Positions 1 to 54,777 of a DNA stretch of 54,777 nt are shown here, piece after piece. Position 1 is the first letter of the stretch; each line of letters begins with the position of its first letter. A program made the position numbers and the translations under genes. The notes under the pieces were generated by a model, which was not told the DNA's origin, did no database searches, and saw only the letters and a list, made by a program, of their open reading frames with translations. The DNA lies in IMG/VR virus record IMGVR_UViG_3300031688_000022, positions 1 to 54,777 of that record; one strand, given 5' to 3'. Source of the DNA: a virus.

Positions 1-152
1 CCTGTATCAAAAGATATTTGACCACTCATATAAAGGGTCAAGTTAGATTGGTTAACCCATCACACTGGAGTGTAGTGTCCATGTTACCAACTGCACAATT
101 TAAGAAATTTAACGTTAACACGGTGTACGCCGACAGCAGGAAACAATTCTAA
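1..152 (+). CDS. C-terminal end of a tail/baseplate-region protein (5' truncated)
   Basis: An open frame (codons starting at base 3) enters from the left edge and stops with TAA at 150-152, giving the last 49 residues of a protein. The TAA overlaps the ATG of the tail tube-like gene (TAATG), so the two are translationally coupled. No domain can be recognised in so short a tail. Its position suggests a tail or baseplate protein, perhaps a gp48-like tube cap, but that is inference only. Confidence 0.6.
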   Translation, partial: CIKRYLTTHIKGQVRLVNPSHWSVVSMLPTAQFKKFNVNTVYADSRKQF

Positions 153-865
153 TGGCAAGTATAGACGAAATCAAATACAATTTTGACACTGGTGCAAGAG
201 CAAATATGTTCTCTGTATCCATTCATTGTCCCAAACTCTTTGGTACAGCCATTGACGCTCTTAGAGTAGAGACATGTTCTTTACCAGGCCGTAAACTCGA
301 AACCCAAGCTTGGTCTGAATATGGAATGACTAGAAATCTTCCAAACGGTGTAGTAACAGACGATGGTGGTGAAATGACAATGTCATTCATTTGTGATACA
401 TCTTTTGCAGATCGGTTCATCATTGAAGCATGGCAGAGTGAGATATACGGTGGTGCTGGAGTAGATGTTGAAAGGGGTAATAGTATACACCCTATTATGA
501 AGTTCTACAACGATTATATTGGAACAGTGCATATCAATACCTTAAGAAAGGATGATAAGACCTCACTGGAGTACACTATACATGAAGCATATCCAGTCTC
601 CTTTGAGAAGATGGAGTTATCTACTGAGTCTGCAGATATATTAAAATTTTCAGTGACATTCAATTTTAGAACATGGGAAAGCAAGTATGTTCCTGCACCT
701 AAGTTGTCTGCACTAAATAAAGGTAGAAGAGTATTAGATGCTCTTCAAGAAGGACTAAAAGTGGGTTCACGATTTAATAAGAAGTCAAAAAAATTCTTAG
801 ATAAGGTGAACAAACTAGACGGTACTGCCACAAGGTTACAAACACTCCTTGGTGGCAATGGTTAA
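152..865 (+). CDS. Tail tube / baseplate tube-initiator protein (gp19/gp54-like)
   Basis: A 237-residue protein with the look of the T4 tail-tube fold: a short N-terminal helix (IDEIKYNF), a beta-rich region with a 'SLPGRKLET' turn near residues 43-51, and a C-terminal strand ending near 'FNFRTWESKY'. A basic helical tail follows. In T4 phages this fold makes the inner tube (gp19) and its initiator (gp54). The length exceeds T4 gp19 (163 aa) and falls short of gp54 (320 aa), so which one it is stays open. It is followed 19 bp later by gp26 and then gp51, a baseplate-hub context that slightly favours the gp54 role. Confidence 0.65.
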   Translation: MASIDEIKYNFDTGARANMFSVSIHCPKLFGTAIDALRVETCSLPGRKLETQAWSEYGMTRNLPNGVVTDDGGEMTMSFICDTSFADRFIIEAWQSEIYGGAGVDVERGNSIHPIMKFYNDYIGTVHINTLRKDDKTSLEYTIHEAYPVSFEKMELSTESADILKFSVTFNFRTWESKYVPAPKLSALNKGRRVLDALQEGLKVGSRFNKKSKKFLDKVNKLDGTATRLQTLLGGNG

Positions 866-884
866 TTACAATATGGAGTAGATT

Positions 885-1589
885 ATGGGATTACCAATCC
901 AAAAAGCACCTAAGTTTAAGTGCGAATTAAGTGGAGGAAAGGTCGTTGAATACAGGCCATTTCTTGTTAAAGAACAGAAGTATTTATTGATTGCAAAAGA
1001 GAGTGAAGATAACTTAGAAATTCTCGAAGCAATTAAACAGTTGGTTACAGCAGTTACAGACGGAAAAGTAAATTCCGATGAACTACCAATATTTGATTTA
1101 GAGTATTTATTTTTACAGATACGAGCTAAGTCGGTAGGAGAATCGGTTACGATTTCTCTTTACTGCAGAGAGACGGATTGTAATGGAAGTGGTTCAACAA
1201 GTGTAGACTTGAGTACTGTGGAAGTTGCAGAAGCTGTTGTTGTTGATAACAGGTTTGAATTGAATGAGACACTAGGTGTTACTCTTCGATTCCCAACCAC
1301 TCGACAACTTGCTATGGTTGACCAAAAGAAAGATGATGGGGATAAGATAATTGAACTGTTGAAATTCGGAATTGAAAGCATCTATGATGAAGAATCCGTA
1401 TATGAAGCAAACGATATATCTGATACTGAGATAGTGGAGTTTATTGAAAACTTAACACTAGACCAGTTAGAATTGTTAAGTGGGTATTTTGAAAGTATCC
1501 CTACTATTCAAAAAGAAGTAGAGTTTAAATGTGACAGCTGTGGTCAACAACAGTCGTCAATACTGAAAGGACTAGCTAGTTTTTTTTAA
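885..1589 (+). CDS. 26: Baseplate hub assembly protein gp26-like
   Basis: A 234-residue protein matching the T4 gp26 family: N-terminal 'PKFKCELSGGKVVEYRPFLVKEQKYLLIA', a central acidic segment, and a C-terminal Cys-x2-Cys (CDSC) near residue 217. In T4, gp26 helps assemble the central baseplate hub and acts with gp51 and gp28. The ATG at 885 follows GGAG. The last sense codons are AGT TTT TTT before TAA, a T run that reads as a classical -1 slippery heptamer, so part of translation may continue into the gp51 frame (see 1580-1610). The family call comes from motif memory, not a search. Confidence 0.8.
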   Translation: MGLPIQKAPKFKCELSGGKVVEYRPFLVKEQKYLLIAKESEDNLEILEAIKQLVTAVTDGKVNSDELPIFDLEYLFLQIRAKSVGESVTISLYCRETDCNGSGSTSVDLSTVEVAEAVVVDNRFELNETLGVTLRFPTTRQLAMVDQKKDDGDKIIELLKFGIESIYDEESVYEANDISDTEIVEFIENLTLDQLELLSGYFESIPTIQKEVEFKCDSCGQQQSSILKGLASFF

Positions 1590-1610
1590 TAGCTCTTTCC
1601 CATGAAAGCT
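1580..1610 (+). promoter_or_regulatory. Putative -1 programmed frameshift site joining gp26 to gp51
   Basis: The gp26 frame reads AGT TTT TTT TAA, so T TTT TTT (1580-1586) is a canonical X XXY YYZ slippery heptamer directly before the stop. A bulged hairpin follows at 1591-1610: AG/CT plus CTTTC/GAAAG around a CCAT loop, four bases after the heptamer. After a -1 slip the frame runs open from 1586 straight into the gp51 coding sequence. No ribosome-binding site or ATG lies before the conserved start of gp51. The arrangement resembles the G/GT chaperone frameshift of lambda-like phages. Confidence 0.55.
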
Positions 1611-1612
1611 TG

Positions 1613-1774
1613 GTGAATTATTATAACACCAACTTCCAGTTAATGCAACATCATAAGTATTCATTAACAGAGTTGGATAATATGATGCCTTGGGAAAGAG
1701 AGATATATATGAGTCTTCTCCTACAATGGTTGGAAGAAGAAGCAGAACGACAGAAGGAACGGAATAGAACCTAG
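1613..1774 (+). CDS. 51: Baseplate hub assembly catalyst gp51-like (start uncertain)
   Basis: This frame encodes 'VNYYNTNFQLMQHHKYS', then 'MMPWEREIYMSLLLQW' and a charged tail, the pattern of the small T4 gp51 hub-assembly protein. Counted from GTG 1613 it has 53 residues. In-frame alternatives are TTG 1610 and ATG 1643, but the latter loses the conserved N-terminus. None has a convincing ribosome-binding site. The frame is open upstream to 1586, where a -1 shift in gp26 would enter it and make a fusion of about 296 residues. It sits between gp26 and the membrane/tape-measure genes. Confidence 0.7.
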   Translation: MNYYNTNFQLMQHHKYSLTELDNMMPWEREIYMSLLLQWLEEEAERQKERNRT

Positions 1775-1839
1775 ATTATGTGATACATTATGTTTTCGTG
1801 AAGTGATTTTATTAATTTTATTATATAGAGGATTAGAAA

Positions 1840-2223
1840 ATGACGGAAGAAAAAGAAGACCATTCGAGTAACGAAGTCGAGATAGACTTAGATAAGTACA
1901 TGGCACTTATCGAGAAACTGGATGAACAAGAAGATACAATTAAGGAGATGAAAGAGGATGCTATCAAGGCACGGAATCAGCTTGCTCCCCCTAAACGAAA
2001 GTTTATGGATTTGTTCTTAGACGATAATGACATTAATGAAAAGGCAATCATCGGGTTTATCTCGTTTTTCTTAATGACAGTATTTGGACTAACCGACTTA
2101 ATAACTGCGTTAGCATTTGATATGGACTTAAAGGTATCTGAGACTATCTACACATCATTCGTTGTAGTAACACTAGGTGCATTCGGAATATCAGAAGCTG
2201 GTAAAGCTTTTGGTGGAAAATAA
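1840..2223 (+). CDS. Small acidic coiled-coil protein with two membrane helices
   Basis: 127 residues. The first 60 are highly charged and predicted coiled coil ('LIEKLDEQEDTIKEMKEDA'). Two hydrophobic helices follow at roughly 68-88 and 98-118, and the end is Gly/Lys rich. The ATG follows AGAGGATTAG. It lies between gp51 and the tape-measure-like gene, so it probably belongs to the tail operon, perhaps as a membrane-penetrating tail component. A holin role is possible from topology, but the long charged N-terminus and the location argue against it. I do not recognise a family. Confidence 0.7.
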   Translation: MTEEKEDHSSNEVEIDLDKYMALIEKLDEQEDTIKEMKEDAIKARNQLAPPKRKFMDLFLDDNDINEKAIIGFISFFLMTVFGLTDLITALAFDMDLKVSETIYTSFVVVTLGAFGISEAGKAFGGK

Positions 2224-2236
2224 ATAAGAGAAAGAA

Positions 2237-4321
2237 ATGGCCACTTCGGAAGACAAAAGACTACAAGCTAAACGAGAAGCAGACTCTGCTAAAAATTTAG
2301 CAGCTGCAGCTAAGCAAAGGAAAGCAAACGAAGAAGTTACTGAGGCAACGAAACCCTTATCCAATTCATTAAAAAATCTTGTGGAGAAGATGGGGTCTAC
2401 TGATAAACAACTTCAAGTAACTGTTGCAGGATTGTTAGCAAATGGTAAGGAAAGTTTTAGTAGTGCCTTAGCTGCAAGGAAAGTAACGCAAGCTTGGAAG
2501 GCCATTAATAGTGACGGAGAGATGCAAAAGCAACAAGGTCTTAAAGCTCAAGCCAATGCAGCTATTGAAGCATCATTAGAGGCACAAGAAAAACTACTTC
2601 AAGATCAGAACACGGCCGTGATATCTGCACGTGAGTCTAATGTAGAACTTGCCCGTCTACTTGGAGAGGACAAAGAGATAAGAGATAGGGAACAGAAACT
2701 AGTAGATGGTGGACTCGATGTAGTCGAAGCAAGACTAATAACCGAAAAGGAACTAGGACAGAACCTACAAGAAATAACAACAAAAGAACAATCCATACGA
2801 GACTTGTCCAATAGTGAAATTGAAAAACAAGTTAAAATCACCGAAGAACATACGGCGAATCTAGAAAAAGCAACCGATGCTGAAAACATTAGACGTGAAA
2901 AACTTAATGACGACTTAGTTGAGACCTCCAAAAGTGGGGGGTTCGACAAATTCACAGGAAGTATAAAAACTCTGACTGGTGGACTAATTGATATTGCAAC
3001 TCCCCTTGACGCTGCAACGAAACAGTTTAATGCAATGAAGGATTTAGGTTCATCTATTGCTGATGGGTTCGGAAAACTAAAAGGTGCTACCACTGGTGCG
3101 TTCAACTCTCTTGTTGGTGGTGCTGAAAACCAAGAAGATGCAAATGATTCTCTTGTAGAGTCTACCGATGAATCTACTAAAGGTATGATGAAGAATGCAG
3201 TCATACAGAGTTCAATCGGAGGGAAGTTAACTAAAATGTTAGCTGGTTTAACATTAGGCCTGGTCATGGTAATGGCAGGAATACTCCTACCCCTTATTGC
3301 TATTGGAGCTGCATTCTTTCTCATCAAAGAAGCATTAGAAAGATTTGAATTTGCAGGTGTTGGTGCTGGAATTAAACAGGGTTTTAAATCTATCGGTACA
3401 ATGTTAAAGAGCTCAGGAAAGTTAATCAGTAGTGGTATGGCAACAGTCAGAAAAGGATTGGGACTTAAACCGAAGAATGCAGTACCGAAAGTAACAGACC
3501 CTACAAAACCAAAAGTACAACTACGTCAACCAAAAGGGGCAATAGACCCTAAGACTGGTAAGGCCATTGGCGGTCAGTTTATAAAAGAAGGTGATGGAGT
3601 CATCAAGGAAGTGGCTAAGGTTGCAACCAAATCTTCAGGGTTCTTTGGTGGTCTCAAGGCATTAGCAAAAGGTGTTGTTAAGAAACTTCCTATAATCGGG
3701 GCAGCCGTAGAAACTGGTATGGATGGATTTGATCAGTTTGATAAGATGGGTGACCTAGAAGAAGCTCGTAAAAACGGAACTCTAATGAAGAAGGATGACA
3801 AGACTGGTGAAGAACGTGAGTACACGGATGAAGAGTTCGAAGGATTAAAGAGTGCATTTAAAGCAAACTTAGCTGGTTCAGTTGGTAAAGGTACTGGTGC
3901 ATTAGCAGGTGCAACAACTGGAGCTGCAGCTGGAGCTGCATTGGGTAGTGTTGTCCCAGTTGTTGGAACCTTTATTGGTGGAATACTGGGAGCAGTCATC
4001 GGTGGATATCTAGGTGGAAAAGCAGGAGATGCTATTGCTACTGGGTCAGCTGAAATGATTATGGATGGTGAGGGTAACTCTCAAAAGATTCTAGATGATG
4101 CAGCTGCAAGTATTAAGAAGGTTGACCCCAACTCTGCAAAAGCTCTTGCCGATGGACAAGTTAATCTAGATGATCAGAAGCAGACTGCTACTCAAGTTGC
4201 CATGGCCAACACATCCAACGTGATCTCTCAGGATAGTAATTCGACTGTGATACAAAGTTACTCACAGAAGGCAAGTGATGGTGGTTCAACTGTAAATCTA
4301 TTGAACCCTATTCTTACTTAA
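2237..4321 (+). CDS. Tail tape-measure-like protein
   Basis: 694 residues. A long alpha-helical, Ala/Lys/Glu-rich N-terminal half (to about 240) is followed by a hydrophobic helix at about 335-365 ('LTLGLVMVMAGILLPLIAIG'). A basic linker comes next, then a Gly/Ala-zipper hydrophobic stretch near 550-600 ('GTGALAGATTGAAAGAALG'). This helix-then-membrane pattern, at the end of the tail operon, is that of tape-measure proteins, which set tail length and enter the host envelope. T4 gp29 (590 aa) is the functional counterpart, but I cannot show homology. Its stop overlaps the end of the convergent minus-strand gene at 4318-4321. Confidence 0.65.
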   Translation: MATSEDKRLQAKREADSAKNLAAAAKQRKANEEVTEATKPLSNSLKNLVEKMGSTDKQLQVTVAGLLANGKESFSSALAARKVTQAWKAINSDGEMQKQQGLKAQANAAIEASLEAQEKLLQDQNTAVISARESNVELARLLGEDKEIRDREQKLVDGGLDVVEARLITEKELGQNLQEITTKEQSIRDLSNSEIEKQVKITEEHTANLEKATDAENIRREKLNDDLVETSKSGGFDKFTGSIKTLTGGLIDIATPLDAATKQFNAMKDLGSSIADGFGKLKGATTGAFNSLVGGAENQEDANDSLVESTDESTKGMMKNAVIQSSIGGKLTKMLAGLTLGLVMVMAGILLPLIAIGAAFFLIKEALERFEFAGVGAGIKQGFKSIGTMLKSSGKLISSGMATVRKGLGLKPKNAVPKVTDPTKPKVQLRQPKGAIDPKTGKAIGGQFIKEGDGVIKEVAKVATKSSGFFGGLKALAKGVVKKLPIIGAAVETGMDGFDQFDKMGDLEEARKNGTLMKKDDKTGEEREYTDEEFEGLKSAFKANLAGSVGKGTGALAGATTGAAAGAALGSVVPVVGTFIGGILGAVIGGYLGGKAGDAIATGSAEMIMDGEGNSQKILDDAAASIKKVDPNSAKALADGQVNLDDQKQTATQVAMANTSNVISQDSNSTVIQSYSQKASDGGSTVNLLNPILT

Positions 4322-4533
4322 CAGTCGGTATGTCGTAAGACATCTAACTTAAGACTTGTCTTCCTATCGTATTTTGTTTTGTCCGAATGGACTTGTGATT
4401 TAGAATGAGGTGGAGTCACCTTTCTAGTTTTAACTTCAATTTTTTTGCCAAAGATCGTATCCCAGTTATCTGTATAACCAGTTCCCGATTCGGGTCTCCT
4501 CTTGGAACCCTTTCCACCATGTGTTGAACTCAT
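4318..4533 (-). CDS. Conserved small phage protein with KGSxRRP/NWDxIFG motif
   Basis: 71 residues with 'GGKGSKRRP' near the start and 'DNWDTIFGKK' at about 24-33. This pair of motifs recurs in small proteins of many phages; the function is unknown to me. It is last in the minus-strand operon and converges on the tape-measure gene with a 4-base overlap. The gene order (bS21, then this) fits an early/middle expressed accessory protein. Confidence 0.65.
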   Translation of the reverse strand: MSSTHGGKGSKRRPESGTGYTDNWDTIFGKKIEVKTRKVTPPHSKSQVHSDKTKYDRKTSLKLDVLRHTDC

Positions 4534-4535
4534 GA

Positions 4536-4775
4536 TTATCTAGCACCTCTTCTCCGTACTGGTTGCAATCTTTTCTTTGCTTCCAATTTCTTTGTTCTCT
4601 TTAACTGTTGATTCTTTTGATTCTTCACAGCATTAGGTTTATCAAAAAACTGTCGTTCTCTAACCTCTTGAACAATACCTGCGTTGTCACACTCCTTCTT
4701 GAACCTGCGTATAAGTTGATCAAACCCCTCTACGTTTCGATTCTTCGGATTTACTTTTGGTGTTACATTCGGCAT
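4536..4775 (-). CDS. rpsU: Ribosomal protein bS21 (phage-encoded)
   Basis: 79 residues with the bS21 signature: 'FDQLIRRFKKECDNAGIVQEVRERQFFDKP' across 19-48, followed by a Lys/Arg-rich C-terminal helix. Bacterial bS21 (about 70 aa) sits on the 30S platform next to the anti-Shine-Dalgarno end of 16S rRNA and helps initiation. Phage copies, known from marine myophages including Pelagibacter phage HTVC008M, are thought to exchange into host ribosomes and bias them to phage messages. The N-terminus carries an extra 'PKVNPKNRNV' segment. The start overlaps the upstream gene by 13 bp. Confidence 0.93.
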   Translation of the reverse strand: MPNVTPKVNPKNRNVEGFDQLIRRFKKECDNAGIVQEVRERQFFDKPNAVKNQKNQQLKRTKKLEAKKRLQPVRRRGAR

Positions 4776-4945
4776 AATTTTCTACTGGTTAAATTCTTAA
4801 ATAAGTGAAGAGTTGCCCCACGCCTTACAGCATTCCCGCTCTCTTCCGACCAATCCGCTAGTTTGCTATTGACCTTTCCCTTACTGAGTACCCCCTTTTT
4901 ATCCACGGTCTCAGTGAATGTCTCAACTATATCAATCTTATTCAT
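4763..4945 (-). CDS. Hypothetical small protein upstream of bS21
   Basis: 60 residues, starting 'MNKIDIVETFTETVDKKGVLSKGKVNSKLADW', mostly helical and polar. It resembles the start of a small DNA-binding or helix-turn-helix protein, but too little is present to assign a family. Its end overlaps the bS21 start by 13 bp, so the two are probably co-translated. It is separated by 35 bp from gp32 upstream. Confidence 0.5.
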   Translation of the reverse strand: MNKIDIVETFTETVDKKGVLSKGKVNSKLADWSEESGNAVRRGATLHLFKNLTSRKLCRM

Positions 4946-4980
4946 AATGTATATTGAGACATCCCAAACAGAACCTAGTC

Positions 4981-5871
4981 CTAACTTTCGTTAGCTAGGT
5001 TCTTAAAGTAATCCATTGCGTCATCTTCTTCCACTTGGGGAGTAGATTCTGCAGCTTGCATTACTGGTTCACTTGCAACAGTTTCAGTTACAACATTAGC
5101 CCAAGGAACTTCTTCCAAGTCTTCTGCTACACTTTCTGCTGTTGAAGTCGATACACTACCTATAACTCTTTCGAATTTCTCTTTGAGTTCCTCGTAAGTT
5201 TTAAACTCACTAGGGGCAATGACACTCGACAACGAATGCACTTGACTAAACGTACTGTTTAGTTTTGCTTCGTCAGCAAACAATGGTGCTGGATTTTCGA
5301 ACTCTGATTTATCATAGTTCCAGTATCCGTCAACTTTTCTGATCTTAATCTTAAAGTTTGCACCTTCTTCTCTTAGATCAAAAGGGTTGATTGCTTTCTC
5401 GTCTGCAAATGCAGGGGAGATTGCTTCCTTCAGAGCTTCAAAGATTTTTTTACCAAAACGGTATTTAAATACCTTCCCTTCGTTATCGGGGTTCTTAGGG
5501 TCTGATATAACATAGACATTAGAAACATAATGCAGTCTGCGTTTTTGTTTCCTTGCAATCTCTTTGTTTGCTTCAATCCCAGTATTCCACAACGTAGAGT
5601 TGTACTCAGAGACAGGGTCTTGTTTATTAAGAGTCGTTAAAGACTTCTCAATATACCATCCGCCTGGCCCTTGAAAACCGTGGTCGAAGTAAGATACCCA
5701 TGGCATCTCTTCACCCTCGGGGGTCGGTAAGAAACGAACCACTGCATAGCCGTTACCAGTTTTATCTAGTTCGGGTTTCCACAACGTATCGTCATTAAAG
5801 GATTTTTTTTCACCACCTGTTGGTGAAGCAGTTTCCATGGCTGCTCTTAGTTTATCTAAACTACTACTCAT
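4981..5871 (-). CDS. 32: Single-stranded DNA-binding protein gp32
   Basis: 296 residues (T4 gp32: 301). Seen in order: an N-terminal cooperativity segment 'SLDKLRAAMETA', the OB-fold core with 'YAVVRFLPTPEGEEMPWVSYF' near 44-64 and 'HYVSNVYVISDPKNPDNEGKVF' near 114-135, and an acidic C-terminal tail ending 'EEDDAMDYFKNL'. gp32 coats ssDNA during replication and recombination and recruits gp59 and the polymerase through its tail. The protein has no cysteine, so the His-Cys3 zinc site of T4 gp32 is absent and replaced by a Gly-rich loop. Its leader carries a tandem AU-rich repeat (5891-5914), suggesting autoregulation. Confidence 0.95.
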   Translation of the reverse strand: MSSSLDKLRAAMETASPTGGEKKSFNDDTLWKPELDKTGNGYAVVRFLPTPEGEEMPWVSYFDHGFQGPGGWYIEKSLTTLNKQDPVSEYNSTLWNTGIEANKEIARKQKRRLHYVSNVYVISDPKNPDNEGKVFKYRFGKKIFEALKEAISPAFADEKAINPFDLREEGANFKIKIRKVDGYWNYDKSEFENPAPLFADEAKLNSTFSQVHSLSSVIAPSEFKTYEELKEKFERVIGSVSTSTAESVAEDLEEVPWANVVTETVASEPVMQAAESTPQVEEDDAMDYFKNLANES

Positions 5872-5890
5872 TGTATTCTCCTATTGTATT

Positions 5891-5914
5891 AACAATTTTA
5901 TTAACAATTTTATT
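5891..5914 (-). promoter_or_regulatory. 32: Tandem AU-rich repeat in the gp32 mRNA leader (putative autoregulatory operator)
   Basis: On the minus strand AATAAAATTGTT is repeated exactly twice, head to tail, just before the AGGAG ribosome-binding site and ATG of gp32. T4 gp32 represses its own translation by coating an unstructured AU-rich repeat in the same place. The match is in position and character, not in exact sequence. Confidence 0.5.
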
Positions 5915-5926
5915 AAAGACTGTTCC

Positions 5927-6649
5927 TTAAAACAATCCATCTTCATCTCCCAGCCAGTCTTGACCGAGAATCCATTCCTTACTACTTTCGTAATAAGGTA
6001 GTTCATTATACTTTATTTCGTCCTCTTTGTCTAGAGGGTTTCTAAAGTATACTGAACCTTTTCCATAGTACCATTCTAATAGTGCTATGAACTGACTCCT
6101 TTGTGCAGTAAGCACTCTAGAGTCGGTATTGTATTTATGCAAATAGTTCTCACTACCTTCATAAGTATTTTCATATGAGTCACCTTCCAGTGCATCAAAT
6201 CCAATTAAATTAATCTTCTCATACCCCTGCATCATTGCATATCCCAAAGCAGACATTCCTGTAAACAGGTTCTTCAGTTCGGGATAGTTGTATGTTACTA
6301 TAAGTTCGGGTCGTGTTAATCCTAAAATTTGTGTTGCACCAATCTCCCCTTGAATGATGAAGTGGGTATCTGACTCCACTTTCGTCACAGTAACATCAGG
6401 CAAAGTCATTGATAACATTTCCATCATCTCCATCGGTATGGGGTCGATGTCTGCAAATGCTACAAGGTTTCCTAAGTAGTAACCCGACTCTACGATCTCT
6501 TGTTGCATTGGCATATCAACTGCAAACAAAATATCACAACACTTAGTGTCACGATACACTGCATTACAACCCCACACTTCATGACCAATCTCCGTGAGAT
6601 CAATGTCTTTTCGTGAAGGGCCGTTTCCTACTATTGTTACTTCGAGCAT
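5927..6649 (-). CDS. DUF115/MptE-like Rossmann-fold protein
   Basis: 240 residues beginning 'VTIVGNGPSRKDIDL' (3-17), then 'WGCNAVYRD' near 26-34, and later 'INLIGFDAL' near 149-157. This is the layout of the DUF115 / 6-hydroxymethylpterin pyrophosphokinase MptE-like and related glycosyltransferase-like Rossmann folds seen in marine phages. A role in modifying a glycan or nucleotide is possible; the substrate is unknown. Its start overlaps the end of gp59 by 13 bp. Confidence 0.6.
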   Translation of the reverse strand: MLEVTIVGNGPSRKDIDLTEIGHEVWGCNAVYRDTKCCDILFAVDMPMQQEIVESGYYLGNLVAFADIDPIPMEMMEMLSMTLPDVTVTKVESDTHFIIQGEIGATQILGLTRPELIVTYNYPELKNLFTGMSALGYAMMQGYEKINLIGFDALEGDSYENTYEGSENYLHKYNTDSRVLTAQRSQFIALLEWYYGKGSVYFRNPLDKEDEIKYNELPYYESSKEWILGQDWLGDEDGLF

Positions 6650-7227
6650 AATTCTATAAGTTTCGTTTTAAATTTTAAGTGGTCATAAGATATGAAAGAC
6701 TTGTACTTGTTTATCTTAATGTGTGCTTCGGGGTACACTACCTGTTCCTGTATACGTCCCTTCCAGTCTTTGGTGAACCCAATGATCTCATCCATGATAC
6801 AGATCGTCTCTATAGACACACTCTTTGCAAGATACGACTTAAGTAGGATAGGGTGTTGTCCACCTTTAACCTCTAAGACTTTGTTGATATCTTTCTTTGC
6901 GAGTAAGTCCGACACTTCTGTTTCAAACATATATGTAAGTTTCTGATTCCGTTTCTTCCACTCTTTATATGTCTTGACACACTCATCGTCTAACAGATCA
7001 CCTGCCCAACTATCTTTCTGAGATAGGTTAGCAATGTAAAAATCTTGAAGTTCTTGTTTGTGAATTTTGAACAACTTACCGAAATGGTATTTGTCCTTTC
7101 GTTTTAGAAAAGAGTTGATGTCTGATTTAACCTTACCATTATACTTTACGAAATCGTAATCCTTGGAATAGAAGTGTAACTTAATTCCTAGATACAATGT
7201 GTAAGCATCATAACCTTCTCTACTGGT
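6637..7227 (-). CDS. 59: Helicase loader gp59
   Basis: 196 residues from ATG 7227, chosen because AAGGA lies just upstream; an in-frame ATG at 7257 would add 10 residues. The N-terminus 'REGYDAYTLYLGIKLHF' and 'YDFVKYNGKV' match the HMG-like first domain of T4 gp59 (217 aa), followed by an all-helical second domain. gp59 binds forked DNA and gp32 and loads the gp41 helicase. The start overlaps the end of mazG by 8 bp, placing it in one replication operon with gp32 downstream. Confidence 0.85.
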   Translation of the reverse strand, partial: TSREGYDAYTLYLGIKLHFYSKDYDFVKYNGKVKSDINSFLKRKDKYHFGKLFKIHKQELQDFYIANLSQKDSWAGDLLDDECVKTYKEWKKRNQKLTYMFETEVSDLLAKKDINKVLEVKGGQHPILLKSYLAKSVSIETICIMDEIIGFTKDWKGRIQEQVVYPEAHIKINKYKSFISYDHLKFKTKLIELCSK

Positions 7228-7573
7228 CATCCGTTTCCTTGACGAATACTCCGTCAATCATACGACCTTTACGATCTTTAATATCGTTGTATGCAACCTC
7301 TAAACAATGCTCCATAGATAGACCATTCCTTACTGCAATGTTTATCAGTACTACCATGATGTCTCCGATGTCGTCTGCAATATCTTTGTTCTTGCAAATG
7401 TTATCTGACAACTCACCACATTCCTGTATGAGTTTCATGAACTGATCTTTGTCTGTTGCACCCTCGATCAGATTCCTGTCTTGATGCCACTGACTTACTT
7501 TTGCAATAAGTTGTGGTAGTCTTGAATCGTAATCTGTTGCCCTATGCCCAACTGATAATTTGTCTTTATACAT
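7220..7573 (-). CDS. mazG: MazG-like nucleotide pyrophosphohydrolase
   Basis: 117 residues with the all-alpha NTP-PPase metal motif: 'LIQECGELSDNI' at about 48-59, and 'DDIGDIMVVLINIA' at about 67-80. MazG-type enzymes hydrolyse NTPs or (d)NTPs to monophosphates; marine phages often carry one, proposed to alter host nucleotide or alarmone pools. The enzyme is short (single domain). Start and upstream stop share TAATG at 7573, and the end overlaps the gp59 start. Confidence 0.85.
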   Translation of the reverse strand: MYKDKLSVGHRATDYDSRLPQLIAKVSQWHQDRNLIEGATDKDQFMKLIQECGELSDNICKNKDIADDIGDIMVVLINIAVRNGLSMEHCLEVAYNDIKDRKGRMIDGVFVKETDDQ

Positions 7574-7875
7574 TAAATAATAATCTTCTTTTCAGGTGGG
7601 GTTGCGATTACTGGAGCTCCATTAACTGCTTGGTTATGTGCTTCTGCAACCTGTGGGTTTGTTGGAATAACAAATACATAAGATGCAAATGTTACTTCTG
7701 TTGGATTGAGATCACCTGTTACGGCAATTCCTCTTGCAAATCCCATCCCACCTTCGGGAGTACTTACAATCATTTTTGGGTTGGTAAGTGTAATACTAGT
7801 CGGAGAGATATCTTTATATTCTCCAACGTACTCGCCACTCACTGTTACTACTGATACTATATCACCTTTTTTCAT
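7573..7875 (-). CDS. Conserved small beta-barrel-like phage protein
   Basis: 100 residues. The first 40 ('KKGDIVSVVTVSGEYVGEYKDISPTSITLTNP') have the strand-turn pattern of an SH3/Sm-like barrel; the C-terminus is Pro-rich. Proteins of this type are common in marine T4-like phages, with no known function. An RNA-binding Sm-like role is only a guess from the fold pattern. Coupled to mazG by TAATG. Confidence 0.65.
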   Translation of the reverse strand: MKKGDIVSVVTVSGEYVGEYKDISPTSITLTNPKMIVSTPEGGMGFARGIAVTGDLNPTEVTFASYVFVIPTNPQVAEAHNQAVNGAPVIATPPEKKIII

Positions 7876-7886
7876 AATTTTTCCTG

Positions 7887-8126
7887 TTATTCAAAGAACC
7901 GTGTAATGGTTCCTTTAGTTGTTTTACCTCTATTGACCATGTTGAGACCTTGTGCCTCAGCTTCCAATTTATCTTTAAGGGGTTGAGATATTAACCTCTT
8001 TGCTGATTCGGGTTCCAGTTTATTGTCGTCACATATCTTTACGATTGCACCCATTACATCGGTGCCTCCTCGAATCAATAACTTCTCGACTTGTTCCGTG
8101 AACTCTTTCTTACTTATCATACTCAT
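7887..8126 (-). CDS. 33: Late transcription co-activator gp33-like
   Basis: 79 residues, 'MISKKEFTEQVEKLL' followed by a helical middle and 'QPLKDKLEAEAQGLNMVNR' near 47-65, the pattern of gp33 in marine T4-like phages. T4 gp33 bridges RNA polymerase, the gp45 clamp and gp55 to activate late promoters. Its presence fits the TATAAATA/CTAAATAA elements found in this window. ATG 8126 directly follows the stop of the nuclease gene. Confidence 0.7.
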   Translation of the reverse strand: MSMISKKEFTEQVEKLLIRGGTDVMGAIVKICDDNKLEPESAKRLISQPLKDKLEAEAQGLNMVNRGKTTKGTITRFFE

Positions 8127-8813
8127 TTAAACTCCGTGTAAACTTCCATAACGTTGTCTTAAGGCATATAGCTTATCGACATACTCTCTAGGGTCTGCTT
8201 CAAATACTTGACATCCCCCACCATCAACTGCAACAATCGCTACGATTGTATCCACTACTTCACCAGTAAGTTCCTCTACCATGATTGCATAAGCAGTCAT
8301 TTGGTGGAACCATGGGTCTGCCATGTACTCTTCTTTGTACTTACTACTTGTCTTGAAGTCAATAATACAAAGTTCATTGTCCCAAATACCAACACAATCT
8401 ACTTGTCCTGCCATTTGCAATGAGTCTGAATACATACCTGCTTCTAAAGCAATCGGTATGATATCATCTAAAACTGGTTGTACTGCTCTGAACATAGACT
8501 CGTCTAAGATATTCTCAAAGACAATGTCCTCTTCTGCACGAAGATATTGTTCAAATAACGAATGCATTTTAGTACCACGTTTGGCTGCAGTCGTTGAAAT
8601 TCTATTTGCCTCTTCAGCACCTACTCGTTCTCTCCACAACTTAATGTGATCTCGTGTAAGCAACCCAGTCACAGTCGTGACACTTGGGTATTTTTGACCT
8701 GTTGGTGTTTGGTAGAATCTCTTACCGTTCTCCTGCACACGAGTCATACTGTCTTGTAGTGATTCTAAATCACCTAATGATATAACGTTTAAGTTTTCGT
8801 TTAAGTTTTCCAT
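8127..8813 (-). CDS. RecB/Cas4-like PD-(D/E)xK exonuclease
   Basis: 228 residues. Nuclease motifs are visible: 'GTKMHSLFEQYL' with His84, 'QVDCVGIWDNELCIIDFKTSS' with Asp139 and Asp152-x-Lys154, and a later 'FHQMTAYAIMV' (motif Q-xxx-Y). This is the RecB/Cas4-type PD-(D/E)xK fold, common in marine phages and probably acting in DNA recombination or host DNA breakdown. No four-cysteine Fe-S cluster of true Cas4 is present. It is immediately upstream of gp33. Confidence 0.8.
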   Translation of the reverse strand: MENLNENLNVISLGDLESLQDSMTRVQENGKRFYQTPTGQKYPSVTTVTGLLTRDHIKLWRERVGAEEANRISTTAAKRGTKMHSLFEQYLRAEEDIVFENILDESMFRAVQPVLDDIIPIALEAGMYSDSLQMAGQVDCVGIWDNELCIIDFKTSSKYKEEYMADPWFHQMTAYAIMVEELTGEVVDTIVAIVAVDGGGCQVFEADPREYVDKLYALRQRYGSLHGV

Positions 8814-8828
8814 AATGTAATTATACTC

Positions 8829-9134
8829 TTATTTACCCTGTAGGTCAAGGTGTTTTTTCACGATTGCTCGGGTCTTCACTTCTTTAGTAGTCTTTCTATG
8901 ATATCGTTCACCCATAGGTGAATCGGGATTAGCTGCACCGATACGACTGAACACTTCGTTCATTCCACTATCGGGTTTTACACGATCACCCACTCCACCG
9001 ACATCGCCAGGGGCAGTGAATATTCGTTGTTCAATATGAGGGTTCTCTTTTAAGAAGTCATCTTTACCACTGAAGGAAAGAAACTTTTCTAGACGTTCAC
9101 CAGTGGTGGTGTTTTCAAATTCGTAAATTGGCAT
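8829..9134 (-). CDS. FmdB-like N-terminal small phage protein
   Basis: 101 residues from ATG 9134, chosen because the TAATG overlap with the upstream stop couples the two genes; the longer frame to 9176 lies inside the upstream gene. 'MPIYEFENTTTGERLEKFLSF' resembles the start of FmdB-type zinc-ribbon proteins, but the cysteines are missing. The central part is 'FLKENPHIEQRIFTAPG'. Widespread in T4-like marine phages; function unknown. Confidence 0.65.
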   Translation of the reverse strand: MPIYEFENTTTGERLEKFLSFSGKDDFLKENPHIEQRIFTAPGDVGGVGDRVKPDSGMNEVFSRIGAANPDSPMGERYHRKTTKEVKTRAIVKKHLDLQGK

Positions 9135-9673
9135 TATGCAACTTCCATAAAATAGGGGATAGGTCTTGCCGTCCATTTGGCAATATCTTTCTTATACTTA
9201 GCATAGTATTTATGGTATGCATCAACAGCCGAAATTGATTTGACATCATCTGGCATTGCCTGTGGTGGATATCTCCATGCACATAAATCTATATTGTTTG
9301 GTAGGATGTTCAGACAGTCCCTTAGTTTTGAATCAGTAAGGTGTACCTTCCCATACCTTAGTGTGTACTCGTCACATAACGATGTAAACAAGTCATAAGT
9401 GTATTGATAGTGTACTGCATTTTCTCGTACCCAAATTGCACTGGGGTGATTGACATGTCCTGCTTTGTAAACTACACTCTCCATCTCTGCAGTGGGTAGT
9501 CTCCATCTTTGAATTCTACGACCACTGGAAGAATCTATGTAGTGTTTCCCATCTAACATTCTATGTGCTGTAGACATAAGTTGTGCATACTCTATAATCA
9601 TCTTGACTACATGTTTGTCACAATGCATCTCTGCACAAATGGTTGGGTCTTCATCTAGGTAAAATATATTCAT
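9134..9673 (-). CDS. Conserved phage protein with DPxxCAxxHCDKHVVKM motif
   Basis: 179 residues. The N-terminal motif 'DEDPTICAEMHCDKHVVKMIIEYAQLM' (His and Cys rich, residues 7-33) and 'HPSAIWVRE' near 76-84 define a family seen in many marine phages. The conserved His/Cys/Asp set suggests an enzyme or metal site, but no function is known to me. It overlaps the genes on both sides by a few bases. Confidence 0.65.
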   Translation of the reverse strand: MNIFYLDEDPTICAEMHCDKHVVKMIIEYAQLMSTAHRMLDGKHYIDSSSGRRIQRWRLPTAEMESVVYKAGHVNHPSAIWVRENAVHYQYTYDLFTSLCDEYTLRYGKVHLTDSKLRDCLNILPNNIDLCAWRYPPQAMPDDVKSISAVDAYHKYYAKYKKDIAKWTARPIPYFMEVA

Positions 9674-9897
9674 AGTTTCTTTGCGAACTCTAGTTCTTGT
9701 TTCCAGTTAGTTTTGTTAGTCTCGTAACATGGACTATCTTGTTGGCATACGATGAGTCTTCCACCATCCATATCCAATCTAATACTATCCGTAGTAAATG
9801 TACCACCATGTCTGTCATGTACAATACAATCTATTATACCATTTTTATCTTCTTTGTGCAAGTGATTAACTAGGAACAGTAATTCTTCTTTTTTCAT
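9670..9897 (-). CDS. Hypothetical small protein
   Basis: 75 residues from ATG 9897, two bases after the helicase stop; the longer frame to 10020 runs inside the helicase gene. 'MKKEELLFLVNHLHKE' is followed by a beta-rich part with two cysteines ('IVCQQDSPCYE'). No family recognised. Its position directly behind the helicase suggests co-expression. Confidence 0.55.
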   Translation of the reverse strand: MKKEELLFLVNHLHKEDKNGIIDCIVHDRHGGTFTTDSIRLDMDGGRLIVCQQDSPCYETNKTNWKQELEFAKKL

Positions 9898-9898
9898 G

Positions 9899-11299
9899 TT
9901 ATGCCAAAAGCTCCTTATATAATTTATCGTGTATTTCACAATCGTCTGAAAAGTCACAAGTACAAGTTGGACAATGTTTCTCTTCAACATCAAACATTGG
10001 GGGTACGAAGAGTTCTTCAAACTCTTCCATTGCAGCTCTCCACATTGGAGTATCTTGAATAAAGAAATGCATTCTGTTCATTTCTTTATTGAAGTCTACC
10101 TTTGATAAATCACCACCGTAATCTCTATAAAACTCTTCTAGAGTCATTCCACAAAAGGGTCTCAGTAATCTACCAAATACTTGTAATGCATTTTCTGTAA
10201 TTGCACTTCCATCACCTCTTGTTCTATCTGATTCTTTTAATATACATAATGTTTTTGCAGTGACAACATTCACACCCATTGCAAACTTATCAACACATAA
10301 AAGATACTTCAATGGGTCGTTAATATCATTTAATTTTTCTAAAATCTCATCATCATCTGAAACATAGACATTACCTTCATAGTCATAAATTTTTATTTCT
10401 TCATGAGTTGATATGGCAACATCTCCATATTGAATGAGTGATTTCACCGTTGGTAAAACCTCTTGGGGTACATAAGCATATCCCACTGAATTTGATTTCT
10501 TCTTTTGTTCACACACTATTAGGCAAACATTTTTCATCCCTGTATATTCTTCTTGTCTTTCTGAATGTTTTATTGTATCCTCAATCTGTTCTATTTTGTT
10601 TTTATAGAATGTTCTGTTTCCCATCCATGCAGACCTAGCAGAAAGTTCTGCTGGAAATATCTTTGCATCATTATTTGCAAGTTGGTACTTTAACTCACCA
10701 GTGATATCTAATAGACCTCGAACTTCCCAGTTAGGTGTTGCTGTCATAGCAAATAGATAAGGTGAGTAGGGTGCAAGTTCTTCTAGTCTTGTATACATTC
10801 TTGCAAGGAACTTAGTTGCATCATGTCCCAAATTCTCTCTGTAGTTTACTAGTGAGGAAGTTGACCAAGTGTGAAATTCATCATTAAAGATTGCAAACTT
10901 ACCCCTCTCTTGTAGTAGTTTTGAAAGTTCTGCCCCCTTTTTCTCAACAAAGAACCCTTGATTTGTAGTATAGAGAATAGTTCGTTTTCCCTTCGTAATT
11001 CTTCGGATTGCTTCTTTAACATTAGTTGTCACTACAACTCCTTTGATCTCTGAACCAATATCATTCAGAAGTTCTGTGTTATCTGTCACAATATCTGTCT
11101 TGGGTGCAGTGATAACTACAAAATCGATCAGGCCTGAGTCGAATGCATGAGGAACCCAGCTGGTAATCAAATTATATGTTTTACCAAATCCCATTGGTGC
11201 AACAAATATCTTTACCAAATTATCTGTTTTTTTAAGACCATCAAATGTCATCTTAAAGGAATTGTTATACCTAGTTACTAGTTCTGTATGGCTAATCAT
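9899..11299 (-). CDS. Superfamily 2 DNA helicase (DEFH-box)
   Basis: 466 residues with SF2 motifs in order: Walker A 'APMGFGKT' (34-41), motif II 'DEFH' near 138, motif III 'MTATPN' near 184, a motif V region 'CVDKFAMGVNVV', and motif VI 'QVFGRLLRPF' near 380. The C-terminus carries 'HCPTCTC' and 'DCEIH', a possible zinc-binding cluster. It may unwind branched or recombination DNA, as UvsW does in T4, but similarity to UvsW itself is not evident. ATG 11299 lies 12 bp after the lysin stop. Confidence 0.8.
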   Translation of the reverse strand: MISHTELVTRYNNSFKMTFDGLKKTDNLVKIFVAPMGFGKTYNLITSWVPHAFDSGLIDFVVITAPKTDIVTDNTELLNDIGSEIKGVVVTTNVKEAIRRITKGKRTILYTTNQGFFVEKKGAELSKLLQERGKFAIFNDEFHTWSTSSLVNYRENLGHDATKFLARMYTRLEELAPYSPYLFAMTATPNWEVRGLLDITGELKYQLANNDAKIFPAELSARSAWMGNRTFYKNKIEQIEDTIKHSERQEEYTGMKNVCLIVCEQKKKSNSVGYAYVPQEVLPTVKSLIQYGDVAISTHEEIKIYDYEGNVYVSDDDEILEKLNDINDPLKYLLCVDKFAMGVNVVTAKTLCILKESDRTRGDGSAITENALQVFGRLLRPFCGMTLEEFYRDYGGDLSKVDFNKEMNRMHFFIQDTPMWRAAMEEFEELFVPPMFDVEEKHCPTCTCDFSDDCEIHDKLYKELLA

Positions 11300-11311
11300 A
11301 ATGTATTTCTT

Positions 11312-11812
11312 CTATTTGTAAAAAATGTGTTGGTCAATCGTGACCACATAGGTTAGTGAGTCTGACCAGTATGGGTCAACACTCGTTGAGTGATAGTGAC
11401 TTGCACCTTCAGTGAGTCCACTGTATTCACCCGATAAAACTTGTCTTGCAATACTCATAGATAACATCCATGTTGCTGAGTCGGTTGGAAGATCGGACTT
11501 GCCGTCACAGTACCAGCTGAACTGACACATGTTACGGACAGGAACTAAATTCCCTTTCCAATTTATTCTCATATGTTTTGATTGATACACTACATCACAC
11601 ACTGTGCTTGGAAACGATGGGTGTTCTACCCTGTTTACTACAACTTCTGCAACTGCAATCTTCCCTGCAAGGGGTTGATTGGCACTCTCAAAATAGATGT
11701 TCTGTGCAAGACAAAAGGTGTCTCCGTTCTCATCGGATGCTTGAAGTGGTGCTGAGAATGTTCCGACTAGGAACCCTAGTAATGCACCACCTATAAACCA
11801 AAGGTATCTCAT
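11312..11812 (-). CDS. SleB/CwlJ-type cell wall hydrolase (endolysin) with N-terminal signal/anchor
   Basis: 166 residues from ATG 11812 (an upstream ATG at 11845 adds 11). A hydrophobic N-terminal helix 'YLWFIGGALLGFLVGTFSA' is a signal-anchor or cleavable signal. The rest is the Hydrolase_2 domain: 'FCLAQNIYFESANQP' with the putative catalytic Glu, 'AVAEVVVNRV', 'CQFSWYCDG', 'GASHYHS'. It would cleave peptidoglycan at lysis. An exported lysin of this kind could act without holin pores large enough for proteins (SAR or Sec-type release). It is distant from the spanin genes. Confidence 0.85.
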   Translation of the reverse strand: MRYLWFIGGALLGFLVGTFSAPLQASDENGDTFCLAQNIYFESANQPLAGKIAVAEVVVNRVEHPSFPSTVCDVVYQSKHMRINWKGNLVPVRNMCQFSWYCDGKSDLPTDSATWMLSMSIARQVLSGEYSGLTEGASHYHSTSVDPYWSDSLTYVVTIDQHIFYK

Positions 11813-11814
11813 CT

Positions 11815-12015
11815 TCACGATTTGTTCTCCACGTATTTTGTCCATGCAGTGAACACTGTCATTGCCTGTTCCTTATTGAAACCGAATGAGTCTTGCAACC
11901 ACTTAGGGGCTCCAAACATATTCATCTTACCACTCTCTTGAAGTGCATCCAATTCGGGGAACCACTCTGCTGGTTCAAAGGGGATTTGGTTTTGATTTAG
12001 ACTATCTGAAATCAT
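11815..12015 (-). CDS. Conserved small phage protein (MFGAPxxL...FGxxKxxA)
   Basis: 66 residues with 'LQESGKMNMFGAPKWLQ' and 'FGFNKEQAMTVFTAW', a pattern I know from many marine phage proteins without function. Helical and acidic, no membrane segment. It lies one base after the stop of the 58-residue gene and its own stop is 2 bp before the lysin start. Confidence 0.65.
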   Translation of the reverse strand: MISDSLNQNQIPFEPAEWFPELDALQESGKMNMFGAPKWLQDSFGFNKEQAMTVFTAWTKYVENKS

Positions 12016-12016
12016 C

Positions 12017-12193
12017 TTAGTACCCCGAGGTCATATCTGAGTAAGTTAACTCAAGACCCTTCTTTGGTTCATCGGGTGCCATGTCTTGTGCATTGGTCGT
12101 ACCATACTCACATAGATTCATGACATCGTCTGCCGTTAATTTCCCATCCGTATTTTCTGCAATTAATTTTGCAGTTTCATATGTAATTTTCAT
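12017..12193 (-). CDS. Hypothetical 58-residue protein
   Basis: An ATG at 12193 and TAA at 12017-12019 give 58 residues starting 'MKITYETAKLIAENTDGKL' and ending 'LTYSDMTSGY'. The start overlaps the stop of the upstream gene (ATGA) and the stop lies one base before the next ATG, so it fits the tightly packed operon exactly. No family recognised. Confidence 0.65.
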   Translation of the reverse strand: MKITYETAKLIAENTDGKLTADDVMNLCEYGTTNAQDMAPDEPKKGLELTYSDMTSGY

Positions 12194-12444
12194 AATTCTT
12201 GTATCTCCTCTAAGATTTTTTCTACCTTTTCTTCCGTAAGATATCCAATGACATCTTGTGTGATGGGGGTGCGGTAGGTAATATCACCCGATTCATCTGT
12301 TACAGCAAGTTCCCATAAACCTTCTTTGTTCCCATAGGAACCATCGTGTTTAATGACACTAGCACCGTAACCGTTTTTAAATTTGTAGTTGAGATGGATA
12401 CCACCATTGTAGTTGTTCTTCTCAACTGGTTTTATATTAATCAT
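12190..12444 (-). CDS. Conserved small phage protein (GGIHLNYKFxNGYGASVI)
   Basis: 84 residues from ATG 12444; longer frames run inside the upstream gene. It has 'YKFKNGYGASVIKHDGSYG', 'GLWELAV' and 'TPITQDVIGYL', features shared by a family of small marine phage proteins of unknown function. Overlaps neighbours by 4 bp at each end, typical of translational coupling. Confidence 0.7.
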   Translation of the reverse strand: MINIKPVEKNNYNGGIHLNYKFKNGYGASVIKHDGSYGNKEGLWELAVTDESGDITYRTPITQDVIGYLTEEKVEKILEEIQEL

Positions 12445-12815
12445 GAGTTGTAATTCTCCACTGGGGTAATGTTCCCTTCGACTATTAAGTCCACGATGTC
12501 TTGTGAGTTGTAAGATGTTCCACCAACATGCCACTGACACTCGTTCATTGGGATGTGTCCATCCTTCCAATTGTAGATTGTCACGGTCTCGTAATTGTAA
12601 TCGAGCTCGTCCTCGTAACCATCCTCGTAATATTTGGTATCCAGTACCCACTCGCAGTTCACCTTTGCATAAGGGTCTGCATCTGTGTAAGTTGGTTTAC
12701 CCAACAGTTCCAACAACTTGTCATAAGTCGTTGTGAGATATCCCTTAAGGGAAGTCCCACCAGTAGTCATGTCCATAGACACGACCTCATATTCTTTAAT
12801 TTTTTCAGCTATCAT
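12441..12815 (-). CDS. Conserved phage protein (GYLTTTYDKL...WHVGG family)
   Basis: 124 residues from ATG 12815, two bases from the upstream stop. 'GYLTTTYDKLLELLGKPTY', 'VNCEWVL' and 'ECQWHVGGTSYN' recur in small marine phage proteins. The fold looks alpha/beta. No function is known to me. It ends in a 4-bp overlap with the next gene. Confidence 0.65.
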   Translation of the reverse strand: MIAEKIKEYEVVSMDMTTGGTSLKGYLTTTYDKLLELLGKPTYTDADPYAKVNCEWVLDTKYYEDGYEDELDYNYETVTIYNWKDGHIPMNECQWHVGGTSYNSQDIVDLIVEGNITPVENYNS

Positions 12816-12816
12816 T

Positions 12817-13338
12817 TTAAGCCACCTCACTTTCTTTTAATTTGTCGAACCACAAACCGAGTGCTTTCTCACCCACGATTTTGGTTCCGTCTACCATGAC
12901 GAACTCGACATGATACTTTGAAATATCTCTAGACTCTAACTTGTAAGTCCACACTGCAACCTTACTGAGAATCTCATCCCTCATATATCCGTACTCACCA
13001 TTGTCGGTGACTTTTTTAGAAGTCCACAAACCATCGTGGTTCTTCTCAAGAATATAAGGGGTCTCCCACTCTTCGATATGTGAGCTAACGTCATTCTCGT
13101 CAATCAGTTCCCAATCAAGGATGTATTCCATCGCTGCCTCATTCTCATACGAATGAATAATTGCAGTCTCAGCTATGAGAGCCTCAAGGTACTCCGTATT
13201 GATAAAATCAATATCTGTGATAAGATATGATGAACCACCTTTAAACTTCCAGTAGGATTCAGACACACCGTGGACATAGTCCTCATTATGCGCTGCATAG
13301 TTTTCTTTATATTGGGTTTGGATTAGTAGGTTTAACAT
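12817..13338 (-). CDS. Conserved phage protein, first gene after a sigma70-type promoter
   Basis: 173 residues, starting 'LNLLIQTQYKENYAAH' with a later 'YWKFKGGSSYLI'. Similar proteins of unknown function occur in marine phages. It is the first gene downstream of the promoter at 13374-13403, with a 5' leader of about 30 bases, so it heads an early operon running through 12190 and probably on into the lysin and helicase genes. Confidence 0.65.
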   Translation of the reverse strand: MLNLLIQTQYKENYAAHNEDYVHGVSESYWKFKGGSSYLITDIDFINTEYLEALIAETAIIHSYENEAAMEYILDWELIDENDVSSHIEEWETPYILEKNHDGLWTSKKVTDNGEYGYMRDEILSKVAVWTYKLESRDISKYHVEFVMVDGTKIVGEKALGLWFDKLKESEVA

Positions 13339-13373
13339 ATTTTATTTCTCTCTTGGTTTCTCATTATATACAT

Positions 13374-13403
13374 AGTATAACATAAAGTGGAAGTCATTGT
13401 CAA
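13374..13403 (-). promoter_or_regulatory. Sigma70-type promoter, repeat family member 1
   Basis: Minus strand TTGACA (13398-13403), 18-bp spacer, TATACT (13374-13379), followed by ATGTATATAATGAG. The same block recurs at 14053, 14539, 21080, 27511 and 27620 with near-identical spacer text. It precedes the 173-residue gene. Confidence 0.75.
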
Positions 13404-13408
13404 CCCCT

Positions 13409-13621
13409 CTACCATGTTATATCCACCATGCCTCTTGCTATATCAGCAACATCGTAGTGGTCTAGGTAATCGGGACACAATGAACTTGATTTGTCCATTA
13501 TCACCCTGTCTAAAACTGTATCGTTATATACATCGCCATCAGATAAATTGTTATTAAACCTGATATCCTCATTAACTTCATCGGCTATTGCCTGTGCTAA
13601 TTCTTCGTATGTCATTTTCAT
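13409..13621 (-). CDS. Hypothetical small acidic protein
   Basis: 70 residues starting 'MKMTYEELAQAIADEVNEDIRF', predicted helical and strongly acidic. No family recognised. Its start overlaps the end of the 133-residue gene by 4 bp, and it is the last gene before the promoter at 13374. Confidence 0.55.
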   Translation of the reverse strand: MKMTYEELAQAIADEVNEDIRFNNNLSDGDVYNDTVLDRVIMDKSSSLCPDYLDHYDVADIARGMVDITW

Positions 13622-14019
13622 ATTAAGTAACTAGGGCCGTGTTGACACTGATCTGAAACTGGGTAACCCTTGAAGAGATTTCCTCTTGGGACATTTAATG
13701 CAGGAGTGTTCCATCCCGCAGCCATTAGAATATCACCTTCTTTGAACGTAACATTTTTGACCTCGTTAGTCATCTTCCTAGCTTTAACAAATTCGTTAAG
13801 ATTTACAAAACCCCAAACGGATTGTTGTCCACCTCTTGAATCACCATGAACTGATATGACTTTGATATATTTCTTACCCACTTTATAAGTGTAGTAATCA
13901 TTCACAGCATGTTTGTATTTGTCACGAATCTGTTGTGTAAGACCGTCACATAAGGTCTGAACCAACTCTAGAAGCTGTTGCTCTGAGTTAATTTCTTCGA
14001 CTAGTTCTGATAATTTCAT
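13618..14019 (-). CDS. Conserved phage protein (SVWGFVNxxxF...AAGWNTPALN)
   Basis: 133 residues from ATG 14019, chosen for the AAGAGGA site 8 bases upstream and because the promoter at 14053 excludes the longer frame. It has 'YKVGKKYIKVISV', 'QSVWGFVNLNEF' and 'DILMAAGWNTPALNVPRGNLF', a pattern common in phage proteins of unknown function. Early expression is likely. Confidence 0.7.
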   Translation of the reverse strand: MKLSELVEEINSEQQLLELVQTLCDGLTQQIRDKYKHAVNDYYTYKVGKKYIKVISVHGDSRGGQQSVWGFVNLNEFVKARKMTNEVKNVTFKEGDILMAAGWNTPALNVPRGNLFKGYPVSDQCQHGPSYLI

Positions 14020-14052
14020 ATTTGTTTCCTCTTGATTTTTCATTATATACAT

Positions 14053-14082
14053 AGTATAACAAAAAGTGAGGGTCACTGTCAA
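14053..14082 (-). promoter_or_regulatory. Sigma70-type promoter, repeat family member 2
   Basis: Minus strand TTGACA (14077-14082), 18 bp, TATACT (14053-14058), then the same ATGTATATAATGA run as at 13374. It lies about 33 bases upstream of ATG 14019. Confidence 0.75.
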
Positions 14083-14087
14083 GTCTT

Positions 14088-14255
14088 TTAGGAAGTATTT
14101 TTCGTGAAACAGTCCATGACTTGCTGGAGTTTATACCAGTTTCCATTAAATATCTGAGTACATTCTTCGGATTCTATCCAGTACCTAGTGTATCCATCTG
14201 GCGATTTTCCTTTAAACAATACCTTTCCGTCTAACACTTGTAACACTTCACGCAT
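14088..14255 (-). CDS. Hypothetical small protein
   Basis: 55 residues from ATG 14255, overlapping the upstream gene by 8 bp; a longer start at 14294 is possible. 'VLQVLDGKVLFKGKSPDGYTRYWIESEE' looks like a small beta-rich protein. No family recognised. It ends just upstream of the promoter at 14053. Confidence 0.5.
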   Translation of the reverse strand: MREVLQVLDGKVLFKGKSPDGYTRYWIESEECTQIFNGNWYKLQQVMDCFTKNTS

Positions 14256-14508
14256 CTTGATTATCCAAATAGAATGTAACTGCCTTCTTTTCAATGGACG
14301 ATAGTTGTTTGAGTGACTTAAAGTTACTCCACACCATCCCGAAAGTTGTCATCTTGTTTCCTGCTGTAACAGCTGCGTTCCACAGTTCGTAGGACTCGTC
14401 ATCGTTCCCTGCAAACAGTTCGTTGTTTTCACACTTGGTTATAAGGTCTTGTCCAATGCGAACGATTCGCATCACGGATTCCGATTCTTTGTAATATTCT
14501 CCAATCAT
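14248..14508 (-). CDS. Hypothetical small protein behind an early promoter
   Basis: 86 residues from ATG 14508, with AAAGGAAAA ahead of it; the promoter at 14539 excludes the longer frame. Helical, with 'SLKQLSSIEKKAVTFYLD' near the end. No family recognised. Probably early. Confidence 0.6.
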   Translation of the reverse strand: MIGEYYKESESVMRIVRIGQDLITKCENNELFAGNDDESYELWNAAVTAGNKMTTFGMVWSNFKSLKQLSSIEKKAVTFYLDNQDA

Positions 14509-14538
14509 TGTATTTTCCTTTATTTGATTTGAATGTAT

Positions 14539-14568
14539 ATTATACAAAAAAGGTGGGGTCATCGTCAA
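14539..14568 (-). promoter_or_regulatory. Sigma70-type promoter, repeat family member 3
   Basis: Minus strand TTGACG (14563-14568), 18 bp, TATAAT (14539-14544), with ATGACCCCACC in the spacer like the other members. It lies 30 bases upstream of ATG 14508. Confidence 0.7.
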
Positions 14569-14585
14569 CCCCTTTTTGGAAAAGA

Positions 14586-14831
14586 TTAAAGGTTCTTTTG
14601 AATGTTGTCCAGTTCTAGAATTTTCTCTTGAAGTATCTTAGTTCTGTTAGGCCAGTAGATATACTCCTTGTCGGAATCTTTCATAAGATTCTCTAGGAGA
14701 GGTCTGATAAAGTTGTCCATGTTATTGATCACTTCCGTTGCAGAAGCAGTCTTGGCAACTATAGTTGTGTCAACGGATGCAAGTTCGTCTGCATCCATCG
14801 CGGTAAATCCGAAGTCGTTGTAATTACTCAT
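14586..14831 (-). CDS. Conserved T4-like phage protein (YIxWPNR motif)
   Basis: 81 residues with 'FGFTAMDADELA' at the start and 'DKEYIYWPNRTKILQEKI' near 53-70. This small protein is conserved over T4-like marine phages; its function is unknown to me. The sequence just before its ATG is ATAAATAAGAGT, which resembles a late element but sits very close to the start codon. Confidence 0.7.
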   Translation of the reverse strand: MSNYNDFGFTAMDADELASVDTTIVAKTASATEVINNMDNFIRPLLENLMKDSDKEYIYWPNRTKILQEKILELDNIQKNL

Positions 14832-14835
14832 ACTC

Positions 14836-15441
14836 TTATTTATGGTATCCTAAATTCTCGAAATCATTAGGGAATGCATCTTGGACAAATTCCTTTGAAT
14901 GATTATTTTTATACTGGGGGAATCCTGTAATGTCAATTGATTCGTATGCGTCTTGCTGTGTCCACTGTGACTCTCTCATGTCTATCTCTAAACCTTCGAT
15001 CTCAAATACAGTACCAGTGACATCTTCCAGTTTGATCTGTACAAGATTATCCAGTCTCATGTTATGGTGAGTCATGTGTTCCCATTGACTAGAAAACAAT
15101 CCTTCTCCGTAATCAACACCAAAGAAATTCCTTGGCCCGAACTTAGAAAGGACAATAGGAACGAATCCCATTTGTGATTCAAACCTTTCATAAGGATGTC
15201 TAGTTATACAGTAGATGGGTAAGTGTCCCCATTGACTCCACAGTACTGGTTGAGTGTTAATGATATGAGAGGGTGTTGTGTGTGTTGACTCATTGACTAG
15301 TGTATGGATTCCAACGTGTTTATGTTTTCGTATCTCAGATACCAACTTCGTTCCAGCACACTTGGGAGGGTGAGCAATAAAAAAAAGATATACTGGTTTC
15401 CCTTCCTGTTGAGATTTCTCTACATCAATAACACCGTACAT
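14836..15441 (-). CDS. Sulfotransferase-like protein
   Basis: 201 residues. 'HPPKCAGTK' (24-32) matches the 5'-phosphosulfate loop of sulfotransferases that use PAPS, and 'CITRHPYERFESQM' (78-91) matches the 3'-phosphate-binding strand-helix (R-x-P-x3-R-x3). It would transfer sulfate to a sugar or similar acceptor. The length is short for the family, so the core only. Start and upstream SDR stop share TAATG, and it belongs to a four-gene overlapping cassette with SDR and radical SAM genes. The acceptor is unknown. Confidence 0.7.
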   Translation of the reverse strand: MYGVIDVEKSQQEGKPVYLFFIAHPPKCAGTKLVSEIRKHKHVGIHTLVNESTHTTPSHIINTQPVLWSQWGHLPIYCITRHPYERFESQMGFVPIVLSKFGPRNFFGVDYGEGLFSSQWEHMTHHNMRLDNLVQIKLEDVTGTVFEIEGLEIDMRESQWTQQDAYESIDITGFPQYKNNHSKEFVQDAFPNDFENLGYHK

Positions 15442-16070
15442 TATTTTCTCTTAGATCGTATATCCAAAATTGCAGCGAGAACTTTTGCTTCTCTATATGC
15501 CTCTTTATCATTCTGAACAGATTGATAGTTAGCAGAATGTTGAAAAGTCATCTCAGGAACGTCTACATGTTTAGACCCTGTTAAGTGTCGATATATCCAA
15601 GAGGACACTTCGTTATGAGAGATTGATGGTAGGTCTACATGGTCTAACAGTCCTAGATTCAACGTACTGATTCGACATAGTTTATCTGAGTTGTAATTAA
15701 GGTTATTAGATAGATGATTTAATGCAGCCTTCTGTGCAGCGTACATATATCCCTTTGAAATGTTTGGTTGGGATGCACGAGAAGAAATGTTGATAATTGT
15801 TTTACTGTTATCATCTTTCCATGCTAAGTATCCTGCCATTAACATATCACATTGTGCAAACCCTTGATGAGCACAATTTATAAATGCATCGTATTGACTC
15901 CAATCAAATGCGTCGAAGGTCGTACTGACATTCTTGTTATAGAAGCCAGGCAAGATATCTTCGACACGAACATGTCCCACGATGTTTATCTGTCCAGCTG
16001 TCGGAGTTGATGCAATCACATCTCCGATACATTTTGCTAATCCACTACTTCCTGTTATTGCTACTTTCAT
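15441..16070 (-). CDS. Short-chain dehydrogenase/reductase (SDR) family protein
   Basis: 209 residues from ATG 16070. The Rossmann motif 'AITGSSGLAKCIG' (4-16), 'FINCAHQG' in place of NNAG (63-70), 'IINISSRAS' with the catalytic Ser region (92-100) and Tyr110-x3-Lys114 ('YAAQK') are all visible. It would be an NAD(P)-dependent oxidoreductase, epimerase or dehydratase on a sugar or nucleotide-sugar. It overlaps the radical SAM gene by 26 bp and is coupled to the sulfotransferase. Confidence 0.78.
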   Translation of the reverse strand: MKVAITGSSGLAKCIGDVIASTPTAGQINIVGHVRVEDILPGFYNKNVSTTFDAFDWSQYDAFINCAHQGFAQCDMLMAGYLAWKDDNSKTIINISSRASQPNISKGYMYAAQKAALNHLSNNLNYNSDKLCRISTLNLGLLDHVDLPSISHNEVSSWIYRHLTGSKHVDVPEMTFQHSANYQSVQNDKEAYREAKVLAAILDIRSKRK

Positions 16071-16986
16071 AATATTCCTTAACGATATCAAATGATTGTT
16101 TACCAAATAGACTTCCGTCTACACTACACTTATTACAAGGTGACATACTTCGGTCACCCTTCATTAGTTTCTTTCTGATCTTGTTCATCGGTTTACTGAA
16201 CCACACATCATGTAATGACATGGTAAGTAAATTTCCGACAACATGTTCTCTACCCCAATCGTTTGAACAGAATAGAACGTCTCCGTTCCAGTCAACAAAC
16301 ATTTTATAGAATGGGTAGTGACATACTTTACCTTGTAAGTTTTCTATGGTGTCGTCTTCTATCCCGACCCAGTCCATCACTCCACTACGATTATTTAGTA
16401 TGAGTCCATGGTTCTCTACTTCACCCCAATGCATTCTGTATTTGTAATTTGACTGAGGAACATCTCTCATGATAACATCGAAGTGATCAGCTTGCTCAAT
16501 ACCATCGTACAAATTAATGTACAACATGTCTAGTCCACTGAACTCGAATAACATATTTGCATATTCATATGTTAACTTATCACCATTAGTGTTACACTCT
16601 AGTGTTGCATGTGGAACTTCTCGTCTAAGGACACCAACGATTTCTTGGAATCTTGGGTTGAGTAAATTCTCTCCGTATCCACTTAACGATATCTTACCTT
16701 GGAACCCATTCTTGTGAAGTTCCTTTCCAATGATCTCAGCACCCTTGGGGGTCATGTGTAGATTTCTATTGGGAAAGACTTCAGGGTTTGCACGAGGACA
16801 GAATGAACATGTCCTGTTACACAACTCTGTAGTGTTCATCTCCACTGTAAGGATAGAACTTAACTCGGTATACTCCATCGGGTGCTTGTTAAATTGGAGA
16901 CCACTCCAATGCTTCTTCTCTTGTTCTCTTCTGTGTTCAAGGAAGTCGTGTTGGTCAACTGCAGTTATTGGGATGTTACGAGACAT
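16045..16986 (-). CDS. Radical SAM/SPASM domain protein
   Basis: 313 residues. 'CNRTCSFCPRANP' carries the 4Fe-4S ligands Cys56, Cys60 and Cys63 (CX3CX2C). 'ISLSGYGENLLNPRF' near 94-108 is the GGE-like SAM-binding region, and a C-terminal SPASM-like set includes 'VCHYPFYKMFVDWNGDVLFCSNDWGREHVVG' and 'CNKCSVDG'. Such enzymes modify peptides, sugars or nucleotides by radical chemistry. The overlap with the SDR and the nearby sulfotransferase suggests one pathway. The start overlaps the upstream gene by 11 bp. Confidence 0.85.
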   Translation of the reverse strand: MSRNIPITAVDQHDFLEHRREQEKKHWSGLQFNKHPMEYTELSSILTVEMNTTELCNRTCSFCPRANPEVFPNRNLHMTPKGAEIIGKELHKNGFQGKISLSGYGENLLNPRFQEIVGVLRREVPHATLECNTNGDKLTYEYANMLFEFSGLDMLYINLYDGIEQADHFDVIMRDVPQSNYKYRMHWGEVENHGLILNNRSGVMDWVGIEDDTIENLQGKVCHYPFYKMFVDWNGDVLFCSNDWGREHVVGNLLTMSLHDVWFSKPMNKIRKKLMKGDRSMSPCNKCSVDGSLFGKQSFDIVKEYYESSNNRK

Positions 16987-17428
16987 GAGTTACCACTAAG
17001 TGTCTCTCGTAGTCTTCAGTTTGATCATGGAAGGTATACACTATTTCATCACCAGCTTTAAAATTATCGGCTAAGTCTTTCGGTATGCAACAGAAAGAAC
17101 CACCATCGTTAGGGGTTATCAGTTTACTCCTAGGGAAACCGTGAGGTTTATATAGGAATGATTTGAGTCGAATACTTTGAAGTGGGTCTTCGTTTAAAGA
17201 TAGTGCAGAGATCAAAAGACTTTTGCCTTTTCTAACTACGTGTATTGGTTGTTCATCGAAAAGGGTTCCTAGACGGAACCCATAATCGACTGGTATATCA
17301 AACCTCAACACATCTTCTGTGATCGGTCTTAACTCTATATCGTACTGAGGTGCGACTTCGTAAATATTAAGTTCTCTTACTACAGAGTTCTTAGAAGTAT
17401 CCGCCGTCTCTTGTATCCGTATCACCAT
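16976..17428 (-). CDS. Hypothetical protein upstream of the radical SAM gene
   Basis: 150 residues from ATG 17428 (38-bp overlap with the acidic protein gene; ATG 17458 also possible). It is beta-rich, with 'YGFRLGTLF', 'VVRKGKSLLISALSL' and a Cys pair in 'GGSFCCIPKDLADNFKAGDEIVYTF', reminiscent of a small barrel domain. No family recognised. It could serve the downstream modification cassette or be the tail of the upstream operon. Confidence 0.55.
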   Translation of the reverse strand: MVIRIQETADTSKNSVVRELNIYEVAPQYDIELRPITEDVLRFDIPVDYGFRLGTLFDEQPIHVVRKGKSLLISALSLNEDPLQSIRLKSFLYKPHGFPRSKLITPNDGGSFCCIPKDLADNFKAGDEIVYTFHDQTEDYERHLVVTHVS

Positions 17429-18902
17429 CAGTTTTTGCCTCGTCACTTTCGACTGCACTTACGAATTCATCACTACCTGTTAATTCTTCAATAAGAACCA
17501 AAGCCTTCTCTTCGAAGGTATCAATCATTTTTGCTTTAGTAGATTTAGTTGAGATTTCAAATCCCAATGTAGTGGACACTGCTTCTATTTCAGACTTAGT
17601 CATCTTCAAGAGATCATCCTTATTAGGGATTGTAATCTCATCGAACTCGTCTTCAGTCTCTTCATAGTTTTCGATGGTTCTGATATTGTCTTGTTTTAAA
17701 ACAACATCATCTTCTCCGACTACTGGTTGTTCGTAACCAATGTCTAGAGTAGATTCATCTTCAGTAAGTTGTGCTTTGATGTTAGGTGCATTACCAATCA
17801 CACCATTTAAGTTTGGTGCATTACCACCTGTTAGAAATGAAGTTGGTGCAACTGGTGTTGGTTCAAGAGTAGACGGTTCTTCACTTACGTTTGGTAGGTC
17901 AAGGATGTTGTCCACTCGTTGCGGTGTTACTGTGTCGTCCCATTCTATCGGATTTAAAGTTTCTTCAGGAAATTCTAGGGCATCAGCCTCTTCAACTTCT
18001 TCTGCAAGTTTAGTTTCTGCAAAGAACGCTTCACTTGTTGTTCCACTGATTATAGCATTAGGATTGTATCCTTCGTCTTCTGTGCTTGAGGTAAACTCAG
18101 CAAAAGATTTCTTTGCTTCTTCGATTGTTGCTACAAACTCAGGGTCGGTAGAAATAGGTTCAAGTTCTTCTTGCATAACTTCAGAAGGGGTTGCTGGATT
18201 CATCATCCTTGCAAGTTTAAATGCAGGGCCTGGTGTTCCAGTAGGTACTACTGGTGCAAGTGTTTCGACTGGAAGTCTAGAATGAACATCATCTGTCATG
18301 ACAGGAGTAAGTTCAACTGGTGTATGGTACGATGTTGGTGCAGGAGTAAGTTCAACTGGTTCTACTGCAGCTCTTGACTGTGCTAACATGTTTGCAACTT
18401 GTTGTTGTTCACTTGTAGTAAGTGTGTCTGCAACTTGTCCTGTAGGTAAACCGATAACACCATCACCATCCAAGTCAATAGATAGACCTTGCTTAGCAAG
18501 TGCAGCTTCCATTTGTACAAGTCTGTTTTCAGATTGCTTACGAAGGACACGCTCATCAGTAAGTAACTGAGTGTCTCTTTCTCTTTGTGTTTGTAAAGCA
18601 ATCTGTTGGTTCTCAGCTTCCTTTGCTTGTAACATTGCAAACTGTTCTTGACCACGTTTCATCTGTGTCTGATATTCGATGATACCTTTGTTGGTCTCTT
18701 CTCTGATTGTGATGATTGCATCTAAGTCGTCTGCTTTAAACATACCTTTCTCTAGACCAAGTTCCATAATTGCTTTGATAGCATTTACAGTGTTGGGTTT
18801 AATCGGGATGGTATAGTTCTCTAGACGTTGAGCTAGTTTCTCAATCTCGGTGGGTTCTACTCGTTCCTGCTGGAAGGTAGAGGGTGTTTCAAATTCTGCC
18901 AT
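17391..18902 (-). CDS. Long acidic protein with coiled coil, Ca-loop-like motif and C-terminal SAP/HeH-like segment
   Basis: 503 residues. The N-terminal 170 are helical with a coiled coil ('QTQRERDTQLLTDERVLRKQ'). Near 148-156 is 'DLDGDGVIG', an EF-hand/dockerin-like calcium loop. A long Pro/Thr/Glu-rich acidic low-complexity middle follows. Residues 430-470 ('LLKMTKSEIEAVSTTLGFEISTKSTKAKMID') look like a SAP/HeH-type helix-extension-helix, often DNA-binding. It could be a virion or nucleoid-related protein; the function is unknown. ATG 18902 follows ATGGAGAA. Confidence 0.65.
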   Translation of the reverse strand: MAEFETPSTFQQERVEPTEIEKLAQRLENYTIPIKPNTVNAIKAIMELGLEKGMFKADDLDAIITIREETNKGIIEYQTQMKRGQEQFAMLQAKEAENQQIALQTQRERDTQLLTDERVLRKQSENRLVQMEAALAKQGLSIDLDGDGVIGLPTGQVADTLTTSEQQQVANMLAQSRAAVEPVELTPAPTSYHTPVELTPVMTDDVHSRLPVETLAPVVPTGTPGPAFKLARMMNPATPSEVMQEELEPISTDPEFVATIEEAKKSFAEFTSSTEDEGYNPNAIISGTTSEAFFAETKLAEEVEEADALEFPEETLNPIEWDDTVTPQRVDNILDLPNVSEEPSTLEPTPVAPTSFLTGGNAPNLNGVIGNAPNIKAQLTEDESTLDIGYEQPVVGEDDVVLKQDNIRTIENYEETEDEFDEITIPNKDDLLKMTKSEIEAVSTTLGFEISTKSTKAKMIDTFEEKALVLIEELTGSDEFVSAVESDEAKTDGDTDTRDGGYF

Positions 18903-18950
18903 TATATATTCTCCATGGAAAGATGTTAGACTAGGTAGTTAAATATTGAA

Positions 18951-18976
18951 GTTAATTTTTTAACTTCCTTTATAGT
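18951..18976. terminator. AT-rich inverted repeat, possible weak bidirectional terminator
   Basis: GAAGTTAA, TTTT, TTAACTTC forms a perfect 8-bp stem with a 4-base loop between the 172-residue gene (stop at 19008) and the acidic protein gene. The stem is AT-rich and only short T runs flank it, so termination would be weak. It could instead be a binding site. Confidence 0.3.
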
Positions 18977-19007
18977 ATGTATAGTCTCGAATCTCTATTA
19001 TTATTTA

Positions 19008-19526
19008 TTAAATTATGATGTCGGGGAATGCTTTTTGAACAATTTCTTTCGTAATGTTCTTAAAAGGATTCTTTCCATCTTTTATCAGATCAATCATCAT
19101 TGCTTCATTAGCAGGGATACCTTCCAACATACCAATCCACATAGCTTCTCTTTTAACTATGGGTAGTTGGTTTGTTACGAAGTATTTGAATAGTTTGAAT
19201 TCAAATCTTAAACTGGTTTCTGCAAGATCACTTGCGGGTGCATCATTACCCTTGAAAGGAGTTTTCCCTTCAGGCAAAGTAGAACTGATCAAAGGATTAT
19301 GAATCCAATTCAGTATTGCTTTGATTGATGCGTTTCTTTCTGCGAACACTTTTAAACCATGAGCTGCCTTATCGACATCGTCTTGTGCAACTATTTCTGC
19401 TTGACATAATATCTCATATGCGTCTGCGTTGTTTTGCAACTTGGTTCTTTCGGTTATCAGTTTTAACACTGGTTTGTTCGGAGCTCCTTTCGGACGACCC
19501 CTGCCTTTCTTTTTTACTTCTGTCAT
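19008..19526 (-). CDS. Conserved phage protein with AT-hook-like N-terminus
   Basis: 172 residues. The N-terminus 'KKKGRGRPKGAPNKP' has the GRP core of an AT-hook DNA-binding motif. The rest is helical, with 'LRFEFKLFKYFVTNQLPIVKREAMWIGMLEGI'. Similar proteins sit next to RNase H genes in marine T4-like phages (I think annotated DUF6433; to be checked). Its start overlaps the RNase H stop by 4 bp. It may bind DNA, but this is inference. Confidence 0.65.
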   Translation of the reverse strand: MTEVKKKGRGRPKGAPNKPVLKLITERTKLQNNADAYEILCQAEIVAQDDVDKAAHGLKVFAERNASIKAILNWIHNPLISSTLPEGKTPFKGNDAPASDLAETSLRFEFKLFKYFVTNQLPIVKREAMWIGMLEGIPANEAMMIDLIKDGKNPFKNITKEIVQKAFPDIII

Positions 19527-20359
19527 AATGTAAAGTCCTCTACATGATTTAATAACTGATCAAGTCTATGTGTTCTTAGGTAATCAAATACTTTCCCTCT
19601 TACAGGTGCTGTCTTTGAAAACTCTTCTAAGATCGTGTCCTCAATTTTCTGAGGAATAAACTCTAGATCAATTAAAGTTTGGTTTCTTAAATAGTTCCTA
19701 TAGTATTTATCGTCACTTTGAATGGTCATTCTGAGATAACTATCTACTACAGGTTTTCTTAACGGTGTTTGTCTAATCCCTAAATGGAAACAATCATCAT
19801 TCGATAATATGTTTGGGATTCCATCTGACTTATCACCCCTTAAAATATGTTCCTTAAGGAACGTATCGGGGTCTTCACAATTAATCAGTTTGTTGAGATT
19901 AGGACTCCACTGTTTTACATAGTCATATTTATGTAGTTGTTGAAAGTCTTTATCTCCACTCACAATCATGACTGGTTCTTTTGCATGTTTAACTAGGATA
20001 GCGATGATGTCATCTGCCTCACAAGCCTCGACATACATATAACGGTATGGGAAGTTCTCTTTGATTTCCTGTTTAACTTTGTCTAGTGTAGAGAATAACA
20101 TTCCCCAATCCAAGTCACTTGCATCACGTCCTTTCTTACGGTTTGCTTTGTACAAAGGATAGAATGTCTTTCTCCATGTATGGGGTGCATCGGTGCAAAG
20201 AGTTATCTCTCCGTACTCGGGTGCATATCGTTTTTGGTAGTTACGTACCGAATTAAGAATCATGTGTCGGAGCATATCCTCTGATACCTCTCCATCATTC
20301 ATCTTTAGTTGTGCCATGAGACCTGCTATGATCGTCTGTGTAAAATCTATTAGTACCAT
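19523..20359 (-). CDS. rnh: 5'-3' exonuclease / RNase H (T4 Rnh family)
   Basis: 278 residues with the FEN-type acidic motifs: 'LIDFTQTI' at 3-10, 'DAPHTWRKTFYPLYKANRKKGRD' near 57-79, 'EACEADDIIAILV' near 111-123, 'SGDKDFQQL' near 134-142 and 'RGDKSDGIPN' near 173-182. T4 Rnh (305 aa) removes RNA primers and adjacent DNA from lagging-strand fragments together with gp32. It fits with gp32, gp59 and primase in the window. It begins 2 bp after the stop of the upstream gene. Confidence 0.9.
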   Translation of the reverse strand: MVLIDFTQTIIAGLMAQLKMNDGEVSEDMLRHMILNSVRNYQKRYAPEYGEITLCTDAPHTWRKTFYPLYKANRKKGRDASDLDWGMLFSTLDKVKQEIKENFPYRYMYVEACEADDIIAILVKHAKEPVMIVSGDKDFQQLHKYDYVKQWSPNLNKLINCEDPDTFLKEHILRGDKSDGIPNILSNDDCFHLGIRQTPLRKPVVDSYLRMTIQSDDKYYRNYLRNQTLIDLEFIPQKIEDTILEEFSKTAPVRGKVFDYLRTHRLDQLLNHVEDFTL

Positions 20360-20360
20360 C

Positions 20361-21071
20361 TTATTTAATCACTCTTATTAATAATGTATTTTTGGTCATC
20401 AAATCGTTTCCATCTTTCAATTTCGATCTAGGAATCTCATCCATAAATCTTTTAGCAATTATCATACCACCAGTCTCTATTTTACCAAGAAACTTATGAT
20501 CTGTCAAGGTCTTTTCTGTACATGATTCATATCCAGTTATTCTCGACCCATTGACACTGAGGTTTCCCTCAAAGCAAGTTACCTTTCTACTGCAAGTGTT
20601 ATAGGTGAACAACATCTTTGCACGAGGTATCTCTATTGGATTGATACTAGTATGATTCTCCCACGACTCTAGGTATGGTAATTTCTTGACCATCTGCTCG
20701 GGAGTTTTTAGTTTTACTTTTCTAACTGTCTTGTTGTTAGTGATGTAGGTTGTGATATCATTATCAATGTTTTGCAGGAACTTGACGAACAACTTCTTGT
20801 CGTCTACTGTTAGGAAATTGTATGCTTCCTTTAACTGATCACACTTCTCTTTGTTTTCCACTTCAAGAATAATGTCATCGACTTGTCCTTGCATATACTT
20901 AATGACCATCGGGGAGAATGCAAGTGTGTTCAAATATTGTAGACACCTCCAGTCATTCCCATAAGGAGTCGTTAGAAAGATATCTATCTGACCTTCGATT
21001 TCACCGTAAGCATCTAGTGCCTTGTTCTCGCATCGTTCTTGGATACTAATTTTTTGTTTGTCTTTATTCAT
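20361..21071 (-). CDS. Hypothetical protein upstream of RNase H, possibly leaderless mRNA
   Basis: 236 residues. Helical and Lys-rich to about 130, then beta-rich with three Cys ('YNTCSRKVTCFEGNLSVNG', 'YESCTEK') and a C-terminal 'PRSKLKDGNDLMTKNTLLIRVI'. No family recognised. The sigma70-type promoter at 21080 ends only 8 bp before the ATG, so transcription would start at or next to the start codon. Pairing with RNase H suggests a DNA-metabolism role, by context only. Confidence 0.6.
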   Translation of the reverse strand: MNKDKQKISIQERCENKALDAYGEIEGQIDIFLTTPYGNDWRCLQYLNTLAFSPMVIKYMQGQVDDIILEVENKEKCDQLKEAYNFLTVDDKKLFVKFLQNIDNDITTYITNNKTVRKVKLKTPEQMVKKLPYLESWENHTSINPIEIPRAKMLFTYNTCSRKVTCFEGNLSVNGSRITGYESCTEKTLTDHKFLGKIETGGMIIAKRFMDEIPRSKLKDGNDLMTKNTLLIRVIK

Positions 21072-21079
21072 AGTTTACT

Positions 21080-21109
21080 AGTATAACAAAAAGTGAGGGA
21101 CACTGTCAA
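21080..21109 (-). promoter_or_regulatory. Sigma70-type promoter, repeat family member 4
   Basis: Minus strand TTGACA (21104-21109), 18 bp with GTGTCCCTCACTTTTTGT, TATACT (21080-21085). The -10 ends 8 bp before ATG 21071, predicting a leaderless or nearly leaderless message. Confidence 0.7.
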
Positions 21110-21113
21110 GTTG

Positions 21114-22145
21114 TTAAGACCAAATACTTCTATCTCTTAATTTCAATAAAATATTTTTCACTATATCTGTTATCACTTCTTCAATACCATTCAATCCAGG
21201 CGAAGAGTTAACCTCAATAAAAATAGGGTCTCCCTTATCTCTGTCTGTTGCAGGAATAAAGTCTACCCCTACTAGTTGACCGTCTACAACCTTAGCTGCT
21301 CTTATACACTCTTCCTGTTCCTTCTGAGTGCATTCAAATACTTCAGGTTTACTTCCTTGTGCAACATTACTTCTGAAGTCTCCTTCAACTACTGGTCGTT
21401 TCATTGCACCCATGATTTCTCCACCACAAACAATAACTCTGACATCATATTTTGATTCAACATATTCTTGTATTAGAACATCTTCGAATGGGGCAAGTTT
21501 GTTTACCAGTTGTCCTGTTGCCAGAAGTGATTTCATACTGTCGATGAGTAACACTCCAACACCTTGTGAACCTCTGGCAGTTTTCATGATGATTGGAAAG
21601 TCCATACCCAACCTATCGAAAGATTTCTCTTGAAGGTGTTGGTGTGATACTCTTACTGTCTTAGGTGTAACTAGGTTATTGCGTTCAAAATATAATTGGT
21701 TGTTGTCTTTGTCTGAACAAATCTCATGACACTTAACACTATTGATTAGAGTGTAACCCCTGTAAGTCAATTCGTTAGAGACATTTGTGTACGAACCTTT
21801 TGAGGTAACGCCTGGATGTCCTAGACCTCTCAAAAGAATTAAAGTATTCTTAGGGTCAATTTCAATTGGGTCGATATAATCTATGTCGTCTGATTTAAGT
21901 GTGGGGGTGATGACAAGACCTTCCTTGTCCACTGCAAAGGTGTTGATATAATCTTTACCATTCTTGGTCGAAATATAAAGACCATTAAAATCACAGAGAT
22001 GACATTCGATACTCATCTTCTTTGCAACAGCTTTGATTAACACTGCAGTAGTGTTAGGGTCGTCTGAGTCATGAGCAGAAAGAATGATTAACTTGTAATC
22101 ACTGCCGACTGTCTTTACCTCTTGTAGTTCTCTAAATCCTTTCAT
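21114..22145 (-). CDS. RimK-like ATP-grasp ligase
   Basis: 343 residues. An N-terminal pre-ATP-grasp region is followed by 'FPIIMKTARGSQGVGVLLIDS' near 184-204 (ATP-binding loop), 'VLIQEYVESKYDVRVIVCGGEIMGAMKR' near 224-251, and the metal-site end 'PIFIEVNSSPGLNGIEE' near 304-320. This is the RimK family of alpha-L-glutamate ligases. E. coli RimK adds Glu residues to the C-terminus of ribosomal protein S6, while relatives act on cofactors or peptides. With a phage bS21 in the same window, ribosome modification is an attractive role, but the target cannot be read from sequence. Confidence 0.82.
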   Translation of the reverse strand: MKGFRELQEVKTVGSDYKLIILSAHDSDDPNTTAVLIKAVAKKMSIECHLCDFNGLYISTKNGKDYINTFAVDKEGLVITPTLKSDDIDYIDPIEIDPKNTLILLRGLGHPGVTSKGSYTNVSNELTYRGYTLINSVKCHEICSDKDNNQLYFERNNLVTPKTVRVSHQHLQEKSFDRLGMDFPIIMKTARGSQGVGVLLIDSMKSLLATGQLVNKLAPFEDVLIQEYVESKYDVRVIVCGGEIMGAMKRPVVEGDFRSNVAQGSKPEVFECTQKEQEECIRAAKVVDGQLVGVDFIPATDRDKGDPIFIEVNSSPGLNGIEEVITDIVKNILLKLRDRSIWS

Positions 22146-22525
22146 GCCTTTCCGACTCCGTGTTCTATCACTTGTAATTCCAGTGGAGTTAATTGTTTCT
22201 TATGTAGTGCAACGAAGTGTTCAGCGTCTACCAGTACTAGTGGTTTACTTCTGTTCCTCTTAATCACAACTAAGGGTTCATACCCTTTACAGTTTGTCGA
22301 AGCTTGTTCATATGCTTTCCATACGTTCACTGCTTCTTGGTTCTTACACTCAATGGAGTAGGGGAACTTCTCACGAGACTCTCGTCCCATAATTATATCT
22401 TCACCTTGTGACCCCATCGGTCTAGATTCTAAATCTTCTTCATGTAGGTTAAGTGTCTTAACCATGACTTGGGCAAACCACTGTTGTAGTTTACGACCCT
22501 TTGCTTTCGCTGACGATGTCTTCAT
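22142..22525 (-). CDS. PD-(D/E)xK nuclease, Holliday-junction-resolvase-like
   Basis: 127 residues. 'KGRKLQQWFAQ' near 9-19, Asp43 in 'GSQGEDIIM', and 'PYSIECKNQ' with Glu59-x-Lys61 give the small PD-(D/E)xK pattern of archaeal Hjc-type resolvases and restriction-like nucleases. It may process recombination junctions. It overlaps the RimK-like gene by 4 bp and the Fe-S carrier gene by 35 bp. Confidence 0.65.
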   Translation of the reverse strand: MKTSSAKAKGRKLQQWFAQVMVKTLNLHEEDLESRPMGSQGEDIIMGRESREKFPYSIECKNQEAVNVWKAYEQASTNCKGYEPLVVIKRNRSKPLVLVDAEHFVALHKKQLTPLELQVIEHGVGKA

Positions 22526-22826
22526 TAAATGTAATACTCACTCCACAACCACAACTGGCTTCTTCATTTGGATTCTGAAACGTAAATGTTTCATTCAATC
22601 CTTCTTTAATATAATCTAATGTCATCCCTCTTAAAAAGGGTTGACTCATTGTATCTATTAGAAACTTAAACTTACCGTAATCTATTTCTAGGTCACCGTC
22701 TTTAAATTCGTCCTCAACAAAAACATATTCGTAACCACTACACCCACCACCAGTAACACCCAGTCGAACTGAGTCCACTTTCTTTCTAAGCAGGGTTTCT
22801 ATTGCAATGTCTGTTACTTCTATCAT
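22491..22826 (-). CDS. A-type iron-sulfur carrier (IscA/HesB family)
   Basis: 111 residues with the three invariant cysteines: Cys29 in 'GVTGGGCSGY' and Cys92/Cys94 in 'ASCGCGVSITF'. A-type carriers deliver Fe-S clusters to apo-proteins. In this phage the natural clients would be the radical SAM enzyme (16045-16986) or host enzymes. The length is normal (E. coli IscA 107). Marine T4-like phages commonly carry hesB. It precedes the nuclease with a 35-bp overlap. Confidence 0.9.
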   Translation of the reverse strand: MIEVTDIAIETLLRKKVDSVRLGVTGGGCSGYEYVFVEDEFKDGDLEIDYGKFKFLIDTMSQPFLRGMTLDYIKEGLNETFTFQNPNEEASCGCGVSITFNEDIVSESKGS

Positions 22827-22837
22827 ACAATTATTTA

Positions 22838-23443
22838 TTAATCTTCGGAGTTAGTGTTCTCTTTAATTTTTAATAATTCATAAGGAATATAAATGTCTTG
22901 GTCTTCGGGAATATAAAGATAATTAATATCTGTACGATTACAAGTGTCGATTGCATCGTAGATAGTTTCCACTAATGCTTCACCACCTAGATTAAAAGAA
23001 GTGTTGAACACTACTGGTACACCATTCTTTTCGTACATGGTTTTAATTAAATTATAATAGTTTTTATTTTGTTCTACTGTGACCGTTTGGATTCTACAGG
23101 TTCCGTCTGCATGAACAATACTAGGAATCTTCTCGTAGGCAATCTCTCGTGCTTGAATAGCAAACGACATCCAAGGGGAGTCGGGTAATTGTTTCATGTC
23201 AAAATAATCATTAGCATGTTCTGCCATGACACTACCTGCGAAGGGACGATAGAATTCTCTCTTCTTAATATTATTAACAATTTGTTTTGCTTCGGGGTTA
23301 GTCGGGTCGAATAAAATACTTCGGTTGCCCAATGCTCTTGGCCCCCACTCACCTTTACCTTGGAACATTCCAACGATTTGTTTCTCGTCAATAATTAAAT
23401 CAACAATCTCATTCACGTCTCTTATTATTTCTGTCTTATGCAT
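22838..23443 (-). CDS. Carbamoyltransferase, C-terminal half (split NodU/TobZ-type enzyme)
   Basis: 201 residues from ATG 23443, which overlaps the stop of the N-terminal half (TAATG). 'GMFQGKGEWGPRALGNRSIL' near 33-52, 'REFYRPFAGSVMAEHA' near 69-84, 'DGTCRIQTV' and 'VVFNTSFNLGGEALV' are the hallmarks of the carbamoyltransferase C-terminal (YrdC-partner) domain, which binds the acceptor and carbamoyl-adenylate. In NodU, TobZ and CmcH both halves are one chain of about 550-600 residues; here they are two coupled genes totalling 599. Confidence 0.85.
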   Translation of the reverse strand: MHKTEIIRDVNEIVDLIIDEKQIVGMFQGKGEWGPRALGNRSILFDPTNPEAKQIVNNIKKREFYRPFAGSVMAEHANDYFDMKQLPDSPWMSFAIQAREIAYEKIPSIVHADGTCRIQTVTVEQNKNYYNLIKTMYEKNGVPVVFNTSFNLGGEALVETIYDAIDTCNRTDINYLYIPEDQDIYIPYELLKIKENTNSED

Positions 23444-24639
23444 TATGCTGTCTCCTTGTCTGACCATATCGACTTCTTCACGTACACTTCTTTTTCAGAA
23501 TCGGGAAGGTTCTCCCAAAACTGAACAGCAGCTCCTAGTGCAGTACCACCATCATGGGGGACTGGGTCAATAAAGAAATTAACATCGGGGAATGCAGATA
23601 GGTACTTGTAGTTGTTTGTACAGTTAAGACTATACCCACCACTCAATATAATATTCTTACACTCGGGGTCTAGGTCTAATGCTTTCTGAATTGTTTTACA
23701 AGATGCCTTAAAGGAATCTATCTCTACTTGTTGTGCAGTTGTAAACTGAGTATGAACATTGTCCATAGGATTACTGTAGGATGCCATTCCCATGACCTTC
23801 CCAGCTGCACGTCCTAGATCGTCTGTACCTAATGCCTGACTCATGTTACTGAAGTTCATACCACTAGATGGGAACGAGGTAAACTCGATCTCAGCACCTG
23901 TCTCTGTGTCTGTCATGAACTCTGATTCCAATGCAGTACAAGACTCCCATAACTCGTTAGGGAAATACTTTGCAGAGAGATCATCTACTGCTCGTGCAGC
24001 TGACAACTTCTGATAGTGTAGAGTGACTTCTTTACCATCTAATTTATAAATGGATTCTATTTCTTGATGCAGGGGGTGAGTGTCAAAATATTTCTTTGCA
24101 CCTCCACCGTCCCATACTATAATGTGTGCAGTTTCATACGGACTAAAATACACGGCTGACCATGCATGATATAAATGATGATCGACTCGGTAATGACTTT
24201 CGGGTTCAACACCACTAGTAGTGTCATCGGCTGAGAACTGTTCCTTACAAATTATATCAACAATCTCTTCGTCATTATTATCCCACTGATCTTTAAAAGT
24301 AAATTCAGGATAAAGAATATGAAGGTCTTCCATGCGTTCACGACTTAATTGTTTTAATCGGACATCCTCTAAAAACTTACGAGACCACAACCTATCAAAT
24401 CCCATCTGACCACTCACCTTAAGATCGGTGTGTCGTCTGTCAAAGGATGCAAAGACCACATGGTCTACATCTTTAAGTTCGGGGTTGGATTCAAGAACCT
24501 GCATACAGGCACTCTCGGGTTTGGGACTCCAGTACTTCTCTCGTCTACATCTTTCTTCTTCGTAGAGGTTGAGTACCTCTCCATCTTGTAATTCACACAC
24601 AGTTGAGTCGTGTGATATATTCACTCCAAGTATTCTCAT
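23443..24639 (-). CDS. Carbamoyltransferase, N-terminal Kae1-like half
   Basis: 398 residues. It begins 'RILGVNISHDSTVCEL' like NodU/TobZ, has the Kae1-type metal motif 'DHHLYHAW' (His154/155 and His158), 'IIVWDGGGAKKYF', and 'NIILSGGYSLNC' near 331-342. This domain makes carbamoyl-adenylate from carbamoyl phosphate and ATP. The product is presumably an O-carbamoyl group on a sugar, nucleoside or other small molecule; related genes occur in marine T4-like phages. It works with the downstream half (22838-23443). Confidence 0.87.
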   Translation of the reverse strand: MRILGVNISHDSTVCELQDGEVLNLYEEERCRREKYWSPKPESACMQVLESNPELKDVDHVVFASFDRRHTDLKVSGQMGFDRLWSRKFLEDVRLKQLSRERMEDLHILYPEFTFKDQWDNNDEEIVDIICKEQFSADDTTSGVEPESHYRVDHHLYHAWSAVYFSPYETAHIIVWDGGGAKKYFDTHPLHQEIESIYKLDGKEVTLHYQKLSAARAVDDLSAKYFPNELWESCTALESEFMTDTETGAEIEFTSFPSSGMNFSNMSQALGTDDLGRAAGKVMGMASYSNPMDNVHTQFTTAQQVEIDSFKASCKTIQKALDLDPECKNIILSGGYSLNCTNNYKYLSAFPDVNFFIDPVPHDGGTALGAAVQFWENLPDSEKEVYVKKSIWSDKETA

Positions 24640-24651
24640 AATAATTTTATC

Positions 24652-24846
24652 CTATAAAATATCGTCTTGTTCTTTTTGTTCGTTTTTCTTTTTATAATAT
24701 GCAATCAATTGAGGAGCTGAAACTAATTCATCACCCATAAATTGTTCGACCATATCTTTTCGACCTTGCTTGTGGCCACTGTACCATACACTCACTACAA
24801 GTGCAATAATAAATCCAATGTGTATTGCTAATAGTCCACTACTCAT
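24652..24846 (-). CDS. Small single-pass membrane protein
   Basis: 64 residues with one membrane helix at about 5-22 ('LLAIHIGFIIALVVSVWY') and a charged, Lys/Glu-rich cytoplasmic tail. It overlaps the upstream membrane gene by 4 bp. First of a run of small membrane proteins (24652-26659). Unknown function. Confidence 0.6.
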   Translation of the reverse strand: MSSGLLAIHIGFIIALVVSVWYSGHKQGRKDMVEQFMGDELVSAPQLIAYYKKKNEQKEQDDIL

Positions 24847-25061
24847 TTCTGTCCTCTTTTCTTAAACCGTTGAACGATACTAGATGATGCGTCATCGTAT
24901 CTATCATCGTACCAGTCACGGATTCGTTGAAAGGGTATCTCTTGAAGTAAACTCCAAACGTATGACCCAAGTAAAAACCAAAAGGTTAAAGACAACCCAT
25001 ACTTCATTACAAAGACACCAATGGTGAAGGGAAGTGTTACTAAAAATATTATTATGTCCAT
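24843..25061 (-). CDS. Small membrane protein with two hydrophobic segments
   Basis: 72 residues. Hydrophobic stretches at about 2-18 and 24-42, then a basic, Asp/Arg-rich tail ('DWYDDRYDDASSSIVQRF'). Overlaps the next gene by 4 bp. Unknown function; could be an inner-membrane inhibitor or exclusion protein. Confidence 0.6.
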   Translation of the reverse strand: MDIIIFLVTLPFTIGVFVMKYGLSLTFWFLLGSYVWSLLQEIPFQRIRDWYDDRYDDASSSIVQRFKKRGQK

Positions 25062-25064
25062 TAC

Positions 25065-25388
25065 TTATTCCTTTATCTTTCTTTTCTTTGATCTAGCACT
25101 AATCTTAGCACGTCTGACTCTTGCCACTTCGTTCCTATGTAATCGGACATCGTCATTCTCTAAAGAGAACCACAGAGATACAATCTGTTCACGAAGAGAA
25201 GCAGGAGTTAGACTCGTACTGTTATTTAGTATTTTAATATGAGAGGGTTTCATTAAATGTGATGTATGAGTCGGATTAACATCGGGTGTTAATTTAAATC
25301 GGTAACCGATTCCCTCGTAGACATACACACCACCACGACCTAGGGTACAATTCCCACCAGCTTCTATTCCTAACTCCATATAAACCAT
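25065..25388 (-). CDS. Hypothetical protein with basic C-terminus
   Basis: 107 residues (ATG 25388; ATG 25379 also possible). It has a Gly-rich start ('GIEAGGNCTLGRGGVYVYEGIGYRF'), a helical middle and a very basic end ('RVRRAKISARSKKRK'). No membrane helix and no family recognised. It lies inside the run of small membrane genes, so it is probably co-transcribed. Confidence 0.5.
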   Translation of the reverse strand: MVYMELGIEAGGNCTLGRGGVYVYEGIGYRFKLTPDVNPTHTSHLMKPSHIKILNNSTSLTPASLREQIVSLWFSLENDDVRLHRNEVARVRRAKISARSKKRKIKE

Positions 25389-25468
25389 CCTATACTATAA
25401 CCTAACAGAAACACTGCTTGGTACTGTAATAGTGTTATCACCTTCTCACCACAAAAATACTTACTCAT
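25370..25468 (-). CDS. Possible 32-residue membrane peptide
   Basis: ATG 25468 overlaps the stop of the 51-residue gene (ATGAGTAA) and a TAG ends it at 25370, inside the next gene start. The peptide has one hydrophobic helix ('LLQYQAVFLLGYSIGWFIW'). The exact stop/start coupling on both sides favours translation, but it is short. Confidence 0.4.
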   Translation of the reverse strand: MSKYFCGEKVITLLQYQAVFLLGYSIGWFIWS

Positions 25469-25616
25469 AATTATTTAAATCCTCATCCTGTTTTTTCTTT
25501 CGTTTATCTTGAAACCTTTTTTCTGAATCTCTGATCATGAGTAACGCTCCGTAACTCATTACCATAATAAATATTAATATCATACCAACTCCAAACGTTG
25601 CCATTAAGTCTACCAT
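25461..25616 (-). CDS. Small single-pass membrane protein, 51 residues
   Basis: ATG 25616 to TAA 25461. One hydrophobic helix at about 4-26 ('LMATFGVGMILIFIMVMSYG'), followed by a strongly charged tail ('RFQDKRKKKQDEDL'). It lies 2 bp after the upstream gene stop and overlaps the next start. Unknown function. Confidence 0.55.
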   Translation of the reverse strand: MVDLMATFGVGMILIFIMVMSYGALLMIRDSEKRFQDKRKKKQDEDLNNYE

Positions 25617-25618
25617 GT

Positions 25619-25936
25619 TCATTTGCCTATACACTCCACTTCGTTGCGAGGCACTACCATATAGGCCCCTTTATTATAACTGGGTGCAATGGTATACTGA
25701 GAACTAATCTTAATTCTCTCATCTGTACTCAGTTGTTTGGTATCGTCCACCTTTGGTACACACAACGGTGCGGATGGATAGGATACACTCTCACGCACGA
25801 AGGGCCTAGGAGTCTCTACAGACAACGAGGTAGTCTTCCATACATAATCGTTCATGTTCTTAGTCTTCGTCTTGTACGCACCCTTAGTGTTCCTCTTACG
25901 GCCACATGCAGTGTGAGTCATAGAACCATACATCAT
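25619..25936 (-). CDS. Hypothetical protein in the membrane-gene cluster
   Basis: 105 residues, ATG 25936 overlapping the upstream stop (ATGA). Polar, beta-rich, with four cysteines including 'APLCVPKVDD' and 'RNEVECIGK'. No clear signal peptide. No family recognised. It could be a soluble partner for the flanking membrane proteins. Confidence 0.5.
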   Translation of the reverse strand: MMYGSMTHTACGRKRNTKGAYKTKTKNMNDYVWKTTSLSVETPRPFVRESVSYPSAPLCVPKVDDTKQLSTDERIKISSQYTIAPSYNKGAYMVVPRNEVECIGK

Positions 25937-26397
25937 ACGAACACAATACTCAAAAAACTTCGGAGTAAGAATAATAATCCAACCCCATTCAATATAATCA
26001 AAGCACGATCATTCCATAAGATCGATACCCATAACCACAAGGATATACCCACCAACGAAAGAGAGAGGTCATACATCTGCAGACCTTCAATCCCCCTCAT
26101 CGACATTGCACACAACACAAAGACGGATGCCACCCACTTAACATACCAGTCTAAGGTATACTTGGGTGTTGCACTCTTAAATATACGAGGTGAAAGGAGT
26201 AACTCTTCTTCGGTGTACTCTTTGTCTCCGTATCCTTCTAGTATTTTATCTCCGATATCTAAATCCTCTTGTGATGGTATAATATCTTCCACTGAATAAC
26301 GTTTGAGTGCTTCTTTGTTTGCATCTATCTTATCAGATAAGTTATCTGACAGTGGGGGTGGTTGTGTGGTGTTCTGATTTGTCATAAGGTTAGACAT
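25933..26397 (-). CDS. Membrane protein with three helices (YTLDWYVKW motif)
   Basis: 154 residues. A charged N-terminal 75 residues is followed by 'PKYTLDWYVKWVASVFVLCAMSMRGI' and two further hydrophobic helices near 110-125 and 130-150. The motif recalls a family of marine bacterial and phage membrane proteins (I think DUF6552; to be checked). Function unknown. Overlaps both neighbours by a few bases. Confidence 0.65.
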   Translation of the reverse strand: MSNLMTNQNTTQPPPLSDNLSDKIDANKEALKRYSVEDIIPSQEDLDIGDKILEGYGDKEYTEEELLLSPRIFKSATPKYTLDWYVKWVASVFVLCAMSMRGIEGLQMYDLSLSLVGISLWLWVSILWNDRALIILNGVGLLFLLRSFLSIVFV

Positions 26398-26659
26398 GAT
26401 TTGCCACCTTACTACTTATGTTAGAAATATCGTCTGTTTCTAACTTGATGGTGAAGTAACGTCTTATAATATACACTCGGCAGTATGCGACTACTGTCAT
26501 GAATGCTGTGATACTTGTTCCAATCATTAATGGGTCTGTCCATTCTAATACGGATAGACATATAAAAAGACAAAACAGATTGAGCGGATAATTAATAATC
26601 AATCCTGTGCCAACTGTCATTGCTGTCTCTCGGTGTATTTGTCGTGATCGTTTACTCAT
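26390..26659 (-). CDS. Small two-helix membrane protein
   Basis: 89 residues from ATG 26659 (ATG 26671 possible). A basic start ('SKRSRQIHRETAMTVGTGLI') leads into helices at about 19-36 and 45-64, then a polar tail. This layout recurs in small phage membrane proteins of unknown role. A holin function is possible by topology, but a better candidate lies next to the spanins. Confidence 0.55.
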   Translation of the reverse strand: MSKRSRQIHRETAMTVGTGLIINYPLNLFCLFICLSVLEWTDPLMIGTSITAFMTVVAYCRVYIIRRYFTIKLETDDISNISSKVANHV

Positions 26660-26671
26660 TTTACTTTTCAC

Positions 26672-26846
26672 TCTCTAAAATATCCCAAAAAAAATTCTTG
26701 GGGGTTAAAATTTGGATTCCCTTTGGTTTCCACTCGGAGAACATTAGGGTAGGGGTTTAGGGCAACTCTGAGACTGTCTAGGAGTCCCTCAGCACTGTTT
26801 AAAAGGGTTTTACCTGTCAGTACTAGTCAATTACTCTAAGAGGCCT
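26672..26846. other. Non-coding stretch with direct repeat
   Basis: About 175 bp without a convincing gene. At 26834-26853, CTCTAAGAG occurs twice as a direct repeat separated by GC, making an internal AGAGGCCTCT palindrome at the end of the next gene. A 27-codon minus-strand frame ending just before 26659 exists but lacks support. Confidence 0.4.
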
Positions 26847-27125
26847 CTAAGAGACTCTACGGAGTTCGACTACGTGACCCTTGGTTTCCCATTCTGTACA
26901 TACTTCGAGTCCTTCGCTTAGGGACACTGGCTCTTCTGTTCTCTTGACGAGACCACTCCCTTCCTCTACTACACTATACACATCAACAGTGTTCCACTTC
27001 ATGGACTCCATTGCTCGTATATGACTGCGTCTACTCATCTCTCTTCTCTTGTTAGTAAGTGGTGGGTCTACTTCCTCCCCTCCTGTATGTTCGGACATAA
27101 CCCTCAGAGACTTCACATGATTCAT
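26847..27125 (-). CDS. Hypothetical small protein behind a consensus promoter
   Basis: 92 residues, polar, Glu and Arg rich ('KRREMSRRSHIRAMESMKW'). No family recognised. The promoter at 27168-27196 lies 43 bp upstream and matches the sigma70 consensus exactly, so strong early expression is likely. Base composition is more GC-rich than in neighbouring genes. Confidence 0.55.
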   Translation of the reverse strand: MNHVKSLRVMSEHTGGEEVDPPLTNKRREMSRRSHIRAMESMKWNTVDVYSVVEEGSGLVKRTEEPVSLSEGLEVCTEWETKGHVVELRRVS

Positions 27126-27167
27126 ACTATAAAGGTAACTCTCTGATTAACCCTTTGTACACTGTTA

Positions 27168-27196
27168 TTATAACATTAATGAAAGACTCTGTCAAG
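27168..27196 (-). promoter_or_regulatory. Perfect-consensus sigma70 promoter
   Basis: Minus strand TTGACA (27191-27196), 17-bp spacer, TATAAT (27168-27173). It lies within the 3' end of the upstream 101-residue gene and drives the 92-residue gene. Confidence 0.75.
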
Positions 27197-27481
27197 GTAG
27201 TTATCCGTGATATAGTCTATCTCTATTTGATCTATGATGGTGATGCCTGTTCTCTTCTTGACACTCTCACACATGGACATCCAATCTCTGTTCACATCGA
27301 TGGAGTACTTGGTGTTAGCAAGGGCCATCTCTGCATCCGTTAGACTGATCTCTACTACCTGGCCAGTTGCGAGGTGAGTACCTTTGAGTCCTTGTTTGAT
27401 AGTGTTCATACTAGTGTTAACAATACTGGTAGAAGCATCAGCGCCATTCCTTGCAGAAAGTCTCCGTCTATCAGTCCCCAT
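27176..27481 (-). CDS. Hypothetical protein behind an early promoter
   Basis: 101 residues (ATG 27481; ATG 27406 is an alternative). 'GTHLATGQVVEISLTDAEMALANTKY' and 'TGITIIDQIEIDYITDNYL' suggest a small alpha/beta protein. No family recognised. The promoter at 27511 gives a leader of about 22 bases. Confidence 0.55.
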   Translation of the reverse strand: MGTDRRRLSARNGADASTSIVNTSMNTIKQGLKGTHLATGQVVEISLTDAEMALANTKYSIDVNRDWMSMCESVKKRTGITIIDQIEIDYITDNYLDRVFH

Positions 27482-27510
27482 TTCTTAATTTGTTTTCTCA
27501 TTATATACAT

Positions 27511-27540
27511 AGTATACCAAAATGTGAGGGTCACTGTCAA
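27511..27540 (-). promoter_or_regulatory. Sigma70-type promoter, repeat family member 5
   Basis: Minus strand TTGACA (27535-27540), 18 bp, TATACT (27511-27516), followed by ATGTATATAATGAG exactly as at 13374. Drives the 101-residue gene. Confidence 0.75.
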
Positions 27541-27619
27541 GTCTTTTCTCATGTATAACTTTGTATAACTCCGCGCGACCATCTGCGGAAATCGAATACG
27601 AACTCCCCATTATACCTAT

Positions 27620-27649
27620 AGTATAACATAAAGTGAGACCCATTGTCAA
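27620..27649 (-). promoter_or_regulatory. Sigma70-type promoter, repeat family member 6, with upstream inverted repeat
   Basis: Minus strand TTGACA (27644-27649), 18 bp, TATACT (27620-27625). CTCTGAAAC (27653-27661) and GTTTCAGAG (27677-27685) form a 9-bp inverted repeat directly upstream of the -35. A 41-codon frame starts at 27610, nine bases after the -10, but overlaps the next promoter; I do not call it a gene. Confidence 0.65.
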
Positions 27650-27652
27650 CCC

Positions 27653-27685
27653 CTCTGAAACCCTTGCCACCACTACGTTTCAGAG
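27653..27685. repeat. Perfect 9-bp inverted repeat upstream of an early promoter
   Basis: CTCTGAAAC and GTTTCAGAG separated by 15 bases, three bases from the -35 element at 27644-27649. It could be an operator or activator site, or the hairpin end of an upstream transcript. Confidence 0.45.
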
Positions 27686-27737
27686 GACTACATTTTATCG
27701 TACATAAAAATGCTGTCATGTTACACTTAGTTGCACA

Positions 27738-27762
27738 TAAAAAAACCCTCAATGAAGAGGGT
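27738..27762 (-). terminator. Rho-independent terminator
   Basis: On the minus strand ACCCTC, loop TTCATT, GAGGGT is followed by a run of seven T. It ends the transcript of the small genes 27797-28251. Confidence 0.8.
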
Positions 27763-27768
27763 AAAGAG

Positions 27769-27789
27769 TTATCCACAAAGTTATCCACA
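27769..27789 (+). other. Two tandem perfect DnaA-box sequences
   Basis: TTATCCACA at 27769-27777 and again at 27781-27789, separated by AAG, both on the + strand. Each is identical to the E. coli DnaA-box consensus. They lie in a non-coding gap between a stop codon (27797) and the terminator (27738-27762), so no coding constraint explains them. Confidence 0.55.
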
Positions 27790-27796
27790 GGCACTA

Positions 27797-27964
27797 TCAG
27801 AAACGTGCAACATATGCCTCATCAGTTTCCATCATAGAACGATTCAATGCAACCTGTAAGTTGATCTTCTCTGCATACTCATGAGCTTCCATCTTACTAG
27901 AGAAGACCTTAGCACATAAGGGACGATTAGTGTGTAGACATAGGAGTCGGTAATAGAATTTCAT
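27797..27964 (-). CDS. Hypothetical 55-residue protein
   Basis: ATG 27964 to TGA 27797. 'KFYYRLLCLHTNRPLCAKVF' then 'SKMEAHEYAEKINLQVALNR'; the second half looks like a small helical motif. It begins two bases after the upstream stop and is followed by the DnaA-box pair and terminator. No family recognised. Confidence 0.6.
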   Translation of the reverse strand: MKFYYRLLCLHTNRPLCAKVFSSKMEAHEYAEKINLQVALNRSMMETDEAYVARF

Positions 27965-27966
27965 GA

Positions 27967-28251
27967 TTATTGATTCTCCTGATGGATACGATTGGTCGCA
28001 TAGAACTGCTTGATAAACTCTGCATGCTTCTCATTATCCATTAACAGTTCCATGCATTCCTCTTTGAAGGTAGGAGTAGATGCCTCATACTGGTTGTTAT
28101 GATTGGGGTATAGAACAAGGTTGTTAGTCTCCATAACGTCCTTGTCAGTCCAGTTCTCGGGTAAAGGTTCTCGGGTATCTACCTGTGTCCAGCATGCATC
28201 AACCTCAGCAAGCCTCTCGTCTCGGGTCATTTCATTCCAGTTCTTAGTCAT
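27967..28251 (-). CDS. Hypothetical small acidic protein
   Basis: 94 residues, 'NWNEMTRDERLAEVDACWTQVDTREPLPENW', helical and acidic with 'KEECMELLMDNEKHAEFIKQF'. No family recognised. First gene of a two-gene early unit bounded by the promoter at 28282 and the terminator at 27738. Confidence 0.6.
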   Translation of the reverse strand: MTKNWNEMTRDERLAEVDACWTQVDTREPLPENWTDKDVMETNNLVLYPNHNNQYEASTPTFKEECMELLMDNEKHAEFIKQFYATNRIHQENQ

Positions 28252-28281
28252 CTCTTATCTCTCATCGTTGAATACAGTAGT

Positions 28282-28311
28282 ATTATATCATGGATACATG
28301 GCCAACGTCAA
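28282..28311 (-). promoter_or_regulatory. Sigma70-type promoter
   Basis: Minus strand TTGACG (28306-28311), 18 bp, TATAAT (28282-28287), 30 bases before ATG 28251. Confidence 0.65.
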
Positions 28312-28617
28312 CACTTATTTCACTTATTCTTAGACCGTTTTGATCTATAGAGAGCCCCTCTTATGCCGAATCTCCCTCCGAATTTCCTCTGAGTTGACTC
28401 CACGCTAAAACTCGTGTTAGGGTCTCCGAACAACACCACCATAACCCACTTTATTCCACATCTCTCCATACCGAGTAAATTTGATTATAATTGCACACTT
28501 CTACACACTCTCCCACACATTATATTAGACACCCCATACACTAGGTGTTCAATTATATTCAAATGCAGTGGTAGTAAGGGTTTGTGGTTGCTGTATTAGC
28601 ATGCTTTGACAGCAGTA
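28312..28617. other. Non-coding stretch, about 300 bp
   Basis: No frame here looks like a gene on either strand; the only + strand frame (28414-28599) lacks a ribosome-binding site. A short inverted repeat (ACACCC...GGTGT near 28530-28550) is the only structure noticed. It separates the early block from the oxygenase block. Confidence 0.4.
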
Positions 28618-28794
28618 TTAGATAACCACGTAACATAACAGTAAGATTGATATGAGTACCATCCAATAGTATCTCCTATTCCTTCTATCTATTCTTAGTT
28701 GGGGGTTGGAACAATTCTCTGATTCTCTCCTCAATCCCCTCTCTAGGAATCTATCTATCTCTCTACTGATCTTTCTGACTATCCAACTAAACAT
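28618..28794 (-). CDS. Small C-terminally anchored membrane protein
   Basis: 58 residues from ATG 28794 (8-bp overlap with the upstream gene; in-frame ATGs at 28860 and 28893 would extend it). A basic helix ('FSWIVRKISREIDRFLERGLRR') is followed by a C-terminal membrane helix ('YYWMVLISILLLCYVVI'), a tail-anchor layout. Unknown function. Confidence 0.45.
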   Translation of the reverse strand: MFSWIVRKISREIDRFLERGLRRESENCSNPQLRIDRRNRRYYWMVLISILLLCYVVI

Positions 28795-29500
28795 CTGATT
28801 GATCTCGTTTGAAGTATATGAATCGTCTTGGTGAGGTATCTCTCTGTTCGTATTGGACATCGTCTCTATGTTCGGATGCATTACAGTAGACATCTAGTGC
28901 CATTGATATTCTTGGAAGGGTGTAGATGTTGTTTCTGACTCCGTGTTCGACTTGGTGTCCTACGATATGCAACTCTCCGTGTATATTGGGAACTCTGACC
29001 GTTTTGTAGTGTGTATAACTAGGTTGTCCTCCCTGTAGGAAGAGATTGAGTGCGTAGAAGTTCTCTAGGTGTGATCGATGTGGGTCTACTCTATTAACCT
29101 CGTATTCGTACTCTTCGGGTGTGAGTTGATCTTTGTATTCTTCTATGAGATCAGGTGCGAAGTAGCCGACCGTTCCGTGGTGGTGTGTGTCCAAGTTTTC
29201 ACCTTGATAGAGGATGTTACCCCATGCTTGGATACCTAACTCGTCTGAGTCTTTGAATTCGGGTAGGTTGAATATCCGTTGAGGTATATTCAGGGGTCTT
29301 ATGTCGGGGTGTCTGAGTAGGTTATAGACAAGAAACTGGGCCGTTAACCCAGTGTATCCTGTCTGTGTGTCGTTTGATAGTTTAAGTATCTTGGATTCGT
29401 CCCGCGTAAGTATGTGTGCAATATGTTGGCACTCGTCTAGGGATAGGAAGTCGGCATGTTTGACATGTAGATAGGGGTTGCAACGTACTATCTCTTCCAT
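28787..29500 (-). CDS. 2OG-Fe(II) oxygenase-fold protein (divergent)
   Basis: 237 residues. 'LDTHHHGTVGYFAP' near 103-116 could supply the first iron ligands, 'FYALNLFLQGG' is the core strand, and 'ELHIVGHQVEHGVRNN' followed by 'RISMALDVY' near 191-215 matches the distal His and the Arg that grips 2-oxoglutarate. The exact HxD is not clear, so activity is uncertain. The order and length fit the double-stranded beta-helix oxygenases that fill this region. Confidence 0.55.
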   Translation of the reverse strand: MEEIVRCNPYLHVKHADFLSLDECQHIAHILTRDESKILKLSNDTQTGYTGLTAQFLVYNLLRHPDIRPLNIPQRIFNLPEFKDSDELGIQAWGNILYQGENLDTHHHGTVGYFAPDLIEEYKDQLTPEEYEYEVNRVDPHRSHLENFYALNLFLQGGQPSYTHYKTVRVPNIHGELHIVGHQVEHGVRNNIYTLPRISMALDVYCNASEHRDDVQYEQRDTSPRRFIYFKRDQSDV

Positions 29501-29505
29501 TAGAC

Positions 29506-30429
29506 TTACTTACCTATGAACCATGTGCGGAAGTATCTATCTGTACCATCCTTCTCGGGTTGGTTAAGACCATCTGCATAGAGGAATCGTATTTGGGGGG
29601 ACTGGACTCTCCATTCATGGTTATATGATAGGTAGTCTGCGTCCATGTCCTCGGGGTTTTGTTGTTCACTCCATTCTGCTGGGAAGAAACACTCTACGTT
29701 CTCTTTCCATGATGCATTCAGGCCGTCGTTTAGTGTCTTATCGTTGATGTAGTACTTACCAAAATAACCACATCCTGCTGGTATGATTATTCCTTTGAGG
29801 TTGTTCTCTATAAATCCTTGGACGTTTGCACCGTATAATGTTTGGATACCTGCTGGGTCTTCCATGAAGAGGTCTTTTAGGTATGAATGGTCTTTGTCAT
29901 GCCACTCGCAAAACCAATCGGTGTACGTATTAGTATTATCCTCTTCATTCCACCATTTATTAGGCATTGAAATAAACGGTGACTTGTCTTCTTTGATTTT
30001 CTCTAGTGTTTCGGTGTCTAAGAGACCTCTTAATGTTTTAGGTATCTCATCAATTTCTCCTGCAGGGGGGACTGCAGCCAATAAAATCGTCTGACATAGG
30101 TCAAGGGGAATTATATTCGGGTGATAGTATATGCTCTTACCGAATGTGTTTGTTTGTGTCTCTGACCATTCAAATAGGTCTAATCTATACCAGTCATCAT
30201 GTAGAATGTCTTCCCTTGGGGTGCATTCGATCACGTTAATATCGTCTAATAGACCTTCTCCGTCCATGGTATGACAATGATACTTGACATCTAGGATGTC
30301 CATTGCAACAATGCTCAATCGTTTAGCGTTCAATCTGATCACTGCAGAGTTTACATCTTCTGCTGTAGTGGTTCCGAACTTAGGGATGATTATATTAACG
30401 CTGTTGCGTTGAAAGATTTGGTCTGTCAT
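29506..30429 (-). CDS. Hypothetical protein behind a T4-type late promoter
   Basis: 307 residues, rich in Trp and acidic residues ('MPNKWWNEEDNTNTYTDWFCEWHDKDHSYL'), no membrane helix. A Gly-rich 'IIIPAGCGYFGKYY' near 214-227 is notable. I recognise no family. TATAAATA lies 32 bases upstream of the ATG, indicating late expression and possibly a virion role. It precedes an oxygenase-like gene by 5 bp. Confidence 0.6.
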   Translation of the reverse strand: MTDQIFQRNSVNIIIPKFGTTTAEDVNSAVIRLNAKRLSIVAMDILDVKYHCHTMDGEGLLDDINVIECTPREDILHDDWYRLDLFEWSETQTNTFGKSIYYHPNIIPLDLCQTILLAAVPPAGEIDEIPKTLRGLLDTETLEKIKEDKSPFISMPNKWWNEEDNTNTYTDWFCEWHDKDHSYLKDLFMEDPAGIQTLYGANVQGFIENNLKGIIIPAGCGYFGKYYINDKTLNDGLNASWKENVECFFPAEWSEQQNPEDMDADYLSYNHEWRVQSPQIRFLYADGLNQPEKDGTDRYFRTWFIGK

Positions 30430-30461
30430 GTGGGGTTTCCATTATATAGTTGTTGTATGTG

Positions 30462-30469
30462 TATTTATA
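30462..30469 (-). promoter_or_regulatory. T4-type late promoter TATAAATA
   Basis: Minus strand CTATAAATAC, an exact match to the T4 late -10 element, 32 bases before ATG 30429. The encoded gp33 supports its use. Confidence 0.6.
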
Positions 30470-30520
30470 GTTTCCTATGCATCCATTATAAACGAAAACA
30501 TAGGATTCTACAAGGGGGTT

Positions 30521-30631
30521 TTATAAGAAAGTGTTGCACACCTTATTAAATCTCCCACTTTTCATCAATCGATGAAACTTGCCTGCTTGTGTCCTAAGAT
30601 ACGAGGCAGACAATGATGCGTAATATTGCAT
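30521..30631 (-). CDS. Possible 36-residue protein with strong ribosome-binding site
   Basis: ATG 30631 is preceded by AGGAGATAAAA, one of the best Shine-Dalgarno sites in the window, and TAA follows at 30521. The peptide is basic ('MQYYASLSASYLRTQAGKFH'). It lies inside a 9-bp inverted repeat (TCCTAAGAT 30592-30600 and ATCTTAGGA 30665-30673) that could fold over the start region. No family. Confidence 0.45.
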   Translation of the reverse strand: MQYYASLSASYLRTQAGKFHRLMKSGRFNKVCNTFL

Positions 30632-30673
30632 TTTTATCTCCTGTTATGGTTGTGTAACTTTCCGATCTTAGGA
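30592..30673. repeat. Long-range 9-bp inverted repeat around a small-ORF start
   Basis: TCCTAAGAT and ATCTTAGGA enclose 64 bases that contain the ribosome-binding site and start of the 36-residue frame. As RNA it could close a stem controlling that start. Confidence 0.35.
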
Positions 30674-30740
30674 CTTCGTTAACGTTTGTCACATTAACTA
30701 CTTACTCTTGTCACATATTTGTTACAATTCTATTTAGACA

Positions 30741-30965
30741 TTAAACCGTCTTATCGATTATATTGCCCACTGAATCTATCTCTTTGTGAAACTGCGGTAC
30801 TGGTGTGAAGGTCATCCGACCATTCACCATGGTGACTTTACAATAGTCAACCCATGCACCCCATCCTAGTCTCTCAAATGTTATCTCCTCATCGAGGGAT
30901 AAGTCTTTGTCTTTATTTTGGTAAAGTGTATAGTCTATCCACTTGCGTTCGTTTAATTCACTCAT
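30741..30965 (-). CDS. Hypothetical small protein downstream of tRNA-Ser
   Basis: 74 residues from ATG 30965, with AAGGAGCTCAACG just upstream. 'FERLGWGAWVDYCKVTMVNGRMTFTPV' looks beta-rich. The same frame stays open through the tRNA to GTG 31238, but a tRNA within a coding frame is unlikely to be translated. No family recognised. Confidence 0.6.
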   Translation of the reverse strand: MSELNERKWIDYTLYQNKDKDLSLDEEITFERLGWGAWVDYCKVTMVNGRMTFTPVPQFHKEIDSVGNIIDKTV

Positions 30966-30988
30966 CGTTGAGCTCCTTGTTACCAATG

Positions 30989-31078
30989 TGGCGGAAGATG
31001 AAGGATTCGAACCTTCGAAAGGTTTGACCCTTTGCTGGTTTTCAAGACCAGTGCATTCAACCGCTCTGCCAATCTTCC
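30989..31078 (-). tRNA. tRNA-Ser (anticodon TGA)
   Basis: 90 bases including encoded CCA. Acceptor GGAAGAT pairs with ATCTTCC; the anticodon arm is CTGGT-CTTGAAA-ACCAG with anticodon TGA. A long variable arm (about 14-18 bases with AAAGG/CCTTT) marks a class II tRNA, and the T arm is GAAGG-TTCGAAT-CCTTC. It reads UCA and would supplement the host for AT-rich phage codons. Confidence 0.92.
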
Positions 31079-31360
31079 CTAAATTAATACTGGTGTCTTG
31101 GGACGGTCTTAAGCAAAGCAAGGTCATGAAGTAATTTCGACATACTTCCCTTGCATCCTGAAATGTGGGGTCTGTAGGGGTTTTATTGTCTACTGGGTAG
31201 ACTAAAACACCTTCTATCCACATATCGTCCTCGCGCACTTCAAACTATCGGTTCCAGTCACCGACCTACTTGGTATCGTATCCCTATTTGAGGTAACTAA
31301 CCCCATTCTCATCATAGAAGGAATAAGTAACTACTAGTGCTGGTTAAGACACTCGTACTA
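31079..31360. other. Intergenic stretch upstream of tRNA-Ser
   Basis: About 280 bp. A minus-strand frame with a GAGGA site and ATG at 31223 is open into the tRNA but no gene is convincing. No terminator or promoter with good match was seen. Confidence 0.35.
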
Positions 31361-31615
31361 TTAAAGATCAGTTTCTTGAATCTTTGTTTTGTTTTTAACC
31401 TTGGCCTTACGGTAGTTCTTTGTCTTTACTGGTAATGGTACGTCCATTGTGTATTTGACATCGACCTTCTTAGGGGCTCTTTTTTTGTAAACTTTCTTTT
31501 TAGACTCGTCTACATTGGGTGTTGATTTGTCGTCTGCAATGAATCGACCTTTCTCGTCTCTTGCTCTGACCCATTCAAACCCAAAGAAGTCTGTGATGTT
31601 ATTCCACCATCCCAT
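31361..31615 (-). CDS. Small basic hypothetical protein
   Basis: 84 residues. An N-terminal Trp/Phe-rich segment ('GWWNNITDFFGFEWVRARDEKG') is followed by a very Lys-rich tail ('KKKVYKKRAPKKVDVKY'). 'RDEKGRFIADDKSTP' recalls small phage proteins. No function known to me. It could bind nucleic acid by charge. Confidence 0.55.
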   Translation of the reverse strand: MGWWNNITDFFGFEWVRARDEKGRFIADDKSTPNVDESKKKVYKKRAPKKVDVKYTMDVPLPVKTKNYRKAKVKNKTKIQETDL

Positions 31616-31624
31616 GTTATTCTC

Positions 31625-32236
31625 CTAGAATGAATACTCGATTCCAAACGTTAGTGAATCAACTGCAGTATTCTTCAACACGTTCTGACCTACCAACATA
31701 TAGAATGTCGTATCGTTAATTGTCTTAGCACCTCTCAACATAACATATGAGTCCTTACCCTGTTTATCGAATGTTCCATAGATGAACTTTGCGTCCACTA
31801 ATGGGACAAACCATAATTTGTAGGTGAGCTCACCATATGTTTCATGAGTGTCTAAGTCTCCGAATCCAGTAATGGACAATCCACCCACTGAAACTGATGC
31901 GTATACTTCTTCAACTGAATCGTATACACTATCCCACACATATCGAATGTATCCGACATCTAATGAGACATTGTCTGTTATTGATAAGTCATATCCACCG
32001 AAATAGTTCAACTCTCTTGTTGTAGTATCTCCAGTGTAATTGACCTCGGAACCCCATACTCCTACGTATAGACCTTCCGTCTCTGCTTGTAAACCGAATG
32101 ATTTAACAGGTTTGCCTGATTGAGATTTACCTCTAAACACGTAGTCACTTGAGTAACCTACGAACCCACTGACATCGGCAAATGTCGGTGTTGAAAATAG
32201 CATTAATGATAATGCTGTTAATAATAATTTATTCAT
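31625..32236 (-). CDS. Outer-membrane beta-barrel protein (TorF/Gcw_chp-like)
   Basis: 203 residues with a Sec signal peptide 'MNKLLLTALSLMLFSTPTFA' (cleavage after residue 20). Then 'GFVGYSSDYVFRGKSQSGKP', 'LYVGVWGSEVNY', 'NYFGGYDLSI', 'DVGYIRYVW' and 'FGIEYSF' as the last strand with a terminal Phe. Alternating hydrophobic/aromatic strands and the final Phe are typical of outer-membrane barrels; the 'SDYVFRGxSQS' motif matches the Gcw_chp/TorF putative porins. A phage could use it to alter the host surface, for example to block superinfection. Confidence 0.8.
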   Translation of the reverse strand: MNKLLLTALSLMLFSTPTFADVSGFVGYSSDYVFRGKSQSGKPVKSFGLQAETEGLYVGVWGSEVNYTGDTTTRELNYFGGYDLSITDNVSLDVGYIRYVWDSVYDSVEEVYASVSVGGLSITGFGDLDTHETYGELTYKLWFVPLVDAKFIYGTFDKQGKDSYVMLRGAKTINDTTFYMLVGQNVLKNTAVDSLTFGIEYSF

Positions 32237-32254
32237 AATATATCCTTCCTATAG

Positions 32255-32262
32255 TTATTTAT
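32255..32262 (-). promoter_or_regulatory. Possible late promoter element (ATAAATAA)
   Basis: Minus strand AATAAATAACTATAGG lies 18 bases before the ATG of the beta-barrel gene and contains the stop of the upstream gene. A weaker match to the late consensus. Confidence 0.35.
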
Positions 32263-33017
32263 TGTTGTTTAAATCGCACGTTTCCAGCGACACTAATTCG
32301 TTCACCCCCACAATAAAATGGGTAAACTGAATGTCTCAACCAACTAGGAAAAACCAATAGGTCTCCCTCTAGTGGAAAATGAGTGAATGTTGACATGTTC
32401 AAGAATTGTGTCTCTCCGTAATGCAGTTCAATATGTCCTGCAAGTGGGGGGACAACTCCTCCGTTAACAATACCTCCAAGTGGGGCTGTGTTATCCTTGT
32501 CAAATATGTTGTCTATTGCATCTTCGAGTTTTACAGTGTTCTTAGTGTAAAAGACGAATGAGAATAGACCATCATGTGAATGGATTGGATTGAACTCAGC
32601 ATTGTTTGCGATGTTCACCCATAGTCCATTGATTTCTAGTTGTTCTTTAGGTATTCCTATTTGACATTGATCAACCATGGTCATAACATGGTTCATGATA
32701 TGATCTTTTGTCTCATCGGACACTAAGTCCTCTATGAAGATTTGTTCCTCTACTCTTCCTGCAAGTAGTCCACCAACATCGTGGTTTGAAGACCCTCTCC
32801 GTTGCTGTATACAGTCGGTTACATGATCTAATATTTCGGGGTTGACTCCACCATGATATACAGGTGGCCCGAATGGACTGAACATCTGTCCTTGAATTTC
32901 ATTTCTAGGAGGCTCAGGTGCATCAAGGTATATCTCATTATTGGGTGGTGGGTTGTCAAAATCAACTTTGATTCCTACAACGTTATTACCCTTATCAAAT
33001 TGGTCTTCAGTATTCAT
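32259..33017 (-). CDS. 2OG-Fe(II) oxygenase (PF13759-like)
   Basis: 252 residues. 'NPIHSHDGLFSFVFY' near 167-181 holds the first metal ligands (HSH variant), 'DLLVFPSWLRHSVYPF' gives the distal His, and 'ERISVAGNVRF' the Arg for 2-oxoglutarate. This is the 2OG-FeII_Oxy_5-type domain common in marine phages. The target (protein, nucleobase or lipid) is unknown. It is one of several such genes between 28787 and 37597 and in 41839-42804. Confidence 0.75.
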   Translation of the reverse strand: MNTEDQFDKGNNVVGIKVDFDNPPPNNEIYLDAPEPPRNEIQGQMFSPFGPPVYHGGVNPEILDHVTDCIQQRRGSSNHDVGGLLAGRVEEQIFIEDLVSDETKDHIMNHVMTMVDQCQIGIPKEQLEINGLWVNIANNAEFNPIHSHDGLFSFVFYTKNTVKLEDAIDNIFDKDNTAPLGGIVNGGVVPPLAGHIELHYGETQFLNMSTFTHFPLEGDLLVFPSWLRHSVYPFYCGGERISVAGNVRFKQQ

Positions 33018-33032
33018 AATATAGTCTTCCTC

Positions 33033-33251
33033 TTATACTGCCTTAGGCACATACTCAATTTTGACGAGACCCGACTTGGTACGTCTATCCAACTCATTCT
33101 TCACCTTCCGTTTCTGTTTAGGTGTCTTGGGGTCATTGTATGCTTTCAATAGTGTTTCTATTGATTGACATTTCATATACTGGTGAACTGTTGTTTTCTT
33201 GGATGTCCCTCTGGCAACGGTCACTGATGTTGGTGCAAATTTTACTGGCAT
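33033..33251 (-). CDS. Conserved small marine-phage protein
   Basis: 72 residues, basic: 'MPVKFAPTSVTVARGTSKKTTVHQYMKCQS' then 'KNELDRRTKSGLVKIEYV'. The same start (MPVKFxP) and 'HxYMKxQS' recur in marine phage proteins with no function. It lies 15 bp before the oxygenase gene. Confidence 0.6.
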   Translation of the reverse strand: MPVKFAPTSVTVARGTSKKTTVHQYMKCQSIETLLKAYNDPKTPKQKRKVKNELDRRTKSGLVKIEYVPKAV

Positions 33252-33260
33252 GTCTTTCCC

Positions 33261-33347
33261 CTAGATGAACATCTCAATCAGTTGTAGTCCTAGACTGATT
33301 GCTGTTATTGTTGTTAAAATCTTTAATATTGTTATTTGTTTTCTCAT
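33261..33347 (-). CDS. Possible 28-residue membrane peptide
   Basis: ATG 33347 with AAAGGAAAG just ahead, TAG at 33261-33263. The peptide is one hydrophobic helix with a basic start ('MRKQITILKILTTITAISL'). It overlaps the end of the zinc-finger-like gene, which lowers confidence. Confidence 0.35.
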   Translation of the reverse strand: MRKQITILKILTTITAISLGLQLIEMFI

Positions 33348-33480
33348 TATCTTTCCTTTGATGATATGATAAGGAACACTGAGGCCCACAAAATATGTGG
33401 CTTCGATCTTGTGTGTAGTACTTAATCTCTCTTGCAAGAGTCTTCACTTGACACACTGAACACCTCAATAGTGTATCCAT
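33274..33480 (-). CDS. Small zinc-finger-like protein
   Basis: 68 residues with 'CSVCQVKTLAREIKYY' and 'HIFCGPQCSLSYH', a CxxC plus CxxxC pair like small treble-clef/TRASH-type fingers. An Asn-rich tail follows. It starts 4 bp after the oxygenase-like gene, so it is probably coupled. It may bind nucleic acid or protein. Confidence 0.55.
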   Translation of the reverse strand: MDTLLRCSVCQVKTLAREIKYYTQDRSHIFCGPQCSLSYHQRKDNEKTNNNIKDFNNNNSNQSRTTTD

Positions 33481-33484
33481 CTTG

Positions 33485-34087
33485 TTATTTTATGACGACC
33501 TTAGTAAATGTAGGGCCATCTGTTAATTCTTCTGTTGGTTGATCATCGAATGCATTGTGATCACTGTCTTCACTTCGGTTTTCACTGAACCAAACACCCA
33601 ACATCCATTTTTCCCCTGCAGTAATAGGTAACACTCCAACACTTCTATAGGAAGGATTGTTAACGATTAGCATATCTCCAACGACATCGTTGATGATACT
33701 TGCATCTACCACCATGTTACCTCCATGGTAACCCTCCGATAGATTGAATAACACTAGTCCAGTGTCTTCTTCTTGGGATGTGTTAAATTCATATGAATCC
33801 ACTGGATAACATATGATCTGTATATGACTAGGTTCTTCAAAGCAGTCACCTTCAGGTAAAAACTCTTCGACCCAATCATAGACCTTTTCGAAGTCTACGG
33901 TTCCCTTTACATCGGGTACAATGTTGTATACCTCGACATCATTATGGTCAACCTTGAACCTAGACGTTCCACCCTCTATTTCAGTCTCGTCCTCGGTAAA
34001 GTCCTGTCGTTGTGCTAATCCTATGATTGTGGCACATTGGTCTTGGTCTAGTACTCGTTCACCGAGTGTTAACATATTATTTTGCAT
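33485..34087 (-). CDS. Oxygenase-fold protein lacking catalytic residues
   Basis: 200 residues from ATG 34087 (11-bp overlap). 'HIQIICYPVDSYEFNTSQEEDTGLVLFNL', 'GYHGGNMVV', 'GDMLIVNNP' and 'GEKWMLGVWF' follow the strand order of prolyl-4-hydroxylase-like 2OG oxygenases. The HxD that should follow the 'YPVDSY' strand is not seen, so it is probably a degenerate, non-catalytic member or a different enzyme on the same fold. Confidence 0.5.
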   Translation of the reverse strand: MQNNMLTLGERVLDQDQCATIIGLAQRQDFTEDETEIEGGTSRFKVDHNDVEVYNIVPDVKGTVDFEKVYDWVEEFLPEGDCFEEPSHIQIICYPVDSYEFNTSQEEDTGLVLFNLSEGYHGGNMVVDASIINDVVGDMLIVNNPSYRSVGVLPITAGEKWMLGVWFSENRSEDSDHNAFDDQPTEELTDGPTFTKVVIK

Positions 34088-34781
34088 GATTGTTTCCTGT
34101 TGTTGGGTGGAAGAATTGTACTTGACTAACTCTCCAGTTATCTCCACTATATTTAGTGTAGTCTTCGATATGAGCTCCATGCAACCTATTGCCGGGAAAT
34201 ATAACACATCGGTTAAATTTAGAAGGGATGATGGTATGCAACTCAAAGTCGTCTTGGCATGGATATAGTAATCCGTGGTGTTCATCGTTAGATATCCACT
34301 CACCATTATATACTGCAGTTCCACCACTCTCTTGTTTATCTAAGTAGACAAGCATGTTAAGTGTTGCTAGTTTGTTGGGGGTATCGAATGATGAATCCGT
34401 ATGTGGGTAGTGTTGCATCTTGTTATCAAACTCAGTGATCGTTTGGAACACATTGAATTCGTGAATTATGTCCCAGTCGTATCTACCCTTATGGAAATGC
34501 TTTCTGCATATATCTAACAGTCGTTCCATCTCACCAAAATACTTCCTAGTGGGGTGTCCGACCTTATCAGTAATTCTGCAATCGTTGTATTCAATTCCGT
34601 TGGGGGATTTTCTCTCCGTGGAGTATTTCCACATAGGGAATTGACGAGCCATGACGAAATCATGTATTGCTTCGGGATTCTCATAGAAGTTGTCTATGGT
34701 AATTGTCAACCCATCAAATGTAGGTTCCCACTTCTCAGACATCTTGAATAGTTCATCATGGATATAGGTTTTACCTGTCAT
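34077..34781 (-). CDS. 2OG oxygenase-like DUF6445-type protein
   Basis: 234 residues. 'NVFQTITEFDNKMQHYPHTDSSF' with His-x-Asp near 128-130, 'TLNMLVYLDKQESGGTAVY', and 'IIPSKFNRCVIFPGNRLHGAHI' with a distal His are what I associate with DUF6445, a 2OG-Fe(II)-like family. It overlaps the next oxygenase-fold gene by 11 bp and the upstream one by 11 bp, so three such proteins are encoded in a chain. Confidence 0.65.
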   Translation of the reverse strand: MTGKTYIHDELFKMSEKWEPTFDGLTITIDNFYENPEAIHDFVMARQFPMWKYSTERKSPNGIEYNDCRITDKVGHPTRKYFGEMERLLDICRKHFHKGRYDWDIIHEFNVFQTITEFDNKMQHYPHTDSSFDTPNKLATLNMLVYLDKQESGGTAVYNGEWISNDEHHGLLYPCQDDFELHTIIPSKFNRCVIFPGNRLHGAHIEDYTKYSGDNWRVSQVQFFHPTTGNNHAK

Positions 34782-35754
34782 GGTTTATGTCCTCTTCAAG
34801 AAAATTATAGGACATGTTTCGTCCTGTTTTGTTGTTGTCTAATTCTGTTTTATGCCATAGGTTGAATGATATACTGATACGTTCATATCCTGTCTCTCTA
34901 CCACCAGTTATGGCAGGTACGGCATGTTGTAGGTAAGATGGCCATAACAAGAACTCCCCTGTCTCGGGATATACACTCATTTCTGACTCAATTCCGTTAG
35001 TACCCATGAATTCGATTCTGTCCATACCTTCCCTAGTAACAGGACGATCAACTTGTTGTTGACCCGACAATGCCATTGCTGAAGGTGATGTGAACTTGAT
35101 TGGTTGTGACCCTTCACCTGCCTTGACATAATATGTTCCACTCATTTTACAATTAGTGTGATTATGTGTCTCGTGGGCATGGTTACCAGTGTAAACATTA
35201 ACCCATGCAAATAGGTGTAGGTCATTCCTTGATAGGTGACTTACTGGTATATTCAACATGTTCTGTATGTACGAGATATAGGTGTCTTTGCATATGTCTG
35301 AGAAGTCCTTGAACCAATCTAGTCCATGGGTCTCTTCACGAATGTCTTCATCGAAATAGGTAGTGTAATTTCTTGCTCTATCTTCCCCTGCACGTTCTTT
35401 GACCTTACGCACTAGTAGTCTACAATCAACTGCAATCTCGTCATGAGGTAACTCCATATGACCCCTTAAAAAAGGTGTTGCAAATACTGGTATGATCTCT
35501 CCATCTGCTGGTCGGAATGGTAATTTCGGTTCTACATAGGAATCAACTAAAGGTTCTGTCCATCTAGTATGTTGGATAGGTTGTTCGTACTCTTCTATTG
35601 CAAGTGTATGAGAATCAGCATTCCATTCTTGATCAGGCATACTGACTGTATCACTTCTTTTACTTGCTCCAAGTGGGTCTAATAGAACCCTCTCTCTTCT
35701 TGAAAGTTCTACCTTTGGTTCTTCCTTTGTGGGTGGTGCCGACTTAGGTCTCAC
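34771..35754 (-). CDS. 2OG-Fe(II) oxygenase (PF13759-like), GTG start
   Basis: 327 residues. The GTG start at 35754 overlaps the holin-candidate stop (GTGA). The first 90 residues are a charged extension. The catalytic part has 'WVNVYTGNHAHETHNHTNCKMSGTYYVKA' with the HxxHxH ligand region near 190-200, 'GEFLLWPSYLQHAVPAITGG' (distal His) and 'YERISISFNLWH' (2OG Arg). Likely hydroxylase of an unknown phage or host target. Confidence 0.75.
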   Translation of the reverse strand: MRPKSAPPTKEEPKVELSRRERVLLDPLGASKRSDTVSMPDQEWNADSHTLAIEEYEQPIQHTRWTEPLVDSYVEPKLPFRPADGEIIPVFATPFLRGHMELPHDEIAVDCRLLVRKVKERAGEDRARNYTTYFDEDIREETHGLDWFKDFSDICKDTYISYIQNMLNIPVSHLSRNDLHLFAWVNVYTGNHAHETHNHTNCKMSGTYYVKAGEGSQPIKFTSPSAMALSGQQQVDRPVTREGMDRIEFMGTNGIESEMSVYPETGEFLLWPSYLQHAVPAITGGRETGYERISISFNLWHKTELDNNKTGRNMSYNFLEEDINHDR

Positions 35755-35921
35755 AACTCGTCCTCATTTTGAATGAAGTAAAAGAGGAATGCGATAGTGG
35801 CTGCAACTGCAACAGTTGGTGTGTCCAGTGCATATATGAATGACCCTATAAAGTCCCATCCTGTTAACACGGATATTGCTATACATAGTCCAAATAATCC
35901 TGCAAGTAGTTTCCAAATCAT
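35751..35921 (-). CDS. Two-helix membrane protein, holin candidate
   Basis: 56 residues, ATG 35921 to TGA 35751. Two hydrophobic helices at about 2-20 ('IWKLLAGLFGLCIAISVL') and 33-49 ('PTVAVAATIAFLFYFI') with a short acidic end. It starts inside the end of the o-spanin gene (4-bp overlap) and follows the i-spanin, so a class II-like holin is the best guess. Direct proof is lacking. Confidence 0.6.
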   Translation of the reverse strand: MIWKLLAGLFGLCIAISVLTGWDFIGSFIYALDTPTVAVAATIAFLFYFIQNEDEL

Positions 35922-36400
35922 TTCTTCCTAACCTCTGCAGCGATTGCTGGTTCGTCTTTAATGGTTACATTTCTGTAATATACAATGACCTCACCGACCT
36001 GTTGAATGTATCGTCTGAGTTCTTGGTTGTTCTGAATCATCACCTTGTAGTCACCCACAGTTGTTGCAACAAATACGATGTCACCACTGTTCTGTCTCTT
36101 CATCTCATCGATGAATCGATCTAGGTAGGTATAGCCTGGTGGCCATTCGGGATTCTCCCTCTCTGATAGTTCACATGCCTTTGGTCTTTTGTCTTCTACC
36201 TTCTTACAATTGTTTGCAATTCGAGCTTCGGATACGACAAACCATTTAGGTGCTGTCAAGTCCAAGGGTCTTGGTAATGTAGGTTGGATGATTTCGATTT
36301 CGACAGGCTTACTGACTATCTCAATCGTCTTCGAGTTAAATAACGAGCAACTACTGACCGTTAGTGCTAGTGTCAAGATCGCTAATGTTCTTAGTGTCAT
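35918..36400 (-). CDS. Outer-membrane spanin lipoprotein (Rz1-like)
   Basis: 160 residues with a lipoprotein signal 'LAILTLALTVSSC' and lipobox Cys18. The mature part is Pro-rich near the start ('IIQPTLPRPLDLTAP') and helical at the end. It overlaps the i-spanin gene by 50 bp in another frame, the classic Rz/Rz1 arrangement. The o-spanin would sit in the outer membrane and meet the i-spanin across the periplasm for the final lysis step. Confidence 0.75.
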   Translation of the reverse strand: MTLRTLAILTLALTVSSCSLFNSKTIEIVSKPVEIEIIQPTLPRPLDLTAPKWFVVSEARIANNCKKVEDKRPKACELSERENPEWPPGYTYLDRFIDEMKRQNSGDIVFVATTVGDYKVMIQNNQELRRYIQQVGEVIVYYRNVTIKDEPAIAAEVRKK

Positions 36401-36734
36401 TTTCTATTCCCTCCAATACGTCAACAGTTCCTTTGTTGAATCTAAGTTCCATGAGGCCTGGTTTCATTTGTGCCAGTCTCTCAAAATTATGTTTGGATAG
36501 AATTTCTAAGTACTTAGACTTCTCTGCTTCTATCGCATTGTTCCTTCGAGTCATGTTCTGAAGAGATTGAGTCTGAACTGCAAAACTCTCCTGTACCACT
36601 CTAAGTGTTTCTTTCTGTTCTTCAACTGCACCTTCCAGTACAATGTTATTCCCAGCAAGTATTTGGTTCTCAGTATAGAGGTAGTAACTACCCAATCCGA
36701 GAACAAGTATGATTCCAATCAATAACTGATTCAT
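36351..36734 (-). CDS. Inner-membrane spanin (Rz-like)
   Basis: 127 residues. One N-terminal membrane helix ('LLIGIILVLGLGSYYLY') followed by a periplasmic coiled coil ('GAVEEQKETLRVVQESFAVQTQSL') is the Rz layout. Partner of the lipoprotein that overlaps its 3' end. The SleB-type lysin lies far away at 11312. Confidence 0.75.
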   Translation of the reverse strand: MNQLLIGIILVLGLGSYYLYTENQILAGNNIVLEGAVEEQKETLRVVQESFAVQTQSLQNMTRRNNAIEAEKSKYLEILSKHNFERLAQMKPGLMELRFNKGTVDVLEGIENDTKNISDLDTSTNGQ

Positions 36735-36735
36735 T

Positions 36736-37011
36736 CTATATCTCCTCTATTTTATAGTCTAGTCCGCCTGATGATCGAATCTCAATCATCTTCTTGGTCT
36801 CCCAATCTCTAAACTTTAAATGTTTTTCTTTTTGTATAATAAGTTTACGTGCAGTGTAAACGGACTTATACATTTGTCCACCCACAGTGCTTGATTCCCT
36901 ATACACGGTTATTTGGTATTCTCCTACGAAGAGGTTGTGTATCCACCCTGCAAATCGTTTGCAGACACCCCATAGACCTTTACCGAAATTCTTTCTACGC
37001 ATTGTAGTCAC
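36736..37011 (-). CDS. Hypothetical basic protein upstream of the spanins
   Basis: 91 residues, basic, with 'GKGLWGVCKRFAGWIHNLFVGEYQITVYRE' and a C-terminal 'GGLDYKIEEI'. No membrane helix and no family recognised. It starts 17 bp inside the oxygenase gene and ends one base before the i-spanin, so it is part of the same lysis operon. Confidence 0.55.
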   Translation of the reverse strand: MTTMRRKNFGKGLWGVCKRFAGWIHNLFVGEYQITVYRESSTVGGQMYKSVYTARKLIIQKEKHLKFRDWETKKMIEIRSSGGLDYKIEEI

Positions 37012-37597
37012 TCCATCCTGTCAATATTATTTTCTCTCCACTCAATGGTGGATTTCCCCTATGGACGTGTGTAAAGTGCGCAGGCCACACAAGTAACGTC
37101 CCTTTTGTTGGTTTGAATCTGCATCGTTGGTGAAGGAACTCTGTCTCCCCACCTTCTTCTACATCATTCATATACAACATCCATGCAAGAACACGATGTT
37201 TATTCACATGTGAGTCTTGTTCATAATGCCATATATGATACCCTTCACCCTGCAATGTCTTTTGTATCTTTCCGTCCACTGATAACAAATCGATATCGTT
37301 ACGCATACCATATGCTTTCTTATACATCGGTATAATTTCATCGTTTAGTATATTAAAAAACTCGTTTTGTGCGTCTGCCCGAACAATATCCTTTAGTCCA
37401 TGGGATATTCGTGCAAGTGAAACGGATTCGTCTGATTTTTCTAGGACATCATGAGATAGGTCGTAGTCCTCTCTTCGTGAGGTGTGACCAAGTGACGAGT
37501 AATATTCGAATGTATCCGTAATATCCTGCATCATATTTTCATCTATTGCATCGTGAAACACACCTATGTGATCACTCCGCTTTTCAAACTCTGCCAT
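36995..37597 (-). CDS. 2OG-Fe(II) oxygenase (prolyl-hydroxylase-like)
   Basis: 200 residues from ATG 37597 (ATG 37618 adds 7). 'GYHIWHYEQDSHVNKHRVLAWMLYMND' near 126-152 contains the first ligands as His-x-Glu rather than His-x-Asp. 'GTLLVWPAHFTHVHRGNPP' provides the distal His, and 'GEKIILTGW' has a Lys, as in P4H, for 2-oxoglutarate. This type is common in marine phages. Target unknown. Confidence 0.75.
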   Translation of the reverse strand: MAEFEKRSDHIGVFHDAIDENMMQDITDTFEYYSSLGHTSRREDYDLSHDVLEKSDESVSLARISHGLKDIVRADAQNEFFNILNDEIIPMYKKAYGMRNDIDLLSVDGKIQKTLQGEGYHIWHYEQDSHVNKHRVLAWMLYMNDVEEGGETEFLHQRCRFKPTKGTLLVWPAHFTHVHRGNPPLSGEKIILTGWSDYNA

Positions 37598-37616
37598 AAT
37601 TATACCTATATGCAAC

Positions 37617-37641
37617 AATACAGGGACATCTTCCCTGTATT
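37617..37641. terminator. Strong 10-bp hairpin between nucleotidase and oxygenase genes
   Basis: AATACAGGGA and TCCCTGTATT around a 5-base loop form a perfect stem. No long U run follows on either strand, so it may be a weak terminator, or a 5' hairpin on transcripts from the CTAAATAA element at 37643-37650. Confidence 0.5.
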
Positions 37642-37642
37642 A

Positions 37643-37650
37643 TTATTTAG
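37643..37650 (-). promoter_or_regulatory. Possible late promoter element (CTAAATAA)
   Basis: Minus strand ACTAAATAATAATAC, 46 bases before ATG 37597, followed at once by the hairpin at 37617-37641. Confidence 0.35.
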
Positions 37651-37661
37651 TGTGTTTTAAC

Positions 37662-38147
37662 TTAACTGTTTCTTAAAGCCTTTAACTGGTTGATTGTATC
37701 TTCTGCACTTACGTGTAGGATACCTATTCCACCATGTTTAACCCATGAATCAAGGTTCTTCTGTCTGTCGTCAATGAGGATACTTCCTTCCATTGCAAAC
37801 ATACCTTTCTGACTACCTGTCATGGTGCAAGTGACAACAACTGTTGGACTTACATATTCTTTAATCCACTCTTGTTTGTCCCAAACTACTAATTCTCTGT
37901 TGACGACACCAGCTGCAGTGAGTATTTCCCACGGTAGGTTAGTGTGTCTAATGTAACCAACTAAGTCCCACATATCGGGCATAGGTGGTAGACTTCTGAA
38001 TAATCTCTTGTTCGTTAACTCTTCTTTTCTCTCATCATAATCATTATGACCTTGGTCTGTATTAGGGAATGCTGTTCCTGTTAAGGTCTCCACTCCAGTA
38101 TTGAAATCTGCCAATACTCCGTCCATGTCTACAAATATTCTTTTCAC
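37662..38147 (-). CDS. HAD-family 5'-deoxynucleotidase
   Basis: 161 residues from GTG 38147, chosen because AAAGGAG lies 6 bases ahead; ATG 38186 is only 6 bases behind the -10 of the promoter. 'IFVDMDGVLADF' (4-15) is HAD motif I, 'WEILTAA' motif II, 'CTMTGSQKGMFA' holds the Lys motif, and 'ILIDDRQKNLDSW' motif IV. This matches NT5C-type nucleotidases that remove phosphate from dNMPs, so it may tune the phage dNTP pool with RNR and MazG. Confidence 0.82.
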   Translation of the reverse strand: MKRIFVDMDGVLADFNTGVETLTGTAFPNTDQGHNDYDERKEELTNKRLFRSLPPMPDMWDLVGYIRHTNLPWEILTAAGVVNRELVVWDKQEWIKEYVSPTVVVTCTMTGSQKGMFAMEGSILIDDRQKNLDSWVKHGGIGILHVSAEDTINQLKALRNS

Positions 38148-38192
38148 ATTTTCTCCTTTGTTTATCTCTCTCTTTCTCTCACTCATGATACT

Positions 38193-38222
38193 ATTATAAC
38201 ACTAATGGGGCGTCACTGTCAA
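38193..38222 (-). promoter_or_regulatory. Sigma70-type promoter
   Basis: Minus strand TTGACA (38217-38222), 18 bp, TATAAT (38193-38198), upstream of the nucleotidase gene. Confidence 0.7.
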
Positions 38223-38230
38223 GTCTTTTC

Positions 38231-39760
38231 TCAAAGATTTGACGAACACTCGTTGAATGCTTCTACTCCTGTAAAGGTCTGTAGTACCACTGAATAGTTA
38301 GAGAAATCTCTCTGTTCACACTCTTCTTGAATTGAATTTGAATGGGGGTTGTACCTGTATCTCCACTGACCATTAGAGGAACTTCCACTCTCTACTATTA
38401 GTACATCTTCGGTATAAAGTAGGTAAAGATTGCCATCAACCCCTGTCATGGTTTTGTCTAACGCGGTGATGTCGGTGTATATCTGTTGTAGATCAGCAGG
38501 GTATCTTGTTGACATGATCAATGGTAAATCTATGTTGAAATATGGGTTGGATACGTTCCTCATTTGCAGTTCAAATCCCTCATATGAGGTTACTGTCTTC
38601 TCAATCCTTTTGACATTTCTTGCACTCTCATCGACTGAGTACTCTAATATAGCACCATCACTATCGGGTAGAAACCTAACAAATGTCTTGTTCCAACTGA
38701 CCCCAGCAACATCTTTGACCTCTTCGATAGAGATGTGAATCTTATGATTGTTGACGATAGATGTGGCATTACCCCATTCTTCATAGTTCTCTGATATCTG
38801 CACTCTAGAGTTGTCCTCTAGGTTCTGTAATGTGATTGATATAGGTAGACTATTTGAATCTAGTAACTGACCTAGTGAATTGCCTCTGAGACCATAAAAA
38901 TGGTGTTGTCTATTATATCGGAAGTGATCATCTTCTACTGTCGAGGTCGTCTCGTTTTGTATATCGAATGTAACGTCTGAAAAGGTATCGTTGTTTAGTA
39001 TTAATGCTATCACATTGTCTTGAAGCATTCCTCGGAATCCCATGTTATAGGTTTCTTTGAGTACCCCTTCGATGTCGTGAAGTGTACCAAGAAAATCAAC
39101 GATCTTCTCACCGATTGCTTGTTGGGTAATGTCATTGGATGCAATGAAATCATCATAGAAATACATCCTATTGATGTCAAAGTTTTGTTCTAGATTATAT
39201 AAGAATGTATTGACTTCAGCTTTGATATCTGAACCCAGTTGATTTGCAATTGTACCACACCCATCTGCAACATTGATATTCGATGTTAATTTATCATTGA
39301 TAGACGATGTCAACATCGTGGTGAATGGGGTTACGTTGGCCTTGGATGCACTGTTCTCATGAGGAAAATACATCATGGTATATGCAGTGTTTACATATCC
39401 TCGGGTTGAGTCAATTGCACCTACTGGTACTTCTGCAACTCTAGGACGATTCATTCCACAAGTCTCGGTGAAACCTGTGATTGCACTAAATCCTGCTGAA
39501 TCAAATTCGTATTCATATGTACTTGAATTGAAGACTCCCGAAGGTTCTCCTGCATCTTGTATCAAATTGAAGTTGAAATCAACGAAGACGTTTGCACCCT
39601 CTACATATCCATCAATGACCAATGTCTTAAACATCGGTGATGTACTAGTAGATACGGGGCTTGGTAATTGTAATTGTGCTAGTTCGGGAGCAATCTCATT
39701 GCCTCCACCACCACACGCGACTAAACCAGTAAGTACTGGAACTATTAGTAAGTTTTTCAT
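38231..39760 (-). CDS. Large phage-encoded lipoprotein
   Basis: 509 residues. Signal 'LLIVPVLTGLVACGGGG' with lipobox Cys16 and a Gly-rich linker like bacterial surface lipoproteins. Residues 47-68 ('IDGYVEGANVFVDFNFNLIQDAG') resemble a repeat domain of bacterial outer-membrane lipoproteins. The rest is beta-rich with few cysteines (about 6), suggesting a periplasmic or surface-exposed protein. Own promoter upstream. It may change the host envelope; I see no enzyme motif. Length and style are unlike usual T4-type genes, suggesting transfer from a bacterial source. Confidence 0.7.
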   Translation of the reverse strand: MKNLLIVPVLTGLVACGGGGNEIAPELAQLQLPSPVSTSTSPMFKTLVIDGYVEGANVFVDFNFNLIQDAGEPSGVFNSSTYEYEFDSAGFSAITGFTETCGMNRPRVAEVPVGAIDSTRGYVNTAYTMMYFPHENSASKANVTPFTTMLTSSINDKLTSNINVADGCGTIANQLGSDIKAEVNTFLYNLEQNFDINRMYFYDDFIASNDITQQAIGEKIVDFLGTLHDIEGVLKETYNMGFRGMLQDNVIALILNNDTFSDVTFDIQNETTSTVEDDHFRYNRQHHFYGLRGNSLGQLLDSNSLPISITLQNLEDNSRVQISENYEEWGNATSIVNNHKIHISIEEVKDVAGVSWNKTFVRFLPDSDGAILEYSVDESARNVKRIEKTVTSYEGFELQMRNVSNPYFNIDLPLIMSTRYPADLQQIYTDITALDKTMTGVDGNLYLLYTEDVLIVESGSSSNGQWRYRYNPHSNSIQEECEQRDFSNYSVVLQTFTGVEAFNECSSNL

Positions 39761-39784
39761 TTAACACCTCTCATGTATACATCT

Positions 39785-39813
39785 ATTATACACTCTTTAG
39801 AGGGGTTTGTCTA
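39785..39813 (-). promoter_or_regulatory. Sigma70-type promoter of the lipoprotein gene
   Basis: Minus strand TAGACA (39808-39813), 17 bp, TATAAT (39785-39790), 24 bases before ATG 39760. Confidence 0.65.
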
Positions 39814-39820
39814 GGGGGTT

Positions 39821-40126
39821 TTACTCGTTGAGTCGGTATGCAAGGGCCTCTGCTTCGACCTCATCAATGGGTTGGTGCATTATCACTTGTCGGACATGTA
39901 CCATTTCATGAGCCAAGGTTATGTACCTTTCGTCATCAAACTTAACAAACATCTCCATATAGATATTGATGTTTGCCTTATGGGGGTAGTCAAGGAATCC
40001 CTGTCGTTTATCGGGATGGGGTAGTCGGAATATGTTTAGTATAACCTTTGAGTCTTGGATGTCCAGTAGGTTTGCAAACTCTACTGCTCTATCTCTCATT
40101 TTCTCATTGTTACATAAGATATTCAT
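39821..40126 (-). CDS. Small HExxH metallopeptidase-like protein
   Basis: 101 residues with 'YITLAHEMVHVRQ' near 69-81 (HEMVH zinc motif) and a later acidic helix 'IDEVEAEALAYRL' that could give the third ligand. This is the size and layout of a minimal zinc protease domain, as in SprT or ImmA-like proteins. Target unknown. It lies 6 bp after the zinc-ribbon gene. Confidence 0.65.
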   Translation of the reverse strand: MNILCNNEKMRDRAVEFANLLDIQDSKVILNIFRLPHPDKRQGFLDYPHKANINIYMEMFVKFDDERYITLAHEMVHVRQVIMHQPIDEVEAEALAYRLNE

Positions 40127-40132
40127 GGGTGG

Positions 40133-40285
40133 TTAATCCTCGTATTCCTCAAGCTCTTCCATGTTATCCTCATCGACATCTGTTCCACAAAATGGACATA
40201 CATCAATAGAATACTGATATGAATCCATCTCGTGTATGATATCACACTCCGATTTACATGATTCACAAAATAATTTAAATTTCAT
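40133..40285 (-). CDS. Small zinc-ribbon protein
   Basis: 50 residues, ATG 40285 to TAA 40133. 'LFCESCKSECDII' and 'DVCPFCGTDVDED' give two CxxC pairs and a rubredoxin-like ribbon; the tail is very acidic. Its start overlaps the upstream gene by 11 bp. It may bind nucleic acid or protein. Confidence 0.65.
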   Translation of the reverse strand: MKFKLFCESCKSECDIIHEMDSYQYSIDVCPFCGTDVDEDNMEELEEYED

Positions 40286-40523
40286 CTTGGACTTTATCTC
40301 CTATTATATCTTTCCAAAGGTTCTCATATGATTTAGGCTTACCATCAATTGTTGCATATGGAAGTTTTCTTCCTTCAGTCTCTTCAAGTGTAAAATCCAA
40401 ATGCAGTTCCTTAAACCTAACCTCGTTCAATTGGATATTTAGACTCAATAGCATATGCCTGATTCTATCATCCTCTATCGTCTGTTCGATTTCCTTGTTT
40501 AAGTATGCAATGTACTCACTCAT
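40275..40523 (-). CDS. Hypothetical protein behind the glutaredoxin gene
   Basis: 82 residues, helical at the start ('IAYLNKEIEQTIEDDRIRHM') then 'LHLDFTLEETEGRKLPYATIDGKP'. No family recognised. Overlaps glutaredoxin by 4 bp and the zinc-ribbon gene by 11 bp, so it is part of the RNR operon. Confidence 0.55.
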   Translation of the reverse strand: MSEYIAYLNKEIEQTIEDDRIRHMLLSLNIQLNEVRFKELHLDFTLEETEGRKLPYATIDGKPKSYENLWKDIIGDKVQDEI

Positions 40524-40744
40524 CTTTCAAATACCCACGTTTCCAATTCTGTAAATCCACCAATGATCTCTCCGTCCATACGGATTTGGGGGAATGTTCT
40601 AGCAGTAGGGAATGACTCCATTAACTCTTCACGAGTAAAGTCTTCACCTAGTTGTTTATATGTATACGAAAGACCTTCTCTCGTACATAGTGCCTTTGCT
40701 TTATCACAAAAAGGACACTGAGGTTTACCAAATATTTCAATCAT
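40520..40744 (-). CDS. Glutaredoxin
   Basis: 74 residues with the redox motif 'CPFC' (10-13), 'ARTFPQIRMDGEIIGGFTEL' (cis-Pro and glutathione-binding part). It would reduce the C-terminal cysteines of NrdA after each turnover. It overlaps nrdB by 4 bp, and the RNR, glutaredoxin order is common in T4-like phages. Confidence 0.9.
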   Translation of the reverse strand: MIEIFGKPQCPFCDKAKALCTREGLSYTYKQLGEDFTREELMESFPTARTFPQIRMDGEIIGGFTELETWVFER

Positions 40745-41838
40745 AATTCAAAGTCCGAAAAGGTGTTGTCATCAACATCCTGTTTAATGCCACCAATAAG
40801 ATACGATTCAATCTCGGTCTCTTGGGGTGCGTTTTGTAATCCTCTACTATTAAACCAATGGTTCGTCCATGGTAGAGGGTTGTTAGTTGAAGAGATATCG
40901 AATATCGGTTGCATACCAATTGCACGTAACCTTTTATTGGCAATATACTCCACATAGTTTCCAAGTAGTCCTACCGACAATCCGATCATCGACCCATGTT
41001 TGAATAGGAACTCTGCCCACTCCTTCTCTGAGTCAACTGCATCTTGATACATCTGATACACTTCTTGTTCACAATCTTTCATCACCTTATTCATGACACT
41101 ATTGTTCTCATGTTTTTGATAACACTTAAGTATGTGTTGTGTGATTGCTAGATGTTGTGATTCATCCCTTGCAATCAGTGATATGATCTTTGCACTACCT
41201 TCCATCATCTTCAGTTCTCCGAATCCGAATGAACATGCGAATGATACGAAGAATCTAATCCCTTCTAGGATGTTGACACTTATTAATGCAAGATATAATG
41301 CCTTATATAAGTCGTAATCTTTAATGTCCTGACCTATCAACTTTCGTCTACCTAGATCAATGAACTCATCATACTTTTGTGTTACTGCTTCTGCACGAGC
41401 AACGATCGCTGGTTCGTCCAGTATGGTGTCAAAGATTTCACTTGGGTCACTATAGATATTCTTGATTATGTGAGTGTAACTTCTTGAATGTATTGTCTCC
41501 ATGAAATCCCATGTAATGATACATGATTCCAATTCGGGTATTGTAACGAATGGTAGGAATGCAATTGCGGGAGCTCTACCTTGAACACTATCGAGTAGTG
41601 TTTGGTATCTAAGGTTAGAGGTGAAGATGTGTTTCTGTGCCTCGTTCAATCGGGCATAGTCTGCTCTATCTTTCTGTAAGGATACCTCTTCGGGTCTCCA
41701 AAAGAATGACAACTGAGTCTGAGTCAACTTATCAAATACTGGGTACTTGAATGTATCAAATCTTTGTGTGTTCAATTCCTCTCCAAAGAACATCTTCTCT
41801 TTGGTGAAATCTATATTTTTCTTGTTAAAAACTGTCAT
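40741..41838 (-). CDS. nrdB: Ribonucleotide reductase class I beta subunit
   Basis: 365 residues. Di-iron and radical residues are present: Asp in 'LLDSVQGRAP', Glu and His in 'METIHSRSYTHII' (with the Tyr that carries the radical), Glu in 'NILEGIRFFVSF', and Glu/His in 'ARDESQHLAIT'. The C-terminus 'NTFSDFEL' is the tail that docks on NrdA. Class Ia enzyme. It begins right after the oxygenase stop and overlaps glutaredoxin. Confidence 0.96.
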   Translation of the reverse strand: MTVFNKKNIDFTKEKMFFGEELNTQRFDTFKYPVFDKLTQTQLSFFWRPEEVSLQKDRADYARLNEAQKHIFTSNLRYQTLLDSVQGRAPAIAFLPFVTIPELESCIITWDFMETIHSRSYTHIIKNIYSDPSEIFDTILDEPAIVARAEAVTQKYDEFIDLGRRKLIGQDIKDYDLYKALYLALISVNILEGIRFFVSFACSFGFGELKMMEGSAKIISLIARDESQHLAITQHILKCYQKHENNSVMNKVMKDCEQEVYQMYQDAVDSEKEWAEFLFKHGSMIGLSVGLLGNYVEYIANKRLRAIGMQPIFDISSTNNPLPWTNHWFNSRGLQNAPQETEIESYLIGGIKQDVDDNTFSDFEL

Positions 41839-42804
41839 CTATGTTTTTCTCGTTGATGGTGGGGCTAGTGTTAAGTGTTTGTAATTGTTTACGCAATCGG
41901 ATGGTGTAAATCCATCTATCAAATGTCTGTTGTCCCAACTCTCCATAGCCTTGTTATATTCGGGTCTCACACGATCTGTATCTTTTTCCTCTGAGTGATA
42001 TATATCATTATACCCATCGTAACAGTAAACAGGTGCTTTACGAGCATCTGCACCTCGTTTTCCTTCCATTGTTCCGTGAGGCATGTTCTGTAAACTCCCT
42101 GCAATGTTCACAAAGTGAAGGAACATGTGATAACTGTTTTTACCTAGGAATTTGTCTCTGTAGTGAACTGCATTAGGGCCCTGATATAATAACACATCAC
42201 CCACTTCAAGTGAGATACAAGATGCATCACGTTTACGTGATGGAATTGCTTGTGTTAAATTATAAAGGTCTTCGTTAGAACCATCCCAGTCAACCCAGTT
42301 TCGTGAGTTGTCTACCCAAATCTTCCAAGGTTTCCCATCGTCTGATTCATATCCTAAACATATTGTCGTAGATATTTCACAAGATGGTCTGTCGTGATGT
42401 GCTTTGAGGTATGCACCTCTGTCGTATTTCCTAGTGTATGCATAGGTGGGACAAAGTTTGATGTCCAATACGTCATCTAATGCATTATGCATCCAAGCAT
42501 GTAATCCAACTGAAGGTGGAAATTGGTAACATCCATTGGATTTAAATAACGAATCTTTAGGGGAATCTTGAATGATGTCCTCTTCCCTTGCAAAGAATGA
42601 TTCATTCCACCTATCATTCCTCTCAATAGTCTTCCATGTGTCCAGTGTCATCTTAATGATGTCTTTGGGTATGAAGTTCCTAAGAATCACGTATCCATTT
42701 TGCATGAATTCCCATGTCATCTCATTCGTATAACCCTGAACCTTTATTTCATCGGGGTCTATTGCAGATAACTTTACGTTCTTTTTATCATATTGCACAG
42801 GCAT
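41839..42804 (-). CDS. 2OG-Fe(II) oxygenase between nrdA and nrdB
   Basis: 321 residues from ATG 42804 (ATG 42822 adds 6); it overlaps nrdA by 17 bp. 'RKYDRGAYLKAHHDRPSCEISTTICLGYESD' carries His-x-Asp (HHD region near 158-163), and 'GDVLLYQGPNAVHYR' the distal His. N-terminal 'FMQNGYVILRNFIPKD' is like phytanoyl-CoA or P4H-type oxygenases. Being inserted in the RNR operon suggests a nucleotide or RNR-related role, but this is inference. Confidence 0.75.
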   Translation of the reverse strand: MPVQYDKKNVKLSAIDPDEIKVQGYTNEMTWEFMQNGYVILRNFIPKDIIKMTLDTWKTIERNDRWNESFFAREEDIIQDSPKDSLFKSNGCYQFPPSVGLHAWMHNALDDVLDIKLCPTYAYTRKYDRGAYLKAHHDRPSCEISTTICLGYESDDGKPWKIWVDNSRNWVDWDGSNEDLYNLTQAIPSRKRDASCISLEVGDVLLYQGPNAVHYRDKFLGKNSYHMFLHFVNIAGSLQNMPHGTMEGKRGADARKAPVYCYDGYNDIYHSEEKDTDRVRPEYNKAMESWDNRHLIDGFTPSDCVNNYKHLTLAPPSTRKT

Positions 42805-45079
42805 CGCAGTCTTCCCCATCATCTATAATCTCACCTTGTGGTAAGGGTTCATCTTTAATCACGTCTTCAGTCTTACCATCCATAGTGTTTTGGTAGTAAG
42901 ATGTCTTCCATCCATATTTGTAAGTATTCAATAAGTCTTTTGCCATGACCGATACTGGTACTTCATTGTTATCAAAATTCTCGGGATTGTAACTCCAGTT
43001 ACCACTGATTGCTTGGTCAAAGAACTTCTGCATCACTGCAACTGTTTTAATGTATCCCTCGTTATCAGGCATATCCCATAGTAATGTGTAATTGTTTTTC
43101 AGTATAGAATACTGAGGTACTACTTGTTTAAGTGTTCCTTTTTTGCTCTTCTTGACACTTAGGTAGTCTCTTGGTGGTTCTATTCCGTTTGTTGCATTAG
43201 AGACGACTGAGGACGATTCTGAGGGCATCTGAGCAGTAAGTGTCGAGTGTCGTAATCCGTGTACTTTAATCCGTGTTCTTAGTCTTTCCCAGTCCATTTT
43301 TAGGACATTAGGTACGATTGTATCTACTTCTTTCTTATAATGATCTATTGGTAATTTCCCTTGTGCATACATGGTTCTATCGAACCAATCACATTGACCC
43401 TTCTCGGATGCAATTTGATTAGACGCACATAGTAAATGATACTGAAATTCTTCTGTAAGATCATGCACCAATTGATGTGCTTGGGGGTCATCATACTTGA
43501 CCTTGTTCTTTGCAAGGAAATGTGCAAGACCGATGTAACCAATTCCTAGTGATCGTCTTGCAAGAGTTGATCTCTTTGCAGCTTCTACTGGGTATTCTTG
43601 GTAATCAATTAGTTCTTCTAATCCTCTTACTGCAAGATCACATAGACCTTGTAGTTCATCCATCTTAATGATGCCTACGTTGATTGCACTTAGAATGCAT
43701 AGTGCAATCTCACCTTCACCATCAATATGTGTGATAGGGTCGGTGGGAAGAGTGATCTCTTGACATAGGTTACTCATGTAAACTTTGTCTTGGAAACTAC
43801 TATGGGAATTGCAATGGTCTATATTCATAATATAAATCCTACCTGTCTCAGCTCGTTCTTTCAACATAGCCGTAAACAATTCCCTTGCACTAATCTTCGT
43901 TTTAGGTACTGAAGTTGCTCTCTCATACTTTTCGTAAAGTTCATCAAAGCCGTCAGTTCCAAATGCCTCATACAAGCCTGGCACTTCGTGGGGTGAGAAT
44001 AATGTGATGTCTTCGTTCTTCAAGAATCTCTTATAGAACAGTTCAGATAACTGAATAGAGTAATCTAATTTTCGTACTCTGTTATCTTCGGTTCCTTTGT
44101 TATTCTTTAGGACGATGATATCACCGATCTCTTGGTGCCAGATAGGGAAATGAACTGTTGCACTTCCTCCTCTCACACCATTCTGAGTACAACATCTTAC
44201 TGTCGTCTCGAATTTCTTTAGGAAAGGTATTACACCAGTATGCTGTACCTCTCCACCTCGTATTTTTGAACCAAGTCCTCGTATTCGTCCTGCGTTAATT
44301 CCAATACCAGCTCTTTGTGCAACGTACCTTCCGATGGCCATATCTGAGGAAAATATACTGTCGAGGGAATCTGCAGAGTCAACCAAAACACAACTCGCAA
44401 ATTGTCGTAATGGTGTCCTGACCCCTGCCATAATGGGTGTGGGTATGTTAATTTTGTACGTGGATATTGCATCGTAATACCTTTTGATATATTCTAAACG
44501 GTTGTCTTCGGGATAGTTTCTGAACAATGTCATTGCAATCAACATATACATGAACTGAGGTGTCTCAAACAACGTGTTGTCTGACCTGTCCTGTACTAGA
44601 TACTTGTCTACGATCTGTTGTAGACCAGCATAGGTGAATGTCACATCTCTTGAATGTTTGATCACCCGATCTATTTGTCCTATTTCTTCTTTGGTGTATG
44701 ACTTGAGGATGTCCTTATCATATACACCCTTACTGATATTCCTTTTTATGATATCATAAAGTGGTGGATAGATTGTTGAGTCTTGCCACTTAGTGTTGAA
44801 TACAGATTTCTGTACTCCGAATAGTAATAGCCGTGCAGCAACGAACTGATAATTTGGATGTTCCAAACTAATTAAATCCGATGCTGACTTGACTAATATT
44901 TGTTGAATGTCTTTTGTAGTTATACCATCAAAGAATTGAAGACCACTGTTCATTTCAACCAGTGATTCTGATACTCCTGTAACGTCTCTACATGCTTTCT
45001 CCACCATCTTATGAATCTTATCTAAGTCAATGTCTACCCTGCTTCCGTCTGACTTAAGTACTCTAAATGGTGCGTTCAT
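42788..45079 (-). CDS. nrdA: Ribonucleotide reductase class I alpha subunit
   Basis: 763 residues. An N-terminal ATP-cone ('VLKSDGSRVDIDLDKIHKMVEKAC') is followed by the catalytic barrel: Cys in 'QFASCVLVDSADS', radical Cys and Glu in 'NLCQEITLPT', and Cys in 'IALCILSAINVG'. The C-terminal shuttle pair is 'CDAC'. It makes dNDPs for phage replication. It overlaps the primase gene by 4 bp and the oxygenase by 17 bp. No intein or intron interrupts it. Confidence 0.96.
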   Translation of the reverse strand: MNAPFRVLKSDGSRVDIDLDKIHKMVEKACRDVTGVSESLVEMNSGLQFFDGITTKDIQQILVKSASDLISLEHPNYQFVAARLLLFGVQKSVFNTKWQDSTIYPPLYDIIKRNISKGVYDKDILKSYTKEEIGQIDRVIKHSRDVTFTYAGLQQIVDKYLVQDRSDNTLFETPQFMYMLIAMTLFRNYPEDNRLEYIKRYYDAISTYKINIPTPIMAGVRTPLRQFASCVLVDSADSLDSIFSSDMAIGRYVAQRAGIGINAGRIRGLGSKIRGGEVQHTGVIPFLKKFETTVRCCTQNGVRGGSATVHFPIWHQEIGDIIVLKNNKGTEDNRVRKLDYSIQLSELFYKRFLKNEDITLFSPHEVPGLYEAFGTDGFDELYEKYERATSVPKTKISARELFTAMLKERAETGRIYIMNIDHCNSHSSFQDKVYMSNLCQEITLPTDPITHIDGEGEIALCILSAINVGIIKMDELQGLCDLAVRGLEELIDYQEYPVEAAKRSTLARRSLGIGYIGLAHFLAKNKVKYDDPQAHQLVHDLTEEFQYHLLCASNQIASEKGQCDWFDRTMYAQGKLPIDHYKKEVDTIVPNVLKMDWERLRTRIKVHGLRHSTLTAQMPSESSSVVSNATNGIEPPRDYLSVKKSKKGTLKQVVPQYSILKNNYTLLWDMPDNEGYIKTVAVMQKFFDQAISGNWSYNPENFDNNEVPVSVMAKDLLNTYKYGWKTSYYQNTMDGKTEDVIKDEPLPQGEIIDDGEDCDACAI

Positions 45080-46125
45080 ATCTTTTTATATTCCTTAAAA
45101 TTAAGTTTAGCACTTAATCCTGTGTAAGTGCAAGAGTCTATTATAGAACAGATCACGTCACTTGTCAATCCGTTAAGTACCATTTCATTGATATCTTTTA
45201 GATCGGTAACACGTCTGTCATTCCATATGCAAACTTTGTATCCGAGATCAATAACTTCTTCAATTTTTTTGAGAATCTCGAAGTTACGAGGTTCATTATC
45301 GAATACTAGTACTGCCTTATCTTTAATGGTTTGGTCTATCTTCTTAAAATCACTACCACCTACTGCAATTGCATTCGGTAGAAATAGACTGTCTAGTGGC
45401 CCTTCGGTCACATAAATTGTTTTTGTTTTGTCCACTTTATTCAAATTGAAGATCAGTGGTGCATCTTCGTTAAATCTCATCGTTAAATATCTAAGTTTAG
45501 AGTTATTAATTGCTCTCCCACTTAGACCTAATAGTTCTCCCCTCTCCGAATAGAATGGTATTACTATCCTAGGGTCGTTACCCAAAACTCTGTCCTTATA
45601 CTTATCGTCAAGGAATGCAAGGTTCTGTGGTTTATCCGTGAACCATAGATCACTATAGTGATGTGAAGGAACCATTCTTGCCTCTAGATACTCCCTTGCA
45701 ACCGTAACTTCGGAGCAAGGTTTCATTAGAAATTTTAGATTCTCGACTGACATGATATCATCTTTATTTAGTAATTCTTGTTTTGGTTGAAACTTGAAAC
45801 TGTTACTTGACGGCATCTTATGTCCACTTGCATGAACCTTTGGTTTGCGTCCACTTTCCTTCAACCACTCCTTTATATATTCTTTATGAATGACTGGGAA
45901 ATGATCTTTAATGAAGTTTACGGACGATGTACTTTTACCACAATTGTGGCATTTATAGACGAACGATTGCTCCACGGTGAAATGATATCCACGTGCTTTA
46001 AAGGTGTTTTTAGAGGAGTCTCCACAATAGAGACATCGGTGATTTAGGGTGTTGTCACCCTTCCACTTTGCCATGTCCAATGAGGACACGATCATACTCA
46101 AATATTTTCGTTCTAACCATAACAT
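45076..46125 (-). CDS. 61: DNA primase gp61
   Basis: 349 residues from ATG 46125 (ATG 46134 lies inside the -10 element). Zinc ribbon 'HRCLYCGDSSKN' and 'YKCHNCGKSTSSVNF' at about 29-72, and a TOPRIM core with 'TIYVTEGPLDSLFLPNAIAVGG' near 243-264 and 'AVLVFDNEPRN'. T4 gp61 (342 aa) makes pentamer primers with the gp41 helicase. First gene of the RNR operon, directly behind the promoter at 46133. Confidence 0.9.
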   Translation of the reverse strand: MLWLERKYLSMIVSSLDMAKWKGDNTLNHRCLYCGDSSKNTFKARGYHFTVEQSFVYKCHNCGKSTSSVNFIKDHFPVIHKEYIKEWLKESGRKPKVHASGHKMPSSNSFKFQPKQELLNKDDIMSVENLKFLMKPCSEVTVAREYLEARMVPSHHYSDLWFTDKPQNLAFLDDKYKDRVLGNDPRIVIPFYSERGELLGLSGRAINNSKLRYLTMRFNEDAPLIFNLNKVDKTKTIYVTEGPLDSLFLPNAIAVGGSDFKKIDQTIKDKAVLVFDNEPRNFEILKKIEEVIDLGYKVCIWNDRRVTDLKDINEMVLNGLTSDVICSIIDSCTYTGLSAKLNFKEYKKI

Positions 46126-46132
46126 AAGTACC

Positions 46133-46161
46133 ATTATACATGATACTTGTGCTATTGTCTA
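46133..46161 (-). promoter_or_regulatory. Sigma70-type promoter of the primase-RNR operon
   Basis: Minus strand TAGACA (46156-46161), 17 bp, TATAAT (46133-46138). The -10 ends 7 bp before ATG 46125, predicting a leaderless or near-leaderless message. Confidence 0.65.
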
Positions 46162-46172
46162 GAGGGTATTAA

Positions 46173-46367
46173 CTATGCGTCAATAATAACTTGGATTTCA
46201 ACAAGGGAAGTATCCCATGATGTCTTACTTGCGTCGTATCCAGTTTTTTGAATATTGTCTGCAGCCATATCGTCATAACCTTCGGGTTTAACTGGTGGGT
46301 TTGCTGTCAAAAACTCTTTAATTTCTGGTGGTGTTAATGTACTTACTACTTCATCTCCGTCTGCCAT
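46173..46367 (-). CDS. Hypothetical small acidic protein
   Basis: 64 residues from ATG 46367 (ATG 46379 adds 4). 'LTPPEIKEFLTANPPVKPEGYDDMAADNI', acidic, with no membrane helix. No family recognised. A CTAAATAA element lies about 35 bases upstream, so it may be a late protein. Confidence 0.55.
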   Translation of the reverse strand: MADGDEVVSTLTPPEIKEFLTANPPVKPEGYDDMAADNIQKTGYDASKTSWDTSLVEIQVIIDA

Positions 46368-46401
46368 TTCTTTCTCCAATTGGGGTTTGTAAAATTACTT
46401 A

Positions 46402-46409
46402 TTATTTAG
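46402..46409 (-). promoter_or_regulatory. Possible late promoter element (CTAAATAA)
   Basis: Minus strand CCTAAATAATAAG, about 35 bases before ATG 46367. It overlaps the stop codon of the membrane-protein gene. Confidence 0.4.
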
Positions 46410-47226
46410 GTTCTTCCATATTTCTAACCCGACTTTTTGGGACTTGTAAAACATATCTTTGCTCAATAACAGGTGGTTTCTTTTCTTCTACTTCTACTTT
46501 TCTAGTCCCTATAAGACCTACACTGGTTATCAGTAGTAGAACTGCAAGAGGGTCGAATACAAAGATGAGTGCAAATATCACCCATCTTACTGCGTTGTCT
46601 AGGTATTCAGTTGCTCTGTCCTGTCCATAGATTACCTCTGCAACATATTTAATAGGGCCGATCTCACCTTCCTGCATGAGTTGTTCCCTTTTAAGTGGCA
46701 TCATCTCTTCGTTATATGCAACCACTTGATCTATTATACCATCCATATCGATTGCGATCAACCCCCTTTCTTCCTTTTGTCTACGATCAATGTAGTTACG
46801 GTCTTTGGGTTGTGCAGTGTTGATGATAGTGTCGAGTCCCTCAAGTCTATTCTCTAGTCTTAGGAGTTTACCCTCTTCACCTGCAATTCGTTTCTCTATG
46901 ATTGATAACTCTAGTGAGAATGAGTCACCCTGTAGTGTTTGTTCGATGTTTGCTTTTGATAGGAATCCAAAGATACCTAATGAGGTGATTAACATTAACA
47001 CTACGACACTAGTAACTAGATACCACTTCTGCCACTTGATCTTATCCCAAAACAAGTGTAAGTATGCAGCCGTTACGAGTTTACCGAACTCTAATACCCC
47101 TGCCATAACCACCACTTCCATGTATGCTCCTGCAAATATAGTTGCAAGACCAATAACTGAGAAATACGCTGCGATGAACGCAATCAATATAGAGGTAGAT
47201 AAGGCGAGGTAATTCAAAAAGTTCAT
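46402..47226 (-). CDS. Membrane protein with long coiled-coil loop
   Basis: 274 residues. Three N-terminal hydrophobic helices (about 5-25, 28-48, 68-92), a charged coiled-coil segment (105-190, 'ELSIIEKRIAGEEGKLLRLENRLEGL') and a long hydrophobic helix near 212-238. The C-terminus is cytoplasmic and basic. Conserved-looking, but I cannot name a family. It might act at the host membrane during assembly or lysis. Confidence 0.65.
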   Translation of the reverse strand: MNFLNYLALSTSILIAFIAAYFSVIGLATIFAGAYMEVVVMAGVLEFGKLVTAAYLHLFWDKIKWQKWYLVTSVVVLMLITSLGIFGFLSKANIEQTLQGDSFSLELSIIEKRIAGEEGKLLRLENRLEGLDTIINTAQPKDRNYIDRRQKEERGLIAIDMDGIIDQVVAYNEEMMPLKREQLMQEGEIGPIKYVAEVIYGQDRATEYLDNAVRWVIFALIFVFDPLAVLLLITSVGLIGTRKVEVEEKKPPVIEQRYVLQVPKSRVRNMEEPK

Positions 47227-47229
47227 AAA

Positions 47230-47412
47230 TTATACGTTTGAGTTTCTTTTGATCAAGTCGAAAATCTGAGAAGGTTCGTAAACGTCCTTCCCTTTCTTCT
47301 TCTTCTTGACAATAGGCTCATGGGTAGATGTCGCACTACCTGTCGCGTTCATAGGTGCATCTTCCCACATCTTGAGATTTGCATAGATTTGTTCTTTTTT
47401 AGTATATGTCAT
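47230..47412 (-). CDS. Hypothetical small Lys-rich protein
   Basis: 60 residues, with a Lys run ('EPIVKKKKKGKDVYEPSQIFDLI'). Its start overlaps the upstream gene by 14 bp and its stop is 3 bp before the membrane-protein start. No family recognised. Confidence 0.55.
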   Translation of the reverse strand: MTYTKKEQIYANLKMWEDAPMNATGSATSTHEPIVKKKKKGKDVYEPSQIFDLIKRNSNV

Positions 47413-47962
47413 CGCCAGTCACCAGTACCCTATCTTCTCCGATATATCCTATGTACACTAACATTCCAAATATATTAGAATGTTCCTCATGTATATTTAT
47501 AAGCATCTTCTCGGGATAGACAGTTTCGTTTTGTTCTTTTAGGGGTCTTCGAAGTCTGTATGTCTTCTCAATTTCGACTGAAGGGACATCTGCAGCTTCA
47601 GTTAGTTGTTCCATGAACACTAGATCATTGTCTTTGAGGTGTCTGTAGAACTTCTCACACAACTCTTCCATCTGATCTTCGTTTATCTTAGTCTCTTCTT
47701 TCAGTAACAACAATGCAATGGCATAGGATGCGAATGCAGATTTACCGAAAGGAACCTTTTGTATGATTCGTTTGAGGTTGAACACTAGTCTATGTAGTAA
47801 GGTGTAAGACTGTTTATCTTCTGAAGTCTCTATCTCTCTATCATAGAGTCTACCACCCTTCTTATCTATGATACCCAATTTATATGCATCAAAATCTGTC
47901 CACTTGGTAGTGAGCATTTTAAGTGTTCGGAAGACTATAAGTGTATCAATGATTCGGGACAT
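47399..47962 (-). CDS. Conserved T4-like phage protein
   Basis: 187 residues: 'IIDTLIVFRTLKMLTTKWTDFDAYKLGIIDKKG', then 'YTLLHRLVFNLKRIIQKVPFGKSAFASYAIALLLLKEE'. This run matches a protein common to marine T4-like phages, usually near head or prohead genes; its function is unknown to me. A CTAAATAA element sits just before the ATG. Confidence 0.7.
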   Translation of the reverse strand: MSRIIDTLIVFRTLKMLTTKWTDFDAYKLGIIDKKGGRLYDREIETSEDKQSYTLLHRLVFNLKRIIQKVPFGKSAFASYAIALLLLKEETKINEDQMEELCEKFYRHLKDNDLVFMEQLTEAADVPSVEIEKTYRLRRPLKEQNETVYPEKMLINIHEEHSNIFGMLVYIGYIGEDRVLVTGDDIY

Positions 47963-47966
47963 ATAG

Positions 47967-47974
47967 TTATTTAG
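47967..47974 (-). promoter_or_regulatory. Possible late promoter element (CTAAATAA)
   Basis: Minus strand CCTAAATAACTATATG, only 4 bases before the ATG of the 187-residue gene, so it is either a leaderless late promoter or chance. Confidence 0.3.
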
Positions 47975-48000
47975 GTTGTTTTAAACCTCTAAGTTTGAAA

Positions 48001-48076
48001 TGGAGCCCCCAATCTGATTCGAACAGATCACCTACTGCTTACAAAGCAGTTGCTCTACCGAATGAGCTATGGGGGC
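48001..48076 (-). tRNA. tRNA-Thr (anticodon TGT)
   Basis: 76 bases with encoded CCA. Acceptor GCCCCCA/TGGGGGC, D arm with 'GCTCATTCGGTAGAGC', anticodon arm ACTGC-TTTGTAA-GCAGT (anticodon TGT), T arm ATCTG-TTCGAAT-CAGAT. It reads ACA. It lies between two probable structural genes. Confidence 0.93.
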
Positions 48077-48081
48077 CGAGA

Positions 48082-48453
48082 TTAAAGTTCTGTTAGTTTT
48101 TGTGTAAGGTGTTTGTCTACTGGGATTTTAGTGTCAAAGTCTAGTGTAACGTAACCTAGGTACAATAACATCGTTTTAATAGATGCCCAATATACATCAT
48201 CCTTTATCTTGAATCTCAACATTCTCATAGATGCATCGAATCCGAATACATTGAGAATAGTTATAACATGGTTTAACATCAAACGTTCTCTCAATTCACC
48301 ACTCTCGTGGTATCTGAAAAGGAGACGTTTTAGATATCGGAACCTACGAAGGTCTTCATAAAAATCCTCAATGTCTTCACATTGAGGGTCATCGTAGTGT
48401 TGTAATGCGAATGCATTAAAATTCTTAATAGTTATCTTGTCAAATAGACCCAT
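48082..48453 (-). CDS. Conserved small helical phage protein (YxDPxxxDxEDFYEDLxRFRYLKRL)
   Basis: 123 residues with 'HYDDPQCEDIEDFYEDLRRFRYLKRLLFRYHESGELRERLMLNHVITILNVFGFDA'. I recall this as a family of T4-like phage proteins (DUF7207 in some catalogues; to be checked). Function unknown, probably virion-associated by position next to head-type genes. A CTAAATAA element precedes it by about 30 bases. Confidence 0.65.
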   Translation of the reverse strand: MGLFDKITIKNFNAFALQHYDDPQCEDIEDFYEDLRRFRYLKRLLFRYHESGELRERLMLNHVITILNVFGFDASMRMLRFKIKDDVYWASIKTMLLYLGYVTLDFDTKIPVDKHLTQKLTEL

Positions 48454-48482
48454 AATATATCATAATGTAATTGGTTTGTCTT

Positions 48483-48490
48483 TTATTTAG
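48483..48490 (-). promoter_or_regulatory. Possible late promoter element (CTAAATAA)
   Basis: Minus strand TCTAAATAAAAG, 29 bases before ATG 48453, overlapping the stop of the upstream gene. Good spacing for a late promoter. Confidence 0.4.
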
Positions 48491-48897
48491 ACGAGTGAAC
48501 CATAGACTTTAAAGCATCCTGTTTCTAATTTCTCTATTTTTAGAGATAATGTGTAGGACTCTGAACTAGTGTCAAACTCATCAAATGCAGTATCTACTGT
48601 CTTACCGAATGATTCATTTCTGACGAAACCGATGGAATGAGTTCCACCTTGTGAAAAATCTAGGACTGACTCCATCTCGTGTTCTGCATCAGCTTCAACA
48701 ACTACTCTTGATAGTCCGATTTGAAGTAATTTTGCTTCCATCTGATTGAATGCAGCTTCAGGATTCAAATACTCTGTAGTGGCACAATGACCTAATACGG
48801 CATTAACTCTTGACTTGATAACTGAATCAGTAATATCATATGCTGATTGCTCTGAGATTAGTCCTGATTCTGTTATAAAACTTTTAAATGTTTTCAT
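48487..48897 (-). CDS. Prohead internal protein with capsid-targeting sequence
   Basis: 136 residues beginning 'MKTFKSFITES', which matches the T4 capsid-targeting signal (MKTYQEFITEA-type) of internal proteins such as IPs and Alt; the prohead protease gp21 would cut after ITE. The remaining domain is alpha/beta ('EMESVLDFSQGGTHSIGFVRN'). It would be packed into the head and injected with the DNA. Function inside the host unknown. Confidence 0.6.
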   Translation of the reverse strand: MKTFKSFITESGLISEQSAYDITDSVIKSRVNAVLGHCATTEYLNPEAAFNQMEAKLLQIGLSRVVVEADAEHEMESVLDFSQGGTHSIGFVRNESFGKTVDTAFDEFDTSSESYTLSLKIEKLETGCFKVYGSLV

Positions 48898-48901
48898 ATT
48901 C

Positions 48902-49165
48902 TTATCCTATTTGTGCAACACCAACACCAAGTACTTCTGCATGAGCAGCGTATACTTCGTCTTTAGGGTTCTTGTTAACTACTTCACTTGAACCTACACC
49001 TAGTGTAAATGTTCCGATTGTTACGTTGGCAACTGTCTCGACAGTTACTACTCGTGCAGAGGCACCACTGTTATGGACTCTAACTGCGGAACTTAATCCG
49101 AAGTTAGAACCATTGGTAGTAGAAGTTCCACATGCAGCTTCTGAACTTAATAATTTAATTTTCAT
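48902..49165 (-). CDS. Small beta-rich virion-type protein
   Basis: 87 residues, 'SSAVRVHNSGASARVVTVETVANVTIGTFTLGVGSSEVVNKNPKDEVYAA', a single beta-sandwich of Thr/Val repeats. It resembles small phage head-decoration or fiber-associated proteins in marine phages. It precedes a Thr-rich protein and is 4 bp before the CTS-bearing protein. Confidence 0.55.
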   Translation of the reverse strand: MKIKLLSSEAACGTSTTNGSNFGLSSAVRVHNSGASARVVTVETVANVTIGTFTLGVGSSEVVNKNPKDEVYAAHAEVLGVGVAQIG

Positions 49166-49169
49166 CCGA

Positions 49170-49742
49170 TTATGCTACTGCTGTGATTGTACCAGCTGCT
49201 GTGCCGATACCTGCTATTGAAGTAATTGTACTTACTGTTGAAGTACCTTTGTCTTTAATAGTTCCACCAGCCAATGCAAGTGGATTAACACCGACAGTCA
49301 ATACGTCATTTGCAGCGATAGTTGCTGATGCAGCTGACACGACTAATGCGAATGTTAGTTCGTTAGTACCTGTACCAGTTGTGTATACTAATGAATGAGG
49401 GCCTCTTCCTGAACCTGTACCTTGGTTACCGTTAGTAACTGCAAGTGTAGGATTGCCCACAACATCAACTGCTTCGTTGAATATAACTTTCATAGATAGT
49501 GTTGAACCAGCTGACACATCATGTGTAGTAGAAATCCAATCTATATCGGTAATATCAGCAGCACCTAGTGCAGTTGTAAGACCCGATGAAGACCATGCAA
49601 CAAGTGTTTCAGTTCTAACTCTAGAACCTACTGTTGTTGCCAATTCCCAACCATGTGGTTTTGCCTGTGTTTTTGTTTTCTCTGCGTCAGATAACCAATT
49701 AGGTTTAGACTCTGTTCCGCTTGTATGTCCCCATAATGCCAT
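49170..49742 (-). CDS. Virion protein with Ig-like (SwmB-type) domain
   Basis: 190 residues. The N-terminus 'MALWGHTSGTESKPNWLSDAEK' is a common start of small marine phage virion proteins. Residues 75-165 have 'STLSMKVIFNEAVDVVGNPTLAVTNG', 'NELTFALVVS' and 'NPLALAGGTIKD', the pattern of bacterial Ig-like SwmB-type repeats. It may decorate the capsid or bind outside surfaces. Confidence 0.65.
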   Translation of the reverse strand: MALWGHTSGTESKPNWLSDAEKTKTQAKPHGWELATTVGSRVRTETLVAWSSSGLTTALGAADITDIDWISTTHDVSAGSTLSMKVIFNEAVDVVGNPTLAVTNGNQGTGSGRGPHSLVYTTGTGTNELTFALVVSAASATIAANDVLTVGVNPLALAGGTIKDKGTSTVSTITSIAGIGTAAGTITAVA

Positions 49743-49756
49743 TTTACTTCTCCTGT

Positions 49757-50305
49757 TTATCTGTTTGCGACTTTTAGTATCGCATCAAATGTTTTTTTGA
49801 AGGACTTTATATCCTTTTGTAATAATCCTAAGTATTTAGACCTGACTGGGGTCTTAAGACTCATTAATACTGTGTAAACTTTGGATGCATCATCATGCTT
49901 AATCTTAAGCTTTTTCATGTCATCCGTTCTTACTTCCGTATCCTTTTTTGTGTCATCTATACTTGCAAGTTGTGTTAAGACATTTGCATCGGGACGTAAT
50001 TGCATTCCCCTTGCTGTAGATGATAGAGCAGCTATTGCACTATTGACTACATCGTCTTCACTTGCTTCGGCATATTTGCCACCTGCCATCTTAGATATCT
50101 TATCTAACATAGACCTTAATTCTTCTTCAGTCTTTGCCTTTCCGACTGCACGAGCAATCTTCTTGTTACCAGCATCAGACATCATTCCAAAGTCTGCCCG
50201 TTTCTCGGTCATAACCTTGTTGATCTTCTTGGCTTCACCTTTGATGTACCCAAGTCTCTTCAATTTCTCTTTGAAGATTTTATATCTTGCGTCAACTCTA
50301 TCCAT
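49757..50305 (-). CDS. Basic helical protein, probable virion-internal
   Basis: 182 residues, Lys-rich and helical ('MDRVDARYKIFKEKLKRLGYIKGEAKKINKVM'), without cysteine. No family recognised. Placed between proteins that look like prohead-core or head-decoration types, it may be an internal DNA-binding head protein. Confidence 0.5.
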   Translation of the reverse strand: MDRVDARYKIFKEKLKRLGYIKGEAKKINKVMTEKRADFGMMSDAGNKKIARAVGKAKTEEELRSMLDKISKMAGGKYAEASEDDVVNSAIAALSSTARGMQLRPDANVLTQLASIDDTKKDTEVRTDDMKKLKIKHDDASKVYTVLMSLKTPVRSKYLGLLQKDIKSFKKTFDAILKVANR

Positions 50306-50320
50306 AAGGACTAATCTCGT

Positions 50321-50830
50321 TTACTTAGAGCAGTTGCATGGAGTGTTACCACATCCACAGTCTTCTTTGACTTCTTCACCTTTCTTTTTAGCGATTGCTT
50401 TTTTTAGTGCTGGAGGTAATTCACCTTCTTTGACATCTTCTTTGTCTTCGTCTTCACCTTTCTTTTTAGCAATTGCTTTTTTTAGTGCAGGAGGTAATTC
50501 ACCTTCTTTGACATCTTCTTTGTCTTCAGAATCGTCTTCTTTACCTTTCTTCTTGTCTATGTGTTTTTGAAGAGCAGGTGGAAGTGTTCCTTCTGATTTT
50601 GCACCGTCTTTACCTTCTTCGTCTTCACTATTCCAATTGTCTTCTACGTATGCAAAGAATTCTTTCTTCTTGTCATCTTTCAATTCTGCTGGAGATGTAA
50701 CACCAAATTTCTTTAATGCACCAGCAAAGAACTTCTTATAAGCAGCGGAAGATTCTACAACTTTCTTAGACGCCTCTACTAGTGAGTCTGTTAATCCAAG
50801 TCCGTATCCGTTAAATGCTTTGTTGATCAT
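50321..50830 (-). CDS. Acidic/basic repeat protein, prohead-core-like
   Basis: 169 residues. 'FFAYVEDNWNSEDE' marks a known small core-type phage domain near 58-71. Then a 26-residue unit 'EGELPPALKKAIAKKKG' plus a DED linker occurs twice in near-identical form (and once as a degenerate copy 'EGTLPPALQKHIDKKKG'). The C-terminus has three cysteine pairs ('CGCGNTPCNC'). The repeat suggests binding to a partner or DNA; likely an internal head protein. Confidence 0.55.
   Translation of the reverse strand: MINKAFNGYGLGLTDSLVEASKKVVESSAAYKKFFAGALKKFGVTSPAELKDDKKKEFFAYVEDNWNSEDEEGKDGAKSEGTLPPALQKHIDKKKGKEDDSEDKEDVKEGELPPALKKAIAKKKGEDEDKEDVKEGELPPALKKAIAKKKGEEVKEDCGCGNTPCNCSK
50377..50532. repeat. 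78-bp tandem repeat, two near-identical copies
   Basis: The CACCTTTCTTTTTAGC unit starts at 50377 and again at 50455 (period 78 bp = 26 codons) inside the repeat protein gene. A third, diverged copy follows near 50542. Confidence 0.75.
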
Positions 50831-51159
50831 TGTTCAAGTTCTCCTTTATCGAAGTAATCAAACAATTTTTGTTTGTTATCTTCAGTGAGCTCCATAGACT
50901 TTGCAAGTCTACCAAGCATGTTTTTTTCTGTTAGTTTTTGTACTGTTTGAATTGCTTCATCTTCTGCAACAACTTCTTCAAGTGCAGTTAAGACATCTTC
51001 AGGAGAAGCCTCAACGACTTCTTCAGTGAACCCTTCTAGTAAGGAATCGATCTCGTCCGATAATAACTCATCGTCTGTTTTTTCAACGATAGGTTGCTCT
51101 TTAAGTCCTGTACGAACTTGTTCGAGTATCTCTTTCCAATTTTCTGATTTAAAACTCAT
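50827..51159 (-). CDS. Acidic hypothetical protein, probable head/core protein
   Basis: 110 residues, rich in Glu ('SDEIDSLLEGFTEEVVEASPEDVLTALEEVVAEDEAI'). Helical, no membrane helix. It overlaps the repeat-protein gene by 4 bp. The acidic composition is typical of prohead scaffold or core. TATAAATA lies directly upstream, so late expression is likely. Confidence 0.55.
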   Translation of the reverse strand: MSFKSENWKEILEQVRTGLKEQPIVEKTDDELLSDEIDSLLEGFTEEVVEASPEDVLTALEEVVAEDEAIQTVQKLTEKNMLGRLAKSMELTEDNKQKLFDYFDKGELEQ

Positions 51160-51164
51160 ATGTT

Positions 51165-51172
51165 TATTTATA
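51165..51172 (-). promoter_or_regulatory. T4-type late promoter TATAAATA
   Basis: Minus strand ATATAAATAAAC, an exact T4 late element, 5 bases before ATG 51159, so the message would be leaderless if the start is right. Confidence 0.45.
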
Positions 51173-51190
51173 TAATTCGGATTCCCGAAC

Positions 51191-51397
51191 TTATTCTCCT
51201 TCGTTTATATCAAATATTCCTAGAACCCAGTTTTCACCGAGATTTTCTGCAAATATCTCCGAATGGTTATGGCACTTCCGTGTTGCTAACCAATCATTCT
51301 GTTCATGCAAATCTACTTCATACCCTTTTGGGGTCTTAAATACTTCTGCATATCTACCAATACCACGATAAGTATGGCATAATTCTCTTCCTTCCAT
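51191..51397 (-). CDS. Conserved small phage protein
   Basis: 68 residues from ATG 51397. 'RYAEVFKTPKGYEVDLHEQNDWLATRKCHNHSEIFAENLGENWVLGIFDI' is a motif I know from small marine phage proteins with no function. Not membrane-bound. It sits between the acidic gene and the 857-residue protein. Confidence 0.65.
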   Translation of the reverse strand: MEGRELCHTYRGIGRYAEVFKTPKGYEVDLHEQNDWLATRKCHNHSEIFAENLGENWVLGIFDINEGE

Positions 51398-51432
51398 CAT
51401 TCTCTCCTACCCATATATTTAGGTGGTAAAGT

Positions 51433-54006
51433 TTAACCCATATATGGTGAAAGAATAGCTTGCATGGCATCAGAGTCATGTTTCTTCATGATGTAGTAGA
51501 TTTCGTCTCTTACGAATGTGTCCATTCTACCCCAAACTTTGTCCCACGTATCAGAACCCTTCCTACTAATGATTGCTGGTTCCCCATCATCACTCTCTAC
51601 TTCAATGCCCTTTTTAAGTTGTGCTATGATTGCACCAACTTCTTTGTCATTGATGGTCTCTGCCTTCTCTAATTTCTTTAGGTCGGGATAGACTTTTGAA
51701 CTGATTTTTAACGTAGACTTAACAACTTTCTCTAAGATTTCCTCTTCACCCATGTTAAGTTTAGGTTTTTTATACTTTCCTACTGGTGATTTAGCTTTGT
51801 TTCTATCGACTGATTCTTTAAAAGTAAACCCAATCTTAGGTAAGGTGTTCTCACCATAGTTTGCATAGTCTAATGCTTTCTTAACAGATTTGGCCTTTGA
51901 AAGACCCTTCTTAAGTTTCTCAATTTTCTTGATTGCAAAAGACATAGCACCATCGTGATCAAGTGCAATTTTTACTGCTAATTTCTCGAACTGGTCTGTG
52001 ACCTTGTTCTTTCTAAAGTATACAGATATCTCTTGACCTGTTAGTTTACTTCCTGACATAGAAGGTTTTTCAGTTAAGTTCTGAGACTCTTCTTTAATTC
52101 CTTTTCCTACAGCAGTGTCGTATAACTTCTTACCGTCTGCACCTTTTAGAGTCGTTGCATCTGTCGGGTTAGAAACTGCTTTGTATTCTGAACCTTCTTT
52201 CATACCCATAATACGTTGTGCAAGACCTACAAGTTTTTTAACATCGGAGTTTTCCATGTTTGCTTTGTTCTTGTCATTTACCTTTTCGTATGCTTGAGTG
52301 ATAACACTTGCAGTGAACATGTCTACCATGATTCCACCGATTTTCTTTGCACCCTTAGTGTTAACGATTTCTTGAAAAGCAGGTATTAGGTTCTTACCTT
52401 CAGTGAGTACTTCTTCTTCTATAATATCCATGTTTTCTCCTTCAACCGATTCGTTTCTTCTCTTCGGTTTTTGACTGTAATAGTCTTTTAAAAATGATTT
52501 TGCCATTGATAAAGGAATCTTATATTCCTTTGCAAGGTCTTTTGCAGATATTCCATCTTGGATATCTACTAACATATCTGACATCACACCTTCTTCTAGG
52601 AAGATACCATGTTCGATTGCAGATTCCATAACGAATGATTCATCGAAATGAGAACCTTGTCCACTAGTAGATGGGTCTCCGTATGTTGACTTACCTCGGA
52701 CAACACCATCAAGTTTTCTTAGGTTTGATTTAGTTCCATCTAGTTGTACTAGTGTAACACCACCACTACCTTTTGTGAACTTAACTTTCAACTTCATCAA
52801 CTTGGCTGCACTTGTGAATGCATCTGATTCGGGTTTTTGGATACCTTTAACTTGGTATACGATCTTCTCTTCTGAGATAGTTTCTTCTCTTAATCCTTTT
52901 AGGTTACCACGGTATTTTATTTTACCTTCTACGGCTTCGTCTTCACCAATTACTGCACCTTTCAATCTTCGGGAATCTGAAGGAGTTGCTTTATCCCAAC
53001 CACCACCGTGGTCTTCTGCAGTCTTTAGTTTACTTAATGAAACATATAGAGGTTGTAAGTCTACACCATCATCATAATCGGATGTTTTACTGTAAGATTT
53101 GTCAATCATAAGACCGACTTTGTATGCACTTGAACCTTCTTGAGGTGTTGAGTAAACTGGTTTCTGTTTGATTTTATTTGTTCTACAATATGCATCAACC
53201 ATCTTCTTTGCAGTTTCAAAGTCCTTCTTATTCTCTTCTGAAGTGACTCTGTCTCCTTTACCACCTCTGAATTGAATGTAGAAATCTACACATCTAGAAT
53301 ATACTTTATCTGCATAAGGTTTGAAATTCTCAGAAACATCTTCTTTAATTTTACCTTTAACTATATCTTCAAGGTCACGAGACAACCAATCAAAAAACTC
53401 ATCGGGGTTATCAGTCTTAATTTCATTGTTGTCCATTGCCCAAGTTGTTAGGTCATCTTCTGCTTTCTTACCTGCCGACCCTGAGAATGATAAATCACCA
53501 GTTTTGTATGCTTTTGTAAGTTCTCTTTTATGTTTCTTGAAGATATCTTTTATCTTCATTGATTCTTCAACTGATTCTTTCTTGTCCTTGACTGCATTCA
53601 TATAGCCTGGCAATACCGCTGCTTTTGGGTCACCCATGTTCTTTGCACCTTTCTTTAGTGCCTCTGAACTGTTTCGTGCTTTAACTACTACACTACGACC
53701 TTTCTTTAATTTGTTGATGTCTTTGGTTACTGTTACTCTCCAAAAATCCATTCCTTCCATGAATGCTTCGACTTCTTCGTTCACGTCTCTTACCGTGAAA
53801 TCTTCGTTGTAAGGGAATCCCTTTAATGGGTTGTCAAAAACCTGAGAGAAATTCTTTGATCGTTCTTTCTTCTTCTCTAAATTTTTTGCAGCTGAAAGTT
53901 TTAGATACTCATCAACCGTCTGGCCTGGGGTATCACCTTTGTATGCAGCTGCAATATCTTTAGTACCCACTTCATGGACACCGTTGTTTTTCTTATTTCC
54001 TGACAT
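51433..54006 (-). CDS. Large virion-associated protein, probable head-internal
   Basis: 857 residues, Lys/Glu-rich, few cysteines, no membrane helix. It has repeated 'ExS' and 'xEEE' patterns such as 'SVEESMKIKDIFKKHKRELTKA', 'KVVVKARNSSEALKK' and 'EEVLTEGKNLIPAFQEIV' that may be prohead protease sites. Such long, repeat-rich proteins in T4-like marine phages are usually virion internal, but I cannot name it. The start ATG 54006 overlaps the upstream gene by 14 bp. Confidence 0.6.
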   Translation of the reverse strand: MSGNKKNNGVHEVGTKDIAAAYKGDTPGQTVDEYLKLSAAKNLEKKKERSKNFSQVFDNPLKGFPYNEDFTVRDVNEEVEAFMEGMDFWRVTVTKDINKLKKGRSVVVKARNSSEALKKGAKNMGDPKAAVLPGYMNAVKDKKESVEESMKIKDIFKKHKRELTKAYKTGDLSFSGSAGKKAEDDLTTWAMDNNEIKTDNPDEFFDWLSRDLEDIVKGKIKEDVSENFKPYADKVYSRCVDFYIQFRGGKGDRVTSEENKKDFETAKKMVDAYCRTNKIKQKPVYSTPQEGSSAYKVGLMIDKSYSKTSDYDDGVDLQPLYVSLSKLKTAEDHGGGWDKATPSDSRRLKGAVIGEDEAVEGKIKYRGNLKGLREETISEEKIVYQVKGIQKPESDAFTSAAKLMKLKVKFTKGSGGVTLVQLDGTKSNLRKLDGVVRGKSTYGDPSTSGQGSHFDESFVMESAIEHGIFLEEGVMSDMLVDIQDGISAKDLAKEYKIPLSMAKSFLKDYYSQKPKRRNESVEGENMDIIEEEVLTEGKNLIPAFQEIVNTKGAKKIGGIMVDMFTASVITQAYEKVNDKNKANMENSDVKKLVGLAQRIMGMKEGSEYKAVSNPTDATTLKGADGKKLYDTAVGKGIKEESQNLTEKPSMSGSKLTGQEISVYFRKNKVTDQFEKLAVKIALDHDGAMSFAIKKIEKLKKGLSKAKSVKKALDYANYGENTLPKIGFTFKESVDRNKAKSPVGKYKKPKLNMGEEEILEKVVKSTLKISSKVYPDLKKLEKAETINDKEVGAIIAQLKKGIEVESDDGEPAIISRKGSDTWDKVWGRMDTFVRDEIYYIMKKHDSDAMQAILSPYMG

Positions 54007-54777
54007 TTGGTAATGCTCCCTTTTCTTTTAATTTCTTCATTCTTAGTCTAGGCTCTTTCCTGTTATAGTTTTGAGACACTAGGGATAAGTTATTCTTATC
54101 ATTGTTTAGTGGGTTGTTATCCTTGTGATGCACATCCTTACCATCACCTGCTTTGGCCTTACCCTCTTTTTCCATTTGTCTACGAGCTCTTTTTCTCGCA
54201 GCGTTTCTTTCCATCTGTTCGGGTTTACCAAGGTAGTTTTCCCTTTCTTTCTTGTAATCCCTTCCTTCCGACATGTGGTATCCACTACCATCACAATGAG
54301 TACACTCTTTATCGTCTACTTCACCAGAGCCTTTACATTCGGGACAAGTCACCTTTGATTCTTCTTTAGGCACACAATTTGGAACTTGTTTACCGTTCTT
54401 CTTCTTCATACCCACTTGTTTATGAGAATCCCAGCAAGGGTCTTCCTCATTGATTAGGTCTTCTTCTACTGACTCTCCAAACTTAAGGAATAACTTACCC
54501 TTCTCTTGTGCTTGGTCTGTTACCTTATGACCAACCATTGCACCTATAGTGTTAATCATACCCAATCCTTTTTCAGGATTTTTATTGTATTCTTTGTCTA
54601 ATCGTTCTGCAACTTTCTTAGTGATCAATTTAATGATATCAAAAGCACTTGTTACGAGTTTACCTTCCTCTACTTCAGACTCCTCGTTCTTGTTCTTATT
54701 CTTTGCATCATAGTCTTTGATAGACTTTTTTGCAGACTTCATCATTCTTTTTTGATGGGCCTTTTGTTGAGACTGAT
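53993..54777 (-). CDS. Protein with DnaJ-type zinc finger and HNH-like C-terminus (5' truncated)
   Basis: At least 260 residues; the frame stays open to the right edge (ATG 54745 is only an in-frame option, with 10 further codons upstream). 'CPECKGSGEVDDKECTHCDGSGY' near 133-155 of that count is a DnaJ-like zinc ribbon (CxxCxGxG twice). The end has 'VHHKDNNPLNNDKNNLSLVSQ', an HNH-nuclease-like His-His-Asn core. It follows the pattern of the neighbouring head proteins with acidic 'EESEVEEG' stretches. Confidence 0.55.
   Translation of the reverse strand, partial: QSQQKAHQKRMMKSAKKSIKDYDAKNKNKNEESEVEEGKLVTSAFDIIKLITKKVAERLDKEYNKNPEKGLGMINTIGAMVGHKVTDQAQEKGKLFLKFGESVEEDLINEEDPCWDSHKQVGMKKKNGKQVPNCVPKEESKVTCPECKGSGEVDDKECTHCDGSGYHMSEGRDYKKERENYLGKPEQMERNAARKRARRQMEKEGKAKAGDGKDVHHKDNNPLNNDKNNLSLVSQNYNRKEPRLRMKKLKEKGALPNVRK

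Follow-up and report, generated by a model that had tools for sequence, protein, structure and literature searches.

A predicted programmed −1 frameshift joining the gp26 and gp51 homologues of T4-like phages

The gp26–gp51 locus

The window analysed here is a whole IMG/VR record of 54,777 nt from a T4-like phage, which is probably a fragment and whose gp26 matches point to the Kyanoviridae and to pelagiphages. Both parts of the pair considered below, gp26 and a gp51 homologue that follows it in the −1 frame, give profile matches to the T4 gp26/gp51 family (PF12322, PHROG 150 and 634). The gp26 homologue is matched by Pfam PF12322 T4_baseplate (E = 8e-55) and PHROG 150 (E = 1e-57) and has its own Shine-Dalgarno (SD) sequence, with an anti-SD duplex of −5.9 kcal/mol; the gp51 homologue is matched by PHROG 634 (E = 8e-29) and also by the C-terminal columns 236–276 of PHROG 150 (Table 1). 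In a profile search of the 54.8-kb record PF12322 matched just once, and a second gene with a gp26-like domain fused to a gp51 tail, the Tevenvirinae arrangement, was not found in it. The minus strand of the window also carries tRNA-Ser(tga) at 30989–31078 and tRNA-Thr(tgt) at 48001–48076.

The pair lies upstream of a probable tape-measure gene, with one small gene between. The assignment of the gene at 2237–4321 is probable, from its position and weak matches that include a partial match of its product to a PHROG tape-measure family; the HTVC008M counterpart is annotated as a putative tail tape measure. S-ShM2 and S-PM2 carry a very large gene directly after gp51. Pelagic T4-like phages besides the window also have a small gene between gp51 and the tape-measure position, and in HTVC008M and Melnitz-2 this gene occupies the place equivalent to window 1840–2223.

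The predicted structure of gp26 has a pLDDT of 90. Compared with the PDB, the model gave no match below E = 0.04 and the matches obtained had a TM of about 0.1; a PDB sequence search with gp26 gave nothing usable, and the hits of a fold search among viral proteins were mostly baseplate proteins of the gp26 type and uncharacterised proteins of phages.

Table 1. Features at and around the gp26–gp51 junction (window positions)
Feature	Position	Strand	Basis or remark
Tail tube family protein, upstream of gp26	152–865	+	PHROG 45 tail tube, E = 3e-24
gp26 homologue, putative short chaperone form (TAC-N), 234 aa	885–1589	+	Pfam PF12322, PHROG 150, own SD
SD-like element AAAGGA	1566–1571	+	GG ends 9 nt before heptamer; no start codon behind
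Slippery heptamer T TTT TTT	1580–1586	+	Same phase and place in 119/119 loci
gp51 homologue in −1 frame, putative TAC-C, 62 codons and stop	1586–1774	+	PHROG 634, PHROG 150
gp26 stop codon TAA	1587–1589	+	Sequence; immediately 3′ of heptamer
Bulged hairpin of the earlier note	1591–1610	+	Overlaps 5′ arm of later hairpin; not generally conserved
Downstream hairpin, stem 1603–1615 with 1627–1638, core TTGGTG/CACCAA	1603–1638	+	Conserved, register drifts
Internal ATG of gp51 frame (+63)	1643–1645	+	Conserved; start in some annotations; no SD
Small ORF, 127 aa, between gp51 and probable tape-measure gene	1840–2223	+	Sub-threshold VIT1-like match
Probable tape-measure protein, 694 aa	2237–4321	+	Position, weak matches

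The heptamer and the −1 reading frame

The final codons of gp26 are AGT TTT TTT TAA, and the phase of the heptamer fits the pattern X XXY YYZ. An earlier note on this DNA, made from the window alone, had pointed to T TTT TTT directly before the gp26 stop, and it is indeed found there in the right phase. For comparison we used 103 IMG/VR loci, collected with gp26 or gp51 as queries, and 21 segments from named phages. T TTT TTN was present at the same codon and in the same phase in every one of the 119 related loci that gave a gp51 match, and in 101 of the 105 distinct loci the stop follows the heptamer after 0 or 3 nt. None of the six T's changes across 79 non-redundant loci, while neighbouring columns vary; given the amino acids, the probability that both wobble positions would be T throughout these 79 loci by chance is about 10^-27.5, a figure that ignores relatedness. 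The last codon position of the heptamer alters the residue (Phe or Leu) and leaves the T run unchanged, and of the 198 Phe-Phe or Phe-Leu pairs encoded elsewhere, in upstream codons of the gp26 frame, 12 have TTTTTT in that phase. The AT-rich window contains 19 T7 runs against 28 expected, so that such runs alone are not unusual and it is in position, phase and conservation that chance is exceeded.

It could be argued that gp51 is a pseudogene, or that a sequencing error in the homopolymer has broken a single frame, since homopolymers are indel-prone and in one locus (L021) a single frame holds both gp26 and gp51, apparently through an indel. An identical break is, however, found in 119 loci, many of them independently sequenced isolate genomes, and purifying selection acts on both sides of it; these comparative data refute both explanations, to which we give next to no credence. 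L021 itself was rejected as a natural gp26–gp51 fusion: its TTTTTTC heptamer is intact and the frame changes at about 2185–2200, upstream of the heptamer, so that an indel introduced in sequencing or assembly seems likely.

In the window, the −1 frame opens at 1580, after an in-frame TAG at 1577–1579, and closes at the TAG at 1772–1774; the product read after the slip would have 62 codons (LIALSHES...RNRT). Over the interval that separates the heptamer from the first conserved ATG (+63), pN/pS for close pairs is 0.17 in the −1 frame, and for the same stretch it is 1.82 and 1.13 in the other two. This interval is free of stops in the −1 frame (0/79), against 74/79 and 76/79 sequences with stops in the others. 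The comparison with relatives that had been proposed in the earlier note, for the heptamer and for an open −1 frame, thus came out in favour on both counts, and its reading of a frame open into gp51 holds from 1580 to 1774. At the protein level, homology and selection start immediately 3′ of the heptamer, 19 codons ahead of the +63 ATG.

Start signals for a separate gp51 are scarce. Before the ATG at 1643, the only start-like codons in the −1 frame of the window are TTG 1610 and GTG 1613, neither with an SD, and a start codon before +48 is present in 25 of 65 sequences, none of which (0/25) reaches anti-SD pairing of −4 kcal/mol or better, the level attained by gp26's own start in 89%. The +63 ATG, present in 66 of 80 sequences, has a median anti-SD duplex of +1.3 kcal/mol. 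Of the missing ATG and ribosome-binding site at the conserved start of gp51, first noticed in the window, the lack of a ribosome-binding site extends to the relatives, most of which also have no early start codon. With the −1 stretch under selection and gp51 devoid of start signals, the only visible entry into it is from gp26.

These observations also bear on the possibility that gp51 is made as a separate protein by translational coupling after gp26, from TTG 1610, GTG 1613 or ATG 1643. Some GenBank records (HTVC008M, Melnitz-2) start gp51 internally, the +63 ATG is widespread, and several relatives and most of the sampled Ackermannviridae have a TAATG overlap, in which the gp51 ATG lies on the gp26 stop; in the window this overlap is absent, the junction reading TTTTTTTTAATAG with no in-frame ATG before 1643. 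However, coupling does not fit selection and homology that begin at the heptamer rather than at the +63 ATG, earlier start codons that are confined to a minority of sequences and lack an SD, and a +63 ATG that is itself without an SD and lies just 3′ of a conserved hairpin, and it leaves the invariant T run and the SD-like element unexplained. We consider it improbable.

Elements flanking the heptamer

The purine-rich SD-like element upstream of the heptamer pairs as strongly as gp26's own SD, and a fitting ATG, GTG or TTG follows it in only 2 of 79 relatives. Compared with synonymous recoding, its anti-SD pairing gives Z = −8.7, with Z between 0.0 and 1.6 for three control stretches. Judged from sequence, a conserved element of this kind would be as expected for bacterial −1 frameshifting.

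The same element helps to distinguish the ribosome from RNA polymerase as the agent of slippage. Polymerase slippage on the T run could yield some mRNAs with gp26 and gp51 in one frame, and a run of eight T's, as in the window, is present in 34 of 105 distinct loci. In 62 of the 105, however, there are only six T's, which is too short for efficient polymerase slippage, and the phase of the run together with the SD-like element indicates the ribosome; transcriptional slippage is thus highly improbable.

Downstream of the heptamer, the hairpin at 1603–1638 is supported over the relatives by Z = −12.9 and −17.4 against column-synonymous shuffles, which preserve every codon column and amino acid, and in the window alone by P of about 0.01 to 0.04. 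Overlapping coding windows give a background Z of about −2 to −5 in this test, so that we took the peak between +21 and +66 (−12 to −17) alone as signal. RNAalifold found no pair in 36 aligned junctions because the register of the stem drifts between sequences, and the energy tests on synonymous shuffles were used instead. The bulged hairpin at 1591–1610, to which the earlier note had drawn attention, can be drawn but is weak: against synonymous recoding its P is 0.17 to 0.27 in the window and in the identical locus L002, over 79 relatives its Z is −1.8, and it is strong mainly in some relatives with TTTTTTA (L063, L075, L078) and in P-HM1 (L109). The conserved structure is the later hairpin.

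This later hairpin begins about 16–17 nt past the heptamer and lies just before the internal ATG. Usual frameshift stimulators sit 5–9 nt from the heptamer, and its part in frameshifting is uncertain at this greater distance. Tentatively, it may stimulate the slip at long range or serve as a lock against separate production of the gp51 domain, which would make the RNA of this module unusual. It is a possible new detail, and it poses a question about the tuning of bacterial −1 sites that can be tested.

Interpretation, distribution and comparison with known systems

On the sequence evidence, the locus is very probably a tail assembly chaperone pair with a programmed −1 frameshift, and a gp26–gp51 fusion is predicted. 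No reading other than frameshifting accommodates the conserved heptamer and the conserved SD-like element together with a −1 frame that is selected, free of stops and lacking start signals. The fusion of gp26 to gp51 suggested in the earlier note is, as a prediction, supported. Most ribosomes would end gp26 at the stop at 1587 and give the short form, while a minority, held by the SD-like site and tuned by downstream RNA structure, would shift back by one base at T TTT TTT, Phe-tRNA occupying both the P and A sites, and read gp51, yielding a minor gp26–gp51 fusion of 296 aa (TAC-NC). By analogy with lambda gpG/gpGT, coating of the tape-measure protein would fall to the gp26 part and recruitment of tail-tube subunits to the gp51 tail. 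The slipping, its rate and a role of the two products as chaperones are inferred.

The heptamer and an open −1 frame are present in S-ShM2, ACG-2014b, S-PM2, P-SSM4, P-HM1, S-CRM01, Mosig, HTVC008M, Melnitz-2, phiM7, Ahp1, Ps15, SH-Ab 15599 and R10Z, as well as in a Nitratidesulfovibrio phage record that carries no annotation; the arrangement thus spans named phages of Pelagibacter, Methylophilales, Prochlorococcus, Synechococcus, Sinorhizobium, Aeromonas, Stenotrophomonas, Acinetobacter and Vibrio. The extensions in Ps15 and SH-Ab 15599 are open, with no family match of their own in a profile search. In Vibrio phage R10Z (L120:3319-3337) and S-CRM01 (L121:2495-2510) the heptamer occurs together with a TAATG overlap, so that gp51 could be reached there by frameshifting as well as by coupled restart.

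The heptamer is absent from T4, from Cronus and from the sampled Ackermannviridae-type phages YC, 1.255.O, D531 and selz. Gp51-like frames follow gp26 in −1 in the Ackermannviridae-type phages (L112:3211-3426, L114:3142-3339, L122:3058-3255 and L118:3220-3402) and are matched weakly by PHROG 634 in those searched (all but D531); three of the four have the TAATG overlap, and Salmonella phage selz (L118) has neither the overlap nor an ATG there. An ATG with a ribosome-binding site and no slippery run, the arrangement named in the earlier note as speaking against a frameshift, was not encountered across the Kyanoviridae and allied groups, and the run is absent only in sister groups with another arrangement (Ackermannviridae, Tevenvirinae).

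In the public records, gp51 is unannotated in ACG-2014b (L105:2505-2684) and starts at an internal ATG in HTVC008M (L107:3253-3390) and Melnitz-2, which look like errors caused by the frameshift. This suggests that gp51 is wrongly annotated (internal ATG) or missing in many cyanophage and pelagiphage records.

Many phages are known to use programmed ribosomal slips, and the idea of a gp26–gp51 frameshift is not new and was published in 2022: Vladimirov, Gautam and Davidson are said to have assigned genes 26 and 51 and to have described frameshifting in several T4-like groups. A later paper (PMC12846349), citing Vladimirov 2022, treats poly-T signals for −1 frameshifting in the TAC-N genes of T4-like phages as known, and PMC10885494 describes some T4-like phages with a short gene and a fused long gene instead. 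Relative to Vladimirov 2022, what may be new is the test of selection together with the SD-like element and the later hairpin; what is added here is quantitative support for the frameshift and two flanking elements.

The SD-like element resembles the known 5′ stimulator of E. coli dnaX, in which the heptamer is preceded, at about 10 nt, by an SD-like element and followed by a hairpin; the dnaX heptamer is A AAA AAG, its hairpin is nearer to the site and the gene is unrelated. The slippery sequence of lambda, G GGA AAG, is likewise unlike T TTT TTT. Lambda makes a short gpG and a −1 frameshifted long gpGT upstream of its tape-measure gene (PMC5009743), and the likeness to the present locus lies in the short and long forms and in the gene order; the lambda proteins have no sequence match to gp26, and the window phage is contractile-tailed. 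The G/GT design upstream of a tape-measure gene, recognised in the earlier note, therefore holds as adjacent genes before a probable tape-measure gene. In Vandenendeviridae and Andersonviridae, a tail chaperone frameshift with a GTTTTT motif and an open −1 frame has been described (PMC12846349), which is alike in that the short-chaperone gene ends in a T-rich −1 signal, although the families and the motif differ.

T4 gp26 and gp51 are classed as chaperones of hub assembly, gp51 being required but absent from the particle (PMC3004832), and the two genes have long been listed as encoding baseplate hub assembly proteins of unclear role. In T4 they are separate and divergent and the end of gene 26 has no heptamer, in contrast to the adjoining pair of the window; the statement that T4 lacks this frameshift is thereby borne out. 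T4 gp26 consists of the PF12322 domain alone, and T4 gp51 has the full PF12322 domain (aa 1–201, E = 8e-55) followed by the gp51 tail (PHROG 634), which is the architecture of the predicted gp26–gp51 fusion. With a gp26-like domain joined to the gp51 tail in gp51, T4 makes both forms from separate genes. Our results support the view that T4 genes 26 and 51 encode the short and long tail chaperones, and would place a very common marine phage group among the phages that set tail assembly by programmed frameshifting.
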